Shown piece after piece: positions 1 to 64,000 of a DNA stretch of 64,000 nt. The translations under genes and the position numbers were made by a program. Source of the DNA: Faecalibacter rhinopitheci (GTDB lineage Bacteria; Bacteroidota; Bacteroidia; Flavobacteriales; Weeksellaceae); assembly GCF_015234135.1 (NCBI RefSeq), contig NZ_JADGIK010000003.1, positions 124,001 through 188,000 on the forward strand, in the 5' to 3' direction. The notes beneath the pieces were generated by a model. That model was not told where the DNA came from. It ran no database searches and saw only the letters and a program-made list of their open reading frames with translations. Each line of letters begins with the position of its first letter. Within the stretch, counting starts at the first letter, position 1.

Positions 1-296
1 TCGAAGAGAATGGTTTCTCGAAATGTGGAATTGAAAAAGCATATGAAGATGGTAAAATTGATTATAAGAAACCAATTTCTTGCCATTTATACCCAGTTCG
101 TATTAAGGAATATTCAAATTTTACTGCTGTTAATTATGATGTTTGGGATATTTGCTCAGATGCTTGTACATTAGGAAAAGAATTAAAGGTGAATGTTGCC
201 ACATTTGCTAAAGATTCTTTAGTAAGAAAGTTTGGAGAAGAATGGTACGAAGAACTTATGGAAGTTCAAAAAGAAGTAAACAACCAAAAAAAGTAA
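1..296 (+). CDS. DUF3109-family protein, C-terminal part
   Basis: The window opens inside this gene; 97 residues from base 3 to a TAA at 294-296 are visible. The fragment contains a CHLYPVRI motif and further cysteines (DICSDAC), the pattern of the cysteine-rich DUF3109 family common in Bacteroidota. Function is unknown; the cysteines suggest metal or Fe-S binding, which is inference. The next gene starts only 4 bases after the stop, so the two are probably co-transcribed. The 5' end and start codon are outside the window. Confidence 0.7.
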
Positions 297-300
297 ATTT

Positions 301-1962
301 ATGTCAATAACAAGAGCTAGAAGATCCACAGATGCGATCGAAAGATTATATATTTCAATGCGCCACTTGTTTCATAGAGGCGTTTATCGTATTTCAGGGG
401 GTCCTGGCAAAATATTAAGAAATCTATTATTTGAATTAGAACCAGAGATTTATGGTTCTATGACAGATCCAAATAAGGTTGAATTAAGTGGTTTAATGTA
501 CGTGTTAGACCGATTACCAGAAGGAATCGTTGAAACACCATTCATTTCTTTTACAGCAGATGAAGGGTATGATCGTTCTATATTCACGCCAATTATTCCT
601 GCGAAAAGACGTCGTTTTTGTTACAGAATTGATGATGACCAAATGAACATTGAAATTTCTAGAGGTCGTTCAGAAATCTATGATATTTTAACACACTTAA
701 CGTTCTTATTCAACGAAGCAGATAAAATCAGAAACCGTGCATTTGATAATCAAACTTTAGCAAAAAATAGAGTTTGGGAAATTATTGAGGATATTGTTTT
801 ATCTAAAAAAGAATTATCTCGCAAAGATCGTGAAGTTGCAATCATGCATTTATCAACAATCTTAGGAAGAACATTCGAAGAAACGCAAGCAATGCACGCT
901 TACTTTAGTACTACGGATAATCCAGATAAGTTTTTCTCAACGATCTATTGGATGGGAACAACAAGCCAGGCAGATAGAATTGGGATTAAGAAACGTGAAG
1001 TTACATTTACATCAACTTTAAGAGAATCTATTGGTCACCATGTAATTGGAGAAAAATGGGCCAATGAGATTAAACGTAATTTATTAGCTAATAATTTACA
1101 AGAAAAAAATATTCATATCGTTAGTGCTAATATGCACTCAGTTTCTAATATGTTGTATGCACACGATGCATTAAAACGTAAATACAAGGAAGAATCTGTA
1201 GAAATATATGAAGATCTAAGTGCTGCTAACAATAAATTAATGCGCGATCAGTTACATGAATATGTACAACAGAAAGGATTAATTTATATCAAAGATAAAT
1301 CAGGAACTAACATTGATATTCAGATCATTGATTTATCAAAAATAGATCTTAAAAACACCGCTTTTTCTCATGCAAAAGCAAAAGATAATGAAGTTATTAT
1401 CGTAATGGATTACGCATTTGGAGAACAAGCTTTTGAAGCGATGGATGAGTTATTAAAACCATATAAATCACCAGAAGCTACTTTTAAAATGAATGTAAAA
1501 TCTGTGTCAATCATGGGGAAAGCAGGAATTTTAGAAGGAGTAAAAGGAGATATTATGATTGCTACATCGCATGTTTTTGAAGGAACTACGGATAATTATT
1601 TCTTTGATAATGAATTATCTTCTGAAGATTTCAAAGATTGTGGATTAGGAGTTTACGAAGGTCCAATGATTTCAGTTTTAGGAACTTCTTTACAAAATAA
1701 AGATATTTTAGAATACTTTAAAAACTCATCTTTCCAAGCAATCGGTTTAGAAATGGAAGGTGCGCATTATCATAAAGCGATACAAGTAGCCTCTAAGATT
1801 CGTCACCATATCGATAAAGATGTAAAAGTAATGTATGCGTACTATGCATCAGATAATCCTTTAGAAACAGGAAGTACATTAGCATCAGGAGGTTTAGGAC
1901 TTACAGGAGTTAAACCAACTTATTTAATTACGCAAAAGATTTTAGAAAAAATCATTCAATAA
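301..1962 (+). CDS. DUF6909-like conserved protein with phosphorylase-like C-terminus
   Basis: A 553-residue soluble protein without signal peptide or membrane segment. I recognise it as a conserved Flavobacteriia protein, probably the DUF6909 family. The N-terminal half is rich in charged helices (many RR/KR and E residues). The C-terminal part carries a GKAGIL...GD stretch near residue 405 and a GLEMEGA motif near residues 482-488; both resemble the purine nucleoside phosphorylase / MTA-SAH nucleosidase fold, where the EMEG glutamate binds ribose. That link is inference from motif shape. It sits 4 bases after the DUF3109 gene and 3 bases before an oxidoreductase, indicating an operon. No experimental function is known to me. 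Confidence 0.7.
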   Translation: MSITRARRSTDAIERLYISMRHLFHRGVYRISGGPGKILRNLLFELEPEIYGSMTDPNKVELSGLMYVLDRLPEGIVETPFISFTADEGYDRSIFTPIIPAKRRRFCYRIDDDQMNIEISRGRSEIYDILTHLTFLFNEADKIRNRAFDNQTLAKNRVWEIIEDIVLSKKELSRKDREVAIMHLSTILGRTFEETQAMHAYFSTTDNPDKFFSTIYWMGTTSQADRIGIKKREVTFTSTLRESIGHHVIGEKWANEIKRNLLANNLQEKNIHIVSANMHSVSNMLYAHDALKRKYKEESVEIYEDLSAANNKLMRDQLHEYVQQKGLIYIKDKSGTNIDIQIIDLSKIDLKNTAFSHAKAKDNEVIIVMDYAFGEQAFEAMDELLKPYKSPEATFKMNVKSVSIMGKAGILEGVKGDIMIATSHVFEGTTDNYFFDNELSSEDFKDCGLGVYEGPMISVLGTSLQNKDILEYFKNSSFQAIGLEMEGAHYHKAIQVASKIRHHIDKDVKVMYAYYASDNPLETGSTLASGGLGLTGVKPTYLITQKILEKIIQ

Positions 1963-1965
1963 AAT

Positions 1966-2967
1966 ATGAAAAATTTTTCCATCCTTGGATATGGGCATAT
2001 AGGTAAAGTTCATGAACAAGCAATATTAGCATCAGATAATGCCAATTTAATTTCAATTATTGATTTTGAATTACCTTCTGGATTAGGTGTAAAAACTTAT
2101 TCTACTTTAGAAATTTTCTTACAAGAAGATAAAGAGACTGATGTAGTGGTTATTGCTACACCAAATGGATTGCACCGAGAACATGCAATTAGATGTCTAA
2201 AAGGAGGGAAAAATGTTTTTATAGAAAAACCGCTTGCATTAAATATTGAAGATGCAAAGGAAATCCTTGCTGTTGCAGCGGAGAAAAAATTGCGTGTTTT
2301 CTCTTCTATGCAATTGCGTTTTTCGCCAGTAATACAATATGTAAAAAAACTTTTGGAAAATAACGCCTTAGGTAAAATACATATGATTAACGTGCAATGC
2401 TATTGGAACCGTAATAAAAACTATTACAAACTAAGAGAATGGCATGGCTCAGAAGATATGGACGGAGGAGTTTTATTTACTCAATTTTCTCATTTCGTTG
2501 ATATTCTTAATTTTTGGTTTGAAAAAGTTGATTGTATTGGAGCAAAAAGTTATAATTTTTCTCATACTAATGTGACTGAGTTTGATGATAGTGGATATGT
2601 AGATTTTACTGCAAACGAAGCTGTAGGTCATATGACATATACAACTTCAGTTTTTAATAAAAATTTTGAATCTGATATTGTTATCATTGCAGAAAAAGGA
2701 ACGATTAAAGTTGGAGATCAATATCTTAACCAGATGATTTATAGTGATCTTAAAAATGTTTGTTGTTCAAAGAATGTTTCTACTGATCAAAAAAACTTTC
2801 ACCCTAATGCAATTTACGAAGTTGCAGATGCTTTAATGCGAAATAATGAGAGTATTTTAGATGGTATACATGCTATTAATTTAGTTAAATTTATAGATGA
2901 TGCGAACAATTTTTCAAAAAGTAATAAAATTATAACCAATAAAGAATATGAGGTTTCACACGCGTAA
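1966..2967 (+). CDS. Gfo/Idh/MocA-family oxidoreductase
   Basis: A 333-residue NAD(P)-dependent sugar-type dehydrogenase. The N-terminus has a Rossmann GYGHIG nucleotide-binding motif at residues 8-13, followed by the family-typical EKP motif near residues 86-88 (catalytic lysine region) and the C-terminal alpha/beta substrate domain. The sequence is closest in feel to WlbA-like UDP-GlcNAc 3-dehydrogenases of surface polysaccharide synthesis (QLRFSPVI and WHG stretches), but the substrate cannot be fixed from sequence. It starts 3 bases after the preceding gene, and its last 20 bases overlap the start of the following thioesterase, so translation is likely coupled. Confidence 0.85.
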   Translation: MKNFSILGYGHIGKVHEQAILASDNANLISIIDFELPSGLGVKTYSTLEIFLQEDKETDVVVIATPNGLHREHAIRCLKGGKNVFIEKPLALNIEDAKEILAVAAEKKLRVFSSMQLRFSPVIQYVKKLLENNALGKIHMINVQCYWNRNKNYYKLREWHGSEDMDGGVLFTQFSHFVDILNFWFEKVDCIGAKSYNFSHTNVTEFDDSGYVDFTANEAVGHMTYTTSVFNKNFESDIVIIAEKGTIKVGDQYLNQMIYSDLKNVCCSKNVSTDQKNFHPNAIYEVADALMRNNESILDGIHAINLVKFIDDANNFSKSNKIITNKEYEVSHA

Positions 2968-3346
2968 ATGGGTAAAACCAGAAGATTTAAATCCAAATCG
3001 TTCACTTTTTGGAGGCAAGTTATTAGCTTGGATTGATGAAGAAGCTGCTCTTTACAGTGTAGTACAACTTGAAAATCCGCATGTTGTAACAAAATTTATG
3101 TCTGAAATAAATTTTATGGCTTCTGCAAAACAAGGCGATATTGTAGAGATTGGTATAGATGTCGTAAAGTTTGGTAACACATCCTTAATCCTTCGATGTG
3201 AGGTACGTAATATGATGACTCATGAAAAAATTATCACTGTAGATAATATTACAATGGTAAATTTAGATGAGGAAGGTAAGCCCAAACCTCATGGTAAAAA
3301 GAAAATAGAATTTGTGAAAGATCGTTTAGCAATTCTAAATAAATAA
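2948..3346 (+). CDS. Acyl-CoA thioesterase, hotdog fold
   Basis: A 132-residue single-hotdog protein. The N-terminal LFGGKLLAWIDEEAA stretch (about residues 20-34) is the conserved helix-start motif of YciA/BFIT-type acyl-CoA thioesterases, which hydrolyse acyl-CoA to free acid and CoA in the cytosol. The ATG lies inside the end of the oxidoreductase gene (20-base overlap, different frame); no better downstream start exists because the hotdog motif begins soon after. It is the last gene of the run that starts upstream of the window and is followed at once by a strong terminator. The substrate chain length is unknown. It is one of three hotdog thioesterases in the window. Confidence 0.85.
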   Translation: MRFHTRKWVKPEDLNPNRSLFGGKLLAWIDEEAALYSVVQLENPHVVTKFMSEINFMASAKQGDIVEIGIDVVKFGNTSLILRCEVRNMMTHEKIITVDNITMVNLDEEGKPKPHGKKKIEFVKDRLAILNK

Positions 3347-3348
3347 AA

Positions 3349-3380
3349 TAAAAGCCACTTACTAGTAAGTGGCTTTTTTT
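3349..3380. terminator. Bidirectional intrinsic terminator
   Basis: A GC-containing stem (AAAAGCCACTTAC pairing with GTAAGTGGCTTTT) flanked by A-runs and T-runs, placed between two converging thioesterase genes. It can terminate transcription from both sides. Confidence 0.85.
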
Positions 3381-3382
3381 AT

Positions 3383-3901
3383 TTAATCCATAAAAAGAGC
3401 TTTTAACTCATGGGCTTCGCTCGGATTCATTCTATTAGCTAAGACTAAACTTAGTTGTTTTCTACGTAATGCTGCATTATAACGCTCAATTTCAACCTCT
3501 GTTTCTGCAACTAATTCCGGAACTTGTACAGGTTTATTATTTTCATCTAAAGCAACAAAAGTATATATTGCATCATTAGTTTTAATAAAATTTTCTGCAT
3601 CATAATCATAGATGTATACATCTACATATACCTCCATTGAAGTTTTGAATGCACGAGAAACTTTAGATTCTAATTTAACAGTGCTTCCCAATGGAATTGG
3701 TTGATTAAAAGAAACATGATTTACACTTGCTGTTACTACTTGTAAGCTCCCAGAATGCATTTTTGCAGAGATAGCAGATATTCTATCCATACGAGCTAAA
3801 AGCTCGCCTCCAAACATATTATTCAACTGATTGCTCTCATTAGGTAAAACTAAATTAGTCATTACTGCTAATGATTCTTTTGCTGTTTTTGATTTAGCCA
3901 T
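3383..3901 (-). CDS. Acyl-CoA thioesterase, hotdog fold
   Basis: A 172-residue cytosolic hotdog protein with NNMFGGELLARMDRISA (around residues 27-43), the conserved thioesterase motif, and the VSFNQPI beta strand typical of the family. The C-terminal 30 residues form a basic helical tail beyond the fold. It faces the previous thioesterase tail to tail across a shared terminator but is not a close duplicate of it. The start ATG at 3901 follows an A-rich leader that contains a 27-base near-palindrome (3909-3935). Substrate is unknown. Confidence 0.85.
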   Translation of the reverse strand: MAKSKTAKESLAVMTNLVLPNESNQLNNMFGGELLARMDRISAISAKMHSGSLQVVTASVNHVSFNQPIPLGSTVKLESKVSRAFKTSMEVYVDVYIYDYDAENFIKTNDAIYTFVALDENNKPVQVPELVAETEVEIERYNAALRRKQLSLVLANRMNPSEAHELKALFMD

Positions 3902-3908
3902 AAAAAAA

Positions 3909-3935
3909 CCTTTGTATTCTAATTAGATACAAAGG
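3909..3935. promoter_or_regulatory. 27-bp near-perfect palindrome upstream of thioesterase
   Basis: CCTTTGTAT pairs with ATACAAAGG around a centre that is itself self-complementary (CTAATTAG) apart from one extra T. It lies 8 bases before the start codon of the minus-strand thioesterase gene, so it could be an operator or a 5'-leader hairpin. No protein is known for it. Confidence 0.4.
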
Positions 3936-3966
3936 TCTTGAAAATTATTGATTAAATATAATATGC

Positions 3967-5151
3967 TTATTTATGCTCTCTAATCCAAGCGTCAGGATGC
4001 TTAGAATGTAATTGATTTAAAAATGTCGAAGCTTTATCCATTGTATCAAAACTATCAAAATTTACATAATAAAAACGTCCTTTTACATATACAACACTAG
4101 CATTTTTATGCCCTTCGTTTTCTAATGAACGAAGCATTCTTGCAGCATCATCCGCTCTCCTTAACGAAGCAGCAATAACCTGAAATTTCTTAGGATTTGT
4201 ATCCGTTTTTACAACTTCATCTACTTTTTTATCGCTATTATTAATACTATTTTTATCCTCTTTTTTTGGAGAGTTTGCTGCAACTTCTTTTGTATCATTT
4301 GTAGAATTACGAATAATTGCTTTTACCTCTTTTTCTGTATCATTTAATTGCTTTTCCTCAACTACTGTAATTTCATATTTAGATACTATACTATTTCCAG
4401 CAGAGTCTATATGTTCTTGTGCGGGCAAGGAAATCGATGTTCCTGTTTGTACATATTCTAAAGGATCTACAATTGTTGTGGGTAAATTATGAATAACATC
4501 TTTTAATGTATCAGCTTTATTTATCTGATTAGAGTTTAAAAGATTAGGTGCAGCTTCTTTAATTGCAGGAATAACTATGCCACTCCATTGATGATCTACA
4601 AATTTTTGTACAGGTTGAGGTGTGTTAAAATAAAAGTAACCACCTACTATAATAGGAATAACGGAAGCTACAGCCAAGATAGATGACCAATTTTTCTTAG
4701 CTTCAGTAATATTTTTTTCTTCAGGTTCGATAGGTAAGATTAAATTAGGATGAATAGTAGTTAAACCAAATGCATCAGGAAGTAAGTTTAAAGTAGTATG
4801 AGGTTCAAATTTTAAATTTCCATCTTGATCCTTTTTTAAGAATCCAACTTTTTTTAAATGGATATTTTCACCATTCTCTATACGAGTTTTCCAATTGTTT
4901 ACATCATCTTCAAGAAGGAGAGAAGCTTCTTCTCTATCTATTGCTTCTCCAATTTCATAGGCTTGTTCAATAATACCATCATTTGTTGTTAATGCAGAAT
5001 TAAATGAAATGGCATGATGTGGAGGAGTGATTGAAGCATCTTCAGCATTAATAGTAGCACTCGTTGGATGCGAAATAAAGGCTCCAAATTTCGGTACGAT
5101 TACACAATCGTGCTGAAATAATAGTTGATCGATATATTTTTCTAACCTCAT
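3967..5151 (-). CDS. CCDC81-like HU / SPOR domain membrane protein
   Basis: A 394-residue protein. Residues 1-60 or so (LLFQHDCVIVPKFGAFI) match the CCDC81-like prokaryotic HU domain, with a second HU-like repeat to about residue 120. A transmembrane helix follows around residues 155-175, then a long polar linker with acidic and Lys/Asn-rich stretches, and a C-terminal SPOR-type domain (about 320-394, KFQVIAASLRR and YYVNFDSF), which binds denuded peptidoglycan glycan strands. The layout suggests a cytoplasmic domain tethered to the envelope with SPOR in the periplasm, possibly at the division site; that role is inferred from the domain. It diverges from dprA. Confidence 0.8.
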   Translation of the reverse strand: MRLEKYIDQLLFQHDCVIVPKFGAFISHPTSATINAEDASITPPHHAISFNSALTTNDGIIEQAYEIGEAIDREEASLLLEDDVNNWKTRIENGENIHLKKVGFLKKDQDGNLKFEPHTTLNLLPDAFGLTTIHPNLILPIEPEEKNITEAKKNWSSILAVASVIPIIVGGYFYFNTPQPVQKFVDHQWSGIVIPAIKEAAPNLLNSNQINKADTLKDVIHNLPTTIVDPLEYVQTGTSISLPAQEHIDSAGNSIVSKYEITVVEEKQLNDTEKEVKAIIRNSTNDTKEVAANSPKKEDKNSINNSDKKVDEVVKTDTNPKKFQVIAASLRRADDAARMLRSLENEGHKNASVVYVKGRFYYVNFDSFDTMDKASTFLNQLHSKHPDAWIREHK

Positions 5152-5236
5152 AACAACGAATTTAACATTTTTTTTTGATTAATAAAGATAATCAATTAAA
5201 AATGTGTACTTTATGATTAAATACTTAGTTTTAAAA

Positions 5237-6334
5237 ATGATTTCAGAGCAAAGATACATTTTAGCTTTGTCATTTATCAAAGGAATTGGCGATAGTCGTA
5301 TATTTTTTCTAATTAATTTTTTTGGAAGTGCGCAATGTGTTTGGGAAAAATCTAAACAAGATTTACAAGTCATTAAAGGAATTGGACCTAAGTCTATCCA
5401 AGATATTGGTAAAACAAAATTTTTAGATCTTGCAGATCAAGAAATTGAATTCTGTAAAAAATACAATATTGATATCTTAACAATTTTTGATGAAGATTAT
5501 CCATCATTATTAAAACAATGTCCAGACGCTCCTTTAGTTTTGTATAAAAAAGGAAATATTAATTTTGAGAAATCTAAGAAAATAGCTGTCGTAGGAACCA
5601 GAAAAATGACAAATTATGGTAAACTTTTTATTAATGAATTAATAGAGAGTTTACAAGATTTTGATATTACTATTGTAAGTGGCTTAGCATATGGATGTGA
5701 CATTTATTCTCACGCATTAGCCATAAAGTATAACGTGCCTACATGGGCTGTATTAGCACATCATCTTAATCATATCTATCCTACCCAGCATCGTTACTTA
5801 GCGGAGGATATGTTAGAAAATGGTGGGTGGATTTCTGAGCAACCCTCTTTTAAAAGTATTCAGCCAAAATATTTTATTCAACGTAATAGGATAATTGCAG
5901 GATTATCTGACGTAACCATTTTAGTTGAATCAGCTGCGCATGGAGGAAGTTTAGTAACTGCAAAGTTCGCTAATGATTATAATAGAGATGTATTTGCATT
6001 GCCAGGAAAAATGACTGATCAGTTTAGTATTGGATGTAATTATCTCATAAAAACACATCAGGCGTATTTGATAGAATCTTCAAAAGACTTGATTTATCAT
6101 TTGGATTTTATGAATAATCCAAAAAGGACGAATCAATTTGCAATGTTCATCGATTTAGATGTTGAGGAACAAAAAGTTTTTGATTATTTACAACAAAATG
6201 GAAAAACACATATAGATGCTTTAGCCATTAGTTTACAACTCCTCACTTATGAGCTAATGCCTATTTTATTAAACTTAGAACTAAAACAAGTGATCAAACC
6301 TTTACCAGGAAAATATTTTGATCTTTATAGCTAA
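5237..6334 (+). CDS. dprA: DNA-processing protein DprA
   Basis: Cytosolic protein that loads RecA on incoming single-stranded DNA during natural transformation. A helix-hairpin-helix-like N-terminus (ALSFIKGIG) is followed by the Rossmann-like DprA/Smf core: GTRKMTNYGK near residue 121, SGLAYGCDIYSHALA, QRNRIIAGLSD and HGGSLVTAKFA, then a C-terminal winged helix (EQKVFDYLQQNGKTHIDAL). The frame is open from a GTG at 5204 and an ATG at 5213, but the ATG at 5237 matches the usual DprA N-terminus (MISEQRYILALSFIKGIG), giving 365 residues. The reading frame is intact. Confidence 0.92.
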   Translation: MISEQRYILALSFIKGIGDSRIFFLINFFGSAQCVWEKSKQDLQVIKGIGPKSIQDIGKTKFLDLADQEIEFCKKYNIDILTIFDEDYPSLLKQCPDAPLVLYKKGNINFEKSKKIAVVGTRKMTNYGKLFINELIESLQDFDITIVSGLAYGCDIYSHALAIKYNVPTWAVLAHHLNHIYPTQHRYLAEDMLENGGWISEQPSFKSIQPKYFIQRNRIIAGLSDVTILVESAAHGGSLVTAKFANDYNRDVFALPGKMTDQFSIGCNYLIKTHQAYLIESSKDLIYHLDFMNNPKRTNQFAMFIDLDVEEQKVFDYLQQNGKTHIDALAISLQLLTYELMPILLNLELKQVIKPLPGKYFDLYS

Positions 6335-6388
6335 CATTACAATTTTTAAGATAAATCTGTGTTATAAATAACAGTATTTTTGTTGATT

Positions 6389-8710
6389 ATGAAGCAGTAC
6401 TTATTACTTATTATTTGTTTCCCATTTTTATCCTTATTTGCTCAGCAAAATAAAGGAAGATGGACGGATATGTTTTCTTATGCCAATGTAAAGTTTATCG
6501 AAGAAGTTCAAGATGTACTTTATTGCGCCACAGAAAATGGTATTTTTATTTATGATAATTCATCTACTGATAACGAATGGGTTAAATATAATAAGACAAA
6601 TATTCTAAGTAATGTTGGAATATCAGCTATGGATTATGAACCTTCTACAAATACACTTGTTGTAGGATATGAAAGTGGCGCAATCGATTTATTAGAAGCA
6701 GGTAAATCATCAATAGTGCTAGATATTCCTTGGAATAATTTTTCTGGCTCAAAAAGAGTTAATCATATTTCTATTTCAGGAGATATTGCAATTATTTCTG
6801 GCAACTTTGGAATTGCATCATTTAGTATTTCAGAAAAGGAATTTAAGGAGACAACTTTTTTTTATAAAAACTCTAATTATTTATCAGTTAACGAGGCTGC
6901 TATTTTTAATGGAAATATTTATGCAGCAACATCCGATGGAGTCTATACGTATCCTTTAGTTAATAATGTAAATTATCCGAATTTCTATGAATGGAAAATT
7001 CAACCTTCTACTCAAGGTCAAAATGTATTAAATTTAGAATTATTCAATAACGAGTTATATTATTCAACAAAAAATCAGTTGTATAAAATAAATGCAACAA
7101 ATCAAACTACTTCAATTTTAAATTTAGAAGAGATAATTGATTTAAAATCGAATAAAGATAAATTAGCTATTACTGATAAATCTGGAATTACTTTTATCGA
7201 CACGAATCAATCAACTTCAAAAAAAATTATAAAATATCAAGATTCTAATAGTCAGGGTAATATTCAAGAATATATAATGGAAATGAACACAGGTATTTAT
7301 TTTAATAATAAATATTATGGTGGGTCAATGAAATTTGGGTTAGTAGATTTTGATTTAGTAACTACTTATTATACTGAGCCTAAAGGATATTTACCGGATG
7401 GACCTTATAATAATTTATCGTACTCATTGGCTGTTAAAAATAATAAAGTTTGGATTGCGCCAGGAGGAATAGGTGATTTTAATCAACCATTAGAAAATAG
7501 TGATGGGTTTTATTATTTTGATAAATATATATGGAAACATTTTAAAAGTAATCAATTTGAAAATGCTAAAGATTTTGTAAAAATCGCGGTTGATCCCAAT
7601 GATGACAATCATTTTGTAGCTGTACCATATTTTGAAGCTACAAATTGGAATTACACACAAAAAATCGGTGTAATGGAAGTTAATTTGAAAGATAATTCAT
7701 ATAATTATAATCATATTATTTCGCCTCTAAAATGGAGATATAGGATAGCAAGTGCAGCGTTTGATGAATCGGGGAATTTATATTTAGGTAGTTCATTTCC
7801 TGAAATAAATGGAACAACAGTTTATAACTCAAATTATTATTATCAGCGAAAAGGGAATACATGGAAAAATATTTTATCTCAGAAAGGAAATCTATCAACG
7901 ACGCTATCACCAGATTTTAGTAATGATTATATTTGGTTTCCTAATGCGCGTAATGGAGGGGTTACAGTCTTAGATAAAGAAATGAATGAGATTATAACCT
8001 TAACACAATCAAATGCAAATCTATACGAAGATAACGTTATCTCATTAGCAGTTGATCAAAATAATTCTGTTTGGATTGGAACATTATTAGGGATTACAGT
8101 TTTGAATAATGCAGATGCATCCATAGCTTCTGGAAATTATAAGACAGAACCAATAGTTATTATTCAAGATGGGATTCCAGAAGCTTTGTTAACTTCTATT
8201 CGTATTAATGATATAAAAGTAGATAAAGCTAATCGTAAATGGATTGCTACTAATTCATCGGGAGTATATTATGTTTCAGATAATGGCGAGCAAACAATTC
8301 ATCATTTTACATCTAAAAATTCACCACTTCCATCAGATATTGTATATGATATTGAAATCGATGATAGTAATGGTAAAGTATATTTTGCTACAGATAAAGG
8401 AGTAGTTGTATTTAATGGAGACGTACAAGATGTTGGTACTAATTTTAATCAAGCTTTAGCTTATCCAAATCCAGTTCGACCAAGTTTTAAAGGTAATGTA
8501 ATCATCAAAAACCTTCCCAATCGTGCTTCAGTAAAAATTACAGATGTCGTAGGTAATTTGATTTATGAAACGAAAGCTAATGGAGGTATTGTAGAATGGA
8601 ATACAAGAAATAGTAAGGGTAAAGAAGTAGCATCAGGTGTATATTTAGTTTTAATGTCTAATGATGATGGAACAGAAACTAAAACCCTAAAAATAGCAGT
8701 TGTGAGATAA
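6389..8710 (+). CDS. porZ: Type IX secretion system protein PorZ-like
   Basis: A 773-residue secreted protein. It has a signal peptide (MKQYLLLIICFPFLSLFAQ), then repeated beta-propeller blades of the two-component-regulator-propeller type (VWIAPGG, VWIGTLLGITVL, KWIATNSSGVYY), and a C-terminal T9SS sorting domain from about residue 690 (YPNPVRP...ASGVYLVLM...KTLKIAVVR). PorZ is part of the cell-surface attachment complex with the sortase PorU and binds A-LPS. The order porZ-recO is a recurrent arrangement in Bacteroidota and supports the call. Two in-frame TTG codons lie just before the ATG at 6389; the ATG gives the cleaner signal peptide. Its stop codon overlaps the recO start by one base. 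Confidence 0.85.
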   Translation: MKQYLLLIICFPFLSLFAQQNKGRWTDMFSYANVKFIEEVQDVLYCATENGIFIYDNSSTDNEWVKYNKTNILSNVGISAMDYEPSTNTLVVGYESGAIDLLEAGKSSIVLDIPWNNFSGSKRVNHISISGDIAIISGNFGIASFSISEKEFKETTFFYKNSNYLSVNEAAIFNGNIYAATSDGVYTYPLVNNVNYPNFYEWKIQPSTQGQNVLNLELFNNELYYSTKNQLYKINATNQTTSILNLEEIIDLKSNKDKLAITDKSGITFIDTNQSTSKKIIKYQDSNSQGNIQEYIMEMNTGIYFNNKYYGGSMKFGLVDFDLVTTYYTEPKGYLPDGPYNNLSYSLAVKNNKVWIAPGGIGDFNQPLENSDGFYYFDKYIWKHFKSNQFENAKDFVKIAVDPNDDNHFVAVPYFEATNWNYTQKIGVMEVNLKDNSYNYNHIISPLKWRYRIASAAFDESGNLYLGSSFPEINGTTVYNSNYYYQRKGNTWKNILSQKGNLSTTLSPDFSNDYIWFPNARNGGVTVLDKEMNEIITLTQSNANLYEDNVISLAVDQNNSVWIGTLLGITVLNNADASIASGNYKTEPIVIIQDGIPEALLTSIRINDIKVDKANRKWIATNSSGVYYVSDNGEQTIHHFTSKNSPLPSDIVYDIEIDDSNGKVYFATDKGVVVFNGDVQDVGTNFNQALAYPNPVRPSFKGNVIIKNLPNRASVKITDVVGNLIYETKANGGIVEWNTRNSKGKEVASGVYLVLMSNDDGTETKTLKIAVVR

Positions 8711-9432
8711 TGAAAATGATAGAAACTAAAGCAATTGTTTTATCAACTTTAAAATATGGAGATACAAGCTTAATTGTTCGTTGTTATACCGAACAATTAG
8801 GCTTGAAGTCTTTTATAGCAAAAGGTGTATTCTCTAAAAAGAAAAGAAGTACATCGATTTATTTTCCATTAAACGAAATTGATATTGCGTATACACCTAA
8901 AAATAACGATCAACAATTAGTCTTTTTAAAGTCAGCACAAACAGCTTATTATTACGAATCCTTGCATTTTCATCCAGTAAAATCAGCCATTGTTTTCTTT
9001 TTGGCGGAATTATTAAACTTAATTCTTAAAGCGGAAGAACATAACTCGGATTTATACCAGTTCATTAAACAAAGTTTGATTTTGTTTGATGATAAGAAAG
9101 ACGATTTTGCAGATTTTCATTTAGTTTTCTTGATGAATCTAACACACTTCTTAGGATTCTATCCAAATAATGAAAATGAAAAAGCCCTGTTATTTGATTT
9201 AGAAAATGGATTCTTTTCTGAAATCAATTCATCGATTAATATGTTAAATCCAATTGAAACACAATTATTCAAAAAATTATTGAATACACATTTCGATTTA
9301 ACGACGAAAAATCATTTCAATCAACAGCAACGTGGTTTGCTATTGGAAATCTTGGTGAAGTATTATCAAATCCATACCAACAATTTTAAGAAGCCGAATT
9401 CATTACAAGTCTTACACGAATTGTTTAGCTAG
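8710..9432 (+). CDS. recO: DNA repair protein RecO
   Basis: A 240-residue protein with the N-terminal OB-fold signature of RecO (IETKAIVLSTLKYGDTSLIVRCYTE) and the helical C-terminal domain. RecO works with RecR to load RecA on SSB-coated DNA in the RecF pathway. The zinc-binding cysteines of some RecO proteins are not evident, as in many Bacteroidota. The start ATG shares its first A with the TAA of porZ, indicating translational coupling. Confidence 0.9.
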   Translation: MKMIETKAIVLSTLKYGDTSLIVRCYTEQLGLKSFIAKGVFSKKKRSTSIYFPLNEIDIAYTPKNNDQQLVFLKSAQTAYYYESLHFHPVKSAIVFFLAELLNLILKAEEHNSDLYQFIKQSLILFDDKKDDFADFHLVFLMNLTHFLGFYPNNENEKALLFDLENGFFSEINSSINMLNPIETQLFKKLLNTHFDLTTKNHFNQQQRGLLLEILVKYYQIHTNNFKKPNSLQVLHELFS

Positions 9433-9460
9433 GAATATATTTCTAACAATACTTTAAAAC

Positions 9461-9488
9461 TTAGAATAAATAAAACTCCATATATTTG
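9461..9488 (+). promoter_or_regulatory. Bacteroidota-type promoter of metB-like gene
   Basis: TTA at 9461-9463, a 17-base spacer and TATATTTG at 9481-9488 fit the -33/-7 consensus TTG...TAnnTTTG of the phylum. The start codon follows 22 bases later. Confidence 0.65.
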
Positions 9489-9510
9489 CTATAGTTTAAA
9501 TGCAATCAAA

Positions 9511-10662
9511 ATGAAATTCAATACAAAAGCTATACACGGTGGTCAACATCATGACCCATCAACTGGAGCTGTAATGACTCCAATTTACCAAACATCAACA
9601 TTTGCACAACGTTCTCCTGGAGATTATAAAGGATATGAATACTCTCGTGGAGCAAACCCTACACGTTCAGCTTTAGAAAATGCTTTAGCGTCTATCGAAG
9701 GTGGTGTAGCAGGTTTTGCATTTGGTTCTGGTTTAGCAGCAATTGACGGTGTTTTAAAATTATTTAAACCTGGTGATGAAATCATCGCAATGGATGATTT
9801 ATACGGAGGTTCTTACCGTTTATTCACACGTGTTTACGAAAAATTCGGATTAAAATTCCATTTCGTAGATATGACAGATGCTGAGGCTACTGTAGCTTTA
9901 ATCAACGACAACACTAAAATGGTTTGGATTGAAACACCAACTAATCCATTAATGAAAGTAGTTGATATCAAAGCTATCAACGATGCTGCAAAAGCAAAAA
10001 AAGCGGATGTTCTAGTTGCTGTTGATAACACATTTGCTTCTCCATATTTACAACGTCCAATCGAGTTAGGTGTAGATATCGTGATGCACTCTGCTACAAA
10101 ATATTTAGGAGGTCACTCGGATTTAGTTGCTGGAGCAATTATTGTGAATTCAGAGCAATTAGCAACTGATGTTCACTTCAATTTATTTGCTACTGGTGGA
10201 ATTTTAGGACCACAAGATTCTTACTTAGTTTTACGTGGAATCAAAACATTAGCGGTTCGTATGGATCGTCACTGTTCAAACGGTATGAAAGTGGCTCGTT
10301 TTTTAGAGGCTCACCCAAAAGTAGCGCACACGTACTACCCAGGTTTAGAGAATCACCCACAACACGAAATCGCGAAAAAGCAAATGAAAGATTTCGGTGG
10401 AATGGTAACTTTCACATTAACTTCTGGTAAAAAAGAAGATGCGTTCAAATTATTAGAAAACTTAAAAGTTTTCACGTTAGCAGAATCTTTAGGAGGAGTA
10501 GAATCGTTAGCGAATCACCCAGCTACAATGACTCACGCATCTATTCCTGCTGAAAAACGTGCTGAAATCGGTATTACAGACGATTTAATTCGTTTATCTG
10601 TTGGTATCGAAGACATCGACGATTTATTAGCAGATTTAGAACAAGTTTTAGATTTAATCTAA
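9511..10662 (+). CDS. metB: Cystathionine gamma-synthase-type PLP enzyme
   Basis: A 383-residue Cys/Met-metabolism PLP enzyme. The N-terminal KAIHGGQHHDPSTGAVMTPIYQTSTF stretch, the YSRGANPTR motif and the PLP lysine in SATKYLGGHSD (Lys197) are all present, as is the C-terminal SLGGVESL...RLSVGIED substrate-binding region. The family makes cystathionine from an activated homoserine, or cleaves cystathionine (gamma-lyase); the two cannot be separated safely by eye. It is monocistronic with its own promoter and terminator. Codon use is strongly biased toward a small set (TTA, GGT, TTC), as in highly expressed genes. Confidence 0.87.
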   Translation: MKFNTKAIHGGQHHDPSTGAVMTPIYQTSTFAQRSPGDYKGYEYSRGANPTRSALENALASIEGGVAGFAFGSGLAAIDGVLKLFKPGDEIIAMDDLYGGSYRLFTRVYEKFGLKFHFVDMTDAEATVALINDNTKMVWIETPTNPLMKVVDIKAINDAAKAKKADVLVAVDNTFASPYLQRPIELGVDIVMHSATKYLGGHSDLVAGAIIVNSEQLATDVHFNLFATGGILGPQDSYLVLRGIKTLAVRMDRHCSNGMKVARFLEAHPKVAHTYYPGLENHPQHEIAKKQMKDFGGMVTFTLTSGKKEDAFKLLENLKVFTLAESLGGVESLANHPATMTHASIPAEKRAEIGITDDLIRLSVGIEDIDDLLADLEQVLDLI

Positions 10663-10685
10663 TCGATTAATTATAATATTTCTTA

Positions 10686-10717
10686 AATCCCGAATCATTT
10701 GATTCGGGATTTTTTTA
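10686..10717 (+). terminator. Intrinsic terminator after metB-like gene
   Basis: AAATCCCGAATC pairs with GATTCGGGATTT across a short loop and is followed by a run of seven T. Confidence 0.85.
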
Positions 10718-10758
10718 TTGATTACTCTTCGACAAGTTTAAAAGATAAACTCCTTTAT

Positions 10759-10858
10759 TTTGAGTGGTTTTCGTTTCGAAGAAAAAGAAAATTGTATCGA
10801 GAAATAAGACGGTTTTTGTCTAAGTTCTCGCTACAAAAATCAAATATTTTCACTCAAA
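10759..10858 (+). other. Structured non-coding element with nested inverted repeats
   Basis: An outer 8-bp inverted repeat (TTTGAGTG at 10759-10766 with CACTCAAA at 10851-10858) encloses a second long hairpin: TTGTATCGAGAA at 10792-10803 pairs at 11 of 12 positions with TTCTCGCTACAA at 10825-10836, with a further AGAC/GTCT stem inside. A small TTCG/CGAA hairpin lies between the arms. It sits in the leader of the next exported gene. It could be a small palindromic mobile or REP-like element, or an RNA structure; I do not recognise it. Confidence 0.4.
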
Positions 10859-10884
10859 CTGACGAAAAATTATATATTCGTACA

Positions 10885-11478
10885 ATGAAATTCTTATTCC
10901 TCTTTTTACTTTCAATTTTCAGCTTTGCTCAAACCAATGACACCATAAATCTGAATGAATTTCAATTAATGGATTATTCCAAATACAAGCAATTTCGTCC
11001 AAAATACAAGAAGGTTACGCGCTTAACAGATCATACGACGTATGGCATCAAAGTGTTCTCAACGTTGCAATTACCTCATGAACGAGAAATCGAAATTGTC
11101 GCGATTGAAATTCTATTCGAATCTAAGATTAAGAAGAAAAATTATTGCAACGAATACTATCATTTTAAACCAATAATTCTTTCAGATAAAGATTCTATGC
11201 AAAGCTTAATTGGTGAAAAATGGTTTCAAGTGGATAAAGATTATGCGGGGAAATACATCTTTCCAGTTCATTTAAAAATAAAATCAAGTGATGCTAAAAA
11301 TTTCTTGATTGGTTATGAAACGCATTACGAAAATCCATTTTGTCCAGAAGGAAATGGGTATTTCGATTTAATTGAAACTAAATCAGCTTCGAATTTGTTT
11401 TATGAAATTAATAATCAGTTATTGGAACAAAATTCATTAAAAAATCACGCCATTAATTATCGATTGTATTACAAGTAG
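10885..11478 (+). CDS. Exported hypothetical protein
   Basis: The frame is open from 10699, but the ATG at 10885 begins a clear signal peptide (MKFLFLFLLSIFSFAQ), so this start is preferred, giving 197 residues. The mature part is polar with no domain I recognise; it holds two cysteines (NYCNEYYH and FCPEG), which might form a disulfide in the periplasm. A TATATTCG box just upstream resembles a -7 element. The gene stands alone between a terminator and a repeat-bearing gap. Function unknown. Confidence 0.65.
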   Translation: MKFLFLFLLSIFSFAQTNDTINLNEFQLMDYSKYKQFRPKYKKVTRLTDHTTYGIKVFSTLQLPHEREIEIVAIEILFESKIKKKNYCNEYYHFKPIILSDKDSMQSLIGEKWFQVDKDYAGKYIFPVHLKIKSSDAKNFLIGYETHYENPFCPEGNGYFDLIETKSASNLFYEINNQLLEQNSLKNHAINYRLYYK

Positions 11479-11502
11479 ATTTTGACTTATAGGATGAGAA
11501 GT

Positions 11503-11570
11503 CTGAACTAAATTCAGCTTGACGATTGTGGTTCTGAAGTACGATTTGTCCTCCTGAACTCGTTTCAGGA
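11503..11570. repeat. Dispersed CTGAA...TTCAG palindromes
   Basis: CTGAA/TTCAG arms at 11503-11517 and TCCTGAA/TTCAGGA arms with a five-base loop at 11552-11570. The same design occurs three times at 48002-48137. They resemble REP-like palindromes found in gene gaps of flavobacterial genomes. The remainder of the 185-base gap holds no gene that I can see. Confidence 0.55.
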
Positions 11571-11663
11571 TCGCATTAAGATTTAGTTTAATTTTTCACT
11601 TCTTAAAATGAATGCTGTGATCAAATTAAATCATCAACAAATTAACCCATTAGCAAATTTACT

Positions 11664-12257
11664 TTACTTCCAAAGTAATTGTAATTCGACATGATATTCC
11701 CCTTGATATGGTTTTTTAACCGTCGGTTTTTCTGAAATTGAAAAATTATAATTTCCTTTAGCAGGTAAATCAAAAATTAAAGTTTTACCAAATGGTCCGC
11801 CTTTGATAGAATCTACGGGTCCTTTAATATGATTAATTCGGATATTTGCCAGTGTATCAGCAGCAGAAAGTTTAATCGCTACCTTTTTCGCGGTATCGGA
11901 ATTGAATACAAATGTATTGGTTTGCCCTGGCTTCTTAGTAACAGTTTGTTTAGCCTTAGCATAAGTTATTTTTAAAGTATCACGCGTATTATCTTTACTA
12001 AAAGGAATAATCTTATCTACTGTTGAGATTGGAGCAATAACTTTTTTAGGTTGAGTTTTTACTTTAGCCATTTTTGGGTTGGCTTCCGATTTATCATCTC
12101 TTACTTTTTCTTCTACTTTTTTGATTTTTAATAAATCTGCATAAGCAGAATCTACTCCTTTTTTTGAAGGATAAATTGTAGGCGTTGCATTTTGCTCACA
12201 ACTGTAAAGTGAAAGACTTATTGAAACAACTAAAAAGAAAAACTGAATAACCTTCAT
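11664..12257 (-). CDS. Lipoprotein, hypothetical
   Basis: A 197-residue protein with a lipoprotein signal peptide (MKVIQFFFLVVSISLSLYSC; the lipobox Cys is residue 20). A basic linker (KKVEEKVRDDKSEANPKMAKVKTQPKK) leads to a C-terminal beta-rich domain. That domain shares the pattern LANIRINxxxxPxxxxxGPFGKxxxFxLxxxGxYxxxIxE with the next gene upstream on the same strand, so the two are diverged paralogs. Function is unknown; location is probably the periplasmic face of a membrane. Confidence 0.65.
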   Translation of the reverse strand: MKVIQFFFLVVSISLSLYSCEQNATPTIYPSKKGVDSAYADLLKIKKVEEKVRDDKSEANPKMAKVKTQPKKVIAPISTVDKIIPFSKDNTRDTLKITYAKAKQTVTKKPGQTNTFVFNSDTAKKVAIKLSAADTLANIRINHIKGPVDSIKGGPFGKTLIFDLPAKGNYNFSISEKPTVKKPYQGEYHVELQLLWK

Positions 12258-12283
12258 TGCATATGATTGATGCGTAAAAGTAA

Positions 12284-12757
12284 TTATTTTAACTCGATTT
12301 CAACCTTAAATTTTCCGTGAAATGGATTTCCTTGCATTAAACTTTCTGCAATAACAATTTGGTAAGTTCCACCTTGATAAAGAGGAAATTCAATTTCTTT
12401 TCCAAATGGACCATCAGATTGTTGATCTGGAGTTATGACTTGATTGATTCGAATATTAGCCAATTCATCATCAGTTATAATCTTTACAAAAGCTTTGGTT
12501 TGTGTCGTAACATCAAAAAATAATGAAAATTTTTCACCATCTTTTTTTTCCGCGAAAGCAGTAATTTTATTGACTTTAGAATCAAAAGGTAAAATATCTT
12601 TATTTTTCACAACAAAACTATCGTAATTAACTGTAGGCTTTACAGAGTCCATTAATGACGGTGAAGTTTCATTGATAAAAGCATCATTAGTTTTTGTATT
12701 GGGCTTACAATTCCAAAATAGAAAAAGTATACATAAGAAAGATAAAATTTTCATCAT
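12284..12757 (-). CDS. Lipoprotein, hypothetical, paralog of neighbour
   Basis: A 157-residue lipoprotein; the signal ends at the lipobox Cys in LFLFWNCKPN. The C-terminal domain (LANIRINQVITPDQQSDGPFGK) matches the neighbouring 11664-12257 gene, which follows 26 bases downstream, so this is a tandem duplication probably transcribed together. Two adjacent ATG codons could serve as start (12757 or 12754). No known function. Confidence 0.65.
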   Translation of the reverse strand: MMKILSFLCILFLFWNCKPNTKTNDAFINETSPSLMDSVKPTVNYDSFVVKNKDILPFDSKVNKITAFAEKKDGEKFSLFFDVTTQTKAFVKIITDDELANIRINQVITPDQQSDGPFGKEIEFPLYQGGTYQIVIAESLMQGNPFHGKFKVEIELK

Positions 12758-12793
12758 TTTAGTTTTTAGTTAAACATACCAAATTCCTGCCAA

Positions 12794-13234
12794 TTATCTT
12801 TTTCGCTGAAAAAAAGCTTTCATAATTTCACCACATTCATTTTCCAATACACCAGATATAACTTCAGTTTTGGGATGCAATTCTCCAATTTTTGCCTTAA
12901 AACCACGTTTCGGATCAGAAGCTCCGTAAACTACTTTAGAGATTTGGCTCCAGTATAATGCACCTCCACACATCACACATGGCTCTAAAGTCACATAAAG
13001 TGTACAATTTTGAAGGTATTTTCCACCTAAATAATTTGCAGCAGAAGTAATGGCCTGCATCTCTGCATGTGCAGTTACGTCAATTAAAGTTTCTGTTAAA
13101 TTATGCGCTTTTGCAATGATTTTATTATTACATACTATAATTGCACCTACCGGAATTTCGTCTCGTTCATATGCATTTACAGCTTCGTTTAATGCAAGTT
13201 GCATATAGTATTCATCTGAAAATAATTCGGCCAT
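12794..13234 (-). CDS. tadA: tRNA-specific adenosine deaminase TadA
   Basis: A 146-residue cytidine/deoxycytidylate-deaminase-fold enzyme that converts A34 to inosine in tRNA-Arg(ACG). Zinc and catalytic residues are visible: H56-A57-E58 (HAEMQAI) and P85-C86-V87-M88-C89 (PCVMCGGAL). Length is normal. The ATG at 13234 is preceded by a TACCTTTG box at 13255-13262 on the minus strand, a fair -7 element with TTA 18 bases further upstream. Confidence 0.92.
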   Translation of the reverse strand: MAELFSDEYYMQLALNEAVNAYERDEIPVGAIIVCNNKIIAKAHNLTETLIDVTAHAEMQAITSAANYLGGKYLQNCTLYVTLEPCVMCGGALYWSQISKVVYGASDPKRGFKAKIGELHPKTEVISGVLENECGEIMKAFFQRKR

Positions 13235-13254
13235 TTTTTTATTGTAATTATCAG

Positions 13255-13283
13255 CAAAGGTAAAGAAATTAGATGCATCCTAA
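13255..13283 (-). promoter_or_regulatory. Candidate promoter of tadA
   Basis: On the minus strand, TACCTTTG (13255-13262) is preceded after 18 bases by TTA (13281-13283), fitting the TTG...TAnnTTTG pattern. The start codon lies 20 bases downstream. Confidence 0.45.
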
Positions 13284-13348
13284 GCTGAGAACCCAGAAAC
13301 ACTTATTTTTGTTTTATAATTCCTACAATACAATATATTAAAATCTAA

Positions 13349-14254
13349 ATGAATCAATCTAAATACATATTTTCTGCAGTTATAGCTTACTTTATATGGG
13401 GCTTTTTTAGTTTCGGATTAAAACCTATTGCTCATTATCCATCCTTAGATATTTTATTTTATCGCTTATTCATCAGCGTATTTTTTTTATTAATTATTAA
13501 TATTGGATTTAGACGAGATAAAATAAAATCGGATTGGAATTTATTTAAATCATTAGAAAAAAAGGAAAGAAATAAATTATCAGTATTAATTAGTGGAGGT
13601 TCTATCATTTTGATGGCAAACTGGCTCGTTTTTATCGTGGTTATGAATCACGTCAGTGTACAAGCAGCTTCCTTGTCATATTTGGTTTGTCCCATTATAA
13701 CGACTGTGTTAGCATTTCTTATATTAAAAGAAAAATTGTCAAAAACTAAATGGTTTGCAGTTGCAATTAGTATTATGGCATGTGGAATATTATCGGTAGG
13801 TCATTTTACAGATTTACTTTATAGTTTATTTGTAGCAGTTGCCTTTGCCTTATATATTTTAATTCAAAGAAGTTTAAATCGTTTTGATAGTTTCAATTTA
13901 TTGATGACTCAGCTTCTTATTGTGGCTATATTAATGACACCTTTAGTCGTAATGTACGCAGGACCATTACCAACAGAAACATTATTTTATCAATGTATTA
14001 TGGCAATTGTAGTACTCTTTACAATTATACCAATGTTCTTAAATAATTTTGCTCTAAAAGGAATAAATTCATCCACAGTAGGAATTTTGATTTATCTAAA
14101 TCCAATGATGAATTTTTTCTTAGCTATTACTTATTATAAAGAGCCTATCACTACGATACAAATTATTGGTTACGGATTAGTCTTAATAGCAATATTGGTT
14201 TTTAATTCTCAAATTATTCTTAAAAATAAATACTTAAAAAAATCCGAAGTTTAA
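13349..14254 (+). CDS. rarD: RarD-like EamA-family transporter
   Basis: A 301-residue inner-membrane protein with about ten hydrophobic helices in two EamA repeats. The N-terminus (SAVIAYFIWGFFSFGLKPIAHYPSLDILFYRLFISV) closely follows RarD. RarD-type proteins are thought to be drug/metabolite exporters; substrate is unknown. A TATTTTTG box at 13304-13311 may be the -7 element. The stop codon lies within the loop of the terminator hairpin. Confidence 0.82.
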   Translation: MNQSKYIFSAVIAYFIWGFFSFGLKPIAHYPSLDILFYRLFISVFFLLIINIGFRRDKIKSDWNLFKSLEKKERNKLSVLISGGSIILMANWLVFIVVMNHVSVQAASLSYLVCPIITTVLAFLILKEKLSKTKWFAVAISIMACGILSVGHFTDLLYSLFVAVAFALYILIQRSLNRFDSFNLLMTQLLIVAILMTPLVVMYAGPLPTETLFYQCIMAIVVLFTIIPMFLNNFALKGINSSTVGILIYLNPMMNFFLAITYYKEPITTIQIIGYGLVLIAILVFNSQIILKNKYLKKSEV

Positions 14255-14269
14255 AGCTTCGGATTTTTT
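14237..14269 (+). terminator. Intrinsic terminator overlapping rarD stop
   Basis: AAAAAATCCGAAG pairs with CTTCGGATTTTTT. The TAA of the gene lies in the loop, so termination and translation end share the same bases. Confidence 0.85.
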
Positions 14270-14290
14270 ATAAATAGTAAATTTTATATA

Positions 14291-15346
14291 TTAATTTTTT
14301 GTAATAAAATTAGGTCCAATTCCGGTTCCGAATTTTCCTAAAATATTACCTGATAAGCTATAATATTGAACTTCTCCATAAGATGAAAAGTCTTTCGCAT
14401 CTCCGATATAAATTGTATTATTAATAATATCAAATGAATAAATGTAAGTTGCATTCGATGTAAATAGAGCAGACGTAGGTAGATTTGTAGCTTGTGTACT
14501 TAGACTATAAATACTGTTGTTTAAGGTGTAATACAATTGATTATTTTCTTCAACTAAAAATTGCGGATTTTGTCCATCGGGAAAGTCGATTGTTTGTGTA
14601 ATAGAGTTTGTGGCTAAATTTAATTTAACTAATTTACCAGAAGAAGGTGTCCCTCCCCATGTTACACCAGAACATAATATATATACAAACCCATCTTCTT
14701 CAACCATACCATTAGGTACATCGCCAACTTCAATATTTTCCAAAACATTAGAAGTTAGATTATAGATTGATACTGAATTACCATTGCTCCAGCCACCCGA
14801 ATGGGCAATTACTAATTTACTATTTTCTACCAATATTTTATCAGGTCCTTCTACGACGTTAATTTTCTTTACAAAACTTAAATCAGCTTTTCTGAATACA
14901 GCAACAAAGTCATCATTAGGATTAGAAGCATCTCCCCAATTTGTAATATAAATGTTTTGATTATCAGATGTAATATATCTTGGATTATTTAAATTTGAAG
15001 AAATCGTTCCTATAGAACGAAATGTATTTTCTTCTACAACTTCAATTTTATTTGAAAGATTTACAACTATAAAACCTTTTTTATCATCAAAATGCATACT
15101 CGTAGCTACATTTCCTAAGGTTAGTTTTGGATTAACAGTTTTAAATATATTTTGAGAAGCTGTTCCATTTTTATAAAATGTTACCTCAGCATTACTACTT
15201 CCCATACTACCCTCATTTAATACAAAAATTCCTTCTTTATACTCGGTGTTTTGTTCAGTTGTAGGTGTATCATCATCTGATGAACAAGCTTGTAGCGTAA
15301 CGATAGATACAGATAAGGCGTAAAATAAAGTCTTAAAATTTCTCAT
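14291..15346 (-). CDS. Surface lipoprotein, beta-propeller, BtuG-like (DUF5074)
   Basis: A 351-residue lipoprotein (signal ending LQACSSDDD; the Cys is followed by Ser and Asp residues as in surface-exported lipoproteins of the phylum) with a YncE-like beta-propeller made of repeats such as NPRYITSDNQNIYITNWG and PNGMVEEDGFVYILCSG. It lies 4 bases after the TonB receptor gene and below a cobalamin riboswitch. In Bacteroides, BtuG is a DUF5074-type propeller lipoprotein that captures cobalamin and hands it to BtuB; by context this gene very likely does the same. The role is inferred from family and position. Confidence 0.78.
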   Translation of the reverse strand: MRNFKTLFYALSVSIVTLQACSSDDDTPTTEQNTEYKEGIFVLNEGSMGSSNAEVTFYKNGTASQNIFKTVNPKLTLGNVATSMHFDDKKGFIVVNLSNKIEVVEENTFRSIGTISSNLNNPRYITSDNQNIYITNWGDASNPNDDFVAVFRKADLSFVKKINVVEGPDKILVENSKLVIAHSGGWSNGNSVSIYNLTSNVLENIEVGDVPNGMVEEDGFVYILCSGVTWGGTPSSGKLVKLNLATNSITQTIDFPDGQNPQFLVEENNQLYYTLNNSIYSLSTQATNLPTSALFTSNATYIYSFDIINNTIYIGDAKDFSSYGEVQYYSLSGNILGKFGTGIGPNFITKN

Positions 15347-15350
15347 TTAA

Positions 15351-17150
15351 TTATAGTTTGATATTTATTGATAGTTGATAGTTTATTCCAGGCATATATC
15401 GATTTTCAACGCTTTGATAGGCATGATTGAAAATGTTATTTACAGTAAGTTGAGTGCGTAATATTGAATTAAATTTATATCCTAAGCCTATATTCGATGT
15501 CCAATAACTTGGGATAGATTTATTGTTATCTGTTTGTGTATAGACCTTATCTACCCAACGATTTTGTGAATAAATATTCCATTTTTTCAAATTGTAATTA
15601 GCGTTTATATGAAATTGATGTCTAGGTATATATATCAAAGTGTTTTTAGTGATCTGATTAATTGATTCTGTATAAGAATATACTCCTCTAAAATTTAATT
15701 GATTCCATGTGTATTTACCAATAACTTCAGCGCCATACGTTTTGACATGATTTTGATTAATTGGTTTCCAAAATGAACTCTCTGATGAAGGAATCCACTG
15801 TATCATATCTTTTATATCGTTATAGAATACATTTGTTTGTAGATGAAATTCACCAAATTTAAAATCATTTCCAAGTTCAAATTGTAACGCATTTTCTGCT
15901 TTTAAATCTGGATTTCCACCAGTTTCCCAAAACAGATCATTGAAAGTTGGGACACGATAATTCTTAGAAAAATTGAAACGGATTGTATAAAAATCAAGTG
16001 GTAGATAAGTAGCACCAACAGCATATATTAAAGGAACATTATAAACAGATGATAAATCTTGGCGTAAGCTAGCTTCGTATCTTAACTGATTTGAAATTTT
16101 ATGATTATAAATTACACCAAATCCAAATGTATTTCGATCCGAAGTAGATATATTCGTCCCGTTTCCTTTACTATAAATGTTTTCTGAAAATCCACTAATT
16201 GATTGATTATCTGAAATCTTATATTTTAAATAATACTTTGCAATCCAATTATTTACTTCTAAATCTTGTGTGTTATTTACGTATCGATTAGGAAAATATA
16301 AATTTGATTCATGTAAGTAAGCTAACTTAAAGTCAGAATTCCATCGAGATTTATTATATATCCATTGTCCCATTATACGATAATCCTTGTTTTCATACAT
16401 CGTAGGTGACTCGTAAATATCAGTTAAACTGAATTCTCTTTTTCCAAAATTAAATTGTGATAAAAATCTTAATTCGTGTGCTTTTATCTTGAATCCAACA
16501 TTAGCATCAATTGTATTAAAATAATACTTTCCATTACGATTTTTATGGAGATAATTATCAATTTTATAATCATTATCAGATTGGAATCTCGCGTAGCCAA
16601 TATTAGTAACTAAGTTATCTTTTGCATAATGAAAGCGATAATTTGTTTGGTAGGAAGAGAAACTACCGTACCCAATATCAATGTTATGTTGGGAGATATT
16701 ATCATAGTTTAATTGGTCTAGTAGATGAATAGATCCTCCAATTGCTCCCGTTCCGTAAGCAATACTTCCCCCTCCAGGCTTTATCAAAATCCCATCATAA
16801 GATTTAGCATTAATGGTGCTAAAGTCCGTTTGGCCATTAATGGATGAATTGATATTTAATCCATTCCACATCACTGCGGTTTGAGAAGCAGTTGTGCCAC
16901 GAAAAGAAGGTGAAGAAACCATTCCTAGTCCATTTTCTTTAAAATATACGGGAGTTTCAAATTGTAACAAATTACTTAGAGTAGCATTATTTTTTGCTAT
17001 AATACTGTCTGTTAGCTGAATTTGAGATTGACTATTATAATGATTTTTTAAGAATGGATCATTTACGACAACTTCTTGTAATAAGATAGAATCTTGTTGG
17101 CCAAATGTGTAGCTTGAAATAAAAGCTAAAAAAATGATTTTATTTTTCAT
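15351..17150 (-). CDS. btuB: TonB-dependent cobalamin receptor, BtuB-like
   Basis: A 599-residue outer-membrane receptor. A signal peptide (MKNKIIFLAFISSYTFGQ) precedes a plug domain (about 25-150, including SPSFRGTTASQTAVMWNGLNINSSINGQ and GGSIAYGTGAIGGSI) and a 22-strand-type barrel ending in an aromatic-poor YQLSINIKL. The gene is short for the family but complete. A full cobalamin riboswitch precedes it on the same strand, so its substrate is almost certainly vitamin B12 or a related corrinoid. It forms a two-gene operon with the BtuG-like lipoprotein. Confidence 0.87.
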   Translation of the reverse strand: MKNKIIFLAFISSYTFGQQDSILLQEVVVNDPFLKNHYNSQSQIQLTDSIIAKNNATLSNLLQFETPVYFKENGLGMVSSPSFRGTTASQTAVMWNGLNINSSINGQTDFSTINAKSYDGILIKPGGGSIAYGTGAIGGSIHLLDQLNYDNISQHNIDIGYGSFSSYQTNYRFHYAKDNLVTNIGYARFQSDNDYKIDNYLHKNRNGKYYFNTIDANVGFKIKAHELRFLSQFNFGKREFSLTDIYESPTMYENKDYRIMGQWIYNKSRWNSDFKLAYLHESNLYFPNRYVNNTQDLEVNNWIAKYYLKYKISDNQSISGFSENIYSKGNGTNISTSDRNTFGFGVIYNHKISNQLRYEASLRQDLSSVYNVPLIYAVGATYLPLDFYTIRFNFSKNYRVPTFNDLFWETGGNPDLKAENALQFELGNDFKFGEFHLQTNVFYNDIKDMIQWIPSSESSFWKPINQNHVKTYGAEVIGKYTWNQLNFRGVYSYTESINQITKNTLIYIPRHQFHINANYNLKKWNIYSQNRWVDKVYTQTDNNKSIPSYWTSNIGLGYKFNSILRTQLTVNNIFNHAYQSVENRYMPGINYQLSINIKL

Positions 17151-17199
17151 ACTTAATATTCACTCTTCGCCCCGAAAGTGATCTTATTTTTAGATTATA

Positions 17200-17361
17200 C
17201 TATGGCAGGTTTCCTGACTTGTTTTATCCTTTTAAAGCCTTCCCATCTTCGTTTTGAAAACAGTGGCAGAAGTTGTAAAAGAATTTTACTAAAACATACA
17301 GTTGCGGGGACAGTTCTGGATTTTAACCAGATTCCCTTTTAACTCTTTTTGAGCACCATAG
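17200..17361 (-). promoter_or_regulatory. Cobalamin riboswitch (full-length class)
   Basis: On the minus strand the RNA shows P1 closing pairs CTATGG (17356-17361) with CCATAG (17200-17205), the GGGAATCTGG...CCAGAACTGTCC core, CGCAACTGTA, a GCCACTG element (17261-17267), GATGGGAAGG, and the 3' B12 box AAGTCAGGAAACCTGCC (17204-17220). These are the hallmarks of the cobalamin riboswitch with its peripheral domain. The start codon of the BtuB-like gene follows 50 bases downstream. A hairpin (CACTTTCG with CGAAGAGTG, about 17161-17180) just before the start may be part of the expression platform. Confidence 0.93.
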
Positions 17362-17365
17362 ATCA

Positions 17366-17395
17366 CAAATATATAAATATTTAAAGCTTAAACAA
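17366..17395 (-). promoter_or_regulatory. Promoter of cobalamin uptake operon
   Basis: On the minus strand TTG (17393-17395), a 19-base spacer and TATATTTG (17366-17373) lie directly upstream of the riboswitch, placing the transcript start at about its first paired base. Confidence 0.7.
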
Positions 17396-17479
17396 CTTCA
17401 ATCCTTACAATATCCATATTTTCAGGGATGTTATACGTCAATTCATCTAAGTAGGTTTGTATTCATAATATTTAAAAAC

Positions 17480-17731
17480 ATGGAAAATAATCAATCTTAC
17501 AAATCAGAAAAAAAATTAGCAGCAGGAATCTTAGGGATTTTAGTGGGCTATTTAGGGATTCATAAATTTTATTTAGGATATAAAAAAGAAGGTATTATAC
17601 AAATTGTTTTAACATTCGTAACATTTGGTTTTGCTGGTATTATTCCATTTGTAGAAGGAATTATGTATTTAATGAAATCGGATGAAGAATTTGATAAAAC
17701 CTATATACAAGGAAAGAAAGGTTGGTTTTAA
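17480..17731 (+). CDS. TM2 domain-containing membrane protein
   Basis: An 83-residue protein with the TM2 layout: polar N-terminus, a first membrane helix with the GxxGxHKFYLGYKKEGIIQ motif (residues 20-42), a short turn and a second helix ending in an acidic FDKTY segment. TM2 proteins are small inner-membrane proteins of unknown molecular role. It is a single gene between the riboswitch region and pdhB. Confidence 0.82.
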   Translation: MENNQSYKSEKKLAAGILGILVGYLGIHKFYLGYKKEGIIQIVLTFVTFGFAGIIPFVEGIMYLMKSDEEFDKTYIQGKKGWF

Positions 17732-17810
17732 GAATAGGAAAATAACCTCTAAGAAAGTTCGTCTCAGCTTTATACTTTTATTATTTATTGAGGATTGAAT
17801 GTGATAGGGA

Positions 17811-17838
17811 TTAATTTCTAACTTTTTTATTACATTTG
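17811..17838 (+). promoter_or_regulatory. Promoter of pdhB
   Basis: TTA at 17811-17813, a 17-base spacer and TACATTTG at 17831-17838 fit the phylum consensus; the start codon is 36 bases downstream. Confidence 0.65.
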
Positions 17839-17874
17839 CTTTAGGAAAAAATAAAGTAACGAAATCAAATCACA

Positions 17875-18855
17875 ATGGCTATAAAAACTTTTAGAGAAGT
17901 AATTGCAGAAGCAATGAGCGAAGAAATGCGTCGCGATGAATCTGTATACTTAATGGGGGAAGAGGTTGCCGAATATAATGGTGCTTACAAAGCTTCTAAA
18001 GGAATGTTAGAAGAATTCGGACCAAAACGTGTTATTGATACGCCTATCGCAGAGTCTGGTTTTACAGGTATTGCAGTAGGGTCAACATTAACAGGATGTC
18101 GTCCAATCGTAGAATATATGACGTTCAATTTCTCATTAGTTGCAATTGACCAAATTGTTAATAATGCAGCTAAAATATTACAAATGTCAGGAGGACAATG
18201 GAATTGTCCAATTGTGTTTCGTGGACCTACTGCGTCAGCAGGACAATTAGGGGCAACACACTCACAAGCTTTCGAAAACTGGTTTGCAAATGTACCAGGT
18301 TTAAAAGTTGTAATTCCATCTAATCCTTATGATGCAAAAGGATTATTAAAATCTGCAATTCGCGATAATGATCCTGTAATCTTTATGGAGTCTGAACAGA
18401 TGTATGGAGATAAAATGGAGATACCTGAAGAAGAATATTTAATTCCGATCGGAAAAGCTGAAATCAAACGTGAAGGTACTGATGTAACAATCGTTTCTTT
18501 TGGTAAAATTATTAAACAAGCATACATTGCTGCGGAAGAATTAGCAAAAGATGGTATTGAAGCAGAAATCATTGACTTACGTACAGTTCGTCCTTTAGAT
18601 TATGATACAATTATTACTTCTGTTAAGAAAACAAATCGTTTAGTAATCTTAGAAGAAGCATGGCCATTAGCATCAATTTCTACTGAAATTGCTTATATGG
18701 TTCAACAAAAAGCATTCGACTATTTAGATGCTCCAGTAAAACGTATTACTACAAAAGACACTTCAGCTCCATATGCACCAAACTTATTTAAAGAATGGTT
18801 TCCACAAGCTAAAGAAGTAGTTGCAGCTGTTAAAGCGGTGATGTACAAGTCTTAA
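17875..18855 (+). CDS. pdhB: Pyruvate dehydrogenase E1 component, beta subunit
   Basis: A 326-residue transketolase-type protein forming the E1 beta chain, which with E1 alpha and thiamine diphosphate decarboxylates pyruvate for acetyl-CoA. The GEEVAEYNGAYKASKGMLEEFGPKRVIDTPIAESGFTG region and the C-terminal transketolase domain (EAEIIDLRTVRPLDYDTI) are clear. The alpha subunit is not adjacent, a split also known in other flavobacteria. Related branched-chain enzymes are possible but the sequence is closest to PdhB. Confidence 0.88.
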   Translation: MAIKTFREVIAEAMSEEMRRDESVYLMGEEVAEYNGAYKASKGMLEEFGPKRVIDTPIAESGFTGIAVGSTLTGCRPIVEYMTFNFSLVAIDQIVNNAAKILQMSGGQWNCPIVFRGPTASAGQLGATHSQAFENWFANVPGLKVVIPSNPYDAKGLLKSAIRDNDPVIFMESEQMYGDKMEIPEEEYLIPIGKAEIKREGTDVTIVSFGKIIKQAYIAAEELAKDGIEAEIIDLRTVRPLDYDTIITSVKKTNRLVILEEAWPLASISTEIAYMVQQKAFDYLDAPVKRITTKDTSAPYAPNLFKEWFPQAKEVVAAVKAVMYKS

Positions 18856-18882
18856 AATAATAAAAAAATAAACCTTATATTT

Positions 18883-18918
18883 AAGTCTAGCATATATTTT
18901 GCTAGGCTTTCTTTTTTT
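18883..18918 (+). terminator. Intrinsic terminator after pdhB
   Basis: AAGTCTAGC (18883-18891) pairs with GCTAGGCTT (18901-18909), followed by a T-rich run. Confidence 0.75.
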
Positions 18919-18930
18919 AACTAAATCTAA

Positions 18931-21483
18931 ATGTCATTTAAAAGGAATTTATCATTACTCTTTGTATTTTTTTCAGTCATTATTTATGCACAAGTAAAAA
19001 TTCAGGGAAAAGTATTGGATGCAGAAACCGGAAAACCGATTTCTTATGCTGATGTGCGTCTACCTGAATTAAAAATTGTAGCTACTACAAATTCCGATGG
19101 TAGTTTTTATATAGAATCATCCAATAATACCAATAAACTTTCTATTTCTAAGTCGGGATATCAAGTATATGATTATGAAATTATTGAAAGAATTGATTTT
19201 AATTTTTTAGCTGAATTAGAAGTTAAGAAAGAAGATGATTCCGATATTTTAGACGATTCTGGCGAAGGTATTGCTTTACAAGTTGCCACAATTAGTGGGA
19301 AGAAAAAGCCACGGCTTAAAAAGAAAGAAAATCCTGCTTATGCTATCTTAAGAGAAGTATGGGCGCGTAAGAAATCAAATGGTTTAAAAATGGTACCTCA
19401 ATATTCTTATAATGAATACGAGAAACTACAATTTGATTTGAGCAATATTGATTCGGCATTCATGAAGAAAAAAATCTTCCGTGGATTTGAATTTGTTTTT
19501 GATAAAGTAGATACTTCATCTATTAATGGAAAAACATATTTACCCGCTTTTCTTAATGAATCAATATATAAGGTAGAAGGGATCAATACTCCTCAAACAC
19601 AAGAAAGAAAGGTTTTAGAAGCCAACAAAACTTCTGGATTCGAGAATAATGAAGTAGTGGCATCTACTGTAAAAAATCTTTTTAAGGATATTAATATTTA
19701 TGATAATAGACTAAATTTTCTAGATATAAAATTTGTCTCTCCTATTGCAACCGATGGCTTTTCAGTCTATGATTATGAGTTAAAAGATACTGTTGATATT
19801 GATGGGATTGAAACATACCGAATCAAATATTTTCCACGTAGAGAAGGAGAATTAACCTTTAAAGGTGATATGTATATCTCTAAAAACTCCTATGCAGTAA
19901 AATCTATAGATTTAGAGACGACAAAAGCGATGAACGTTAATTTTATCCGTAATATTTATATGGCTTTAGATTTTGACGTGGCAAACGATTCAGTGTTTTA
20001 TCCAAAGAAGGAATATGCAATGTTGGATATGTCCATCTTATCTAAAAAAGAAGGTTCTAAAGGTTTATTTGCGCATAAAACGGTTAATTATTACAATTAT
20101 GATTTTGAAACTCGCCAACCAGATACTTATTATTCCAGAAGAATAGATCCTGCTAAAACTGCTTTGAATGAGAAGACAAGTGAATATTGGGCAGAAAATC
20201 GTCCGGAGGTTTTAACCAAAGATCAAGAAGGAATTTATGAAACATTGGATCAATTAAACCAAGTTCCAAAATTTAATAGAATAGTAAAGGGAATTGAAGT
20301 TTTAGGTTCAGGATATTGGAATGTGGGAGTTATAGATATTGGTAACTTATATTCGTCATTTGGTTTTAATAATATCGAAGGATTACGTCTAAGAGCTGGT
20401 GCAAGAACATATTTTTCTCAGAATGATATGTGGAGAGCACAAGGGTTTATGGCATATGGTTTTAGAGACGATAAATTTAAATATGGAGCTGACTTCCGTT
20501 ATATGTTTAGTAAATATAATCGATTCCAAGTGGGGATAGGAACTAAACGAGATGTAGAGCAATTAGCAGCACAGTTAACAGCATCAGATGGGATTATGAC
20601 GCGTAGTTTTGCATCTTCATCGATAATTAACCAAGGAGATAACTATTTTTTAAGTTCTAATAATTTAACGAATATTTACACTTCAGTTGAACCTTGGAAA
20701 AATGTAACATTTCGCTTAGATGGAAATTACCAACGTGTAAAACCTGCATCAAGCGAATATTTTTCAATAGCTTATGAAAAAGATGGTGTAATTCAACAAA
20801 ATTTAACCAATTCATCATTAAGTGTTTCTGTGATAGCTAGACCAGGAGCTAAATACTCTCAATATGGAATTGATCGTATCGAAATGTCTTCCTTAGCTCC
20901 AACATTAATGTTGCGTTATACAAAAGGATTAAAAGGTGTAATTGATTCTGATTTTGAATATGATAAAATCCAATTTTTATATACACAACCCATTTTAGTG
21001 GGATCATTTGGTAAATCATTGGTTACAGTAGAAGCTGGTAAAACTTTCCAGGGTGTGCCATTATCTTTATTAAGTGCTATTCCAGGAAACGAAAGTTATG
21101 GTCAGGTTTATGGTACATTTTCACAATTAGATTACTACGAATTTGTAACAGATGAATATGTAACATTAAATTACGAACATCATTTTAATGGATGGATTTT
21201 AAATAAAATACCGTTAATTAAAAAATTAAAACTAAGAGAAGTAGGATTCTTAAGAGCAGCTTACGGTGATATTTCTGAGAAGACTAAAAATATAAATAGA
21301 TCCTCAATAGAATATTTTGCACCTAACCAGCAAATCTATTACGAATATGGTTTTGGTATAGAAAATATTGGTTGGGGAAACATTCGTCCAATCCGAATTG
21401 ATTTTAATTGGAGAGGAAATTATAATAATTTGCCAGATGTTCGTAAATTTGGGGTCACTTTAGGATTACAGTGGGACTTCTAA
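18931..21483 (+). CDS. DUF5686 outer-membrane protein with carboxypeptidase-like domain
   Basis: An 850-residue envelope protein: signal peptide (about 1-21, ending IIYAQ), a carboxypeptidase-regulatory-like beta sandwich (about 22-95, IQGKVLDAETGKPISYADVRL), then the long DUF5686 region with many alternating hydrophobic strands and a C-terminal barrel-like stretch ending in LGLQWDF, a typical outer-membrane final strand. Members are widespread in Bacteroidota; no defined function. It follows the pdhB terminator and precedes ppa by 40 bases. Confidence 0.85.
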   Translation: MSFKRNLSLLFVFFSVIIYAQVKIQGKVLDAETGKPISYADVRLPELKIVATTNSDGSFYIESSNNTNKLSISKSGYQVYDYEIIERIDFNFLAELEVKKEDDSDILDDSGEGIALQVATISGKKKPRLKKKENPAYAILREVWARKKSNGLKMVPQYSYNEYEKLQFDLSNIDSAFMKKKIFRGFEFVFDKVDTSSINGKTYLPAFLNESIYKVEGINTPQTQERKVLEANKTSGFENNEVVASTVKNLFKDINIYDNRLNFLDIKFVSPIATDGFSVYDYELKDTVDIDGIETYRIKYFPRREGELTFKGDMYISKNSYAVKSIDLETTKAMNVNFIRNIYMALDFDVANDSVFYPKKEYAMLDMSILSKKEGSKGLFAHKTVNYYNYDFETRQPDTYYSRRIDPAKTALNEKTSEYWAENRPEVLTKDQEGIYETLDQLNQVPKFNRIVKGIEVLGSGYWNVGVIDIGNLYSSFGFNNIEGLRLRAGARTYFSQNDMWRAQGFMAYGFRDDKFKYGADFRYMFSKYNRFQVGIGTKRDVEQLAAQLTASDGIMTRSFASSSIINQGDNYFLSSNNLTNIYTSVEPWKNVTFRLDGNYQRVKPASSEYFSIAYEKDGVIQQNLTNSSLSVSVIARPGAKYSQYGIDRIEMSSLAPTLMLRYTKGLKGVIDSDFEYDKIQFLYTQPILVGSFGKSLVTVEAGKTFQGVPLSLLSAIPGNESYGQVYGTFSQLDYYEFVTDEYVTLNYEHHFNGWILNKIPLIKKLKLREVGFLRAAYGDISEKTKNINRSSIEYFAPNQQIYYEYGFGIENIGWGNIRPIRIDFNWRGNYNNLPDVRKFGVTLGLQWDF

Positions 21484-21523
21484 AGTATTGAATTGATTAA
21501 TAATAATTTTAAAATAGTTAAAA

Positions 21524-22012
21524 ATGACTTTTGACGCAATTATAGAAATCCCAAGAGGATCTCGTAACAAATACGAAATGGATCATGAAACAGGAAGAAT
21601 CCGTTTCGACCGTGTATTATATTCTCCAATGCAATATCCTGCAGATTACGGATTTGTAGAAAATACATTAGCGTTAGATGGTGATCCAATTGATGTTTTA
21701 GTTTTCTTAACTGAACCAACTGTACCTGGATGTGTTATCGAAGTTAAAACTATTGGAGTTTTAAATATGTCTGATGATAAAGGTCGTGATGAAAAATTAA
21801 TTTGTGTACCAGTTGCAGATCCAACATGGAATAAATTAAATGACTTAAAAGATATGAACGAGCATACATTAAAAGCTGTTGAGCATTTCTTTAAAGTGTA
21901 TAAAGATTTAGAAAACAAAACATGTATCGTTGAAGGTTACGGTGATAAAGCACAAGCTGAACAATTATTACAAGAATCTATCGAGCGTTTTGCTGCAGAA
22001 GGTTCTCACTAA
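21524..22012 (+). CDS. ppa: Inorganic pyrophosphatase
   Basis: A 162-residue family I soluble pyrophosphatase. Signature residues are in place: the IEIPRGSRNKYE N-terminal motif, YPADYGFVE, the metal-binding DGDPIDVLV and DDKGRDEKLI. It hydrolyses PPi to drive biosynthesis in the cytosol. Length is normal. Confidence 0.93.
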   Translation: MTFDAIIEIPRGSRNKYEMDHETGRIRFDRVLYSPMQYPADYGFVENTLALDGDPIDVLVFLTEPTVPGCVIEVKTIGVLNMSDDKGRDEKLICVPVADPTWNKLNDLKDMNEHTLKAVEHFFKVYKDLENKTCIVEGYGDKAQAEQLLQESIERFAAEGSH

Positions 22013-22035
22013 TAAGTAGATTCTAAAAATATATT

Positions 22036-22063
22036 AAAGCCATCCTATTAGGATGGCTTTTTT
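22036..22063 (+). terminator. Intrinsic terminator after ppa
   Basis: AAAGCCATCC pairs with GGATGGCTTT across a five-base loop, followed by T residues. Confidence 0.87.
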
Positions 22064-22103
22064 ACGTAAAAAACTTATCTTTAGATAATTAATTAATATT
22101 ATT

Positions 22104-23546
22104 ATGAAGAAACTTTTTACACTTTCTCTCTCTTTTGTAGGCGTATTATTGTTTGGACAATTTTCTACATCGGGTACAGGGCAAACCTATACAATTGCTC
22201 AATTAGATGATTTAACCGATGCTATTTCATTTGATGCTTCGTCAAATCAATATCTACTTTCTCAGGATTTAAAAATTAGTGCTACAGACACATTTATATC
22301 TTCAACGGGATATACTTTAGCAATTGCAGATAATGTGTTAATTACTATTGAAGGTAATATACGTATTGATTCTCCAGAAACGGTACACTTTACTTCAGTA
22401 AATCCCGGGAATGTATATTTTCAAGGATTAAGATTAAACGATGGTTCATCAGCTTATTTTAATAATTTTAAAATGACATATGGCGGTGGAATTCGTGCTT
22501 TATCAGGAGATTTTTTTATGAATGATTCTGAAGTATCCTATCAAAATTCAGGAACATCTACAGGTGGAGCAATCAATTTTTCTGAAGGAAATCCAACAAT
22601 ACAAAATTCAGTTTTTAGATTTAATGCTACTCCAGCGGTGGCATCTGGAGCCAATCAATCAGTTGCGCTAAATTATTTAAATAATTATTTAGAAGCCAAC
22701 AATCAAGATGATTCTAATCGCCCACAAATTAATATGGGACCGAGTGGGTCAGCTAATCCTACCGTAATAAAGAATAATCTGATTAAGGGAGATCGTACCA
22801 AGACTAGGGTTGGAGGAATTTCTGTTTCAAGTTTATTAGGCGTATCCAATCACGTATTAATAGAGAATAATACAATTATAGATAATCGATATGGAATAAC
22901 AATTTCCGGAGGAAATTCTTATGGAAATATAATAGGTAATACAATTAGAAATAATAATACGGAAACTATACCAGATAATGGGGGAAGTGGAATAAATATT
23001 TACCTTGCGTCTAATCCAGCAGATTATGTAATTAATATTTTCGACAATATTATTGATGGAAATTTATGGGGAATTACAAATATCGGGAATGGAGCTTTTA
23101 TAAATCTTGGGACAGCTGATCGCTTAGGAAATAATGTATTTGAAAATAATATAAACGGCGGAATAAACTATGCATTTTATAATAATTCTGCGATTAACAT
23201 ATCTGCACAAGGAAATTGTTGGGATCCGATTTTATCCCCAGAAAATGTGATTGTCCATCAAATTGATAATCCAAATCTAGGTTTAGTGGATTACTCAAAT
23301 GCACAATGTAATTTGGGTGTAAATGATGTAGAAAATAAAAAAATAACATTATATCCCAATCCCAATAAAGGAGAATTTTTTATTGATACAGAAACAAAAG
23401 ATCAATACCAAATTTATGATTTAACAGGTAAATTATTGATGTCTGGAGAATTAAATAAAGGAAAAAATACGCTTAAAACTTATTTACGAAATGGAGTATA
23501 TGTTTTGAAAACACTAACTTCAACGGTTAAAGTTGTAATTTATTAA
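22104..23546 (+). CDS. T9SS-secreted right-handed beta-helix protein
   Basis: A 480-residue secreted protein. It has a signal peptide (MKKLFTLSLSFVGVLLFGQ), then a parallel beta-helix body built of repeated turns rich in Asn and Gly (VLIENNTIIDNRYGITISGG, NIIGNTIRNNN, IFDNIIDGNLWGITNIG), and a C-terminal type A sorting domain (LYPNPNKGEFFIDTE...NGVYVLKTLTSTVKVVIY, about 415-480). The substrate is unknown; such helices often bind or cleave polysaccharide, but no catalytic residues stand out. Confidence 0.82.
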   Translation: MKKLFTLSLSFVGVLLFGQFSTSGTGQTYTIAQLDDLTDAISFDASSNQYLLSQDLKISATDTFISSTGYTLAIADNVLITIEGNIRIDSPETVHFTSVNPGNVYFQGLRLNDGSSAYFNNFKMTYGGGIRALSGDFFMNDSEVSYQNSGTSTGGAINFSEGNPTIQNSVFRFNATPAVASGANQSVALNYLNNYLEANNQDDSNRPQINMGPSGSANPTVIKNNLIKGDRTKTRVGGISVSSLLGVSNHVLIENNTIIDNRYGITISGGNSYGNIIGNTIRNNNTETIPDNGGSGINIYLASNPADYVINIFDNIIDGNLWGITNIGNGAFINLGTADRLGNNVFENNINGGINYAFYNNSAINISAQGNCWDPILSPENVIVHQIDNPNLGLVDYSNAQCNLGVNDVENKKITLYPNPNKGEFFIDTETKDQYQIYDLTGKLLMSGELNKGKNTLKTYLRNGVYVLKTLTSTVKVVIY

Positions 23547-23549
23547 AAT

Positions 23550-23583
23550 AATAAACCTCAACTATTTCTAGTTGAGGTTTATT
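23550..23583. terminator. Bidirectional intrinsic terminator
   Basis: AATAAACCTCAACTA pairs with TAGTTGAGGTTTATT between the converging beta-helix gene and tryptophanase gene. Confidence 0.8.
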
Positions 23584-23595
23584 TGATACGAATAT

Positions 23596-24972
23596 TTATT
23601 TCTTTTTTAGTTCTACTGTAAAATGTCTTAAAATATCGGCTTCCCATGTAATTTCGTAACCTGTTTTGATTTCTTCTCGGCGATCAAAAATATTCTTCAG
23701 TGCGACAGCAATATAATCCATATGACTTTGCATATAAGTTCGTCTAGGAATCGCTAAGCGCAAAAGTTCTAATTTTGGATACCTATTTTCACGTGTTTCA
23801 GGATCACGATCGGCTAAAATTGTTCCGATTTCTACACCACGAACTCCAGCTTCTTTATACAGCTCAATTCCTAAAGTTTGAGCAGGAAATTCTTCTCGTT
23901 TTACATGAGGCAAAAACTTAGTCGCATCGATAAAAATAGCATGACCTCCGATTGGTTTCTGAATTGGAATTCCATACTCAATTAGTTTATTTCCAAGGTA
24001 TTCAATTTGCGAAATTCGGGATTTTAGATAATCATATTCCGTAGCTTCATGTAGTCCTTGTGACAAAGCTGCTAAGTCGCGTCCTGCTAATCCTCCATAA
24101 CTTAAATACCCTTCATATATGATTCCAAAATTACCGCATATTTTATATAGCTCTTCATTATTAAGTGCTATAAATCCTCCAATATTTACTAATCCATCTT
24201 TTTTAGATGACATTGTCATTCCATCACCTAAATCAAATACAATTTTTGCAATTTCTTTGATCGAATGATTTTTAAATTCTTCTTCTCGTTCCTTAATAAA
24301 ATAGGCGTTCTCTGCAAATCGTGCTGAATCAAAAAAGATAGGAATGCCATATTGATCAGACAAAGCCTTTACTTTTCTAATATTATCTACGGAAACAGGT
24401 TGTCCTCCAGAAGAATTACATGTTATAGTGATTAATGTGAATGGAATATTTTCTTTTCCATGTTTTTTATACTGTTCTTCTAATTTTTGTAAATCTATAT
24501 TTCCTTTAAAAGGATGAATTAGTTCACTATCAAAAGCTTCATCAATTGTACAATCTATAGCATGCGCTTTTCTCATTTCTATATGACCTTTTGTCGTATC
24601 AAAATGTGAATTTCCGGGAATTACATTTCCTTCTTTAACTAATGCAGAAAATAATACGTTTTCGGCCGCACGTCCTTGGTGGGTAGGCAAAACATATTCG
24701 TAACCTGTTATTTTATTAATTGTAGCTTTTAGTTTTTGAAAAGATTGAGAGCCTGCATAACTTTCATCTCCGGTCATTATTTCAGCCCATTGCTTATCTG
24801 ACATTGCTCCGGTTCCTGAATCAGTTAGTAAGTCTATAAAAACTTTTTGACTTTCAAGATTGAATAAATTGTAGTTTTTTTCTTCAATCCATTTTTCACG
24901 TTCTTCACGTGTTGAGCGATAAATCTCTTCGACCATTTTTATGCGAAAAGATTCAGCGAAAGGTAATTCCAT
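23596..24972 (-). CDS. tnaA: Tryptophanase
   Basis: A 458-residue PLP beta-eliminating lyase. The PLP lysine is Lys258 in SSKKDG, and FFDSARFAENAYFIKERE and LPTHQGRAAEN are conserved. Tyrosine phenol-lyases carry an Arg in the VRSMERG segment that contacts the tyrosine hydroxyl; here the position is Ile382 (GVRGVEIG), as in tryptophanases, so the product is expected to be indole, pyruvate and ammonia. It is monocistronic with an upstream terminator and its own promoter-like box, and has no TnaC-type leader peptide that I can find. Confidence 0.88.
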   Translation of the reverse strand: MELPFAESFRIKMVEEIYRSTREEREKWIEEKNYNLFNLESQKVFIDLLTDSGTGAMSDKQWAEIMTGDESYAGSQSFQKLKATINKITGYEYVLPTHQGRAAENVLFSALVKEGNVIPGNSHFDTTKGHIEMRKAHAIDCTIDEAFDSELIHPFKGNIDLQKLEEQYKKHGKENIPFTLITITCNSSGGQPVSVDNIRKVKALSDQYGIPIFFDSARFAENAYFIKEREEEFKNHSIKEIAKIVFDLGDGMTMSSKKDGLVNIGGFIALNNEELYKICGNFGIIYEGYLSYGGLAGRDLAALSQGLHEATEYDYLKSRISQIEYLGNKLIEYGIPIQKPIGGHAIFIDATKFLPHVKREEFPAQTLGIELYKEAGVRGVEIGTILADRDPETRENRYPKLELLRLAIPRRTYMQSHMDYIAVALKNIFDRREEIKTGYEITWEADILRHFTVELKKK

Positions 24973-24997
24973 TTTTTTTGTAGTTTGCGTTTAACTG

Positions 24998-25028
24998 TAA
25001 ATGTATTAAACCTTTAGTAAATATTCAA
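24998..25028 (-). promoter_or_regulatory. Candidate tnaA promoter
   Basis: On the minus strand TTG (25026-25028), a 20-base spacer and TACATTTA (24998-25005), one base off the TAnnTTTG consensus, precede the tnaA start by 25 bases. Confidence 0.45.
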
Positions 25029-25042
25029 TTAATAATATGCAT

Positions 25043-25070
25043 AAAAAAAACCTCTACTAGCGTAAAGGTT
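25043..25070 (-). terminator. Intrinsic terminator between thioesterase and tnaA
   Basis: On the minus strand AACCTTTAC pairs with GTAGAGGTT (one wobble), followed by a run of eight T. It separates the riboswitch-preceded thioesterase transcript from tnaA. Confidence 0.7.
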
Positions 25071-25091
25071 CTCTTTATAAAAAAATTGAAT

Positions 25092-25511
25092 TTAGTCAAT
25101 TACCGGAACAGGTCTTTTATTTTCGTTGATAGCAACTAACGTAAAAGTTCCTGAAATCGCTTTCTCACGTCCATCTCTGTACATGCTTTCAATAAAAACA
25201 TCAATTTGTACATCTAAACTTGAATTTCCTACACGAGTAACTTTCCCTACGAATTCTACTAATGTTCCTGCAGGAATAGAATGTTTAAAATCGATTTTAT
25301 CACTACTAACTGTTACAATTGGTTTGCGACAAAAACGAGTAGCGGTCATAAATGCAATTTCATCCATCAGATACATTACTGCACCTCCAAACATAGTTTT
25401 ATGGTGATTAGTATCTCCAGGAAAAACTGCTTTAAAAACGCGAGTTTCAGATTCAATGATGCGTTGTTCAATCAGTTCCTCTCTTGTTTTAATTTCCATT
25501 TCTTTGATCAT
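25092..25511 (-). CDS. Acyl-CoA thioesterase, hotdog fold
   Basis: A 139-residue hotdog protein with the YciA-like pattern: FPGDTNHHKTMFGGAVMYLMDEIAFMTATRF (about 29-60), VSSDKIDFKHSIPAG and GTFTLVAINENKRPVPV. The enzyme hydrolyses acyl-CoA esters, acting as a dimer or higher oligomer in the cytosol. It is preceded on the same strand, about 125 bases upstream, by a compact cobalamin riboswitch and followed by its own terminator, so it appears to be a B12-regulated single gene. ATG at 25511 or 25499 may be used; the second starts MEIKTREEL. Confidence 0.87.
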   Translation of the reverse strand: MIKEMEIKTREELIEQRIIESETRVFKAVFPGDTNHHKTMFGGAVMYLMDEIAFMTATRFCRKPIVTVSSDKIDFKHSIPAGTLVEFVGKVTRVGNSSLDVQIDVFIESMYRDGREKAISGTFTLVAINENKRPVPVID

Positions 25512-25636
25512 ATATACACGTTATACTTTAGCTATTATATAATGTGATAATGTTTTTGTGGTGGTTTTAGAAATAAATATCATTTCTAATTTTTTTGAAT
25601 TGGCTTCATTCCGCGAAAGCATTATCAATAAAACTT

Positions 25637-25731
25637 AAATGTGGTAACCTGACTTATCATGAAAATGAATTACAGTTGCGCGACAGTTCGTGAATTGCAC
25701 ACGATTCCCCAAGCATTAAGTTCGAGCATTT
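25637..25731 (-). promoter_or_regulatory. Compact cobalamin riboswitch
   Basis: On the minus strand: closing pairs AAATG (25727-25731) with CATTT (25637-25641), then GGGGAATCGTG...CACGAACTGTC, the CGCAACTGTAA core and a divergent B12 box AAGTCAGGTTACCACA. The pairing of the changed P1 bases is retained. Between CAACTGTAA and the B12 box only about 14 bases remain, so the GCCACTG/GATGGGAAGG peripheral domain present in the other copy is absent, as in class II cobalamin (AdoCbl-variant) riboswitches. The only gene downstream on this strand is the thioesterase at 25092-25511. Confidence 0.8.
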
Positions 25732-25733
25732 TG

Positions 25734-25741
25734 CAAAGATA
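25734..25741 (-). promoter_or_regulatory. -7 box upstream of compact riboswitch
   Basis: TATCTTTG on the minus strand matches TAnnTTTG and would start transcription at the first riboswitch stem. No good TTG was found at -33. Confidence 0.5.
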
Positions 25742-25831
25742 AAGCAGAATACTGAATTTTTACTTGAAAATATTTCTAATTCAATATTTTAAAATATATC
25801 TAGTAAATTAGAGCCTATAACCAGCACAGGA

Positions 25832-26980
25832 ATGAAAATAAAATTAATAAAGAATCTTATTCATAATGATAAAGAGTGGAATGATTTAGTGAATAATTCT
25901 ACTGATTTAAAAAACAAAGTGATACAAGATGTTAACTTTTGCAATAAGAATGTTGAATGGGAAAAATTTACAATAAACAATACTTCTTTTTTAGGTTGTA
26001 CTTTTAAACAAGATGAGGCGATAAAGCTTATTGAAAGGGGAGCATTTGTTTATCCAAAATTTAAAAATTTACCATATAATCCATATCGAGGAAGTTTATA
26101 TACTTGGCAAGAATTGATGGAAGGTTATGATGCAGCAGAGGATAATAGTATTGATATTAATATCTATAAGCACTTTATAAAAAATAAATATAACCCGTCT
26201 GTTTCTGAAGCATTGGCACAACGTTTACACGATCATTCTATAGACGATGGGCTACGTCGTATACTAGAATATGATAAAGATGGAATGACTAAAAAGAAAG
26301 TTGTTGGTTTTATGGGAGGTCACTCCACTAGACGTGGTTCCCAATTTTACGTAGAAACTGCAATTGCTGCTCAGTTAGCTACTCAAAAAGGGTATTATGT
26401 AGTAACTGGGGGTGGACCTGGAATTATGGAAGCAGCGAATCTTGGAGCGTATATGGCGCATTATACGAAAGATGATTTGCTAAAAGCAATAGATATTTTA
26501 AAGAGTCTTCATTTTCATAATATAGAAGAGCCTGATTATTTGGCTGAAAATTTTATGCAACGTTCCTTAGAAGTTTTAGATAAATATCCTAATGGATCGG
26601 AGAGTTTAGCTATTCCTACATGGTTCTATGGTCATGAACCTTCAAACTTATTTGCAAAACATATAGCGAAATACTTTTCAAATAGTATTCGGGAAGATAT
26701 ATTACTAACGATTAGTTTATATGGCTTAGTTTTCGCTCCAGGAAGTGCAGGAACAACACAAGAAATTTTTCAGGAAGCAGCTCAAAATCATTATGGAACT
26801 TCCGGATATTATAGTCCGATGGTTTTTTTAGGTAAAAAGAGATATGTCGAAGATACTTCTATCTATTCTGTTGTACATCAATTAGCACAAGGAAGAGTGT
26901 ATAAAGATTTGTTATTCTTAACAGATAGCGCAGAATCATCAATTGATTTTATTGAAAATAATCCACCGATACGTGTATAA
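25832..26980 (+). CDS. LOG-family Rossmann-fold protein
   Basis: A 382-residue protein. The C-terminal two thirds hold the LOG/lysine-decarboxylase-like fold: VVGFMGGHSTRRGSQFY (about 152), VVTGGGPGIMEAANLGAYMA (about 193-210) and FAPGSAGTTQEIFQEA, the counterpart of the PGGxGTxxE catalytic motif, here with Ser in place of the second Gly. Small LOG proteins release cytokinin bases from nucleotides; the bacterial role of long members with an N-terminal extension is unclear, perhaps nucleotide 5'-monophosphate hydrolysis. The N-terminal 150 residues have no recognised domain. Confidence 0.75.
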   Translation: MKIKLIKNLIHNDKEWNDLVNNSTDLKNKVIQDVNFCNKNVEWEKFTINNTSFLGCTFKQDEAIKLIERGAFVYPKFKNLPYNPYRGSLYTWQELMEGYDAAEDNSIDINIYKHFIKNKYNPSVSEALAQRLHDHSIDDGLRRILEYDKDGMTKKKVVGFMGGHSTRRGSQFYVETAIAAQLATQKGYYVVTGGGPGIMEAANLGAYMAHYTKDDLLKAIDILKSLHFHNIEEPDYLAENFMQRSLEVLDKYPNGSESLAIPTWFYGHEPSNLFAKHIAKYFSNSIREDILLTISLYGLVFAPGSAGTTQEIFQEAAQNHYGTSGYYSPMVFLGKKRYVEDTSIYSVVHQLAQGRVYKDLLFLTDSAESSIDFIENNPPIRV

Positions 26981-27015
26981 TAAAAAAAGCGAACAATTTA
27001 GTTCGCTTTTTTATT
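26980..27015. terminator. Bidirectional intrinsic terminator
   Basis: AATAAAAAAAGCGAAC pairs with GTTCGCTTTTTTATT between the LOG gene and the converging three-gene operon. Confidence 0.85.
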
Positions 27016-27023
27016 ATCTCTTT

Positions 27024-27827
27024 TTAAGGTGTCTGATATTGTTCTACAATAAATGTAGATTTAATATTAGCGGGAGTTAATAAATTTCTAGTTTCTGCAT
27101 CTGAATTAGATTCATTTGTGGACGTTACAGACCTACCAATTCTTAATACTGGTCCATTAACATTTCTACCTCTACACGCAACAGCAATGTCATATGACTG
27201 TCCAACTTCAAAAGGTTGATTATTACTATCTTTATTTATCAATCCTGATACAGTTAAAGTTTTAAAAGCGTTATTAGGTCCTATTAAAACTTCAGGTCTA
27301 ATAACCTTTAATTTGTACCCTGTAGTACTATTTGGGTTTTGAGTAGGCGTTTTTCTTACGAAAAATCCACAGGCAAAACTAACACCACTACTTGGGCTAG
27401 AATATTTAGAAGCTAATGTTTGAAATTGTGCACTAATACTATTATTAGGCATATCAAATACAAATGAAGTTTTTAAACCTTCAATAATTTTCCAATTCGA
27501 ATTAAAATCTGAATTTTCAGAGTCATTTGTCGTTACAGAAATATTTGATATAAGTAATCCAGAAGTTGATTCCATAATCATTTTATCTTTAATCATAACA
27601 GACCCACTAAAATCAACAGGTTGAGGTAAGTGATCCCATCCAGGATATCCGTTGCTTAAAATTTTATAATATGTATTCTCAGTCCCAGCAGGATTTGGTG
27701 ATATTAATTCACCTTTAATTAGCATGCTTTCAACATCTAGCATTGCTTGAGGTTCTTCTACTCCAATACCAACTTGTCCATACAATTTAGGAAGGATTAA
27801 AAGTGATAATATATATAGATATTTCAT
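27024..27827 (-). CDS. Secreted hypothetical protein, third of paralog trio
   Basis: A 267-residue secreted protein with a signal peptide (MKYLYILSLLILPKLYGQ). After it comes a GIGVEEPQAMLDVES stretch like the start of many flavobacterial surface proteins (tail-fibre-like VGIGTxxPxxxLxV motif). The body shares with its two upstream neighbours the motifs FACGFF and YDIAVACRGR...LRIG near the C-terminus. No sorting domain is seen. It is the last gene of an apparent operon of three (5-base gap to the previous). Function unknown. Confidence 0.68.
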   Translation of the reverse strand: MKYLYILSLLILPKLYGQVGIGVEEPQAMLDVESMLIKGELISPNPAGTENTYYKILSNGYPGWDHLPQPVDFSGSVMIKDKMIMESTSGLLISNISVTTNDSENSDFNSNWKIIEGLKTSFVFDMPNNSISAQFQTLASKYSSPSSGVSFACGFFVRKTPTQNPNSTTGYKLKVIRPEVLIGPNNAFKTLTVSGLINKDSNNQPFEVGQSYDIAVACRGRNVNGPVLRIGRSVTSTNESNSDAETRNLLTPANIKSTFIVEQYQTP

Positions 27828-27832
27828 AGTGT

Positions 27833-28633
27833 TTAATTTAGAGGTTCAAATACATTAATTTTTAAAAAGGAACGAGAATTAAATGTCCAAGCATTTGATG
27901 TATCAACACCCCCACCAATAACTAATGTTCCTGAATATGATCCAAAATTACTTCTACGTTTACATGCAACTTGTATTTTATAAGTTTTCATAGGGTCAAA
28001 ATTGAAATTCCCTTCGGACTTAATTTCAGTAGAAACTGAAAAATTAAAGAAGGCATTTTCGGCATGGCCTCTTTCTGCAGTAAATACCCTTACTCCTTTG
28101 AGTTGATAAGTACTATATGATGTAGGACTTGTTGATTCAGCCATAAAAATTCCACAAGCAAAATTGGTCCCTGTTCCATTCCCTGTACCACTTATTTGTG
28201 CTAAACTTTCAAAAGTGACAAAAACTTTTGATGTTGGATTAGATACATTAAAAGTTAAATCTTGAGAATTATCCAAAATGATTTTCCATCCACTTATTGA
28301 CTCATTATAAGTATAAACTTCATCACCATTTGATTGATTATTATTTATAGTTAATGAACTAAAATTGTTTAATGATTTTGAAAATAAAAGAAAGTTTAAA
28401 TTAGGAATGGATGTATTATCGATTGGAATCACTTTCCAAGAAGGATCAGCTGAAGGGCCATTAGAACTGTATATCATTCCAGGTAAAGCACTCTCTAAAT
28501 TAATTTCTTCTGCTTTCACTTTTCCTTGTACAGTAAGTGAATAGGCTGGATCGGGATCATTTGTTCCAAATCCAACTTGGGCATATGTATTTGCAGTCAA
28601 TAAACTGATAAGTATATAGATAAATTTTTTCAT
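27833..28633 (-). CDS. Secreted hypothetical protein, second of paralog trio
   Basis: A 266-residue secreted protein: signal peptide (MKKFIYILISLLTANTYAQ), VGFGTNDPDPAYSLTVQGKVKAEEI (the surface-protein start motif), and later FACGIFMAES and YKIQVACKRRS...LVIGGG, the same elements as in the flanking genes. It lies 9 bases after the first member and 5 before the third. Sequence identity among the three is low except at these motifs, so the duplication is old or diverging quickly. Function unknown. Confidence 0.68.
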   Translation of the reverse strand: MKKFIYILISLLTANTYAQVGFGTNDPDPAYSLTVQGKVKAEEINLESALPGMIYSSNGPSADPSWKVIPIDNTSIPNLNFLLFSKSLNNFSSLTINNNQSNGDEVYTYNESISGWKIILDNSQDLTFNVSNPTSKVFVTFESLAQISGTGNGTGTNFACGIFMAESTSPTSYSTYQLKGVRVFTAERGHAENAFFNFSVSTEIKSEGNFNFDPMKTYKIQVACKRRSNFGSYSGTLVIGGGVDTSNAWTFNSRSFLKINVFEPLN

Positions 28634-28642
28634 GGAATAGGT

Positions 28643-29494
28643 TTATAATTGATATAAGATATCTAATTTTACTAAAGGACGATCTGTAAATTGAGATAGA
28701 TTATTATGATTAGGTTGGCCAATGCGTAATTCAAGATTAGTTACTGATTGTTTCATTTTCTTGCATGCTGCAAAAAAGTTATATTCTCCAATCGGAAAAT
28801 TTTTAATGGTATATAAAAGATTGAAATTCGTATGCTGCATAGTTTGATTTGTAAGCCAATTGATTTGGCCAACACGATAAGCTCTTAATTTAGCTGTGTT
28901 ATCATTTGCCCCATTTGCTTTAGAAAATAATCCGCAAGCATATTGTGCATTACTTAAATTTGCAATCGAAGATGAAGTTGTATTTCGAAGCTGTACACCA
29001 GTTTCAATATGAATATTGATATTATTGCTGCTTTTTAAAATATTGAAGTTTTTAACATTTCCATTTTCTTTAAAGTCAGCAATTTTTTTCCACCCATTAC
29101 TAAATGATTCAGCTGTAATATCAGCATTTACATAAGAGTTTGTATCACTTGATGTAAAAATTGCACCTGTAGTATTGGTAGTAGTGAATGTATTTTCTAT
29201 ATAATACATTCCTTCTTCTAGCAAGGATACAGGAGTATTTACCCATTGAGGTTTTAATTGATTGTCAACATTTTTCATTTGTAAGACTTGGCCATTAGCA
29301 CCATTTTCCATTCCATAATCTGGGTCAGAGGTGGTTTTGAATTTTCCTCTTACGTTTAATTCACCATCAACGTGAAGTGTATATCCAGGATCTGGTCTAA
29401 AATTCGGATTTGCTGAAATTCCTACTTGAGAAGAAACTGTATGAAATAAGAAAATAGCAGATATAGCTAATGCTTTTTGACAAAAGTTAATCAT
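28643..29494 (-). CDS. Secreted hypothetical protein, first of paralog trio
   Basis: A 283-residue secreted protein with a signal peptide (about 1-22, FHTVSSQ), VGISANPNFRPDPGYTLHVDGELNVRGKF, and the trio motifs YACGLFSK and YNFFAACKKMK...LRIGQPN. It is the first gene of the trio. A long palindrome and a motif shared with the adjacent AraC-type gene lie in the 232-base upstream gap, suggesting the operon is that regulator's target; this is inference. Function unknown. Confidence 0.68.
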   Translation of the reverse strand: MINFCQKALAISAIFLFHTVSSQVGISANPNFRPDPGYTLHVDGELNVRGKFKTTSDPDYGMENGANGQVLQMKNVDNQLKPQWVNTPVSLLEEGMYYIENTFTTTNTTGAIFTSSDTNSYVNADITAESFSNGWKKIADFKENGNVKNFNILKSSNNINIHIETGVQLRNTTSSSIANLSNAQYACGLFSKANGANDNTAKLRAYRVGQINWLTNQTMQHTNFNLLYTIKNFPIGEYNFFAACKKMKQSVTNLELRIGQPNHNNLSQFTDRPLVKLDILYQL

Positions 29495-29544
29495 AAATTT
29501 TATAGTTTAGTTTAGTTAGTTTTTTTTGTGTCCTAATGTGTATG

Positions 29545-29562
29545 CTAATTTATATAAATTAG
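29545..29562. promoter_or_regulatory. 18-bp palindrome upstream of trio operon
   Basis: CTAATTTAT followed by ATAAATTAG, a perfect AT-rich palindrome about 50 bases upstream of the first trio gene. Confidence 0.4.
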
Positions 29563-29572
29563 TATCTGATAC
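29562..29572 (+). promoter_or_regulatory. Candidate operator GTATCTGATAC (operon copy)
   Basis: An 11-base palindrome that recurs with one change (GTATTTGATAC on the minus strand) at 30385-30395 upstream of the AraC-type gene. The pair of sites suggests one regulator acts on both promoters. Confidence 0.45.
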
Positions 29573-29581
29573 AATTTATTT

Positions 29582-29611
29582 ACATACTCATTTTCATGAA
29601 AATGAGTATGT
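29582..29611. promoter_or_regulatory. 30-bp perfect palindrome in regulator-operon gap
   Basis: Arms ACATACTCATTTTCA and TGAAAATGAGTATGT meet without a loop, giving 15 bp on each side. It lies between the trio operon and the AraC-type gene, both transcribed leftwards, so it may be an operator, a cruciform or an end-of-transcript structure for the AraC-type gene (no clean T-run follows). Confidence 0.45.
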
Positions 29612-29726
29612 TATGTATTCTGGAATAATCGTTTAATAGCATGTAAAATAGCATATTAACTATTATTCCTTGTTAATATAATATAATTTAATTCTATATA
29701 ACGGTTAGGGTATTTTTACCGAAATT

Positions 29727-30332
29727 TTAAAGGTTTATTTCATTATAATGAATAGGATTATTTTCTTTTAAACTAGAAATATATGCAGAAGGTGATTCCC
29801 CAATTATTAATTTAAAAAAATGTGTAAACTTACTATGCGAAGAAAAACCTGCTTCATCTGCCATTACACTTATTTTATAATTAATATATTTAGGATCATA
29901 TTGTATTTTATTTACAATATATTGTACTCTTAATAAATTGATGTAGTTATTAAAATCTCTATTACTATGTAATTTAATTACATAGGATAAATATTTTGTA
30001 TTTGTATTTAAAACAGTAGCTAATTTTGTAAGCGTTAAATCCTTTTCACGATACAGCTCAGAACTTTCAAATTTAATAAGTTTCTTAATTAATTCTTGTT
30101 TAGTTGTTTCAGAAATTCCAATTGAAGGCGTAGGAGAAAGTGTTTCATCTTTTAAAGGATATGGCTCAGATGTTTTAGATTGATTTTTTTTGCTATTTAA
30201 GTAAAATATACATAGTATTATAGCAATACAAATGATTAATATAGTATTAAATATACTAAGCCATTCAAATCTCATAGCCTGAGAAATATATATCATATTA
30301 CTCAGATTACACAATAGGAAATGTGTATTCAT
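29727..30332 (-). CDS. Membrane-anchored AraC-family regulator
   Basis: A 201-residue protein. One transmembrane helix (about residues 27-46, FNTILIICIAIILCIFYL) is followed by a linker and an AraC-type double helix-turn-helix (about 105-190), including the second-HTH pattern ISVMADEAGFSSHSKFTHFFKLIIGESPSAY. Flavobacterial relatives usually carry TPR repeats before the helix; here only about 25 residues precede it, so the sensor part is missing or supplied by a partner. Start could also be Met20 (position 30275). It lies upstream of, and on the same strand as, the secreted trio. Confidence 0.78.
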   Translation of the reverse strand: MNTHFLLCNLSNMIYISQAMRFEWLSIFNTILIICIAIILCIFYLNSKKNQSKTSEPYPLKDETLSPTPSIGISETTKQELIKKLIKFESSELYREKDLTLTKLATVLNTNTKYLSYVIKLHSNRDFNNYINLLRVQYIVNKIQYDPKYINYKISVMADEAGFSSHSKFTHFFKLIIGESPSAYISSLKENNPIHYNEINL

Positions 30333-30384
30333 AAAAGTTTAAGTTTGTTAAGTTAGGAATGTAAAAGTATTTAAATATGATAGT

Positions 30385-30395
30385 GTATCAAATAC
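30385..30395 (-). promoter_or_regulatory. Candidate operator GTATTTGATAC (regulator copy)
   Basis: Read on the minus strand, 53-63 bases before the AraC-type start codon, and 10 of 11 bases equal to the site at 29562-29572. An AGGGTATTTT decamer (30403-30412) also recurs at 29707-29716. Confidence 0.4.
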
Positions 30396-30444
30396 CTAAA
30401 TAAGGGTATTTTACAGTTATTATTAAAATAAAAGAAAATAAATT

Positions 30445-30473
30445 TTGTAAATTAAAAATAGTCCTTATATTTG
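30445..30473 (+). promoter_or_regulatory. Promoter of first initiator tRNA pair
   Basis: TTG at 30445-30447, an 18-base spacer and TATATTTG at 30466-30473, 12 bases before the tRNA. A strong match to the phylum consensus. Confidence 0.7.
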
Positions 30474-30484
30474 CAATCCAATAT

Positions 30485-30557
<73 letters not shown>

Positions 30558-30565
30558 CTAAATAT

Positions 30566-30638
<73 letters not shown>

Positions 30639-30645
30639 CATAGGC

Positions 30646-30685
30646 AAAAGAGTTTCTTTTTAATTAAAGAAGCTCTTTTTTTTTT
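30646..30685 (+). terminator. Intrinsic terminator of tRNA block 1
   Basis: AAAGAGTTTCTTT pairs with AAAGAAGCTCTTT (one mismatch), followed by T residues. Confidence 0.8.
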
Positions 30686-30782
30686 GCGATATACTTTCCA
30701 CTAGATCAATATATTAAAGAAATATTTTTGGCTTATTTAAATATATTTAGTAAAAAGTAGTGTTTATTTGATATATCTACCT

Positions 30783-30790
30783 TAACTTTG
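30783..30790 (+). promoter_or_regulatory. -7 box of tRNA block 2
   Basis: TAACTTTG, 11 bases upstream of copy 3. This lies outside the repeated block, so the second pair has its own promoter sequence; the -33 region is weak. Confidence 0.5.
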
Positions 30791-30801
30791 TCGTACAATA
30801 T

Positions 30802-30874
<73 letters not shown>

Positions 30875-30882
30875 CTAAATAT

Positions 30883-30955
<73 letters not shown>

Positions 30956-30962
30956 CATAGGC

Positions 30963-31001
30963 AAAAGAGTTTCTTTTTAATTAAAGAAACTCTTTTTTTT
31001 T
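30963..31001 (+). terminator. Intrinsic terminator of tRNA block 2
   Basis: AAAAGAGTTTCTTT pairs perfectly with AAAGAAACTCTTTT, followed by T residues; the mismatch of block 1 is absent here. Confidence 0.82.
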
Positions 31002-31045
31002 GCGATATATTCTGAAAATAAATTCAATAGAAGTACTTTTGTAGT

Positions 31046-31681
31046 ATGAATTTAGAAGAGTACAAAAGTCAATATAAAAAAGATCAAGCAGTTGGTGCTT
31101 TATCTATAGAAAATCGTTTAAAAGAGGTTTATTCTAATTTAGAGGCTCGTTTTTATTCACCTCAAGTAATGTCTTTTCAAGGAGGAGACGACCCTATAGA
31201 TGGAGTAGCAGTCTATGATAATGATGGTTATAAGCATCTAATTTCTTATGGAATGTCTCATTTATATTATAATGAAAGTGCAGTCGGTGAAGAATATAGT
31301 AAATGGGGTTTTGAATTCACATTTAGAGTCAAGCCAGTGGCAGAAGATAATGGTGAGGATCCTTTTTGGGTAATTCAATTAATGAATAACTTAGGAAGAT
31401 TCGTTAACGATACAAAAGTTTGGTTTAATGAATATCAATTTTTACCATTAGGTGGTGCAATCCGAACTGATAGTGAAACAGATATTGTAGGATTGGCTTT
31501 TGTAAAAGATGCAGATTTAGATGAAATTGAAACTCCACACGGAAAAGTTATTTTTTTACAAATGGTTGGTTTAAATTCAGCTCAATTAAAAAGGTTAGAA
31601 AATAACTCTTCACAAGAAGAAGTTATGGCAGTGTTAGATGAAATTAGAGTAGATAATCCTAAATTTGTTTGTGAATTATAG
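31046..31681 (+). CDS. Suppressor-of-fused (SUFU) domain protein
   Basis: A 211-residue cytosolic protein covering one SUFU domain: FQGGDDPIDGVAVYDNDGYKHLISYGMSHLYY (about 46-77), WGFEFTFRVKP and GGAIRTDSETDIVGLAFVKDADL. In bacteria this fold is often found in immunity proteins of polymorphic toxin systems; here no toxin gene is adjacent, so its role is unknown. A TACTTTTG box (31034-31041) ends just 4 bases before the ATG, which would make the mRNA nearly leaderless if used. Confidence 0.82.
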   Translation: MNLEEYKSQYKKDQAVGALSIENRLKEVYSNLEARFYSPQVMSFQGGDDPIDGVAVYDNDGYKHLISYGMSHLYYNESAVGEEYSKWGFEFTFRVKPVAEDNGEDPFWVIQLMNNLGRFVNDTKVWFNEYQFLPLGGAIRTDSETDIVGLAFVKDADLDEIETPHGKVIFLQMVGLNSAQLKRLENNSSQEEVMAVLDEIRVDNPKFVCEL

Positions 31682-31749
31682 ATATGTAAATATTTATAAA
31701 ACAAATAGTTAATATATTTATAATTATTAATCTACAAGTGTTAGATTCC

Positions 31750-31877
31750 TGGTTTTGGTCTTTAATTTGATGTATTAAAAATGTTATAGCTCAGCAATGA
31801 GTTAATAATTTTTTCATAGGTTTAGGTTGGTAATTAAGTGGAAACTTAATTGAAGCACTCATTATGAGTGCTTTTTT
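31750..31877 (+). ncRNA. Candidate small RNA or structured 3' region
   Basis: The gap after the SUFU gene contains two hairpins closed by GNRA-type tetraloops (AGCTCA-GCAA-TGAGTT at about 31788-31803 and AATTAAGT-GGAA-ACTTAATT at 31832-31851) followed directly by an intrinsic terminator. The arrangement looks like a folded RNA of about 100-130 bases, but no canonical promoter was found, and it could be a long 3' untranslated region of the SUFU gene. The 5' limit is a guess. Confidence 0.35.
31853..31877 (+). terminator. Intrinsic terminator
   Basis: AAGCACTCAT pairs with ATGAGTGCTT, followed by six T. Confidence 0.82.
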
Positions 31878-31904
31878 GTATTATATTAGTATGAAATAGA
31901 ATCC

Positions 31905-32264
31905 ATGAATTTTTTTAAAAATCTGTTTATTAAAAAAGATAATCCTAACATACAAAAACACGAAACAATGACATTTGAAGAGATTATAGCATCAGAAAAA
32001 CCTGTTTTAATTGATTTTTTTGCTACTTGGTGCGGGCCTTGCCAAATGATGGCGCCTATTTTACAACAAGTAAAGCAAGAACTAGGAGAGGAAGTTAAAA
32101 TTCTAAAAGTAGATGTAGATAAATACCAATCATTGGCACAGCGATATCAAGTACAAGGTGTGCCTACATTTGCTATATTTAAAAAAGGAGAATTGCTTTG
32201 GAAGCAAAGTGGTGCTCGTCCAAAAGAAGAATTAGTAAAAATTATTTCACAATATATTGATTAA
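31905..32264 (+). CDS. trxA: Thioredoxin
   Basis: A 119-residue thioredoxin-fold protein with the redox motif W42-C43-G44-P45-C46, the DFFATWCGPC and cis-proline GVPTFAIFKKG regions. It reduces disulfides in the cytosol. The first 21 residues are basic and precede the fold; Met22 (position 31968) is an alternative start that would give a standard 98-residue thioredoxin. No signal peptide. Confidence 0.9.
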   Translation: MNFFKNLFIKKDNPNIQKHETMTFEEIIASEKPVLIDFFATWCGPCQMMAPILQQVKQELGEEVKILKVDVDKYQSLAQRYQVQGVPTFAIFKKGELLWKQSGARPKEELVKIISQYID

Positions 32265-32269
32265 TATTA

Positions 32270-32304
32270 TTAAAAAAGCCATCTCCCTTAAGATGGCTTT
32301 TTTT
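32270..32304. terminator. Bidirectional intrinsic terminator
   Basis: AAAAAAGCCATCT pairs with AGATGGCTTTTTTT between trxA and the converging permease gene. Confidence 0.87.
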
Positions 32305-32314
32305 AATATTTAAT

Positions 32315-33745
32315 TTATTGATTTGCTTTATTTCTTTTTACTAATTGGTAGGCAATAAATAAAAATAGTAGCCAAGCAGGTATTAATTCCACAGAAATTT
32401 TTAGACCAGTAAACCACATAATTACTAATATTCCTAATAAGAATATTAAACAAATATAATTACTTATTGGATACATAAATGAAGGAAATAAAGTAGAGAT
32501 TCCTTCTATACTTTTTTGTTTTCTATATTTTATATGAGTGTATGAGATCATAATCCAGTTAATAACTAAACTAGAAACAACTAATGACATTAGCACATGA
32601 AATGCATCTTCTGGAATGATTTTGTTGATTAAAATACAAATAGCAGCAAATACAGATGAAACTAAAATAGCCATTACTGGAACACTATTTTTATTTAATT
32701 TCTTTAAGAATTTTGGCGCATTTCCCTGATCAGCTAGTCCAAATAACATTCTTGAATTACTGTATACCGAACTATTATAAACAGATAATGCTGCAGTTAA
32801 TACAATAATATTTAATGCATTTGCAATTATTCTTGAAAACGCAATATCTTGTCCGAATAAGTTAATATTTAAACTTTTTAAATTATCAAATACGGTAACA
32901 AATGGACTACTTTCCACTGTGATCGTCTCCCAAGGTGATAATGAAAACAGAATAACTAAAGCTCCAACATAGAAAATTAAAATTCTATAAATTACTTGAT
33001 TTGTAGCCTGCGGAATAGTTTTCTCTGGGTTTTTGGCTTCAGCTGCTGTTATCCCAATTAATTCTAATCCTCCAAAAGAAAACATGATTAAGGCCATTGC
33101 AGCAAATAATCCAGAAAATCCATTTTCTGCGGTTCCGCTCAACCATCCTTTCGGGAAAAATCCACCATTATTCCATAAATTTTCCACGGTTGCTTGTTCA
33201 CCTCCTGTTCCACTTATTAATAAATAACCTCCAAATAAAATCATAGCTATAATCGCTACCACTTTAATAATAGAGAACCAAAATTCGGCTTCACCAAATA
33301 ATTTAACAGATCCTAAGTTTAAGGCATTAATAATCACAAAAAAGAAGAGGCTGGATGCCCACAATGGAATTTCAGGCCACCAAAACTGCACGTATATACC
33401 GATTGCAGTTAGTTCGGACATACTTACTAAAACATATAAAATCCAATAGTTCCAACCAGAAGCAAAACCAGCAAATGAACCCCAATATTTATAGGCAAAG
33501 TGACTAAAACTTCCCGATACGGGTTCGTTTACAACCATTTCTCCTAATTGACGCATAATAAAAAATGCGATGATTCCGGCAATTGCATATCCTAAGATTA
33601 CAGATGGTCCTGCTAAAACTGCTGCAGGTCCAATCCCAAGAAATAGCCCTGTTCCGATAGCTCCACCCAAAGCAATTAATTGGATGTGTCTATTCGTCAA
33701 ACCGCGCTGAAGTTCCTTGTTTTCAGTTTTTTCTTTCTGACTCAC
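32315..33745 (-). CDS. aroP: Aromatic amino-acid permease, AroP-like
   Basis: A 476-residue inner-membrane transporter with twelve hydrophobic segments of the amino-acid/polyamine/organocation family. Long stretches are nearly the same as in enterobacterial AroP, including RHIQLIALGGAIGTGLFLG, IMRQLGEMVV and YKYWGSFAGFASGWNYW, so import of Trp, Tyr or Phe is likely; PheP and other members of the branch cannot be ruled out. It stands alone opposite panE, in the same window as a trp operon and tryptophanase. Confidence 0.82.
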   Translation of the reverse strand: MSQKEKTENKELQRGLTNRHIQLIALGGAIGTGLFLGIGPAAVLAGPSVILGYAIAGIIAFFIMRQLGEMVVNEPVSGSFSHFAYKYWGSFAGFASGWNYWILYVLVSMSELTAIGIYVQFWWPEIPLWASSLFFFVIINALNLGSVKLFGEAEFWFSIIKVVAIIAMILFGGYLLISGTGGEQATVENLWNNGGFFPKGWLSGTAENGFSGLFAAMALIMFSFGGLELIGITAAEAKNPEKTIPQATNQVIYRILIFYVGALVILFSLSPWETITVESSPFVTVFDNLKSLNINLFGQDIAFSRIIANALNIIVLTAALSVYNSSVYSNSRMLFGLADQGNAPKFLKKLNKNSVPVMAILVSSVFAAICILINKIIPEDAFHVLMSLVVSSLVINWIMISYTHIKYRKQKSIEGISTLFPSFMYPISNYICLIFLLGILVIMWFTGLKISVELIPAWLLFLFIAYQLVKRNKANQ

Positions 33746-33872
33746 TTTTGTTTATTTATTTGTTAAAGATATGTAAAAAAATATTTTAGAAAAGGTTGAG
33801 GAAGAGATTGACTGATAATAATTAATCATATCTAAATTTTCATTTATATTTATTACCAAATTCACAATATAA

Positions 33873-34781
33873 ATGAAAATTAATTCGATCTACTTCCTTG
33901 GGCTTGGTGCTTTAGGAGCAAAGTATGCTGCCAGTTTAGTTGACTATAATGAAAATTTAGTTAAAGTCATCGTTAATGAAGAACGTAAAATACGTTATGA
34001 AACTGAAGCGATATGTGTTAATGGGAAAAAATACGATTTTGAATATGTTACTTCAATCCAAAATAATCAGTTTCCAGATTTAATTTTTTTAGTTGTAAAA
34101 AGTAATCAATTAAATGATGCTATTAATGATTTAAAACCTTTTGTTGGAGAAAACACGATGATTGTAAGTTTAATGAATGGCATTACATCAGAACGTATAT
34201 TGGCTGAAACATTTGGCTGGAATCGTGTGGTGAATGCAGTTGCTTATATGGATGCGGTAAAGCAAGGGAATCATGTGACGTATGGAAGTATAGGTCGAAT
34301 TATTTTTGGTCATGTTGAGAATAAAAGCCAAGATATTTTAAATGAATTGCATCAATTATTGAATGATGCCGAGATTCCAAATGAATTAACACTTGAAATT
34401 GAAAGAGCACAATGGGCGAAGTATATTGTAAATGTTGTGGGAAATCAGTTAACTTATTTGTTGGAATTTCCCTACGGACAATTCCGTACGAATGAATATT
34501 TAAATCATCTGGTGGATTTAATCGGAAAGGAAGTGATAACTGTAGCAAATGCCTACGGTGTGTCGATTGGTCAACCTGAAATAGACAAATTAAAAAAGAC
34601 GATGAAAATTGTAGATGAGAATGGAAAAACATCGATGTTACAAGATCGTGAAGCAAAACGTTATTCGGAAGTAGATGAATTTTCAGGAGAAATCATTCGT
34701 TTAGGTAAACAATATGAAATTGAAACTCCTTATAATGAATTGATTTATAATATGGTGAAAGCGATTGAGAAAACCTATTAG
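33873..34781 (+). CDS. panE: 2-dehydropantoate 2-reductase family (PanE/ApbA)
   Basis: A 302-residue NADPH-dependent reductase: N-terminal Rossmann motif FLGLGALGAKYAASL, the family motif VKSNQLNDAI, MNGITSERIL, and the C-terminal helical domain with the LTLEIERAQWAKYIVNVVGNQL catalytic-lysine segment. PanE makes pantoate for coenzyme A. Paralogs with other substrates exist, so the exact reaction is moderately sure. Confidence 0.8.
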   Translation: MKINSIYFLGLGALGAKYAASLVDYNENLVKVIVNEERKIRYETEAICVNGKKYDFEYVTSIQNNQFPDLIFLVVKSNQLNDAINDLKPFVGENTMIVSLMNGITSERILAETFGWNRVVNAVAYMDAVKQGNHVTYGSIGRIIFGHVENKSQDILNELHQLLNDAEIPNELTLEIERAQWAKYIVNVVGNQLTYLLEFPYGQFRTNEYLNHLVDLIGKEVITVANAYGVSIGQPEIDKLKKTMKIVDENGKTSMLQDREAKRYSEVDEFSGEIIRLGKQYEIETPYNELIYNMVKAIEKTY

Positions 34782-34799
34782 TCAAAATAGAATATAAAG

Positions 34800-34832
34800 A
34801 AAAAGCCTCTTCAAATTGAAGAGGCTTTTTTG
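34800..34832. terminator. Bidirectional terminator of panE and tRNA-Pro
   Basis: AAAAAGCCTCTTC pairs with GAAGAGGCTTTTTT; its reverse side follows the minus-strand tRNA-Pro genes. Confidence 0.85.
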
Positions 34833-34839
34833 TTTTCGT

Positions 34840-34913
34840 CGGGGTGGCAGGATTCGAACCTGCGACCTCCTGCTCCCAAAGCAGGCGCGATGACCGGGCT
34901 ACGCTACACCCCG
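34840..34913 (-). tRNA. tRNA-Pro (TGG), copy 2
   Basis: Minus-strand cloverleaf with anticodon TGG in CCTGCTTTGGGAGCAGG, acceptor CGGGGTG/CACCCCG and T arm GCAGG-TTCGAAT-CCTGC. Identical to the copy at 34961-35034; 47 bases separate them. Confidence 0.95.
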
Positions 34914-34960
34914 ATTAAGGTGTAATTTTTTCGATAATCAAATTTCAGGTAAAAAATTGT

Positions 34961-35034
34961 CGGGGTGGCAGGATTCGAACCTGCGACCTCCTGCTCCCAA
35001 AGCAGGCGCGATGACCGGGCTACGCTACACCCCG
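34961..35034 (-). tRNA. tRNA-Pro (TGG), copy 1
   Basis: Identical to the neighbouring copy. It is the promoter-proximal gene of the tandem pair. Confidence 0.95.
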
Positions 35035-35055
35035 ATATATCTGATTATCGAGGTG

Positions 35056-35063
35056 CAAATGTA
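35056..35063 (-). promoter_or_regulatory. -7 box of tRNA-Pro pair
   Basis: TACATTTG on the minus strand, 21 bases before the tRNA; a TTG lies 21 bases further upstream (35085-35087), a slightly long spacing. This lies between trpB and the tRNAs, so these need not depend on the trp transcript. Confidence 0.55.
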
Positions 35064-35096
35064 GGATTATTTTTTAATTATCACCAAATATTTTAA

Positions 35097-36278
35097 TTAA
35101 TATTTTTCAGAAAATTTCATATATGTTTCTAAATCTTTATCTCCACGACCCGAAAGATTCAGAACCACAATGTCTTGCGATTTAAAATCGATTTTTTCTA
35201 AAGCCGCTAAAGCGTGTGAAGATTCTAAGGCTGGAATGATTCCTTCTTCTCTTGTCAGTAAAAATGCGGCGCGTAATGCTTCATCATCCGTTGCATTTAA
35301 AAACGTTCCACGTCCTGTTTTGAATAAATGAGCGTGTAATGGTCCAACACCAGGATAATCTAATCCCGCAGAAATCGAATACGGTTCTACAATTTGTCCG
35401 TCTTCATCTTGCATCAACATCGTTTTACTTCCGTGGATAATACCTTCTGTTCCTTTTTGCATAGTCGCAGCCGTTTCTCCAGAATCAACCCCTAATCCAG
35501 CCGCTTCAACGGCAATTAATTTTACTTCTTCATCGTTTAAGAAATGATAAAATGCGCCAGCTGCATTACTTCCTCCACCCACACAAGCAATCACATAATC
35601 CGGTGTTTCTTTTCCGTATTTTTCTAATAATTGTTTACGAATCTCTTCCGAAATAATCGCTTGAAATTCAGCAACAATCGCAGGATAAGGATGAGGTCCA
35701 ACCACAGAACCAATTAAGTAATACGTCTCAGGGTTATTGATCCAGTAACGAATCGCCTCGTTTGTGGCATCTTTTAAAGTTTTACTTCCTGAAGTGGCTG
35801 CTACAACAGTTGCCCCTAACATTTGCATACGCGCTACATTTGGTGCTTGACGTGCAATATCAATTTCGCCCATAAAAACAGTACATTCTAAACCTAATAA
35901 GGCACAGATGGTTGCCGTTGCAACACCGTGTTGACCGGCTCCAGTTTCCGCTAAAATTTTTGTTTTTCCCATTCGTTTTGCCAACAAAGCTTGTCCAATG
36001 GTATTGTTAACTTTGTGTGCACCTGTATGGTTTAAGTCTTCACGTTTTAATAAAATGTTTGCCCCATATCGTTCCGATAATTTTGGTGCATAATATAATG
36101 GACTTGGTCGACCCACATAATCTTTTAATAAACCACGAAATTCACTTTGGAATTCTTCCGTGTAAAAGTATTGGTCAAAAGCTTCTTTTAATTCTTGACA
36201 GTTATGATGTAATAATTCAGGGATAAATGCTCCTCCAAAATCACCATAAAATCCGTTTTCGTCTACTGAATATTTCAT
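35097..36278 (-). CDS. trpB: Tryptophan synthase beta chain
   Basis: A 393-residue PLP enzyme joining indole and serine to tryptophan. PLP lysine is Lys89 in [19 protein letters not shown] and the C-terminal SGRGDKDL phosphate-binding loop are present. The frame is open further upstream to 36317, but [16 protein letters not shown] at 36278 is the family start. It ends the trpEGDCFB operon, 13 bases after trpF. The partner trpA is not next to it but at 62.7 kb. Confidence 0.95.
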
Positions 36279-36291
36279 TTTGTTTGTTCTC

Positions 36292-36963
36292 TTAATTTTG
36301 TTCAATTCGACCATCAATCGTGTCGATAAATTGTTTTACTTTTTCAATGTTTTTGATTCCGGGTTCAATTTCAAAACCACTGTTGATATCAAAACCGATG
36401 CATTGGGAATGTTGGAAATTTTTCAAGACCAACGCGTCTTCTAATTGAATTCCACCACTTAATAAAAAGGGTGTTGATAACTGATAGGTTTTCAAAAGTT
36501 GCCAATCAAACTTCTGACCAGTTCCGCCGTATTGATTTGATTTGGTGTCAAATACAAAACTATCAACAACTTGTTGATAACCTCTTAATTCTTCAAAATC
36601 TGTATCTTCATGGATACCGACAGCTTTCCAAATTTTAAAATCCAAAAACTGTTCAGAAGTTAATAATTGTTGATGTTTGGCTTCGATTAATTCTTGACAA
36701 TATGCTGGCGTTTCGTCTCCGTGTAATTGCACCACATCTAATTCGAATTTTTGTGCTTTTTGAATAATAGTTTCAATGGATTCATTCACAAAAACACCTA
36801 CACGTTCAGCATTTGGAAAAATGTCGAAAATGGTTTCATCTTTTACAAATCGTGGAGATTTTGGATAAAAGATAAATCCCACATAATCGGGTTCGATTTC
36901 GGTTAAGGCTTTAAAGTTTTCAACCGAATTATTGCCACATACTTTTACTTGAAATCTTTTCAT
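36292..36963 (-). CDS. trpF: Phosphoribosylanthranilate isomerase
   Basis: A 223-residue TIM-barrel enzyme catalysing the Amadori rearrangement of phosphoribosylanthranilate. [11 protein letters not shown] (catalytic Cys8 region; the usual motif is KICG), VQLHGDE and [17 protein letters not shown] (catalytic Asp) are seen. Its ATG overlaps the trpC TAA by one base. Cys and Asp catalytic residues are kept. Confidence 0.92.
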
Positions 36964-37745
36964 TACAATTGATTCACAAATTCTTGAAAGGCTTTCCCTG
37001 GATTTTCGTTTTTCATAAAGTTTTCACCAATTAAAAACGATTGAAATCCTGCAGCTTTTAAATCTTTGACCACTTCTGGATCAGAAATTCCACTTTCCGC
37101 GACTTTAATCAAATCCTCGGGTAATTGCTTTAATATCTGTTTCGATTTCTCCGTATCCACTTCAAAAGTTTTTAAATTTCTGTTGTTGATTCCGATTAAA
37201 TCGATGTATTCATTGACTTTTTCCAATTGATCTTCCGAATGAATTTCCAACAAAACTTCTAATCCGATTTCTTTCGCCAATTTGGCTAAATCGTGCACTT
37301 CATCTTTCGTTAAACATTCGGCAATCAATAACATCAAATCGGCTCCAATTGCTTTCGTTTCGTATACTTGGTAGGCATCCACAATAAAATCTTTACGAAG
37401 CACAGGAATCGATAAAACTTCATTCGCTTGTTGTAAATCTTTAATGCTTCCGCCAAAGAAATTTTCATCCGTTAAAACCGAAACGACAGAAGCACCAAAT
37501 TGTTCATAACCTAAAACAACATCTTCCACTTTAGCATTTTCGTTAATAAAACCTTTCGATGGCGATTTACGTTTAAATTCCGCAATAATTCCCGTTTTGG
37601 ATTCATCTAAAACTGAAGCTTTCGCCGAACGAACCGGATTTAAAAAGTGAATACTTTGTTTTAAATACTCAATGGATTGAACTTGTTTTTTTTGTTGAAC
37701 TTCGATTCGTTTTTGTTCAACGATTTGGTTTAATATATTTTTCAT
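36963..37745 (-). CDS. trpC: Indole-3-glycerol phosphate synthase
   Basis: A 260-residue TIM-barrel enzyme. Catalytic landmarks are IAEFKRKSPSKG (Lys), VLTDENFFGGS, LRKDFI (Lys) and LIGINNRNLKTF, then AESGIS and FLIGENFM. MKNILNQIV at 37745 is the natural start; an open frame reaches 37817 inside trpD. Start and trpD stop overlap as ATGA, indicating coupled translation. In this species it is separate from trpF rather than fused. Confidence 0.94.
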   Translation of the reverse strand: MKNILNQIVEQKRIEVQQKKQVQSIEYLKQSIHFLNPVRSAKASVLDESKTGIIAEFKRKSPSKGFINENAKVEDVVLGYEQFGASVVSVLTDENFFGGSIKDLQQANEVLSIPVLRKDFIVDAYQVYETKAIGADLMLLIAECLTKDEVHDLAKLAKEIGLEVLLEIHSEDQLEKVNEYIDLIGINNRNLKTFEVDTEKSKQILKQLPEDLIKVAESGISDPEVVKDLKAAGFQSFLIGENFMKNENPGKAFQEFVNQL

Positions 37746-38728
37746 CGGTTGGTTAGTTTTTGAAAGATTTCGAATGCTTTTTTTGATGCTAAACTTTCGT
37801 TTGCAATCGCAACACATTCTTTCAAATCTTTGGTTGGATGAATCGTTTTTAATCCTAAAGCCGAATTGGCTAACACCACTTCCTTCTGTGCTTTGGTGCT
37901 TTCATTCTGTAATACGGACAAGAAAATTTTTGCGTTTTCGTCTACCGTTTTTCCTCCTGCGATTTGATCGGCTTGAATCGTTTCTAATCCAAAATCCTCA
38001 CTTTGGTACAAAAATTCACCTTGATTCGTATACACTTTTGTTGGTGACGTTAATGAGATTTCATCGTATCCAGCTAAGGCTGTTGAAATCGCATAGTTAT
38101 TACCCGAATTTTGCATCACATAATGGTACAAACGAGCGGTTTTCACATCAAATGTTCCTAAGTTTTGAAAATCGGGTTGTACCGGATTCACTAAAGGTCC
38201 CATTAAATTAAAGAACGTTTTTACCCCTAATTCACGTCTTAAATTCGCGACTTTTTTCAATGCGGGATGAAATAAAGGTGCGTGTAAAAAGGTTAATCCA
38301 ACTTCCTCATATTCTTGGTTTAATTTCGCTTCCTCCGAAGAAAATTGATACCCAAATTGCTCCAACATATTCGAAGAACCACTCACCGATGAAGCACCAT
38401 AATTTCCTTGTTTAATCACTTTTTCGCCTGTTCCGGCAATCACAAAAGCACTTAATGTCGAAATATTGAATGTATCTTTTCCATCTCCACCGGTTCCAAC
38501 AATATCTAATGCTTGTTTTGGTAAATTTACTTTTAAACATAAATCCAATAAAGCTCTACGATAACCTTTTAATTCGTCCAACGTAATATTACGCATATTG
38601 AAAACCGTTAAAAACGAAGCCAACTCGATATCCGAATACTTGGATTCAGAGATATCCACCATAATTTGGTAGGCTTCATCTTCGTTTAACGTATAGTTTT
38701 CAAACAATTGATTCAATAACTTTTTCAT
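37742..38728 (-). CDS. trpD: Anthranilate phosphoribosyltransferase
   Basis: A 328-residue enzyme that transfers phosphoribose to anthranilate. The PRPP/metal motif is VGTGGDGKDTFNIST, followed by KQGNYGASSVSGSSNMLEQFG and the NLMGPLVNP segment. It lies 3 bases after trpG and overlaps trpC by four. TrpG is a separate gene rather than fused to TrpD. Confidence 0.94.
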   Translation of the reverse strand: MKKLLNQLFENYTLNEDEAYQIMVDISESKYSDIELASFLTVFNMRNITLDELKGYRRALLDLCLKVNLPKQALDIVGTGGDGKDTFNISTLSAFVIAGTGEKVIKQGNYGASSVSGSSNMLEQFGYQFSSEEAKLNQEYEEVGLTFLHAPLFHPALKKVANLRRELGVKTFFNLMGPLVNPVQPDFQNLGTFDVKTARLYHYVMQNSGNNYAISTALAGYDEISLTSPTKVYTNQGEFLYQSEDFGLETIQADQIAGGKTVDENAKIFLSVLQNESTKAQKEVVLANSALGLKTIHPTKDLKECVAIANESLASKKAFEIFQKLTNR

Positions 38729-38731
38729 CGC

Positions 38732-39298
38732 TTAAGCTTTTAACCAGTTTTCAATCATTTGTTCACCTTCTGGCGTTAATATTGATTCCGGATGAAACTG
38801 AACTCCACGCACATCATATGTTTTATGTCTTAATGCCATGACTTCACCTTTAGGTCCTTTCGCTGTAATTTCTAAAGTATCAGGAAAGTTTTCATTTGAA
38901 ACGACCCAAGAATGGTAACGACCAACTTGTAAGTGAGACGGCATATTTTGGAATAAAATTTCGTCCGAATGAACCACTTTAATTTCCGATTGTACGCCGT
39001 GAAAAACTTCTTGCGTATTCAATAATGTTCCTCCAAAAACTTCACCAATTGCTTGTTGCCCTAAACAAATTCCGAAAATGGATTTGGTCGGCGCATATTT
39101 CTCAATAATTGGTTTTAATAAATTCGCCTCGTCCGGAATTCCAGGGCCTGGAGAAAGTAAGATTTTATCATATTGTTCGACGTCTTCCAATGCAATTTCA
39201 TCGTTGCGAAAAACATCAATATTATCCGTGAATTTGCGTAGTGCGTGAACGATATTATAAGTAAACGAATCGTAATTATCTAAAACTAAAATTTTCAT
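38732..39298 (-). CDS. trpG: Anthranilate synthase component II (glutamine amidotransferase)
   Basis: A 188-residue class I amidotransferase supplying ammonia to TrpE. LSPGPGIPDE, nucleophile Cys78 in FGICLGQQAIG and the VQFHPES catalytic His/Glu are present. It might also serve p-aminobenzoate synthase, which often shares this subunit; no pabB was seen here. Confidence 0.93.
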   Translation of the reverse strand: MKILVLDNYDSFTYNIVHALRKFTDNIDVFRNDEIALEDVEQYDKILLSPGPGIPDEANLLKPIIEKYAPTKSIFGICLGQQAIGEVFGGTLLNTQEVFHGVQSEIKVVHSDEILFQNMPSHLQVGRYHSWVVSNENFPDTLEITAKGPKGEVMALRHKTYDVRGVQFHPESILTPEGEQMIENWLKA

Positions 39299-39301
39299 AG
39301 A

Positions 39302-40696
39302 TTAAATGTTTTCTGCTAATTGAATGGCTTTGCGTAAAGCGCCTAATTTGTGATTAACTTCTTGTAACTCGTTTTCTTCAATAGATTTGGAAACGACTCC
39401 AGCACCCGCTTGGAAATACAATGTATTTTGTTTACTGACGAATGTTCGAATCGCAATAGCCATATTAATATCTCCATTAAATCCTAAATACCCAATCGCT
39501 CCACCGTAAATTCCACGGTTTTGATTTTCGTATTGATCCAATAATTCCATTGCCTTAAATTTTGGAGCGCCTGATAACGTTCCAGCCGGAAAAGAATCGG
39601 CGAAAACTTTCATTGTATTGATAGAAGGTTCGATGTCGGCAATCACTTTCGAAACCATATGAATCACGTGAGAAAACACTTGGATTTCTTTGTAAGATTC
39701 TACGGTAACCGCTTTCGAATTTCGACTTAAATCATTTCGAGCCAAATCAACTAACATCACGTGTTCTTCGTTTTCTTTTGGATCTTTGATTAACTGATCG
39801 GTTAATTGTTTATCCAAATCTGGTGAACCGGTACGACGAACCGTTCCAGCAATCGGGTGAATTTGTGCTTGATTATCGCGAACAATCAATTGGGCTTCAG
39901 GCGAAGATCCTAAGATTTTATAATTTCCATAATCGAAATAAAATAGGTAGGGAGAGGGATTGATGGAACGTAAAACGCGATAAACATTGAACTCGTCACC
40001 GGAGAACTTTTGCTTGAATTGTCTTGATGGTACAATCTGGAAAACATCACCTCTGAAACACGATTGCTTACATTGGCTCACGATGTTTTTAAATTCTTCG
40101 TCCGTCAAGTTGGATTCGATTTCACTTTCGATTTGGAATGGATATTCCACAAAAGTTTTGTTTCGAATGATATCTTTAATTTCCTCAAAACGAGATTCAG
40201 TTTGATTATTTTGGAATTCCAAATACTGAATTTCATTATGGAAATGATTGAAAACAATAATGTTTTGATAGAATGAATAACGAACTTCTGGAATCGTCGC
40301 TTCATTTCCTTCATTCTTAAATTTTACCGTTTCGAAATACGGAATGGCATCCCAACCAATGTATCCAAATAAACCATTAACGATTAAATCTTCTTCCGTT
40401 TCAATTTTAAATTGAGTAGCAAAATTCTTGATGACTTCTGCTAATTCTTGCCCTTGTAACGGATAATTTTTTGTTTCACCATTCGCATAAGATTCAGTTA
40501 CAATTCCTTTATTTATCTCAATTGTCGCAATGGGATTCAGACAAATAAAAGAGTTGGCATCTGATTTCGAATGGTAATCCGAACTTTCTAAAAGCAATGC
40601 ATTTGGAAATATATCACGCAATTTTAAGTACATCTGTACCGGAGTAGTTAGATCTCCTAAGCGTTTTTCAGATTGTGTTTTGAAAGTTAGATTCAT
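39302..40696 (-). CDS. trpE: Anthranilate synthase component I
   Basis: A 464-residue chorismate-using enzyme. The N-terminal LLESSDYHSK region is the place of Trp feedback binding; the catalytic core shows FRGDVFQIVPSRQF, PIAGTVRRTG, DLARNDLSR and GAPKFKAMELLDQYE. The start MNLTFKTQSEK at 40696 is preferred over an open frame to 40768. First gene of the operon, preceded by a leader peptide and attenuator. Confidence 0.95.
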   Translation of the reverse strand: MNLTFKTQSEKRLGDLTTPVQMYLKLRDIFPNALLLESSDYHSKSDANSFICLNPIATIEINKGIVTESYANGETKNYPLQGQELAEVIKNFATQFKIETEEDLIVNGLFGYIGWDAIPYFETVKFKNEGNEATIPEVRYSFYQNIIVFNHFHNEIQYLEFQNNQTESRFEEIKDIIRNKTFVEYPFQIESEIESNLTDEEFKNIVSQCKQSCFRGDVFQIVPSRQFKQKFSGDEFNVYRVLRSINPSPYLFYFDYGNYKILGSSPEAQLIVRDNQAQIHPIAGTVRRTGSPDLDKQLTDQLIKDPKENEEHVMLVDLARNDLSRNSKAVTVESYKEIQVFSHVIHMVSKVIADIEPSINTMKVFADSFPAGTLSGAPKFKAMELLDQYENQNRGIYGGAIGYLGFNGDINMAIAIRTFVSKQNTLYFQAGAGVVSKSIEENELQEVNHKLGALRKAIQLAENI

Positions 40697-40742
40697 TGAT
40701 TTTTGATATTTTAAATAGGGATATTTTTTAAATTTTGGGTAC

Positions 40743-40775
40743 AAAAAAAGGCTTGTCGGTTCCGACAAGCCTTTT
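40743..40775 (-). terminator. trp attenuator terminator
   Basis: On the minus strand AAAAGGCTTGTCGG pairs with CCGACAAGCCTTTT, followed by a T-run, between the leader peptide stop and trpE. An alternative pairing of GTTGGTTC in the leader (40803-40810) with GAACCGAC (40755-40762, in its loop and 3' arm) would block it. Confidence 0.9.
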
Positions 40776-40798
40776 CTACATATAACTACATAGCGCTA

Positions 40799-40861
40799 TT
40801 ACGAACCAACGTTTTGCTGTTCGAATTTCCACCACCAGTTATTTGTAAATAATGTTTTCAT
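40799..40861 (-). CDS. trpL: trp operon leader peptide
   Basis: A 20-residue open frame, ATG at 40861 to TAA at 40799, encoding MKTLFTNNWWWKFEQQNVGS. Three Trp codons in a row (TGG at 40829-40837) are the sensing codons: low charged tRNA-Trp would stall the ribosome there, free the downstream GTTGGTTC segment for the antiterminator pairing and allow reading into trpE. With ample Trp the ribosome reaches the stop codon, covers that segment and the terminator forms. It is too short for standard gene calls. The -7 box ends 5 bases before the ATG. Confidence 0.9.
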   Translation of the reverse strand: MKTLFTNNWWWKFEQQNVGS

Positions 40862-40866
40862 TGGGA

Positions 40867-40896
40867 CAAATGTATAAAGGATTTTATTTTCTGCAA
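40867..40896 (-). promoter_or_regulatory. trp operon promoter
   Basis: On the minus strand TTG (40894-40896), a 19-base spacer and TACATTTG (40867-40874). The expected transcript start lies at or next to the leader peptide ATG. Confidence 0.75.
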
Positions 40897-41032
40897 ATAT
40901 TTTTGGGTTAAATTTTTAAAAATGAATTTAGATTTAGTTTTAAATAGAAAATTCATAAAAGTAAATAATTCATAAAAATCTATTATTTTTAGAATCGAAA
41001 TTGAATTGATTCTAATCACAAAAAAATATACC

Positions 41033-41803
41033 ATGTCTTACGAGAATTTAATAGTAGAAATAGAAAATAGAATTGCAGTAGTTACTTTAAATCGTCCACA
41101 AGCTTTAAATGCGTTAAACAAAGGATTATTAGATGATTTATCTGCATTTTTTGATGAAGCCAAAACAAACGATGATATCCGTGTAGTGATCTTAACTGGA
41201 GCTGGAGAAAAATCATTTGTTGCTGGAGCTGATATCAAAGAATTTGCAAGCTTTAATGCAGAAGAAGGGCAACAATTGGCAGGAAAAGGGCAAGAGCGAG
41301 TTTTCAATAAAGTAGAGAATTTTTCGAAGCCAGTTATTGCTGCAGTCAATGGATTTGCTTTAGGAGGTGGATTAGAATTAGCCATGGCAGCGCATTTCCG
41401 TATTGCTTCAACAAATGCAAAATTAGGGTTACCAGAAGTGACGTTAGGATTAATCCCTGGATATGGAGGAACACAACGTTTGCCAAAATTAATCGGAAAA
41501 GGTAGAGCGATGCAAGCCATTATGACAGCGGATATGTTTACAGCTGAAAAGGCAGAACAAATTGGCTTAGTGAATGAAGTGGTGGAACAAGTTGATTTAT
41601 TGAATCGTGCAAAAGAAATAGCTGGTAAAATCACGAGAAATTCTTCGATTGCAATTGCTCAGGCCATCAATGCCATCAATGCATCGGATAAAGAAAATGG
41701 ATTTGCAATCGAAATAGAGAGTTTTGGTAACCTTTTTGAAGAAGAAGACTTCAAGGAAGGAACGACAGCCTTTGTCGAAAAACGAAAACCAAATTTTAAA
41801 TAA
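41033..41803 (+). CDS. Enoyl-CoA hydratase/isomerase family protein
   Basis: A 256-residue crotonase-fold enzyme, start ATG at 41033 (the frame is open to 41006 without a better start). GAGEKSFVAGADIKEFA (oxyanion-hole segment) and ALGGGLELAMAAHFRIAS with the catalytic GLPEVTLGLIPGYGGTQRLPK region carry the two catalytic glutamates. It adds water to trans-2-enoyl-CoA in fatty-acid or amino-acid breakdown. No other beta-oxidation gene is adjacent. Confidence 0.9.
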   Translation: MSYENLIVEIENRIAVVTLNRPQALNALNKGLLDDLSAFFDEAKTNDDIRVVILTGAGEKSFVAGADIKEFASFNAEEGQQLAGKGQERVFNKVENFSKPVIAAVNGFALGGGLELAMAAHFRIASTNAKLGLPEVTLGLIPGYGGTQRLPKLIGKGRAMQAIMTADMFTAEKAEQIGLVNEVVEQVDLLNRAKEIAGKITRNSSIAIAQAINAINASDKENGFAIEIESFGNLFEEEDFKEGTTAFVEKRKPNFK

Positions 41804-41814
41804 AATTAGTTTTA

Positions 41815-41839
41815 AAAGGCTCCTTTATGGGAGCTTTTT
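41815..41839 (+). terminator. Intrinsic terminator after crotonase gene
   Basis: AAAGGCTCC pairs with GGGAGCTTT around TTTAT (one G·T pair next to the loop), followed by T residues. Confidence 0.75.
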
Positions 41840-41854
41840 ATTTTTAAAACAAAA

Positions 41855-42616
41855 ATGAAGAATAAACTTTTAATGTTATTATTGTCGATTGGATCATTAG
41901 CATCGGCACAAGGAATTTATCATGTAAATTCAGTAGATGGTTTAACAGTAAGAACTAGTATTAGTGGGAAAAAAATTGGTAAAATTCCGTATGGTTATCA
42001 AGTAAAAGTTTTAGAAAAATCAGATCCCTTAGTCATTAAAGACGATGGCAAATCGATTAGTGGGAATTGGGTGAAAATTGATGGCAAATCGACGCAAATT
42101 ATCATAGATCCAAGCTTTGATGAAAGTTATGACCCACAAGGTGTGTATGTTTTTGATGGATATTTAACGAATCAAAAAGATTTTATTAAACAAGCTGAAA
42201 ATAAAATTGCCAAACATCCAGCATTAAAAGATTATTATTTAGCGACATCATATAAAGTATTCGCAATCAAAGGAGATTTCTTTGCTGATGGTATAGAAGA
42301 TGATGTCTTCCGATTAATTTCGCCGGATGGTAATGTGCGCATTATGGCGATTAATAATAAAAAAGTAGGAAGTGATATTTATGGTTTAGGTGGACCGAAA
42401 GATCCATTTGGAATTGCAGATTATCATTTCGATTATTTTTATAAAGTGCCAAAAAATACACCATTTTGGGCAGATGGAAATGGAACGAAATTAATGAACC
42501 AAGTCTCTAAAAATGATATTAAAACATTTACGTATGATGCTTTGTACTTAAATGATTTAAAAAATAATGGAGGATACATTTATCGTTATGGGAAAAAGTG
42601 GAATATTTTAAAATAA
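41855..42616 (+). CDS. Exported SH3-like domain protein
   Basis: A 253-residue protein with signal peptide (MKNKLLMLLLSIGSLASAQ) and a bacterial SH3-like stretch near residues 20-75 (GLTVRTSISGKKIGKIPYGYQVKVLEKSD...GNWVKIDG). The C-terminal region is not recognised. SH3b domains often bind cell-wall or surface ligands. It lies 52 bases after the crotonase gene and 6 bases before an SDR, so it may be co-transcribed with the latter. Confidence 0.72.
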   Translation: MKNKLLMLLLSIGSLASAQGIYHVNSVDGLTVRTSISGKKIGKIPYGYQVKVLEKSDPLVIKDDGKSISGNWVKIDGKSTQIIIDPSFDESYDPQGVYVFDGYLTNQKDFIKQAENKIAKHPALKDYYLATSYKVFAIKGDFFADGIEDDVFRLISPDGNVRIMAINNKKVGSDIYGLGGPKDPFGIADYHFDYFYKVPKNTPFWADGNGTKLMNQVSKNDIKTFTYDALYLNDLKNNGGYIYRYGKKWNILK

Positions 42617-42622
42617 AAAATA

Positions 42623-43327
42623 ATGCAAACATTAGAAAATAAAGTAGCATACATTACAGGAGGAACAAAAGGAATTGGTTTGGGTATTGCGAAAGCTTTA
42701 GTAGAAAATGGAGTTAAGGTGGCTATTTCAGGACGAAATATCACAGATGCTGAGAAGGCAAAGCAAGCTTTAGGAAATCAAAATGTTTTGGCTTTACAAT
42801 CCGACGTTCGTAATTACGAGGATGAGGTGAAAGCTATGGAAGCCATTGTAGCTGAATTCGGTCAATTGGATATTGTAATTGCAAATGCAGGTTTAGGAAA
42901 ATTTGCACCAATAGATCAATTATCATTAGAAGATTGGAATGCGATGATTGATACCAATTTAACGGGTGTTTTTCATACCATGAAAGCGACTGTTGAGCAA
43001 TTAAAAGCAAATAAAGGTTATTATATTTCTATTGCTTCATTAGCAGGTACTAACTTCTTCCCTCAAGGATCTGGATACAATGCTTCTAAGTTTGGAGTAG
43101 TTGGATTTACACAAGCAGCGATGTTAGATTTAAGAAATTATGACATTAAGTGTACAACGATTATGCCTGGATCTGTAACTTCTCATTTCAATGATCATCA
43201 GCCAAATGAAAATGATGGATGGAAAATTCAACCAGAAGATTTAGGACAAATGGTGGTGGATTTATTGAAAATGAATCCAAATGTTTTACCAAGTAAAATT
43301 GAAGTTCGACCAACGAAAACGAAATAA
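42623..43327 (+). CDS. Short-chain dehydrogenase/reductase
   Basis: A 234-residue classical SDR: TGGTKGIGLGIA cofactor loop (about 13-24), NAGLGKF, catalytic Ser in ISIASLAG and YNASKFG (Tyr and Lys). Substrate is unknown. It follows the SH3-like gene by 6 bases and is closed by a terminator. Confidence 0.88.
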   Translation: MQTLENKVAYITGGTKGIGLGIAKALVENGVKVAISGRNITDAEKAKQALGNQNVLALQSDVRNYEDEVKAMEAIVAEFGQLDIVIANAGLGKFAPIDQLSLEDWNAMIDTNLTGVFHTMKATVEQLKANKGYYISIASLAGTNFFPQGSGYNASKFGVVGFTQAAMLDLRNYDIKCTTIMPGSVTSHFNDHQPNENDGWKIQPEDLGQMVVDLLKMNPNVLPSKIEVRPTKTK

Positions 43328-43331
43328 TTTT

Positions 43332-43361
43332 AAATAAGCTCATTTTGAGCTTATTTTTTTT
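43332..43361 (+). terminator. Intrinsic terminator after SDR
   Basis: AAATAAGCTC pairs with GAGCTTATTT, followed by T residues. Confidence 0.82.
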
Positions 43362-43448
43362 AGGGACAGTATATAAGATTTCTGATTAAATTCCGTTACA
43401 CTTGCAAGATATTTCAATAAAAAAATAAATTAGATCTATAGAATACCA

Positions 43449-44498
43449 ATGAGCTTTAAAAGTATTATTAATCATTACCGTCGTACGATAATGAAAGCCC
43501 TTACAGGAAACATCGGAAAAGGTGTTTTAATTAAAAAAGGGAAAATAGATTCTAATTTAAATATTAATCGAGTATTAATTTGTCGACCTAATCAGCGTTT
43601 GGGAAATACTTTACTAATTACTCCATTGGTACAAGAAATTATTAAAGAAAACCCAAATGTGGTGATTGATATTTTTGTAAAAGGACGCGTTGCACCTATT
43701 ATATTTCAGAATTATCCACAGGTAGATCAAATCATTGAATTGCCGAAAAAACCATTTAAAGAATTAATTAACTACATAAATGTTTGGTTTAAAATTCGAA
43801 ATAATAAATACGATTTAGCTATTAATGTCCATCAAGAATCTTCTTCGGGTCGTATATCTACAATTGTATCAAAATCAAAATATAAGCTTTTTGGAGATGA
43901 GTTTTTACAAGATGATTCTTCATCTGAACAAATACATTTGGCTAAAATACCAGTTTATCAATTTCGTCAATTTTTAGAAACTGTAAAAGGAAAAAAAGAT
44001 GATTCTGATTATCCGATTATGAATCTAAACTTGTCTCAAAAAGAAATTGAAGATGGTAAAAATAAGCTTAATGCCATCATTGAAAATCCTACTAAAAAGA
44101 CTTTAGCATTTTTTACGTACGCGACAGGTGATAAATGTTATGTAGCAAATTGGTGGACAAATTTTTACAACGATTTTTATTCAAAATATGCGACTGAATA
44201 TAATTTAGTAGAAATTTTACCGGTTGAAGATATCTCAATGTTAGATCGAAAGTTACCAACATTTTACAGTAAAGATGTACGAGAAATTGCTGCTTTTATG
44301 AACAATTGTGAGTTATTAGTAGCAGCAGACTCAGGCATGATGCATTTAGGTGTTGCAGCTCCTACAAAAACAATAGGATTATTTAAGTCAGGGCACTTTA
44401 ACAAGTATAAACCATATGGCAAAGGAAATACAATGGTGCTAGTTGAAGATAATAACCATTTGCCAGTTATCGAGGCATTAGACAAAATATTGAAATAA
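43449..44498 (+). CDS. Glycosyltransferase family 9 (heptosyltransferase-like)
   Basis: A 349-residue cytoplasmic-face enzyme of the ADP-heptose:LPS heptosyltransferase family. ICRPNQRLGNTLLITPLVQEI is the N-terminal motif; AADSGMMHLGVAAPTKTIGLF near the C-terminus is the nucleotide-sugar binding region. It likely acts in lipopolysaccharide core or related glycolipid synthesis. No other LPS gene is adjacent. Met15 is an alternative start. Confidence 0.8.
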   Translation: MSFKSIINHYRRTIMKALTGNIGKGVLIKKGKIDSNLNINRVLICRPNQRLGNTLLITPLVQEIIKENPNVVIDIFVKGRVAPIIFQNYPQVDQIIELPKKPFKELINYINVWFKIRNNKYDLAINVHQESSSGRISTIVSKSKYKLFGDEFLQDDSSSEQIHLAKIPVYQFRQFLETVKGKKDDSDYPIMNLNLSQKEIEDGKNKLNAIIENPTKKTLAFFTYATGDKCYVANWWTNFYNDFYSKYATEYNLVEILPVEDISMLDRKLPTFYSKDVREIAAFMNNCELLVAADSGMMHLGVAAPTKTIGLFKSGHFNKYKPYGKGNTMVLVEDNNHLPVIEALDKILK

Positions 44499-44562
44499 TC
44501 TAATTACATTAAAACTAAACTTATAGAAGAGAATTTTACTTAATTTGTAGTAAAAATTACGT

Positions 44563-47500
44563 TTGTTCAGACAATATTACTTTTTTATTTTATGCCTATT
44601 TATGTTTGCAATTTTGCAAGCACAAGAACATAGTTGGCAAAATCCAAATCACAGAGTAGAAAATATTGAAGCAAATGACACTATTCGCCTTAAGAATTCA
44701 GGAGTTTTAGGTGAAAAAATTCAAATATTTGATCAAAATAATCAACTGATTTCTCCTTCTAACTATACAATCAATTATTATAGAAACGAAATATATCTTG
44801 ATTCTATTTACAATGGAAAACCTATTAAAATTACTTATTTCGTAAATCCACAACTTACAAAATCAATTATTTATAAAAGAGATTCTTCATTAATTGTTAC
44901 AAATGATAAAGAAATTGATGAATTTCACCGCATTGATCCATTGAATAAAACACAACGATTTGATGTTTTTAAAGGGTTAGAAAGTAAAGGTTCATTAATA
45001 CGTGGAATACGTTTTGGGAACAATCAAAGTGGATCTGTTCAATCTTCACTAGATTTAGAATTAAGTGGAAATTTATCGGATGATCTTACGATTAAAGCTG
45101 CTATTTCAGATAATAATGTACCTATCGAGACTGATGGATATACGCAAAAATTGCAAGATTTTGATAAAGTATATGTGGAGATTGCAAATAAGAATTCTAA
45201 AGTAAGAGCCGGACATATAGATATTAATCAAACAGAAGATTTTTATAATCGGTTTTCACAAAAAGTTACTGGTTTACAATTGTCTACTCGATTAGAAAAT
45301 GAAAATTCAACAACTGATATATTTGCAACAGGAAGTGTAACACGAGGAGAGTTTAAAGAAATTGATTTTATTGGTAAAGATGGAAATCAAGGACCTTACC
45401 GTCTTACTGGACAAAATAATGAGTTATATGTTATTGTACTTTCAGGTTCAGAAAAAGTTTTTATTGATGGGGTACAACTGACTCGTGGTGAAACTAATGA
45501 TTATGTAATTAATTACAATACTGGTGAAATTACATTTACAACCAATCGTTTAATTACTTCCAATACGCGTATTCATGTAGAATATCTGTACAATAGTCGT
45601 AATTATTCTCAATTATTTATATACGGTGGAATTCAACATCAACGAGATCGTTTTAAAATTGCAGGACATTTTTATTCCCAAACTGATTCCAAAAATAACG
45701 CATTAGGATCTGAGTTATCAAATGAAGAAAAACAAATCTTAGCTGATGCTGGAAATGATAAATCTAAAATGTATGGTGTTTCTGCCATCTTATCGGAATT
45801 TGATTCTAATAAAATTTTATATAAAAAATCTTTTCTAGGAGATTATCAATTGTTTGAATATTCAGCTAATCCTGATGATGAATTGTATCAAGTTACTTTT
45901 ACTTACATGGGTGCAAACAAAGGAAATTATCGTTCGATAAACGTTACGCAAAATGGTAAAGTATATGAATTTATAGAACCAATTGCTGGGATTCCGCAAG
46001 GAGATTATGAACCAATAAAGCAATTAGTTGCGCCTAAAAAGATACAAGTTTATACTTTGAATGGGAAATATGATTTTAAATCTGGTGGATTTATTCAATT
46101 TGATGGAGGAATTAGTAATCACGATACCAATTTGTTTTCTCCTCTCGATGATGAAGAAAATATAGGGTTGGCTGGTAGAGTGATGGCTCAAAAAGATTTT
46201 AAATATAAAAAATGGCGTTTAACTCCCACAGCAGAATTAGAATTTTTAAATCAAAATTATTATACAGTTGAAGGTATCAGAAATGTTGAGTTTGCACGTG
46301 ATTTTAATATTAGTCAAGAATTTTTAGGTCTTCGACAACTCTTTGCAAAAGCTGGTCTAGAGACTGATTGGAATAATAAATTAAAAACAACTTACCGTTT
46401 TTCTTACTTAGATTTTAAAGATTATTATAAAGGTTTTAAAAATGAAATTACCTCTAACTTTATAACTGATAAAGACGAATGGTCTGCCCAAGTTAATCAC
46501 CTAAATACTCAAGCTACAGACCAAGATTCAAAATATCTTCGATTTAATACAGAAGGAAAGAGAAAAATAGCTAAAGAAATTTATATCGGGACACGCTTTT
46601 ATGGAGAAAATAATGAATTAAATATTCACGAAAATCAACTTAAATCTCCCTTAAGTTTTAAATTTAATGAGTTCCAAATAAAGGGTGGATGGGCAGATTC
46701 TATTGGAAGAAAGATAGATGTTACTTTATATACGAGAAAAGACGATTCTATTCGATTGAATAATTGGGTTCATATGCAAAATAGCAAAGGAATTATTTTT
46801 AATTCGCAATTAATACAAAAAGCTGATCATCAATTAACATTCAATTTTCATTATCGTAAAGTAAATTACGAATATGAAAATTCACCCAATGAGTCTTTTA
46901 TGGTTGGAAATGTAAAATGGTATAAAGCTTTTTTCCATCAAGGTTTAACCGTTAATATGGATTATGGTTTAGGAAGTGGAGTAGAACCTCAACGAGAATT
47001 TCAGTATGTGAAAGTAGCCGATGGAATGGGGATCTATAAATGGACCGATTATAATGGTGATGGAATTGAACAATTGGATGAATTTGAAATTGCTGAATTT
47101 GTAGATCAAGCAAATTATATTCGTGTCTATACAAATACAATTGAGTATTTAAAAACAAATAAAAACGAATTTAATTTCTCGATGCGCATTCGTCCTCAAC
47201 AGATTTTTCAATCGAAGAATAAGTTTTTAGGACGTTGGTCATTTCAACAAGTAATTGCTGCTACAAATTCATTGCGTAAAGAAAATGATGCATTAGAGTG
47301 GAATCCATTCACAAATTCAGCGTCAATTTTAGGTAAAACTAGAAATATCAGATCGATTGTATATTTTAATCAAGGAGCGAATTATAAATGGTTAGCAACT
47401 TATACTTTTAATCAACAAGCGAATCAGACCTATGTATATACAGGAGCTGAAGCCAGAGATATGCAAACTAATACATTATTAGTTCGCTATAATTTGAATG

Positions 47501-47979
47501 AAAGTCTTTATGTACAAAACGAAACAGAAGTATCAAAAATTAAGACAAATTCAGATTTATTTGCATCTCGTCGTTATCAACTAGAAAACTATAAATTATA
47601 TCCTAAAGTTACTTACCAATACGGAAAAAGTCTACATACATCTTTGTTTTATGCTTATCAACATAAACGAAATAAAATAGGAATTGAAGAATTAAATCAA
47701 TCAGAATTAGGTGCTGAAATTCAATGGACTGAGGTTTCTAAAATGAGTTTATTAGGAAGTTATTCTTTTGTAAAAAATGCTTTTATAGGAAATGGAGAAT
47801 CTGTTGTAGGAAACCAAATGATGGATGGTTTACGTGCCGGAAATAATATGGTTTGGCAATTACAAGTGCAGCGACAAATCAACTCCTTCTTACAACTGAA
47901 TATTTCGTACGACGGTCGTAAAACTGAAGAGAATAAAGCGATTCATACGGGAAGTGTGCAATTACAAGCAAGGTTTTAA
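44563..47979 (+). CDS. Large putative outer-membrane beta-barrel protein
   Basis: An 1138-residue protein starting at TTG (44563); a hydrophobic signal (FFILCLFMFAILQAQ) follows and no ATG precedes it. Residues 150-360 contain GSLIRGIRFGNNQSGSVQSSLDLELSG and YVINYNTGEITFTTNRLITSNTRIHVEYLYN, which resemble pieces of the large T9SS translocon protein SprA and related barrels. The rest alternates polar and aromatic strands and ends in LQARF, a typical last barrel strand. No plug or sorting domain. It may be a porin-like export or adhesion barrel; function unknown. Confidence 0.7.
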   Translation: MFRQYYFFILCLFMFAILQAQEHSWQNPNHRVENIEANDTIRLKNSGVLGEKIQIFDQNNQLISPSNYTINYYRNEIYLDSIYNGKPIKITYFVNPQLTKSIIYKRDSSLIVTNDKEIDEFHRIDPLNKTQRFDVFKGLESKGSLIRGIRFGNNQSGSVQSSLDLELSGNLSDDLTIKAAISDNNVPIETDGYTQKLQDFDKVYVEIANKNSKVRAGHIDINQTEDFYNRFSQKVTGLQLSTRLENENSTTDIFATGSVTRGEFKEIDFIGKDGNQGPYRLTGQNNELYVIVLSGSEKVFIDGVQLTRGETNDYVINYNTGEITFTTNRLITSNTRIHVEYLYNSRNYSQLFIYGGIQHQRDRFKIAGHFYSQTDSKNNALGSELSNEEKQILADAGNDKSKMYGVSAILSEFDSNKILYKKSFLGDYQLFEYSANPDDELYQVTFTYMGANKGNYRSINVTQNGKVYEFIEPIAGIPQGDYEPIKQLVAPKKIQVYTLNGKYDFKSGGFIQFDGGISNHDTNLFSPLDDEENIGLAGRVMAQKDFKYKKWRLTPTAELEFLNQNYYTVEGIRNVEFARDFNISQEFLGLRQLFAKAGLETDWNNKLKTTYRFSYLDFKDYYKGFKNEITSNFITDKDEWSAQVNHLNTQATDQDSKYLRFNTEGKRKIAKEIYIGTRFYGENNELNIHENQLKSPLSFKFNEFQIKGGWADSIGRKIDVTLYTRKDDSIRLNNWVHMQNSKGIIFNSQLIQKADHQLTFNFHYRKVNYEYENSPNESFMVGNVKWYKAFFHQGLTVNMDYGLGSGVEPQREFQYVKVADGMGIYKWTDYNGDGIEQLDEFEIAEFVDQANYIRVYTNTIEYLKTNKNEFNFSMRIRPQQIFQSKNKFLGRWSFQQVIAATNSLRKENDALEWNPFTNSASILGKTRNIRSIVYFNQGANYKWLATYTFNQQANQTYVYTGAEARDMQTNTLLVRYNLNESLYVQNETEVSKIKTNSDLFASRRYQLENYKLYPKVTYQYGKSLHTSLFYAYQHKRNKIGIEELNQSELGAEIQWTEVSKMSLLGSYSFVKNAFIGNGESVVGNQMMDGLRAGNNMVWQLQVQRQINSFLQLNISYDGRKTEENKAIHTGSVQLQARF

Positions 47980-48001
47980 TCGAATGATGAATTTTAGTCC
48001 A

Positions 48002-48137
48002 AGCTGAATTCATTTCAGCTTCTCATTTGATAAGATCCTGAAATGAATTCAGGATGAAGAAATAGAGCTGTTATTCCGAGCTTGTCGAGGAATCTAATAT
48101 TTATTCAATTCCAAAGTCATGTTGAACCTGTTTCAAC
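48002..48137. repeat. Cluster of three REP-like palindromes
   Basis: AGCTGAA/TTCAGCT (48002-48020), TCCTGAA/TTCAGGA (48036-48054) and GTTGAA/TTCAAC (48121-48137), each with a loop of about five bases, in one gap. An imperfect ATTCC...GGAAT hairpin lies between them (about 48072-48093). The design matches 11503-11570. The rest of this 309-base gap holds only the terminator below. Confidence 0.6.
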
Positions 48138-48234
48138 ATCTCATTTCTTATATCATTAAATGTGATTCTGATGATGAGTTCAGTATATTTATAAAGTGTC
48201 ATACTAATATTAATAAAGTAATAATTATAAAACA

Positions 48235-48266
48235 TAAAAAAACCTCGCTCATTGAGCGAGGTTTTA
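48235..48266 (-). terminator. Terminator of icd
   Basis: AAAACCTCGCTC pairs with GAGCGAGGTTTT; A-run on the plus strand gives a T-run after the hairpin on the minus strand. Confidence 0.82.
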
Positions 48267-48288
48267 TATTTAGAATCTAATTTAAAAA

Positions 48289-50596
<2,308 letters not shown>

Positions 50597-50853
50597 CAAT
50601 TTTTAATGTTTTTTAGCAGCGCGTAACAACTTGTTTTCCTTGATTTTTAGCATAATTTTCACAGTTGATTTTGAACTATTCAAGTTGATAATTTTATGGC
50701 CTTAAAAAAGTGAATTTGCATAATAATTAATCTTAAAATTATTAATTTAAGACATTTTAGAGGGAATTAATTTGGATGTGCATTGAGGTAATGAAACTAA
50801 AAAACAATTTTTTCTAATTTTGAATTTATATTTTAGCAAAAATCTTATCAAAT

Positions 50854-51807
50854 TTGAATACTAACCTAGGAACAATTGCATTTTATAACGTAGAAAATTT
50901 TTATGCAGATCGTACTTTAAAAGAAGAAACCTTTCTTCCAAGTAACTTTTCTAAATGGAAAGAGAAGCGTTATCATCTAAAAGTAGATAAAATTTCGTTT
51001 GCTATAGCAAAGATAGGAAAGAGAGATACAGATCAATTACCTTTATTGGTAGGTCTTGCTGAGGTTGAGAATAATTTTGTCTTGGAAGATTTAATTAATC
51101 ATACTAACCTAAAAGAAGGAAATTATGATTATATACTCCATGAATCTTTAGATGAAAGAAATATTAATGTAGGGTGTATTTATCGCAAAGATTTAATCAC
51201 AATAAATAAATCCGAACCTATCAGAATCGTTTTTAAAAATCAGTTAGGAGAAAAATCTTATACACGAGATATTTTATATCTAGAGGCAGATTTATCAGGG
51301 GAAACCATATATTTTTTTATAGTTCATCTACCTTCTAAAATTGATAAGGAATTAAATCAAATGAAGCGAAAAATCTTATTAACTAAGATAAAATCTCGTG
51401 TGGATGAACTATTATCTGAAAATCCAAAAGCAAAAATTATGGTGATGGGAGATTTTAACGATACGCCTTCCAATGACGATTTAAGAGAGATTTTAGATAC
51501 AAGATCAAAAAAACACGAAATAATTCATCATGAATTATTTAATCCAATGGTCGAATTAATGAACTATAAACGTGGTTCTTTAGTACATCAAAAACAATGG
51601 ATGCTTTTTGATCAAATGTTATTTTCTAAAGAATTTTTAACAAGCAAAAATGCTATAGAACATCTAAAAACTGATATTTTTGATGCATCTTTTTTAACGA
51701 CAAATGTTGCTAAATATGGTGCTTTTCCGCATCGTAGTTTTATTGGTTCAAAATATTTAGGAGGATATAGTGATCATTTTCCGATTTATACAATAATAAA
51801 ATATTAA
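50854..51807 (+). CDS. Endonuclease/exonuclease/phosphatase family protein
   Basis: A 317-residue Mg-dependent phosphoesterase fold. FYNVENFY, LVGLAEVENNFVLEDLI (metal Glu), VHLPSK, VMGDFNDTPSNDDL (Asp/Asn) and YSDHFPIYTI (Asp-His) are the family's catalytic blocks. It starts with TTG at 50854; a stop codon lies in frame 33 bases upstream and no ATG intervenes. Substrate could be DNA, RNA or a phosphoester. A related gene begins at the end of the window. Confidence 0.82.
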   Translation: MNTNLGTIAFYNVENFYADRTLKEETFLPSNFSKWKEKRYHLKVDKISFAIAKIGKRDTDQLPLLVGLAEVENNFVLEDLINHTNLKEGNYDYILHESLDERNINVGCIYRKDLITINKSEPIRIVFKNQLGEKSYTRDILYLEADLSGETIYFFIVHLPSKIDKELNQMKRKILLTKIKSRVDELLSENPKAKIMVMGDFNDTPSNDDLREILDTRSKKHEIIHHELFNPMVELMNYKRGSLVHQKQWMLFDQMLFSKEFLTSKNAIEHLKTDIFDASFLTTNVAKYGAFPHRSFIGSKYLGGYSDHFPIYTIIKY

Positions 51808-51834
51808 ATTTGCAAGGATTAAATTAATTTTGAA

Positions 51835-52308
51835 GTGAGAATTCAAGACAATGGCCAAGTTGAATTAGATGGAATTGATAAGTCAATTCTGAATGCATTT
51901 ATGGAAAATGCAAATATTCCAGTTTCACAGCTTGCCAAAGAATTATTAATTTCTAATACAGCGGTGCATCAGCGCATCAAAAAATTAGAAACTTCAGGTT
52001 TAATTCATTCAACCAAAACTATTATAAATCCTAGTATTTTAGGATTTACTACGATGTCTTTTGTAGGAGTTTTTATGGATAAACCATCCGCTTATAAAAC
52101 TGTTATACGATCATTAGAAGATATTCCAGAAGTTGTTGAAGCTCATTTTACAACTGGAAATTATGGCATATTTTTGAAAATTCTTTGTAAAGACAACATG
52201 CATTTAATGAATGTCTTGAACAAAAAAATTCAACAAATTGATGGAGTTACTAGAACCGAAACAATTATTTCTTTAGAACAAACAATTAATAGACAAATCA
52301 AACTTTAA
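51835..52308 (+). CDS. Lrp/AsnC-family transcription regulator
   Basis: A 157-residue regulator: N-terminal HTH (LDGIDKSILNAFMENANIPVSQLAKELLISNTAVHQRIKKLETSGLI split over residues 6-52) and C-terminal RAM domain with GNYGIFLKILCKD. It binds amino acids or related effectors and DNA as an oligomer. Start is GTG at 51835. It lies 27 bases after the phosphoesterase gene and 9 before deoC. The regulated genes are not obvious. Confidence 0.87.
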   Translation: MRIQDNGQVELDGIDKSILNAFMENANIPVSQLAKELLISNTAVHQRIKKLETSGLIHSTKTIINPSILGFTTMSFVGVFMDKPSAYKTVIRSLEDIPEVVEAHFTTGNYGIFLKILCKDNMHLMNVLNKKIQQIDGVTRTETIISLEQTINRQIKL

Positions 52309-52317
52309 TAAATAAAG

Positions 52318-53061
52318 ATGAGTATTAAAACATATTTAGACTCGACGTATCTTAAAACACCAGAGCAAGCCGGAATTTCTAATTCTGAAACTTTAGATAA
52401 AGTAAGAGCTTTGGCACATGAAGCAATGGAGAATAAAATCTTTGCTGTAATGATTCGCCCAGATTATGTACGTTCGATTCGTGAATTGTTAGACGAAAAT
52501 AAATCAGACGTTACACTAGGAACAGTAATTGATTTTCCGGAAGGAAAGAATGATATCAACGAAAAATTAAGAGAAGCTCAGAAGGCGATTGCGGATGGAG
52601 CGGATGAGTTGGATTTTGTAATAAACTATGGAGCTTTTAAAAAAGGTGAAATAGGTAAGGTTGAAGAAGAAGTAGAATCTTGTACTACTGTAGCCTTAAG
52701 AGAAGGTAAAGTAGTAAAATGGATTATTGAAACTGCTGCTTTAACGGATGACGAAATTGTTGCGATTACTAAATTGGTTCGAAATACTGTTAATAATAAA
52801 ATTGGACAAGAATATGCTGATAAAGTTTTTGTGAAATCTTCGACTGGTTTTTATCAAACTCCAAATGGTGAACCAAATGGAGCAAATGAGCATGTTATTA
52901 AACTAATGTTGGATAATGCAGGATCTTTACCAGTTAAAGCTTCTGGAGGAGTTCGTAATATTGAGGAAGCTCAAAAAATGATTGATTTAGGTGTCAAAAG
53001 AATTGGTACTTCTTCTGCTTTAGCTATAGTAAATGGTGAACAAGTTAAAGGGGATTATTAA
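52318..53061 (+). CDS. deoC: Deoxyribose-phosphate aldolase
   Basis: A 247-residue TIM-barrel class I aldolase that splits deoxyribose 5-phosphate to acetaldehyde and glyceraldehyde 3-phosphate. ELDFVINYG (Asp99), the Schiff-base Lys173 in VFVKSSTGF, and the second Lys in VKASGGVRN are in place. It probably shares a transcript with the Lrp-type gene. Confidence 0.93.
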   Translation: MSIKTYLDSTYLKTPEQAGISNSETLDKVRALAHEAMENKIFAVMIRPDYVRSIRELLDENKSDVTLGTVIDFPEGKNDINEKLREAQKAIADGADELDFVINYGAFKKGEIGKVEEEVESCTTVALREGKVVKWIIETAALTDDEIVAITKLVRNTVNNKIGQEYADKVFVKSSTGFYQTPNGEPNGANEHVIKLMLDNAGSLPVKASGGVRNIEEAQKMIDLGVKRIGTSSALAIVNGEQVKGDY

Positions 53062-53079
53062 TTCTTTTAATTCAATAAA

Positions 53080-53114
53080 AAAAAACGTCTTTATTTCAAA
53101 TAAAGACGTTTTTT
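53080..53114. terminator. Bidirectional intrinsic terminator
   Basis: AAAAAACGTCTTTATT pairs with AATAAAGACGTTTTTT (with a bulged base) between deoC and the converging mvaD. Confidence 0.82.
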
Positions 53115-53130
53115 GTTGCTGTAAATTTAT

Positions 53131-54195
53131 TTAGAAACTTACTTTATCTTGTATATAATTTCCGTTCTGGCAAAATTGTTTTAATTCATTTTCAATGAAA
53201 ATTTCAATCGCTTCAGCATCTTGTGCCGGATATAGTAAGTGTACATTTGCACCAGCATCTAATGTAAAGTAGAGTTGATTTCCTGTTTCACGACGAAACT
53301 CCCATAATTTGTCAAGAGCAGCAACGGTATTAGGTTTCATTAAAATAAATGCAGGATTAGACATCATCATCATCGCATGTAATGTTAATGCTTCATGTTC
53401 TACTAATTCTCCAAATGCTTTTACATCACCTTGTTTTAAAATAGGAAGAAGCTTTTGTAAATTCTCATTTGCTTCTATAAATCGACGTTCAGCATAAGGA
53501 TGACCGTTCATTAAATTATGTCCTACAGTAGAGGATACAGTCTTTTGTCCTTCATGAATCAATAAAATTGTATCATGGAAAGTTTTAAAAACATCATGTA
53601 TTTCATGATCTGGATATTTAGTTCCGTAAAGATCAGAGCTACCTTCTATAAAATCATTTTCTCCCCATTCAACCAATCCTTTATATACCGATCGACATGC
53701 ACTTCCTGAACCTAGTCGAGCTAAAAAAGAAGCTTTTTTTAATGCTTCTTCTTCTGATAAAATTGCTCCCAATTGTTGCTCAATTTGTACTAAACATATA
53801 GCCATTGCACTCATTCCAGAAGCAGAAGATGCTATTCCGGAACTATGAGGGAATGAATTTGAAGTGAATACCTCAAAACTAAATTGTTCTAAAAAAGGAA
53901 TATACGCTGTGATTCTTTCAAAAAATGTAATAATTTTTGGCGCAAAACTTTCTTTGTATTCACCTTCTAGATATACTTTTACATCATAACCTTTTTCAGT
54001 TTTTGGTGTAAATTTTAAAATAGTGTCTGTATATGAATTTGTTAGAGTATAACTAATAGAACTGTTCGTCGGAATTTGATTTTCCTTTTTTCCCCAATAT
54101 TTTATCAATGCAATATTAGATGGACTATGTGCAGAAACTTCCCCTGTAAATAGTGTGTAATTAGATTGTAAAGTTGTGTGAAATTGCTTTTCCAT
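53131..54195 (-). CDS. mvaD: Diphosphomevalonate decarboxylase
   Basis: A 354-residue GHMP kinase-superfamily enzyme, last step of the mevalonate route to isopentenyl diphosphate. The N-terminal SPSNIALIKYWGKK and the phosphate-binding NSFPHSSGIASSASGMSAMA loop are typical, followed by FTLDAGANVHLLYP with catalytic Asp. Flavobacteria use the mevalonate pathway, in line with this. It lies 15 bases after an SDR gene. Confidence 0.92.
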   Translation of the reverse strand: MEKQFHTTLQSNYTLFTGEVSAHSPSNIALIKYWGKKENQIPTNSSISYTLTNSYTDTILKFTPKTEKGYDVKVYLEGEYKESFAPKIITFFERITAYIPFLEQFSFEVFTSNSFPHSSGIASSASGMSAMAICLVQIEQQLGAILSEEEALKKASFLARLGSGSACRSVYKGLVEWGENDFIEGSSDLYGTKYPDHEIHDVFKTFHDTILLIHEGQKTVSSTVGHNLMNGHPYAERRFIEANENLQKLLPILKQGDVKAFGELVEHEALTLHAMMMMSNPAFILMKPNTVAALDKLWEFRRETGNQLYFTLDAGANVHLLYPAQDAEAIEIFIENELKQFCQNGNYIQDKVSF

Positions 54196-54210
54196 AAAGG
54201 TGAAAATATA

Positions 54211-55209
54211 TTATTTAGAAGAAATAAGGTTTTGATAGTTTTTAAAATGAAAATCTAGCGCCTCATTTATAGGAATAAAATTATAATTTAAGGTCTTAAT
54301 TATTTTTGAATTATCGTACTTGGTAAATGTTGTTAACGCCTGAAAAGTTCCTTTGTCTAGCGAAGGCGTTCCTAAAAACTTAGTGAAATTGGTAGCAATT
54401 TGTATAGCTTTTAAAGAATTATTTGTAATAGACTTTAGAGGTTTTTGCTTCTTATCTGCAATATTTTTTAGTACTGTAGTGTAGGATAAGTTTTCCGCAT
54501 TTAAAATGAATTTTTGATTGTAAATTTTCTTTGAATATAATTCTAGAATAATATTTACAACATCTCTTACATCAATAAATCCTGTTCCGCCAGAAGGTGC
54601 ATATTTATTCATAAAATTATCTTGAAATAATTTTTCACTTTCTCGTTTCCCATCAAAAGATCCGATAATTACTGAAGGATTTACAACCAGTACATTTAAT
54701 CCTTCTTGAGATCCTCTCCATACTTCCATTTCAGATCTATATTTAGAGATGGCGTACATTGAATGTCTTGCGTTACTATTCCAAGTTGATTGTTCATCTA
54801 TTAATTTCGTAACCGGATTTAAATCATCCATTGCAGCAATAGAACTTAGGTATATAAAATTCTTTACACCTGAAGCTATTGCTTCATTTATTAAAGCCTC
54901 TGTTCCATCCACATTAGTCTGGATAATTTTGTTTTCATCTTTACGATCAAAACTTACAAATGCAGCAGTATGAAATATGGTTGTAACATCTTTTAGTGCA
55001 ACGGGTAAAAATGTAATATCTAATAAATCGCCTTCAATCCATTCAATTTTATGAAAAATTTCTTGCGATTTATTCCTTTTAAAAAAGTATTCAACTTCTC
55101 GGATATTTGATGTAGAACGCTTTAAAGCACGAACTTTTTCTCCTCTCTCAATTAATTGCAGTAATAAATTGCTTCCTACTAAGCCAGTTCCACCAGTTAC
55201 AAATATCAT
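54211..55209 (-). CDS. NAD-dependent epimerase/dehydratase-like protein
   Basis: A 332-residue extended SDR: VTGGTGLVGSNLLLQLI (Gly-rich cofactor loop), GDLLD, YLSSIAAM (Ser) and YAISKYRSE (Tyr-Lys). The sequence is akin to dihydroflavonol reductase-like proteins of Bacteroidota; substrate unknown. A TATTTTTG box (55237-55244, minus strand) lies 28 bases upstream. It probably shares a transcript with mvaD, but a role in isoprenoid metabolism is not shown. Confidence 0.83.
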   Translation of the reverse strand: MIFVTGGTGLVGSNLLLQLIERGEKVRALKRSTSNIREVEYFFKRNKSQEIFHKIEWIEGDLLDITFLPVALKDVTTIFHTAAFVSFDRKDENKIIQTNVDGTEALINEAIASGVKNFIYLSSIAAMDDLNPVTKLIDEQSTWNSNARHSMYAISKYRSEMEVWRGSQEGLNVLVVNPSVIIGSFDGKRESEKLFQDNFMNKYAPSGGTGFIDVRDVVNIILELYSKKIYNQKFILNAENLSYTTVLKNIADKKQKPLKSITNNSLKAIQIATNFTKFLGTPSLDKGTFQALTTFTKYDNSKIIKTLNYNFIPINEALDFHFKNYQNLISSK

Positions 55210-55591
55210 TTTTTATTTTTCTTTTGAAAACATATTCAAAAATAAGAAAAATAATATAGCTCTGCAGATCAAGGAAAAATGAATAGTAATAAATAGGTTA
55301 TTGTGTATGTTGATTAATTTAGATTTATCCTAAATAGCATAATTTATTATGTTAAATTTTCGTATAAATATACATTCTTTAAAACTATATTGTGTGTAAA
55401 AACGTGTAATTATCTGTAAATCAAAGTGTAGAAAATCAAAGCTTAATATGATAAAAACGTAATAAAGTTATTTATAATTACGAACCAATTGCTAGTAAGT
55501 TAATATATAAAGTATTGAATTATTTTATAAATGTGAACTATTTCTTAAAATTAAGTTAATATTGCCAATAAATTAATTACTTGTTAAAATC
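55210..55591. other. AT-rich gap between divergent genes
   Basis: A 382-base stretch between the SDR gene and the SusC gene. It contains the SDR promoter box at 55237-55244 and a weak TAATATTG box (55558-55565) close to the SusC start. I see no open frame, tRNA or clear hairpin in it. Confidence 0.5.
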
Positions 55592-58500
55592 ATGAGGAGA
55601 AAATTAACATCATTAAGTTTATTAGCATTTTTAGGATTTGGAGCAATTGCTTATGCTCAAACATCTGGAACTGTTAATGATAAGAATGGATTTCCAGAAA
55701 TGGATGTGCCTGTACAAATAAAAGGTTCTAATACAGTAGTGTATACAGATGAGAATGGAGAATTCTCTATAGACGCTAAGGTAGGTGATGTATTACTTAT
55801 TAACGGAAAAGAGGTTTTAGTAACATCGACTAGTTTAGGAAATATTGAAACTAAATCAACTACTGATAATATTGATTTAGAAGAAACTGTAATTACAGCA
55901 TATGGTGTTCAGAAAAAGGAGACTGTTGTTGGTTCTAACGTACAGATTAAATCTGAAAAATTTGAAGATAGAGCATTAACAAATGTGGCTAAAGCTCTTG
56001 AAGGTGCTGCGCCAGGTGTACAATTCTCTACAACTACAGGTCAACCAGGTTCTTCTACTGATATTCAAATTAGAGGGGTATCTTCGTATAACTTATCTAA
56101 TGCGCCTTTATATGTAGTTGATGGAGCTATTTTTACGGGGACATTATCTGATATTAATCCTAATGATGTTGAGTCTTTCAGTATTTTAAAAGATGCAGCG
56201 TCTACATCTTTATATGGTTCTTCTGCTGCTAATGGGGTAATTATGATTACCACTAAAAACGGGAAGAAAGGTAAAAAAGGTAATTTAACATTCAGTATGA
56301 ATACGGGTGTAGTTACTCGTGGAACTCCTGAGTACGATCGTATTAGTGCTGATGATTATTACAGACTTACATGGACTGCAATGCGTAATGGTTACCAAGA
56401 ATCTAATCCTGGTAAAACTTTAGAGCAAGCAAATACATGGGCTTCAGAAAATTTAATTTCTGGTAATTTAAAAAATAATATTTATAACGTACCAGATAAT
56501 CAAATAATTATCAATGGACAATTAAATCCAAATGCTAAAAAATTATATGATGATTTTGATTGGCAAGATTATACTTCAAGAGTTGGTACAATTCAACAAT
56601 ACAATCTGAATTATAGTGGAGCGAATGATAACTCAACTTATTTTGCATCGTTAGGTTATAACAACGAAGAAGGTTATATTATTAAATCTGATTTTGAGCG
56701 TTATAATGCTCGTGTTAAAGCGGACAGCCAAGTAACTAATTGGTTAAAATTAGGAGTGGATGTAGCAGGTACATTAACAAAATCAAAGCAAGCTAATGAT
56801 AGTGAGGGAACTTCTTACATAAATCCATTCTATACAGCTCGTTACATGGGACCAATCTATTCACCATTTTTATATGATGGTTTTGGGAATAGAATGTATG
56901 ATGATAATGGAAATGTATTATACGACGGTACAGTAACAAGAGGTCGTGGAGCTGGAGCTGGAGCTGGACGTAATGTTTTACAAGAAACATTATTAAATGA
57001 TAATATTAGAACAACGGATAATATCACTACAAGAGCATTTGCTGAATTAAAATTAGCGAAAGGGTTAACTTTAAGAACAAATGTTTCTTATGATTTACAA
57101 AACCGTTCAACTAAAGCTTATGGAAACAAAGAAGTAGGTGATGCAATTGGTACAGCATCTTTATCATTTACAGATTACAAAACTTCTGCAATGACATTGA
57201 ATCAAATCTTGACTTACCAAAAATCATTCGGAAAGAATAATTTCCAAGTTGATTTAGGTCACGAAAGTTTTGAGAGAAGTACTCAATATTCTTATACAAG
57301 AAAAACTAATGAGGTAGTTTCAGGAATTAAAGAATTAGCTAATTTCTTAACAATTACTGATGCCAATGGGTATGTATACGACTTAAGAAAAGAGTCTTAC
57401 TTTGGGCGTATTAATTACGATTACAATAACAAATATTCTGTTTCAGCTTCTGTTAGACAAGATCAGTCATCTCGTTTTGCACCAGGTTTTGATAAAGGAA
57501 CATTCTGGTCAACAGGTGCTGCTTGGAATTTACATAGAGAAGATTTCTTAGCAAATTCATCAGCGGTTAATTTATTAAAATTACGTGGTTCTTACGGTGA
57601 AGTAGGAAATGATGGAGGTATTGGTACAAATCCTGGTTACCAAACTGATTTAAATTTATATGAATTAGGATATAACAATGCAGGGGAATCAGGTATTTTA
57701 CTTTCTCAAATAGGTAGTCCAAATTTAACATGGGAAGCGAATCAGCAATTTGATGTTGCTCTTGAGTTTGGATTCTTAAATAATAGAATTTCTGGATCGG
57801 TTGAATATTACCAAAGAAGAACTGAAGATTTAATTTTCGCTGTACCTACTGCTGGTTCTGTAGGTGTACCAGGTAGAAGTATTAATAAAAACATTGGTAC
57901 ATTAGAAAATAGAGGTATAGAAGTTCAGTTATCATTAGGAATCATTAGAAATGAAAACTTTAGATGGGATTTAAATGTTGATGCATCTACAGTGAAAAAT
58001 GAAATGATTAAAATGCCTGACGGACAAGATGCAATTATTAATGGAACTAAACGTATAGCTCAAGGTCAATCAATTTATGATTATTGGTTACGTGAATATG
58101 CAGGTATCGATCCAAATGATGGTAGAACGTTATATGTTCAAGATACAACGAAAGAGGATACAAGTGATACACGTACAATCGATGGTAAGAAATATACGGT
58201 AAATCATAATAATGCTCAGTTTTCATACGTAGGAAGTGCACTTCCTGATTTATATGGTAGTATTTCGAATAATTTCTCATACAAAGGATTCTTCTTAAAT
58301 ACATTATTTACTTACCAATTAGGAGGAAAGACATACGATTCAAATTATTCGAACTTTATTAATATCTCACCAACTGGAGGAGCTTTACATACAGATATGT
58401 TAACAGCTTGGCAAAACCCAGGAGATATTTCAAATTTACCTAAGTTATCGACAAATAATACTACTCAAAATTTAGCGGCATCGTCTCGCTGGTTAGTAGA

Positions 58501-58726
58501 TTCAGATTATTTATCATTAAGAAGTGCAACATTTGGATATAATTTCAAAAAAGACCAAATTGAAAAGTTAGGTGTAAGCTCAATGAAGTTATTTGTATCA
58601 GGTGAAAACTTATATAGCTGGACAGCTAAAAAAGGATTAGAACCAGTACAATCTTTTAATGGTACAACATCTTACCGTTACACTCCATCAAGAATCGTGA
58701 GTGTAGGATTAAATGTTCAATTTTAA
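55592..58726 (+). CDS. SusC/RagA-family TonB-linked outer-membrane protein
   Basis: A 1044-residue TonB-dependent transporter: signal peptide (ending GAIAYAQ), N-terminal carboxypeptidase-like domain (about 25-90, SGTVNDKNGFPEMDVPVQIKG), the ETVITAYGVQKK linker, plug (about 115-225, including LEGAAPGVQ and IQIRGVSSYNLSNAPLYVVDG) and a large barrel ending in SVGLNVQF. It pairs with the SusD gene 11 bases downstream and imports oligosaccharides, peptides or similar nutrients; substrate cannot be told as no enzyme genes are adjacent. Confidence 0.92.
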   Translation: MRRKLTSLSLLAFLGFGAIAYAQTSGTVNDKNGFPEMDVPVQIKGSNTVVYTDENGEFSIDAKVGDVLLINGKEVLVTSTSLGNIETKSTTDNIDLEETVITAYGVQKKETVVGSNVQIKSEKFEDRALTNVAKALEGAAPGVQFSTTTGQPGSSTDIQIRGVSSYNLSNAPLYVVDGAIFTGTLSDINPNDVESFSILKDAASTSLYGSSAANGVIMITTKNGKKGKKGNLTFSMNTGVVTRGTPEYDRISADDYYRLTWTAMRNGYQESNPGKTLEQANTWASENLISGNLKNNIYNVPDNQIIINGQLNPNAKKLYDDFDWQDYTSRVGTIQQYNLNYSGANDNSTYFASLGYNNEEGYIIKSDFERYNARVKADSQVTNWLKLGVDVAGTLTKSKQANDSEGTSYINPFYTARYMGPIYSPFLYDGFGNRMYDDNGNVLYDGTVTRGRGAGAGAGRNVLQETLLNDNIRTTDNITTRAFAELKLAKGLTLRTNVSYDLQNRSTKAYGNKEVGDAIGTASLSFTDYKTSAMTLNQILTYQKSFGKNNFQVDLGHESFERSTQYSYTRKTNEVVSGIKELANFLTITDANGYVYDLRKESYFGRINYDYNNKYSVSASVRQDQSSRFAPGFDKGTFWSTGAAWNLHREDFLANSSAVNLLKLRGSYGEVGNDGGIGTNPGYQTDLNLYELGYNNAGESGILLSQIGSPNLTWEANQQFDVALEFGFLNNRISGSVEYYQRRTEDLIFAVPTAGSVGVPGRSINKNIGTLENRGIEVQLSLGIIRNENFRWDLNVDASTVKNEMIKMPDGQDAIINGTKRIAQGQSIYDYWLREYAGIDPNDGRTLYVQDTTKEDTSDTRTIDGKKYTVNHNNAQFSYVGSALPDLYGSISNNFSYKGFFLNTLFTYQLGGKTYDSNYSNFINISPTGGALHTDMLTAWQNPGDISNLPKLSTNNTTQNLAASSRWLVDSDYLSLRSATFGYNFKKDQIEKLGVSSMKLFVSGENLYSWTAKKGLEPVQSFNGTTSYRYTPSRIVSVGLNVQF

Positions 58727-58737
58727 TAATTTATAAA

Positions 58738-60240
58738 ATGAAAAAGATAAAATATATATTAGCTGCATTAGTTTTAGGAAGTTCGTTGACTTTAACTTCT
58801 TGTTCTGATGATTATTTAGATACAACTCCAACTTCTGATGTTCCTGATGTAGTTGCTTATTCTACAGCAGATAACTTAATGGTTATTATCAACGGGATGC
58901 ATAGAAATATGTACGTTCGTCAAAATGATTCTCAAGGGAATAATGGATATACAAGTCAAATGATATACAACGATGTATTAGGTGATGATGTTATCTTTCC
59001 TTCTCAAGGAAATGGATGGTTTGTATCTACACTTAGATGGTTAGATAATAATAACGAGGCTGCAGCTGGAGTGTCTTATCCTTGGAACTTTTGGTACGGT
59101 ATGATTCGTAATGCAAATAATATAATTACTTACGGAACAGAAGCTACAGGAAGTACGACAACAAAAGAAAAAGCAATCGGAGAGGCTTATGCTTACCGTG
59201 CGTTCTCATATTTTCAATTAGTGCAGTGGTATGCAAACCGCTACCAAGCAGGAGTTAATAATGATCAAATGGGTGTTATTATTCATTTAGATCCTTCAAC
59301 TGATTTAATTGAAGTTCCAAAAGCAAGAGCTACTGTAGAAGAAGTTTATGCACAAATATGGACGGACTTAGATAAAGCAGAAGAATTATTAACAGGTAAG
59401 ACTAAAACTAACGCTTCTCACTTTGCATTAGATAATGTTTTAGGGATTAAAGCGCGTGTAGCTTTAGTTCAACAAAATTATCAGATGGCAGCTCAGTATG
59501 CTGAATTGGCACGTAAAGGTAAATCTTTAATGTCTCAAGCTCAGTACAAAGAAGGATTCAATGATTATACTAATCCAGAATGGATGTGGGGTATTAAAAT
59601 TGTAGGAGATCAATCTGATTATTTCGGAAATTTCCATGCTTACATGTCTCGTAATTATAATTCAACTCAAATTCGTCAAGCTCCAAAAGTTGCGAATATT
59701 AAATTATACAATGCGTTCCCTTCTTCGGATGTACGTACACAATTAATTAGTCCAACGGGAGAACATCCAGAATTGAATTTAGCATCTAGTTATAGTAAAT
59801 TCCCATATACATCTGAGAAATTTATTACAAGTAACAGAGATAATAATACAGCATTAGGAGATGTTCCTTTTATGCGTGTAGCTGAAATGTATTTGATTGA
59901 AGCTGAGGCAAAATTCCATTTAGGTAACGAAGCAGGTTCTAAAGCTGTATTAGCAGAATTAGTGTCTTCTCGTGATTCTGAATTCACTAGCTTTACAGCT
60001 TCAGGTTCAGAATATTTAGAGCAAATCATGCTGAACAGACGTTTAGAGTTATGGGGAGAAGGTTTTAGATTCTTTGATTTAAAACGTACAAATTCACCAT
60101 TAAACCGTCGTGATACAGGAGCAAGTGCAGCTGTAATCAACAACACATGGGAAATTCCTGTGGGTGACAAAAGATGGACATATGTAATTCCTCGTTCAGA
60201 ATTAAATGCTAATCCATTAGCTGTGCAAAATCCTTCATAA
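58738..60240 (+). CDS. SusD/RagB-family nutrient-binding lipoprotein
   Basis: A 500-residue surface lipoprotein (signal with lipobox LTLTSCSDDYLD, Cys22) with tetratricopeptide-like helices (about 130-260) and the conserved C-terminal ELWGEGFRFFDLKRTNSPL of SusD proteins. It acts as the lid over the SusC barrel. Cotranscribed with SusC. Confidence 0.92.
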   Translation: MKKIKYILAALVLGSSLTLTSCSDDYLDTTPTSDVPDVVAYSTADNLMVIINGMHRNMYVRQNDSQGNNGYTSQMIYNDVLGDDVIFPSQGNGWFVSTLRWLDNNNEAAAGVSYPWNFWYGMIRNANNIITYGTEATGSTTTKEKAIGEAYAYRAFSYFQLVQWYANRYQAGVNNDQMGVIIHLDPSTDLIEVPKARATVEEVYAQIWTDLDKAEELLTGKTKTNASHFALDNVLGIKARVALVQQNYQMAAQYAELARKGKSLMSQAQYKEGFNDYTNPEWMWGIKIVGDQSDYFGNFHAYMSRNYNSTQIRQAPKVANIKLYNAFPSSDVRTQLISPTGEHPELNLASSYSKFPYTSEKFITSNRDNNTALGDVPFMRVAEMYLIEAEAKFHLGNEAGSKAVLAELVSSRDSEFTSFTASGSEYLEQIMLNRRLELWGEGFRFFDLKRTNSPLNRRDTGASAAVINNTWEIPVGDKRWTYVIPRSELNANPLAVQNPS

Positions 60241-60271
60241 TAGAAGATTAATTTTGATAACATTTTTAAAT

Positions 60272-60307
60272 AAAAAAAAAGGTCAGCTAAAGCTGACCTT
60301 TTTTTTA
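60272..60307. terminator. Bidirectional terminator after SusD
   Basis: AAAAAAGGTCAGC pairs with GCTGACCTTTTTT between the SusD and CorA genes. Confidence 0.87.
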
Positions 60308-60312
60308 TTTGT

Positions 60313-61212
60313 TTACAAAAATTTCTTTCTCTTAAACCATAAAAATATTACTACAACAATTGTAACCATTACGATTAATGAAATAGGATATGCTAATTTA
60401 TAATGCAATTCAGGCATGTAATCGAAGTTCATTCCATATACTCCAACGATAAAAGTAAGAGGTAAAAAGAATGCAGAAAAAATAGTTAGCGTTTTCATGA
60501 TTTCATTAGATTTCTGACTATTTATTGAAAGATAAATCGATAATAAATTTTGAACATCTTCTACAATTTGGGTATGAAAATGAAGCATTTTAATATTATC
60601 TTCTTTCAAATCTTGTAAAGAACTCGTTTTAGAATAGATTAAACCATAATCTTTTAAAGCATCCAATGTATAATCTAATATTTTTTTACACGCAGAAGCT
60701 TCCCTTTTTAGATGATATAAAGTGTGGAGTTTTAATTTATCAATATCATTTGTAAAAATTAATTCTTCTAAATTATCAATCTCTTCATCCATTCTTATTG
60801 CGGGTTTTTCATAAGTTTTAAGTGTTTCCGAAATCAAATGGTATATAATTCCTTTTTTTGTAATCTTAGAGGAATCGGAAAGCTGAATATAATTTTTCAT
60901 GGTTTGATTGATAATATAAGGCGCATTGTTGTGTACTGTTAGGATAAAATTTTTCCCAAAGAAAATACTGGTTTTATGACTAAATTCCCTTACAATATTT
61001 TTTAAAGGTCTATTTTCATTTTCAAAATATCGGATTAATAAAAAAGAAATTTCTTCATTTACTTCAAACTTAGGAAGATGGCCAGGTTCTAAACTATCCT
61101 CCAACATTAAATTCGAAAAATTATATTCTTCAGATATATTGATGAGTTCTTCGTGAGAAGGATTATTTAAACTAATCCATTTAATCTGATTATTTTGAAA
61201 GATAACTTCCAT
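60313..61212 (-). CDS. corA: CorA-family divalent cation transporter
   Basis: A 299-residue protein: cytosolic domain with long helices, then two C-terminal membrane helices. The first ends in the selectivity motif Gly260-Met-Asn (YGMN), the second is followed by a basic tail (FKRKKFL). It imports Mg2+ (or Co2+/Ni2+) as a pentamer. Size is a little below that of E. coli CorA, as in the shorter branch. Confidence 0.88.
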   Translation of the reverse strand: MEVIFQNNQIKWISLNNPSHEELINISEEYNFSNLMLEDSLEPGHLPKFEVNEEISFLLIRYFENENRPLKNIVREFSHKTSIFFGKNFILTVHNNAPYIINQTMKNYIQLSDSSKITKKGIIYHLISETLKTYEKPAIRMDEEIDNLEELIFTNDIDKLKLHTLYHLKREASACKKILDYTLDALKDYGLIYSKTSSLQDLKEDNIKMLHFHTQIVEDVQNLLSIYLSINSQKSNEIMKTLTIFSAFFLPLTFIVGVYGMNFDYMPELHYKLAYPISLIVMVTIVVVIFLWFKRKKFL

Positions 61213-61349
61213 GGTTTTTATTGAGGTTTATGGTGATCAATATTAAAGATATAGAATTTAGTGATATAACTATTTTCAATTTAAATAATAGAACAGAAAG
61301 TTATAACTTTACCGCTCGTAAATTTTAGAAAATAATACATATAAATACT

Positions 61350-62645
61350 ATGAATCCATTAATTGAAGAGCTTACTTGGAGAGGGCTTGTACATAATATT
61401 ATGCCAGGAACAGAAGAACAACTTTCTAAAGAAATGACTTCTGGATATGTAGGATTTGATCCAACAGCAGATTCTCTTCATGTAGGTAGTTTAGTGCCGA
61501 TTTTTTTATTAGTTCATTTACAGCGTCATGGACATCGTCCTATCGCATTAGTTGGTGGAGCTACAGGATTTATTGGTGATCCAACAGGTAAGGCTGCGGA
61601 AAGAAGTTTATTAGATGAAGAGACTTTAAATAAATATGTGGCAGGAATCAAAGGGCAATTAGCACGCTTTTTAGATTTTGATTCAAACAACGGAAACTCT
61701 GCAATTTTAGTTAATAACTATGATTGGATGAAAGAATTTTCTTTCATTGATTTTGCTCGTACAGTTGGTAAGCATATTACAGTAAATTACATGATGTCTA
61801 AAGATTCTGTAAAATCTCGTTTATCATCAGAATCTAACGTAGGAATGTCTTTTACAGAGTTTACATACCAGTTAATTCAAGGATATGATTTTGTACATTT
61901 AAACCGTGAATACGGAGCGAAATTGCAAATGGGTGGTTCTGATCAATGGGGAAATATTACAACAGGAACAGAATTAATTCGTCGTATTGATGGTGGTGAA
62001 GGTTTTGCTTTTACTTGTCCATTAACAACAAAAGCAGATGGAACTAAATTTGGTAAGTCTGAAGGTGGAGAAAATATTTGGTTAGATAAAAATCGTACTT
62101 CTCCTTATAAATTCTACCAATTCTGGTTGAACCAAGCTGATGCTGATGCCGAAAAATACATCAAAATTTACACGTTCTTAGATAAAGAAACAATAGATGA
62201 TTTAATCGCACGTCACAACCAAGAACCTCATTTACGTGAATTACAACGTAAATTAGCGACTGAAATTACAATTTTAGTACACGGTGTAGACGAATTACGC
62301 AAAGCTGAGAAAGCATCTCAAGTTTTATTTGGAAAATCAACTTCTGAAGATTTAAAAGAACTAGACGGTGATACTTTTTTATCAGTTTTTGAAGGTGTTC
62401 CACAAGCAACTATTGCAAAAGCAGATATCGAAGCTGGATTAGATATTGTTGCAGCATTAGCGGATAAAACAAGTTTCTTAAAATCAAATTCAGAAGCGCG
62501 TCGCGAATTAAAAGCGAATTCAATTTCTGTAAATAAAGAAAAAATTGGTGAAGATTTTGTGTTAACAAACGAAAACTTAATTGCTGATAAATATGTTTTA
62601 TTACAAAAAGGTAAAAAGAATTATTTCATCTTAATTGTTGAATAA
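61350..62645 (+). CDS. tyrS: Tyrosyl-tRNA synthetase
   Basis: A 431-residue class I synthetase: HIGH-type motif His44-Val-Gly-Ser, GGATGFIGDPTGKAAER, Gln-rich MGGSDQWGNITTG, and KMSKS-type KFGKS near residues 233-237, then the C-terminal S4-like RNA-binding domain. It charges tRNA-Tyr. Leader sequence is short; I see no T-box. Confidence 0.95.
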   Translation: MNPLIEELTWRGLVHNIMPGTEEQLSKEMTSGYVGFDPTADSLHVGSLVPIFLLVHLQRHGHRPIALVGGATGFIGDPTGKAAERSLLDEETLNKYVAGIKGQLARFLDFDSNNGNSAILVNNYDWMKEFSFIDFARTVGKHITVNYMMSKDSVKSRLSSESNVGMSFTEFTYQLIQGYDFVHLNREYGAKLQMGGSDQWGNITTGTELIRRIDGGEGFAFTCPLTTKADGTKFGKSEGGENIWLDKNRTSPYKFYQFWLNQADADAEKYIKIYTFLDKETIDDLIARHNQEPHLRELQRKLATEITILVHGVDELRKAEKASQVLFGKSTSEDLKELDGDTFLSVFEGVPQATIAKADIEAGLDIVAALADKTSFLKSNSEARRELKANSISVNKEKIGEDFVLTNENLIADKYVLLQKGKKNYFILIVE

Positions 62646-62660
62646 TTTTAATAATAATAG

Positions 62661-62697
62661 AATAAAAAAGGAGCTCGATTTGAGCTCCTTTTTTATT
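62661..62697. terminator. Bidirectional terminator of tyrS and trpA
   Basis: AATAAAAAAGGAGCTC pairs with GAGCTCCTTTTTTATT. Its right end overlaps the trpA stop codon by two bases. Confidence 0.85.
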
Positions 62698-63460
62698 ATT
62701 TGATAGTAGCAATAAAATCGTCTACAGATTTTTCTAAATCGTTCGAATTTTCAATGGCTCTTAAAAAAGCACTTCCTATAATTGCTCCGTCCGCAAACCC
62801 CCATGCTTTTTCTACATCAGTTTTCGTAGAAATTCCAAATCCAATTTGGTAAGGTTTAGTTAAACCTAAATTTTTTAAACCAGCTAAAAAATCTTCATTA
62901 TAATTAGCTTCTGTAGCACCTGTCGTTGCAGAATTTGATACAACATAAACAAATCCGGAAGTTGCGTCGTTAATTGCTTTGATACGGTCTTTTGGTGTTT
63001 GTGGAGTAATTAAGAAAACAACTTTTTGATTGTATTTTTCAAATAAAGATTGATGCTCTTTTAAATAAATTTCAAATGGCATATCAGGTAAAATTAATCC
63101 AGAGACTCCTGACTCTTTACATTCTCCTAAAAACTTCTCTATTCCAAATTTCATCATTTGGTTATAATATCCCATCAATACAATAGGCGTATGCATTTCT
63201 TCTTTGATGCTTTTTAATTGATCAAAAAGTGTTTTTAAATTCATTCCATTAGCTAATGCTTTCTCACTTGTAGCTTGGATAGTAGGGCCATCTGCCAATG
63301 GATCCGAATATGGAATTCCAACCTCGATAATGTCAACATTGTTATTTTGCAATTGCTTTAAAACAGTTGGGGTATCCATTAAATTTGGATACCCCGCAGT
63401 TGTATATATCGTAATTAAATTCTCTTTTTTCTCCTGAAATAATAAATCCAGTGTTTTCAT
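62696..63460 (-). CDS. trpA: Tryptophan synthase alpha chain
   Basis: A 254-residue TIM-barrel enzyme that splits indole-3-glycerol phosphate. The catalytic Glu46 (IIEVGIPYSDP) and Asp57 (LADGPT) and the phosphate loop GFGISTKTDVEKA are intact. It is far from the trp operon (27 kb from its end) on the same strand, and adjoins an endonuclease-type gene with a 1-base gap. No Trp-codon leader peptide is seen here, so its control must differ from that of trpEGDCFB or depend on the upstream gene. Confidence 0.95.
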   Translation of the reverse strand: MKTLDLLFQEKKENLITIYTTAGYPNLMDTPTVLKQLQNNNVDIIEVGIPYSDPLADGPTIQATSEKALANGMNLKTLFDQLKSIKEEMHTPIVLMGYYNQMMKFGIEKFLGECKESGVSGLILPDMPFEIYLKEHQSLFEKYNQKVVFLITPQTPKDRIKAINDATSGFVYVVSNSATTGATEANYNEDFLAGLKNLGLTKPYQIGFGISTKTDVEKAWGFADGAIIGSAFLRAIENSNDLEKSVDDFIATIK

Positions 63461-63461
63461 G

Positions 63462-64000
63462 TTACTTAATTGCTTTTAATAAAATTGTATATACTGGGAA
63501 ATGATCTGAATAACCATCTGCTCTATAAGTATCACCACTCCACATACGATGTGGATATCCTTTATATTGTCCTTCCTTAGATACTAAAAAATCTTTTTTA
63601 TAAATTTCAGTCTTATGTATTTTATAAGTAGAAAAATCTTTAGTAGATGTAACTAAGGAAGCTGTAGCAATGATTTGGTCAAATAAATTCCACGAGTCAC
63701 GATATGCTAAGGTACCAAAACCTTTTTTGAAAAGGTTAATCATTGGGTTATAAAATCCATTCTCTTTTACATGTTCTGGATGTGCAGCAGGATCAAATGT
63801 AAGTTTTATACTAGGAGAAGTAGGATCATCATTTAAATCTCCCATTAAAATTACTTTTGCATTTTTATTTTTAGCCTTTAAATCTTCAATAATAACTTTA
63901 GCAACTTTAGCAGCTTCTATACGTCCAGGCATAGATACTTTTTCTCCGCCACTACGAGAAGGCCAGTGATTGACTAAAAAAGAAATTTCTTCACCATCAA
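63462..64000 (-). CDS. Endonuclease/exonuclease/phosphatase protein, C-terminal part
   Basis: The gene runs off the right edge of the window; at least 178 codons are visible. The frame continues upstream past the first internal Met (63932), with EEISFLVNHWPSRSGGE, the family's His-Trp-Pro-Ser motif. VILMGDLNDDPTSPS and ADGYSDHFPVYTIL are the catalytic Asp/Asn and Asp-His blocks. It is related to the gene at 50854-51807 and ends 1 base before trpA starts, so the two share a transcript. Confidence 0.85.
   Translation of the reverse strand, partial: DGEEISFLVNHWPSRSGGEKVSMPGRIEAAKVAKVIIEDLKAKNKNAKVILMGDLNDDPTSPSIKLTFDPAAHPEHVKENGFYNPMINLFKKGFGTLAYRDSWNLFDQIIATASLVTSTKDFSTYKIHKTEIYKKDFLVSKEGQYKGYPHRMWSGDTYRADGYSDHFPVYTILLKAIK

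Follow-up and report, generated by a model that had tools for sequence, protein, structure and literature searches.

The window analyzed here, a 64,000-nucleotide stretch of the Faecalibacter rhinopitheci genome, carries on its minus strand a set of tryptophan biosynthesis genes in the order trpE-G-D-C-F-B, as originally predicted (Table 1). The nearest named relative of the encoded TrpE is that of Faecalibacter macacae, with 91% identity. The remaining gene, trpA, lies outside this operon, where it follows another gene at a distance of 1 nt and lacks its own WW leader, and this separate placement means that an attenuator ahead of trpE would not control it. A separate trpA is also found in three other genomes (G021, G044 and G049), and in a further one (G010) it lies ∼6 kb behind trpE. 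Elsewhere in the window, two cobalamin riboswitches score above the Rfam cut-off (17187–17375, 109.8 bits, and 25622–25770, 36 bits, both on the minus strand). A pair of tRNA-Pro genes follows trpB (34838–35034, minus strand), and four tRNA-Met genes are arranged as two pairs (30485–30956, plus strand).

Table 1. Features of the trp locus, in coordinates of the window
Feature	Position	Strand	Remarks
trpA	62696-63460	minus	outside trpEGDCFB; about 22 kb upstream of trpE
-33 element TTG	40894..40896	minus	19-nt spacer to -7 box
-7 element TACATTTG	40867..40874	minus	type used by the Bacteroidota housekeeping sigma factor; 5 nt ahead of leader ATG
Predicted +1	40861..40862	minus	A of ATG or A before it; inferred from F. 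johnsoniae box-to-start spacing
Leader peptide trpL MKTLFTNNWWWKFEQQNVGS	40799..40861	minus	20 codons, stop TAA; frame also present in 14 distinct relatives
Three adjacent Trp codons TGG TGG TGG	40829..40837	minus	inside trpL frame
RF01692 outer stem	40777..40847	minus	encloses Trp codons; 40847-40837 with 40787-40777; MFE fold, Rfam alignment
1:2 hairpin	40802..40823	minus	40823-40816 paired with 40810-40802
Region 2, antiterminator upstream strand GTTGGTTC	40803..40810	minus	directly ahead of stop codon
Region 3, antiterminator downstream strand GAACCGAC	40755..40762	minus	terminator loop and top of 3' arm
Intrinsic terminator	40743..40776	minus	14-pair stem 40776-40745, 4-nt loop, 7 T at 40749-40743
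trpE	39302..40696	minus	first structural gene; start taken at ATG 40696
trpG, trpD, trpC, trpF, trpB	35097..39298	minus	behind trpE

Upstream of trpE lies a compact leader, comprising a short frame with three adjacent Trp codons, an outer stem that encloses these codons, a 1:2 hairpin and an intrinsic terminator positioned between the leader and trpE. The WWW frame with its stop codon and the terminator stem with its T-run were both found as they had been described from the sequence; the outermost pair of the terminator stem is a G-U. In the MFE fold, the AUG and the rest of the frame's first 14 bases are not part of the stems, and a Shine-Dalgarno site is absent at this leader. The whole leader folds with an energy z of −5.9 relative to shuffles, none of 200 being as good, and positions 40881–40764 match the Rfam family RF01692 (Bacteroid-trp) across the full model (1–131) with 61.4 bits, against a gathering cut-off of 49. 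A chance origin of the leader as a whole is ruled out by this folding energy and by passage of the Rfam cut-off.

The RF01692 family was published by Weinberg et al. 2010 (PMC2864571), and the match described here is the sole one in the source genome at E 0.001. The element shares with the family a full-length covariance match, a frame of tandem Trp codons within the motif, the outer stem around these codons, trp genes downstream and a Bacteroidota host; the model itself ends inside the 5' arm of the terminator. As the match lies above the cut-off, the attenuator itself is of an already known kind, and we are close to certain that the element is a trp attenuator. The new part of this catalogued element is its probable leaderless start, a predicted lineage variant; the passages covered from the family's publication are silent on leaderless translation (PMC2864571).

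Region 2 and region 3 can form a competing helix of eight pairs, one of them U-G, and this pairing too agrees with the original prediction. When considered alone, the helix is marginal (p 0.045, from 200 dinucleotide-shuffled versions of the upstream side), and for it alone a chance origin is not fully excluded; its support comes from such pairing being kept in relatives. In a set of 158 leaders, which includes related leaders that are not independent of one another, the helix reached p 0.05 against shuffles in 50 and p 0.01 in 21. Of the best uninterrupted helices in these leaders, 71 engage the terminator loop plus the 3' arm, 60 the 5' arm, 26 the loop and one a mixture; 148 of the 158 fall within −35 to +12 of the stop end. 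Among the 14 distinct sequences that make up the close-relative covariation set, the antiterminator carries one compensatory change (G-C to A-U, in L016) and two changes to G-U, and its end pair is lost in four sequences. With this single compensatory pair, the antiterminator score is matched by 70 of 500 shuffles, and that of the other stems by 78 of 500; covariation among the closest relatives is too thin to decide. A wider count of 57 leaders (33 distinct pair sets), to which we give little weight as these leaders had been chosen for pairing, has 87% of loop positions paired, compared with a mean of 50% and a maximum of 64% in shuffles. With bulges allowed, across 196 leaders that include some chance WW frames, the median energy is −16.45 kcal/mol for a leader's own duplex and −13.0 for strands set against the hairpins of other leaders, a weak separation in which 21% of cross pairs equal or beat the own-duplex median.

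The trp attenuator of E. coli comprises a leader peptide with tandem Trp codons, alternative 1:2, 2:3 and 3:4 pairings, and a terminator before trpE. The Faecalibacter element shares the leader peptide, the terminator and, as predicted, the pairings, but has no Shine-Dalgarno site and a predicted 5' leader of just 0–1 nt. The two also differ in the partner of region 2, which in E. coli is the 5' arm of the terminator and in Faecalibacter is the terminator loop together with the first four bases of the 3' arm. The proposal that this locus works by exactly the proteobacterial alternation is supported as to the attenuation logic and inexact as to the pairing partner, which is not mainly the 5' arm. 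When the suggested conservation check was run, the WWW frame, the terminator and a competing pairing all proved to be kept in relatives, which supports the reading of the locus as a ribosome-mediated attenuator.

Sequence and comparison show the frame, its Trp codons, the stems and the promoter box with its spacing. From these elements we infer a start site, leaderless initiation, ribosome stalling and a regulatory outcome, as follows. RNA polymerase would start at the A of the leader ATG or one base earlier, and a ribosome would load on the 5' end of the transcript as soon as this is free. With ample Trp-tRNA, the ribosome at the stop codon (40801–40799) would cover region 2, such that the terminator forms and transcription ends before trpE. 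When Trp-tRNA is short, a ribosome stalled at the Trp codons would open the outer stem and the 1:2 hairpin; the freed region 2 would then pair with the loop of the terminator and the upper part of its 3' arm, the terminator would fail, and trpEGDCFB would be transcribed. With no translation, the outer stem and 1:2 hairpin would sequester region 2, again allowing the terminator to form.

The predicted start rests on the promoter, TTG-N19-TACATTTG, for which the coordinates given in the original prediction were exact to the base. The TACATTTG box at 40874–40867 is the sole strict TAnnTTTG on the minus strand of the intergenic space (173 bases, 40861–41033). In F. johnsoniae, probable promoters are reported to start 4 or 5 nt past such boxes, a spacing present in 241 of 434 candidate promoters, namely those classed as probable promoters (PMC6847099). 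Combined with the 5-nt gap between box and ATG, this spacing predicts a 5' leader of 0–1 nt, and we consider the trp leader transcript probably leaderless. As only 241 of the 434 F. johnsoniae candidates have this spacing, the start could be elsewhere; a box with one mismatch, AATATTTG at 40901–40894, could yield a leader of ∼30 nt.

To place this promoter in a wider setting, we compared trpE-upstream regions across the family, using 72 of the 80 TrpE-bearing genomes among 110 family genomes (the other eight being G016, G050, G058, G065, G081, G097, G102 and G107). A WW or WWW leader is present upstream of trpE in 68 of the 72 loci, just 21 of which had been picked up in a genome survey with RF01692. 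The model therefore underrepresents the spread of the element by a wide margin. In many of the leaders that RF01692 misses, the partner of region 2 is the 5' arm of the terminator. In that survey, which used stricter filters for large sets, RF01692 was found at E ≤0.001 in 41 of 296 family genomes, 28 of which pass the cut-off. Among named Bacteroidota genomes, 76 of 80 TrpE loci have a WW frame in the 600 nt ahead of trpE, and one of the four negative loci (L042) has just 2 nt of upstream sequence.

A strict TAnnTTTG is found within 50 nt upstream of the leader in 58 of the 68 family leaders. With the start codon picked for the smallest strict gap among ATG, GTG and TTG, the gap from box to start is 4–6 nt in 52 of these 58 (5 nt in 30, 4 nt in 19 and 6 nt in 3), in 15 of the 19 genera with the leader. 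The 52 short-gap starts comprise 50 ATG and 2 GTG (L223 and L249). The remaining six gaps are 7, 8, 10 (twice), 12 and 22 nt; by genus, the longer gaps occur in g8 (7 nt), g7 (8 and 22 nt) and g10 (10–12 nt), and g30 has no near box. The base preceding the ATG is A in all 30 leaders with a 5-nt gap. At a gap of 4 nt, the base that follows a 4-nt spacer already belongs to the start codon, which leaves the gap-5 result alone informative. Outside the family the gaps are mixed, being 4–8 nt at several loci of Flavobacterium and other flavobacteria, 17–20 nt in five of eight order-mates of a neighboring family, and 28–34 nt in many Dyadobacter relatives.

Other attenuators of the same family are arranged differently. 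Of 60 family genomes, 28 yielded hisG loci; 27 of these have a His-run leader, 24 with a strict box within 45 nt, and the gap is 12–23 nt in every one of the 24. Of 30 pheA loci read, five have a convincing Phe/Tyr-run leader, and the four of these with a strict box have gaps of 18, 20, 25 and 18 nt. The source genome itself has gaps of 5 nt for trp, 19 nt for his and 25 nt for phe. In a small control sample of ordinary ORFs from family loci, which includes related loci and takes the first ATG as start, 24 of 192 have a strict box, with a gap of 4–6 nt in 2 of the 24 and of 15–30 nt in 14. A short gap as a general property of attenuators in the family is ruled out by the his and phe leaders, and as a general property of genes by the boxed ORFs. 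The sequences ahead of the start codons also differ: at −2, −3 and −4, few trp leaders have an A (0.12, 0.17 and 0.10; 52 leaders), a base that is common there ahead of his leaders (0.69, 0.69 and 0.73; 26 leaders), and the scarcity of A before trp leaders at −5 and farther upstream is partly forced by the box. The proposed start at or near the leader ATG is therefore backed both by the family-wide spacing between promoter and ATG and by the his and phe controls. Box gaps at the numbered control loci (L250–L277, His-run, hisG; L285, L287, L291, L296 and L307, Phe/Tyr-run, pheA) span 12–25 nt.

The short gap is not kept everywhere. Ten of the 68 family leaders lack a strict box in the nearest 50 nt; eight of these were inspected, and in seven a strict box lies farther upstream, so these leaders look leadered and speak against a universal leaderless rule. 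In four leaders of genus g9 (L207, L225, L237 and L243), a segment with a small inverted repeat, GACARTTNNATCTGTC, separates the old start region from the WWW frame; four g9 sisters keep the 5-nt gap. Three leaders of genus g23 (L230, L232 and L235) have a different inverted repeat, AACTGCNTCAAAGCAG, downstream of the −7 box and ahead of the WWW frame. Each repeat has one match per locus and none in other loci (307 loci), and either RNA hairpins or DNA operators could be represented by them; three inverted-repeat loci gave no Rfam match above cut-off. The former +1 ATG of L225 is now the start of a 9-codon frame. These inserted segments indicate that the leaderless form can be lost.

An attenuator with a leaderless peptide was originally described as an unusual design, which is apt for the Bacteroidota and less so beyond, as precedents exist in other phyla. 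Mycobacterial polycysteine uORFs are reportedly leaderless. In these and in the ilvB attenuators of Corynebacterium, a leaderless transcript encodes an amino-acid leader peptide, as predicted for the trp element, but the hosts are Actinobacteria, in which leaderless mRNAs are common, and other amino acids are involved. The Corynebacterium ilvB attenuators are leaderless, and the trp leader of C. diphtheriae is reported to have yielded no start site (PMC5784534, PMC11857589). In the alphaproteobacterium Sinorhizobium meliloti, the trp attenuator RNA (trpL, or rnTrpL) opens directly on the leader-peptide ATG, the arrangement predicted here, and the peptide is reported to act also in trans on other mRNAs (PMC7298713). 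In Flavobacterium psychrophilum, of the same class of bacteria as Faecalibacter, attenuation of amino-acid operons has been inferred from a start-site map; pheA and hisG are named, and a leaderless trp leader is not named in the passages covered (PMC9723704). Leaderless mRNAs are reported to be rare in the Bacteroidota: they make up 5.5% in F. psychrophilum (PMC9723704), 13% of leaders in F. johnsoniae are ≤10 nt (PMC6847099), and about 3.7% of 5' UTRs in B. thetaiotaomicron are <10 nt. Among the matches listed from the main texts of open-licence papers, there is no account of a leaderless trp leader in Bacteroidota, conserved or otherwise.

Trp operons of other bacteria are also served by TRAP, T-box and riboswitch-type devices. 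A protein- or tRNA-binding leader of this sort, in place of ribosome-mediated control, has nothing specific in its favor here; RF01692 alone scores above its gathering threshold, the weaker matches listed belong to unrelated families, and in-frame Trp codons recur across Bacteroidota, all of which makes such a device highly improbable. A less distant alternative keeps the same attenuator but places the main start farther upstream, the peptide being translated from a leadered transcript like other Bacteroidota genes without Shine-Dalgarno sites. The one-mismatch box would allow this, and longer leaders do occur in g10, in parts of g9 and g23 with their far-upstream box, in five of the eight order-mates and in many Dyadobacter relatives. 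However, the strict box is unique in the intergenic space and has a TTG at 40896 with fitting −33 spacing, the 4–6 nt gap recurs in 15 genera, and the A-rich upstream context of the leadered his leaders is missing. We therefore consider a leadered transcript at this locus unlikely, and favor with good confidence an RF01692-type ribosome-mediated attenuator with translation of the leader peptide from a predicted leaderless transcript.

It is a separate question whether the predicted leaderless start has any function. The short gap could be a by-product without consequence, the ATG lying near +1 only since the outer stem must begin early, and the switch would then function alike with or without a 5' leader. 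Leadered and leaderless versions with a nearly identical peptide coexist in g9, as would be expected on such a view, but a by-product should also drift, and yet gaps of 4, 5 or 6 nt are kept in 15 genera, and his gaps are kept at 12–23 nt. We regard this explanation as quite plausible, if short of probable. More tentatively, leaderless initiation may be a selected working part of the Weeksellaceae-type trp switch, a suggestion about which we are rather doubtful. The start codon would be fixed at the transcription start, and the first ribosome would load at the earliest moment by 5'-end (70S-type) initiation, and not by the A-rich, Shine-Dalgarno-less route apparently used by the his and phe leaders. 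If so, the trp switch would read the state of the ribosome as well as Trp-tRNA, and bacteria of other phyla would have arrived at this design independently, as with trpL of S. meliloti. A trp leader kept leaderless across 15 genera, beside leadered his and phe leaders in the same genomes, would offer a clean natural system for Shine-Dalgarno-independent starts on a bare AUG, in which one could ask whether the mode of initiation alters the response of an attenuator; the g9 sister species with the gained 5' segment would be a ready comparison.

The four of 72 family loci in which a WW leader is absent next to trpE belong to genus g17 (three loci) and genus g19 (one locus). The g17 genomes have RF01692 matches some kilobases away from trpE, and their trp operons may begin with trpB. 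In one of them (L024), the gene behind the RF01692 leader resembles trpB by eye.
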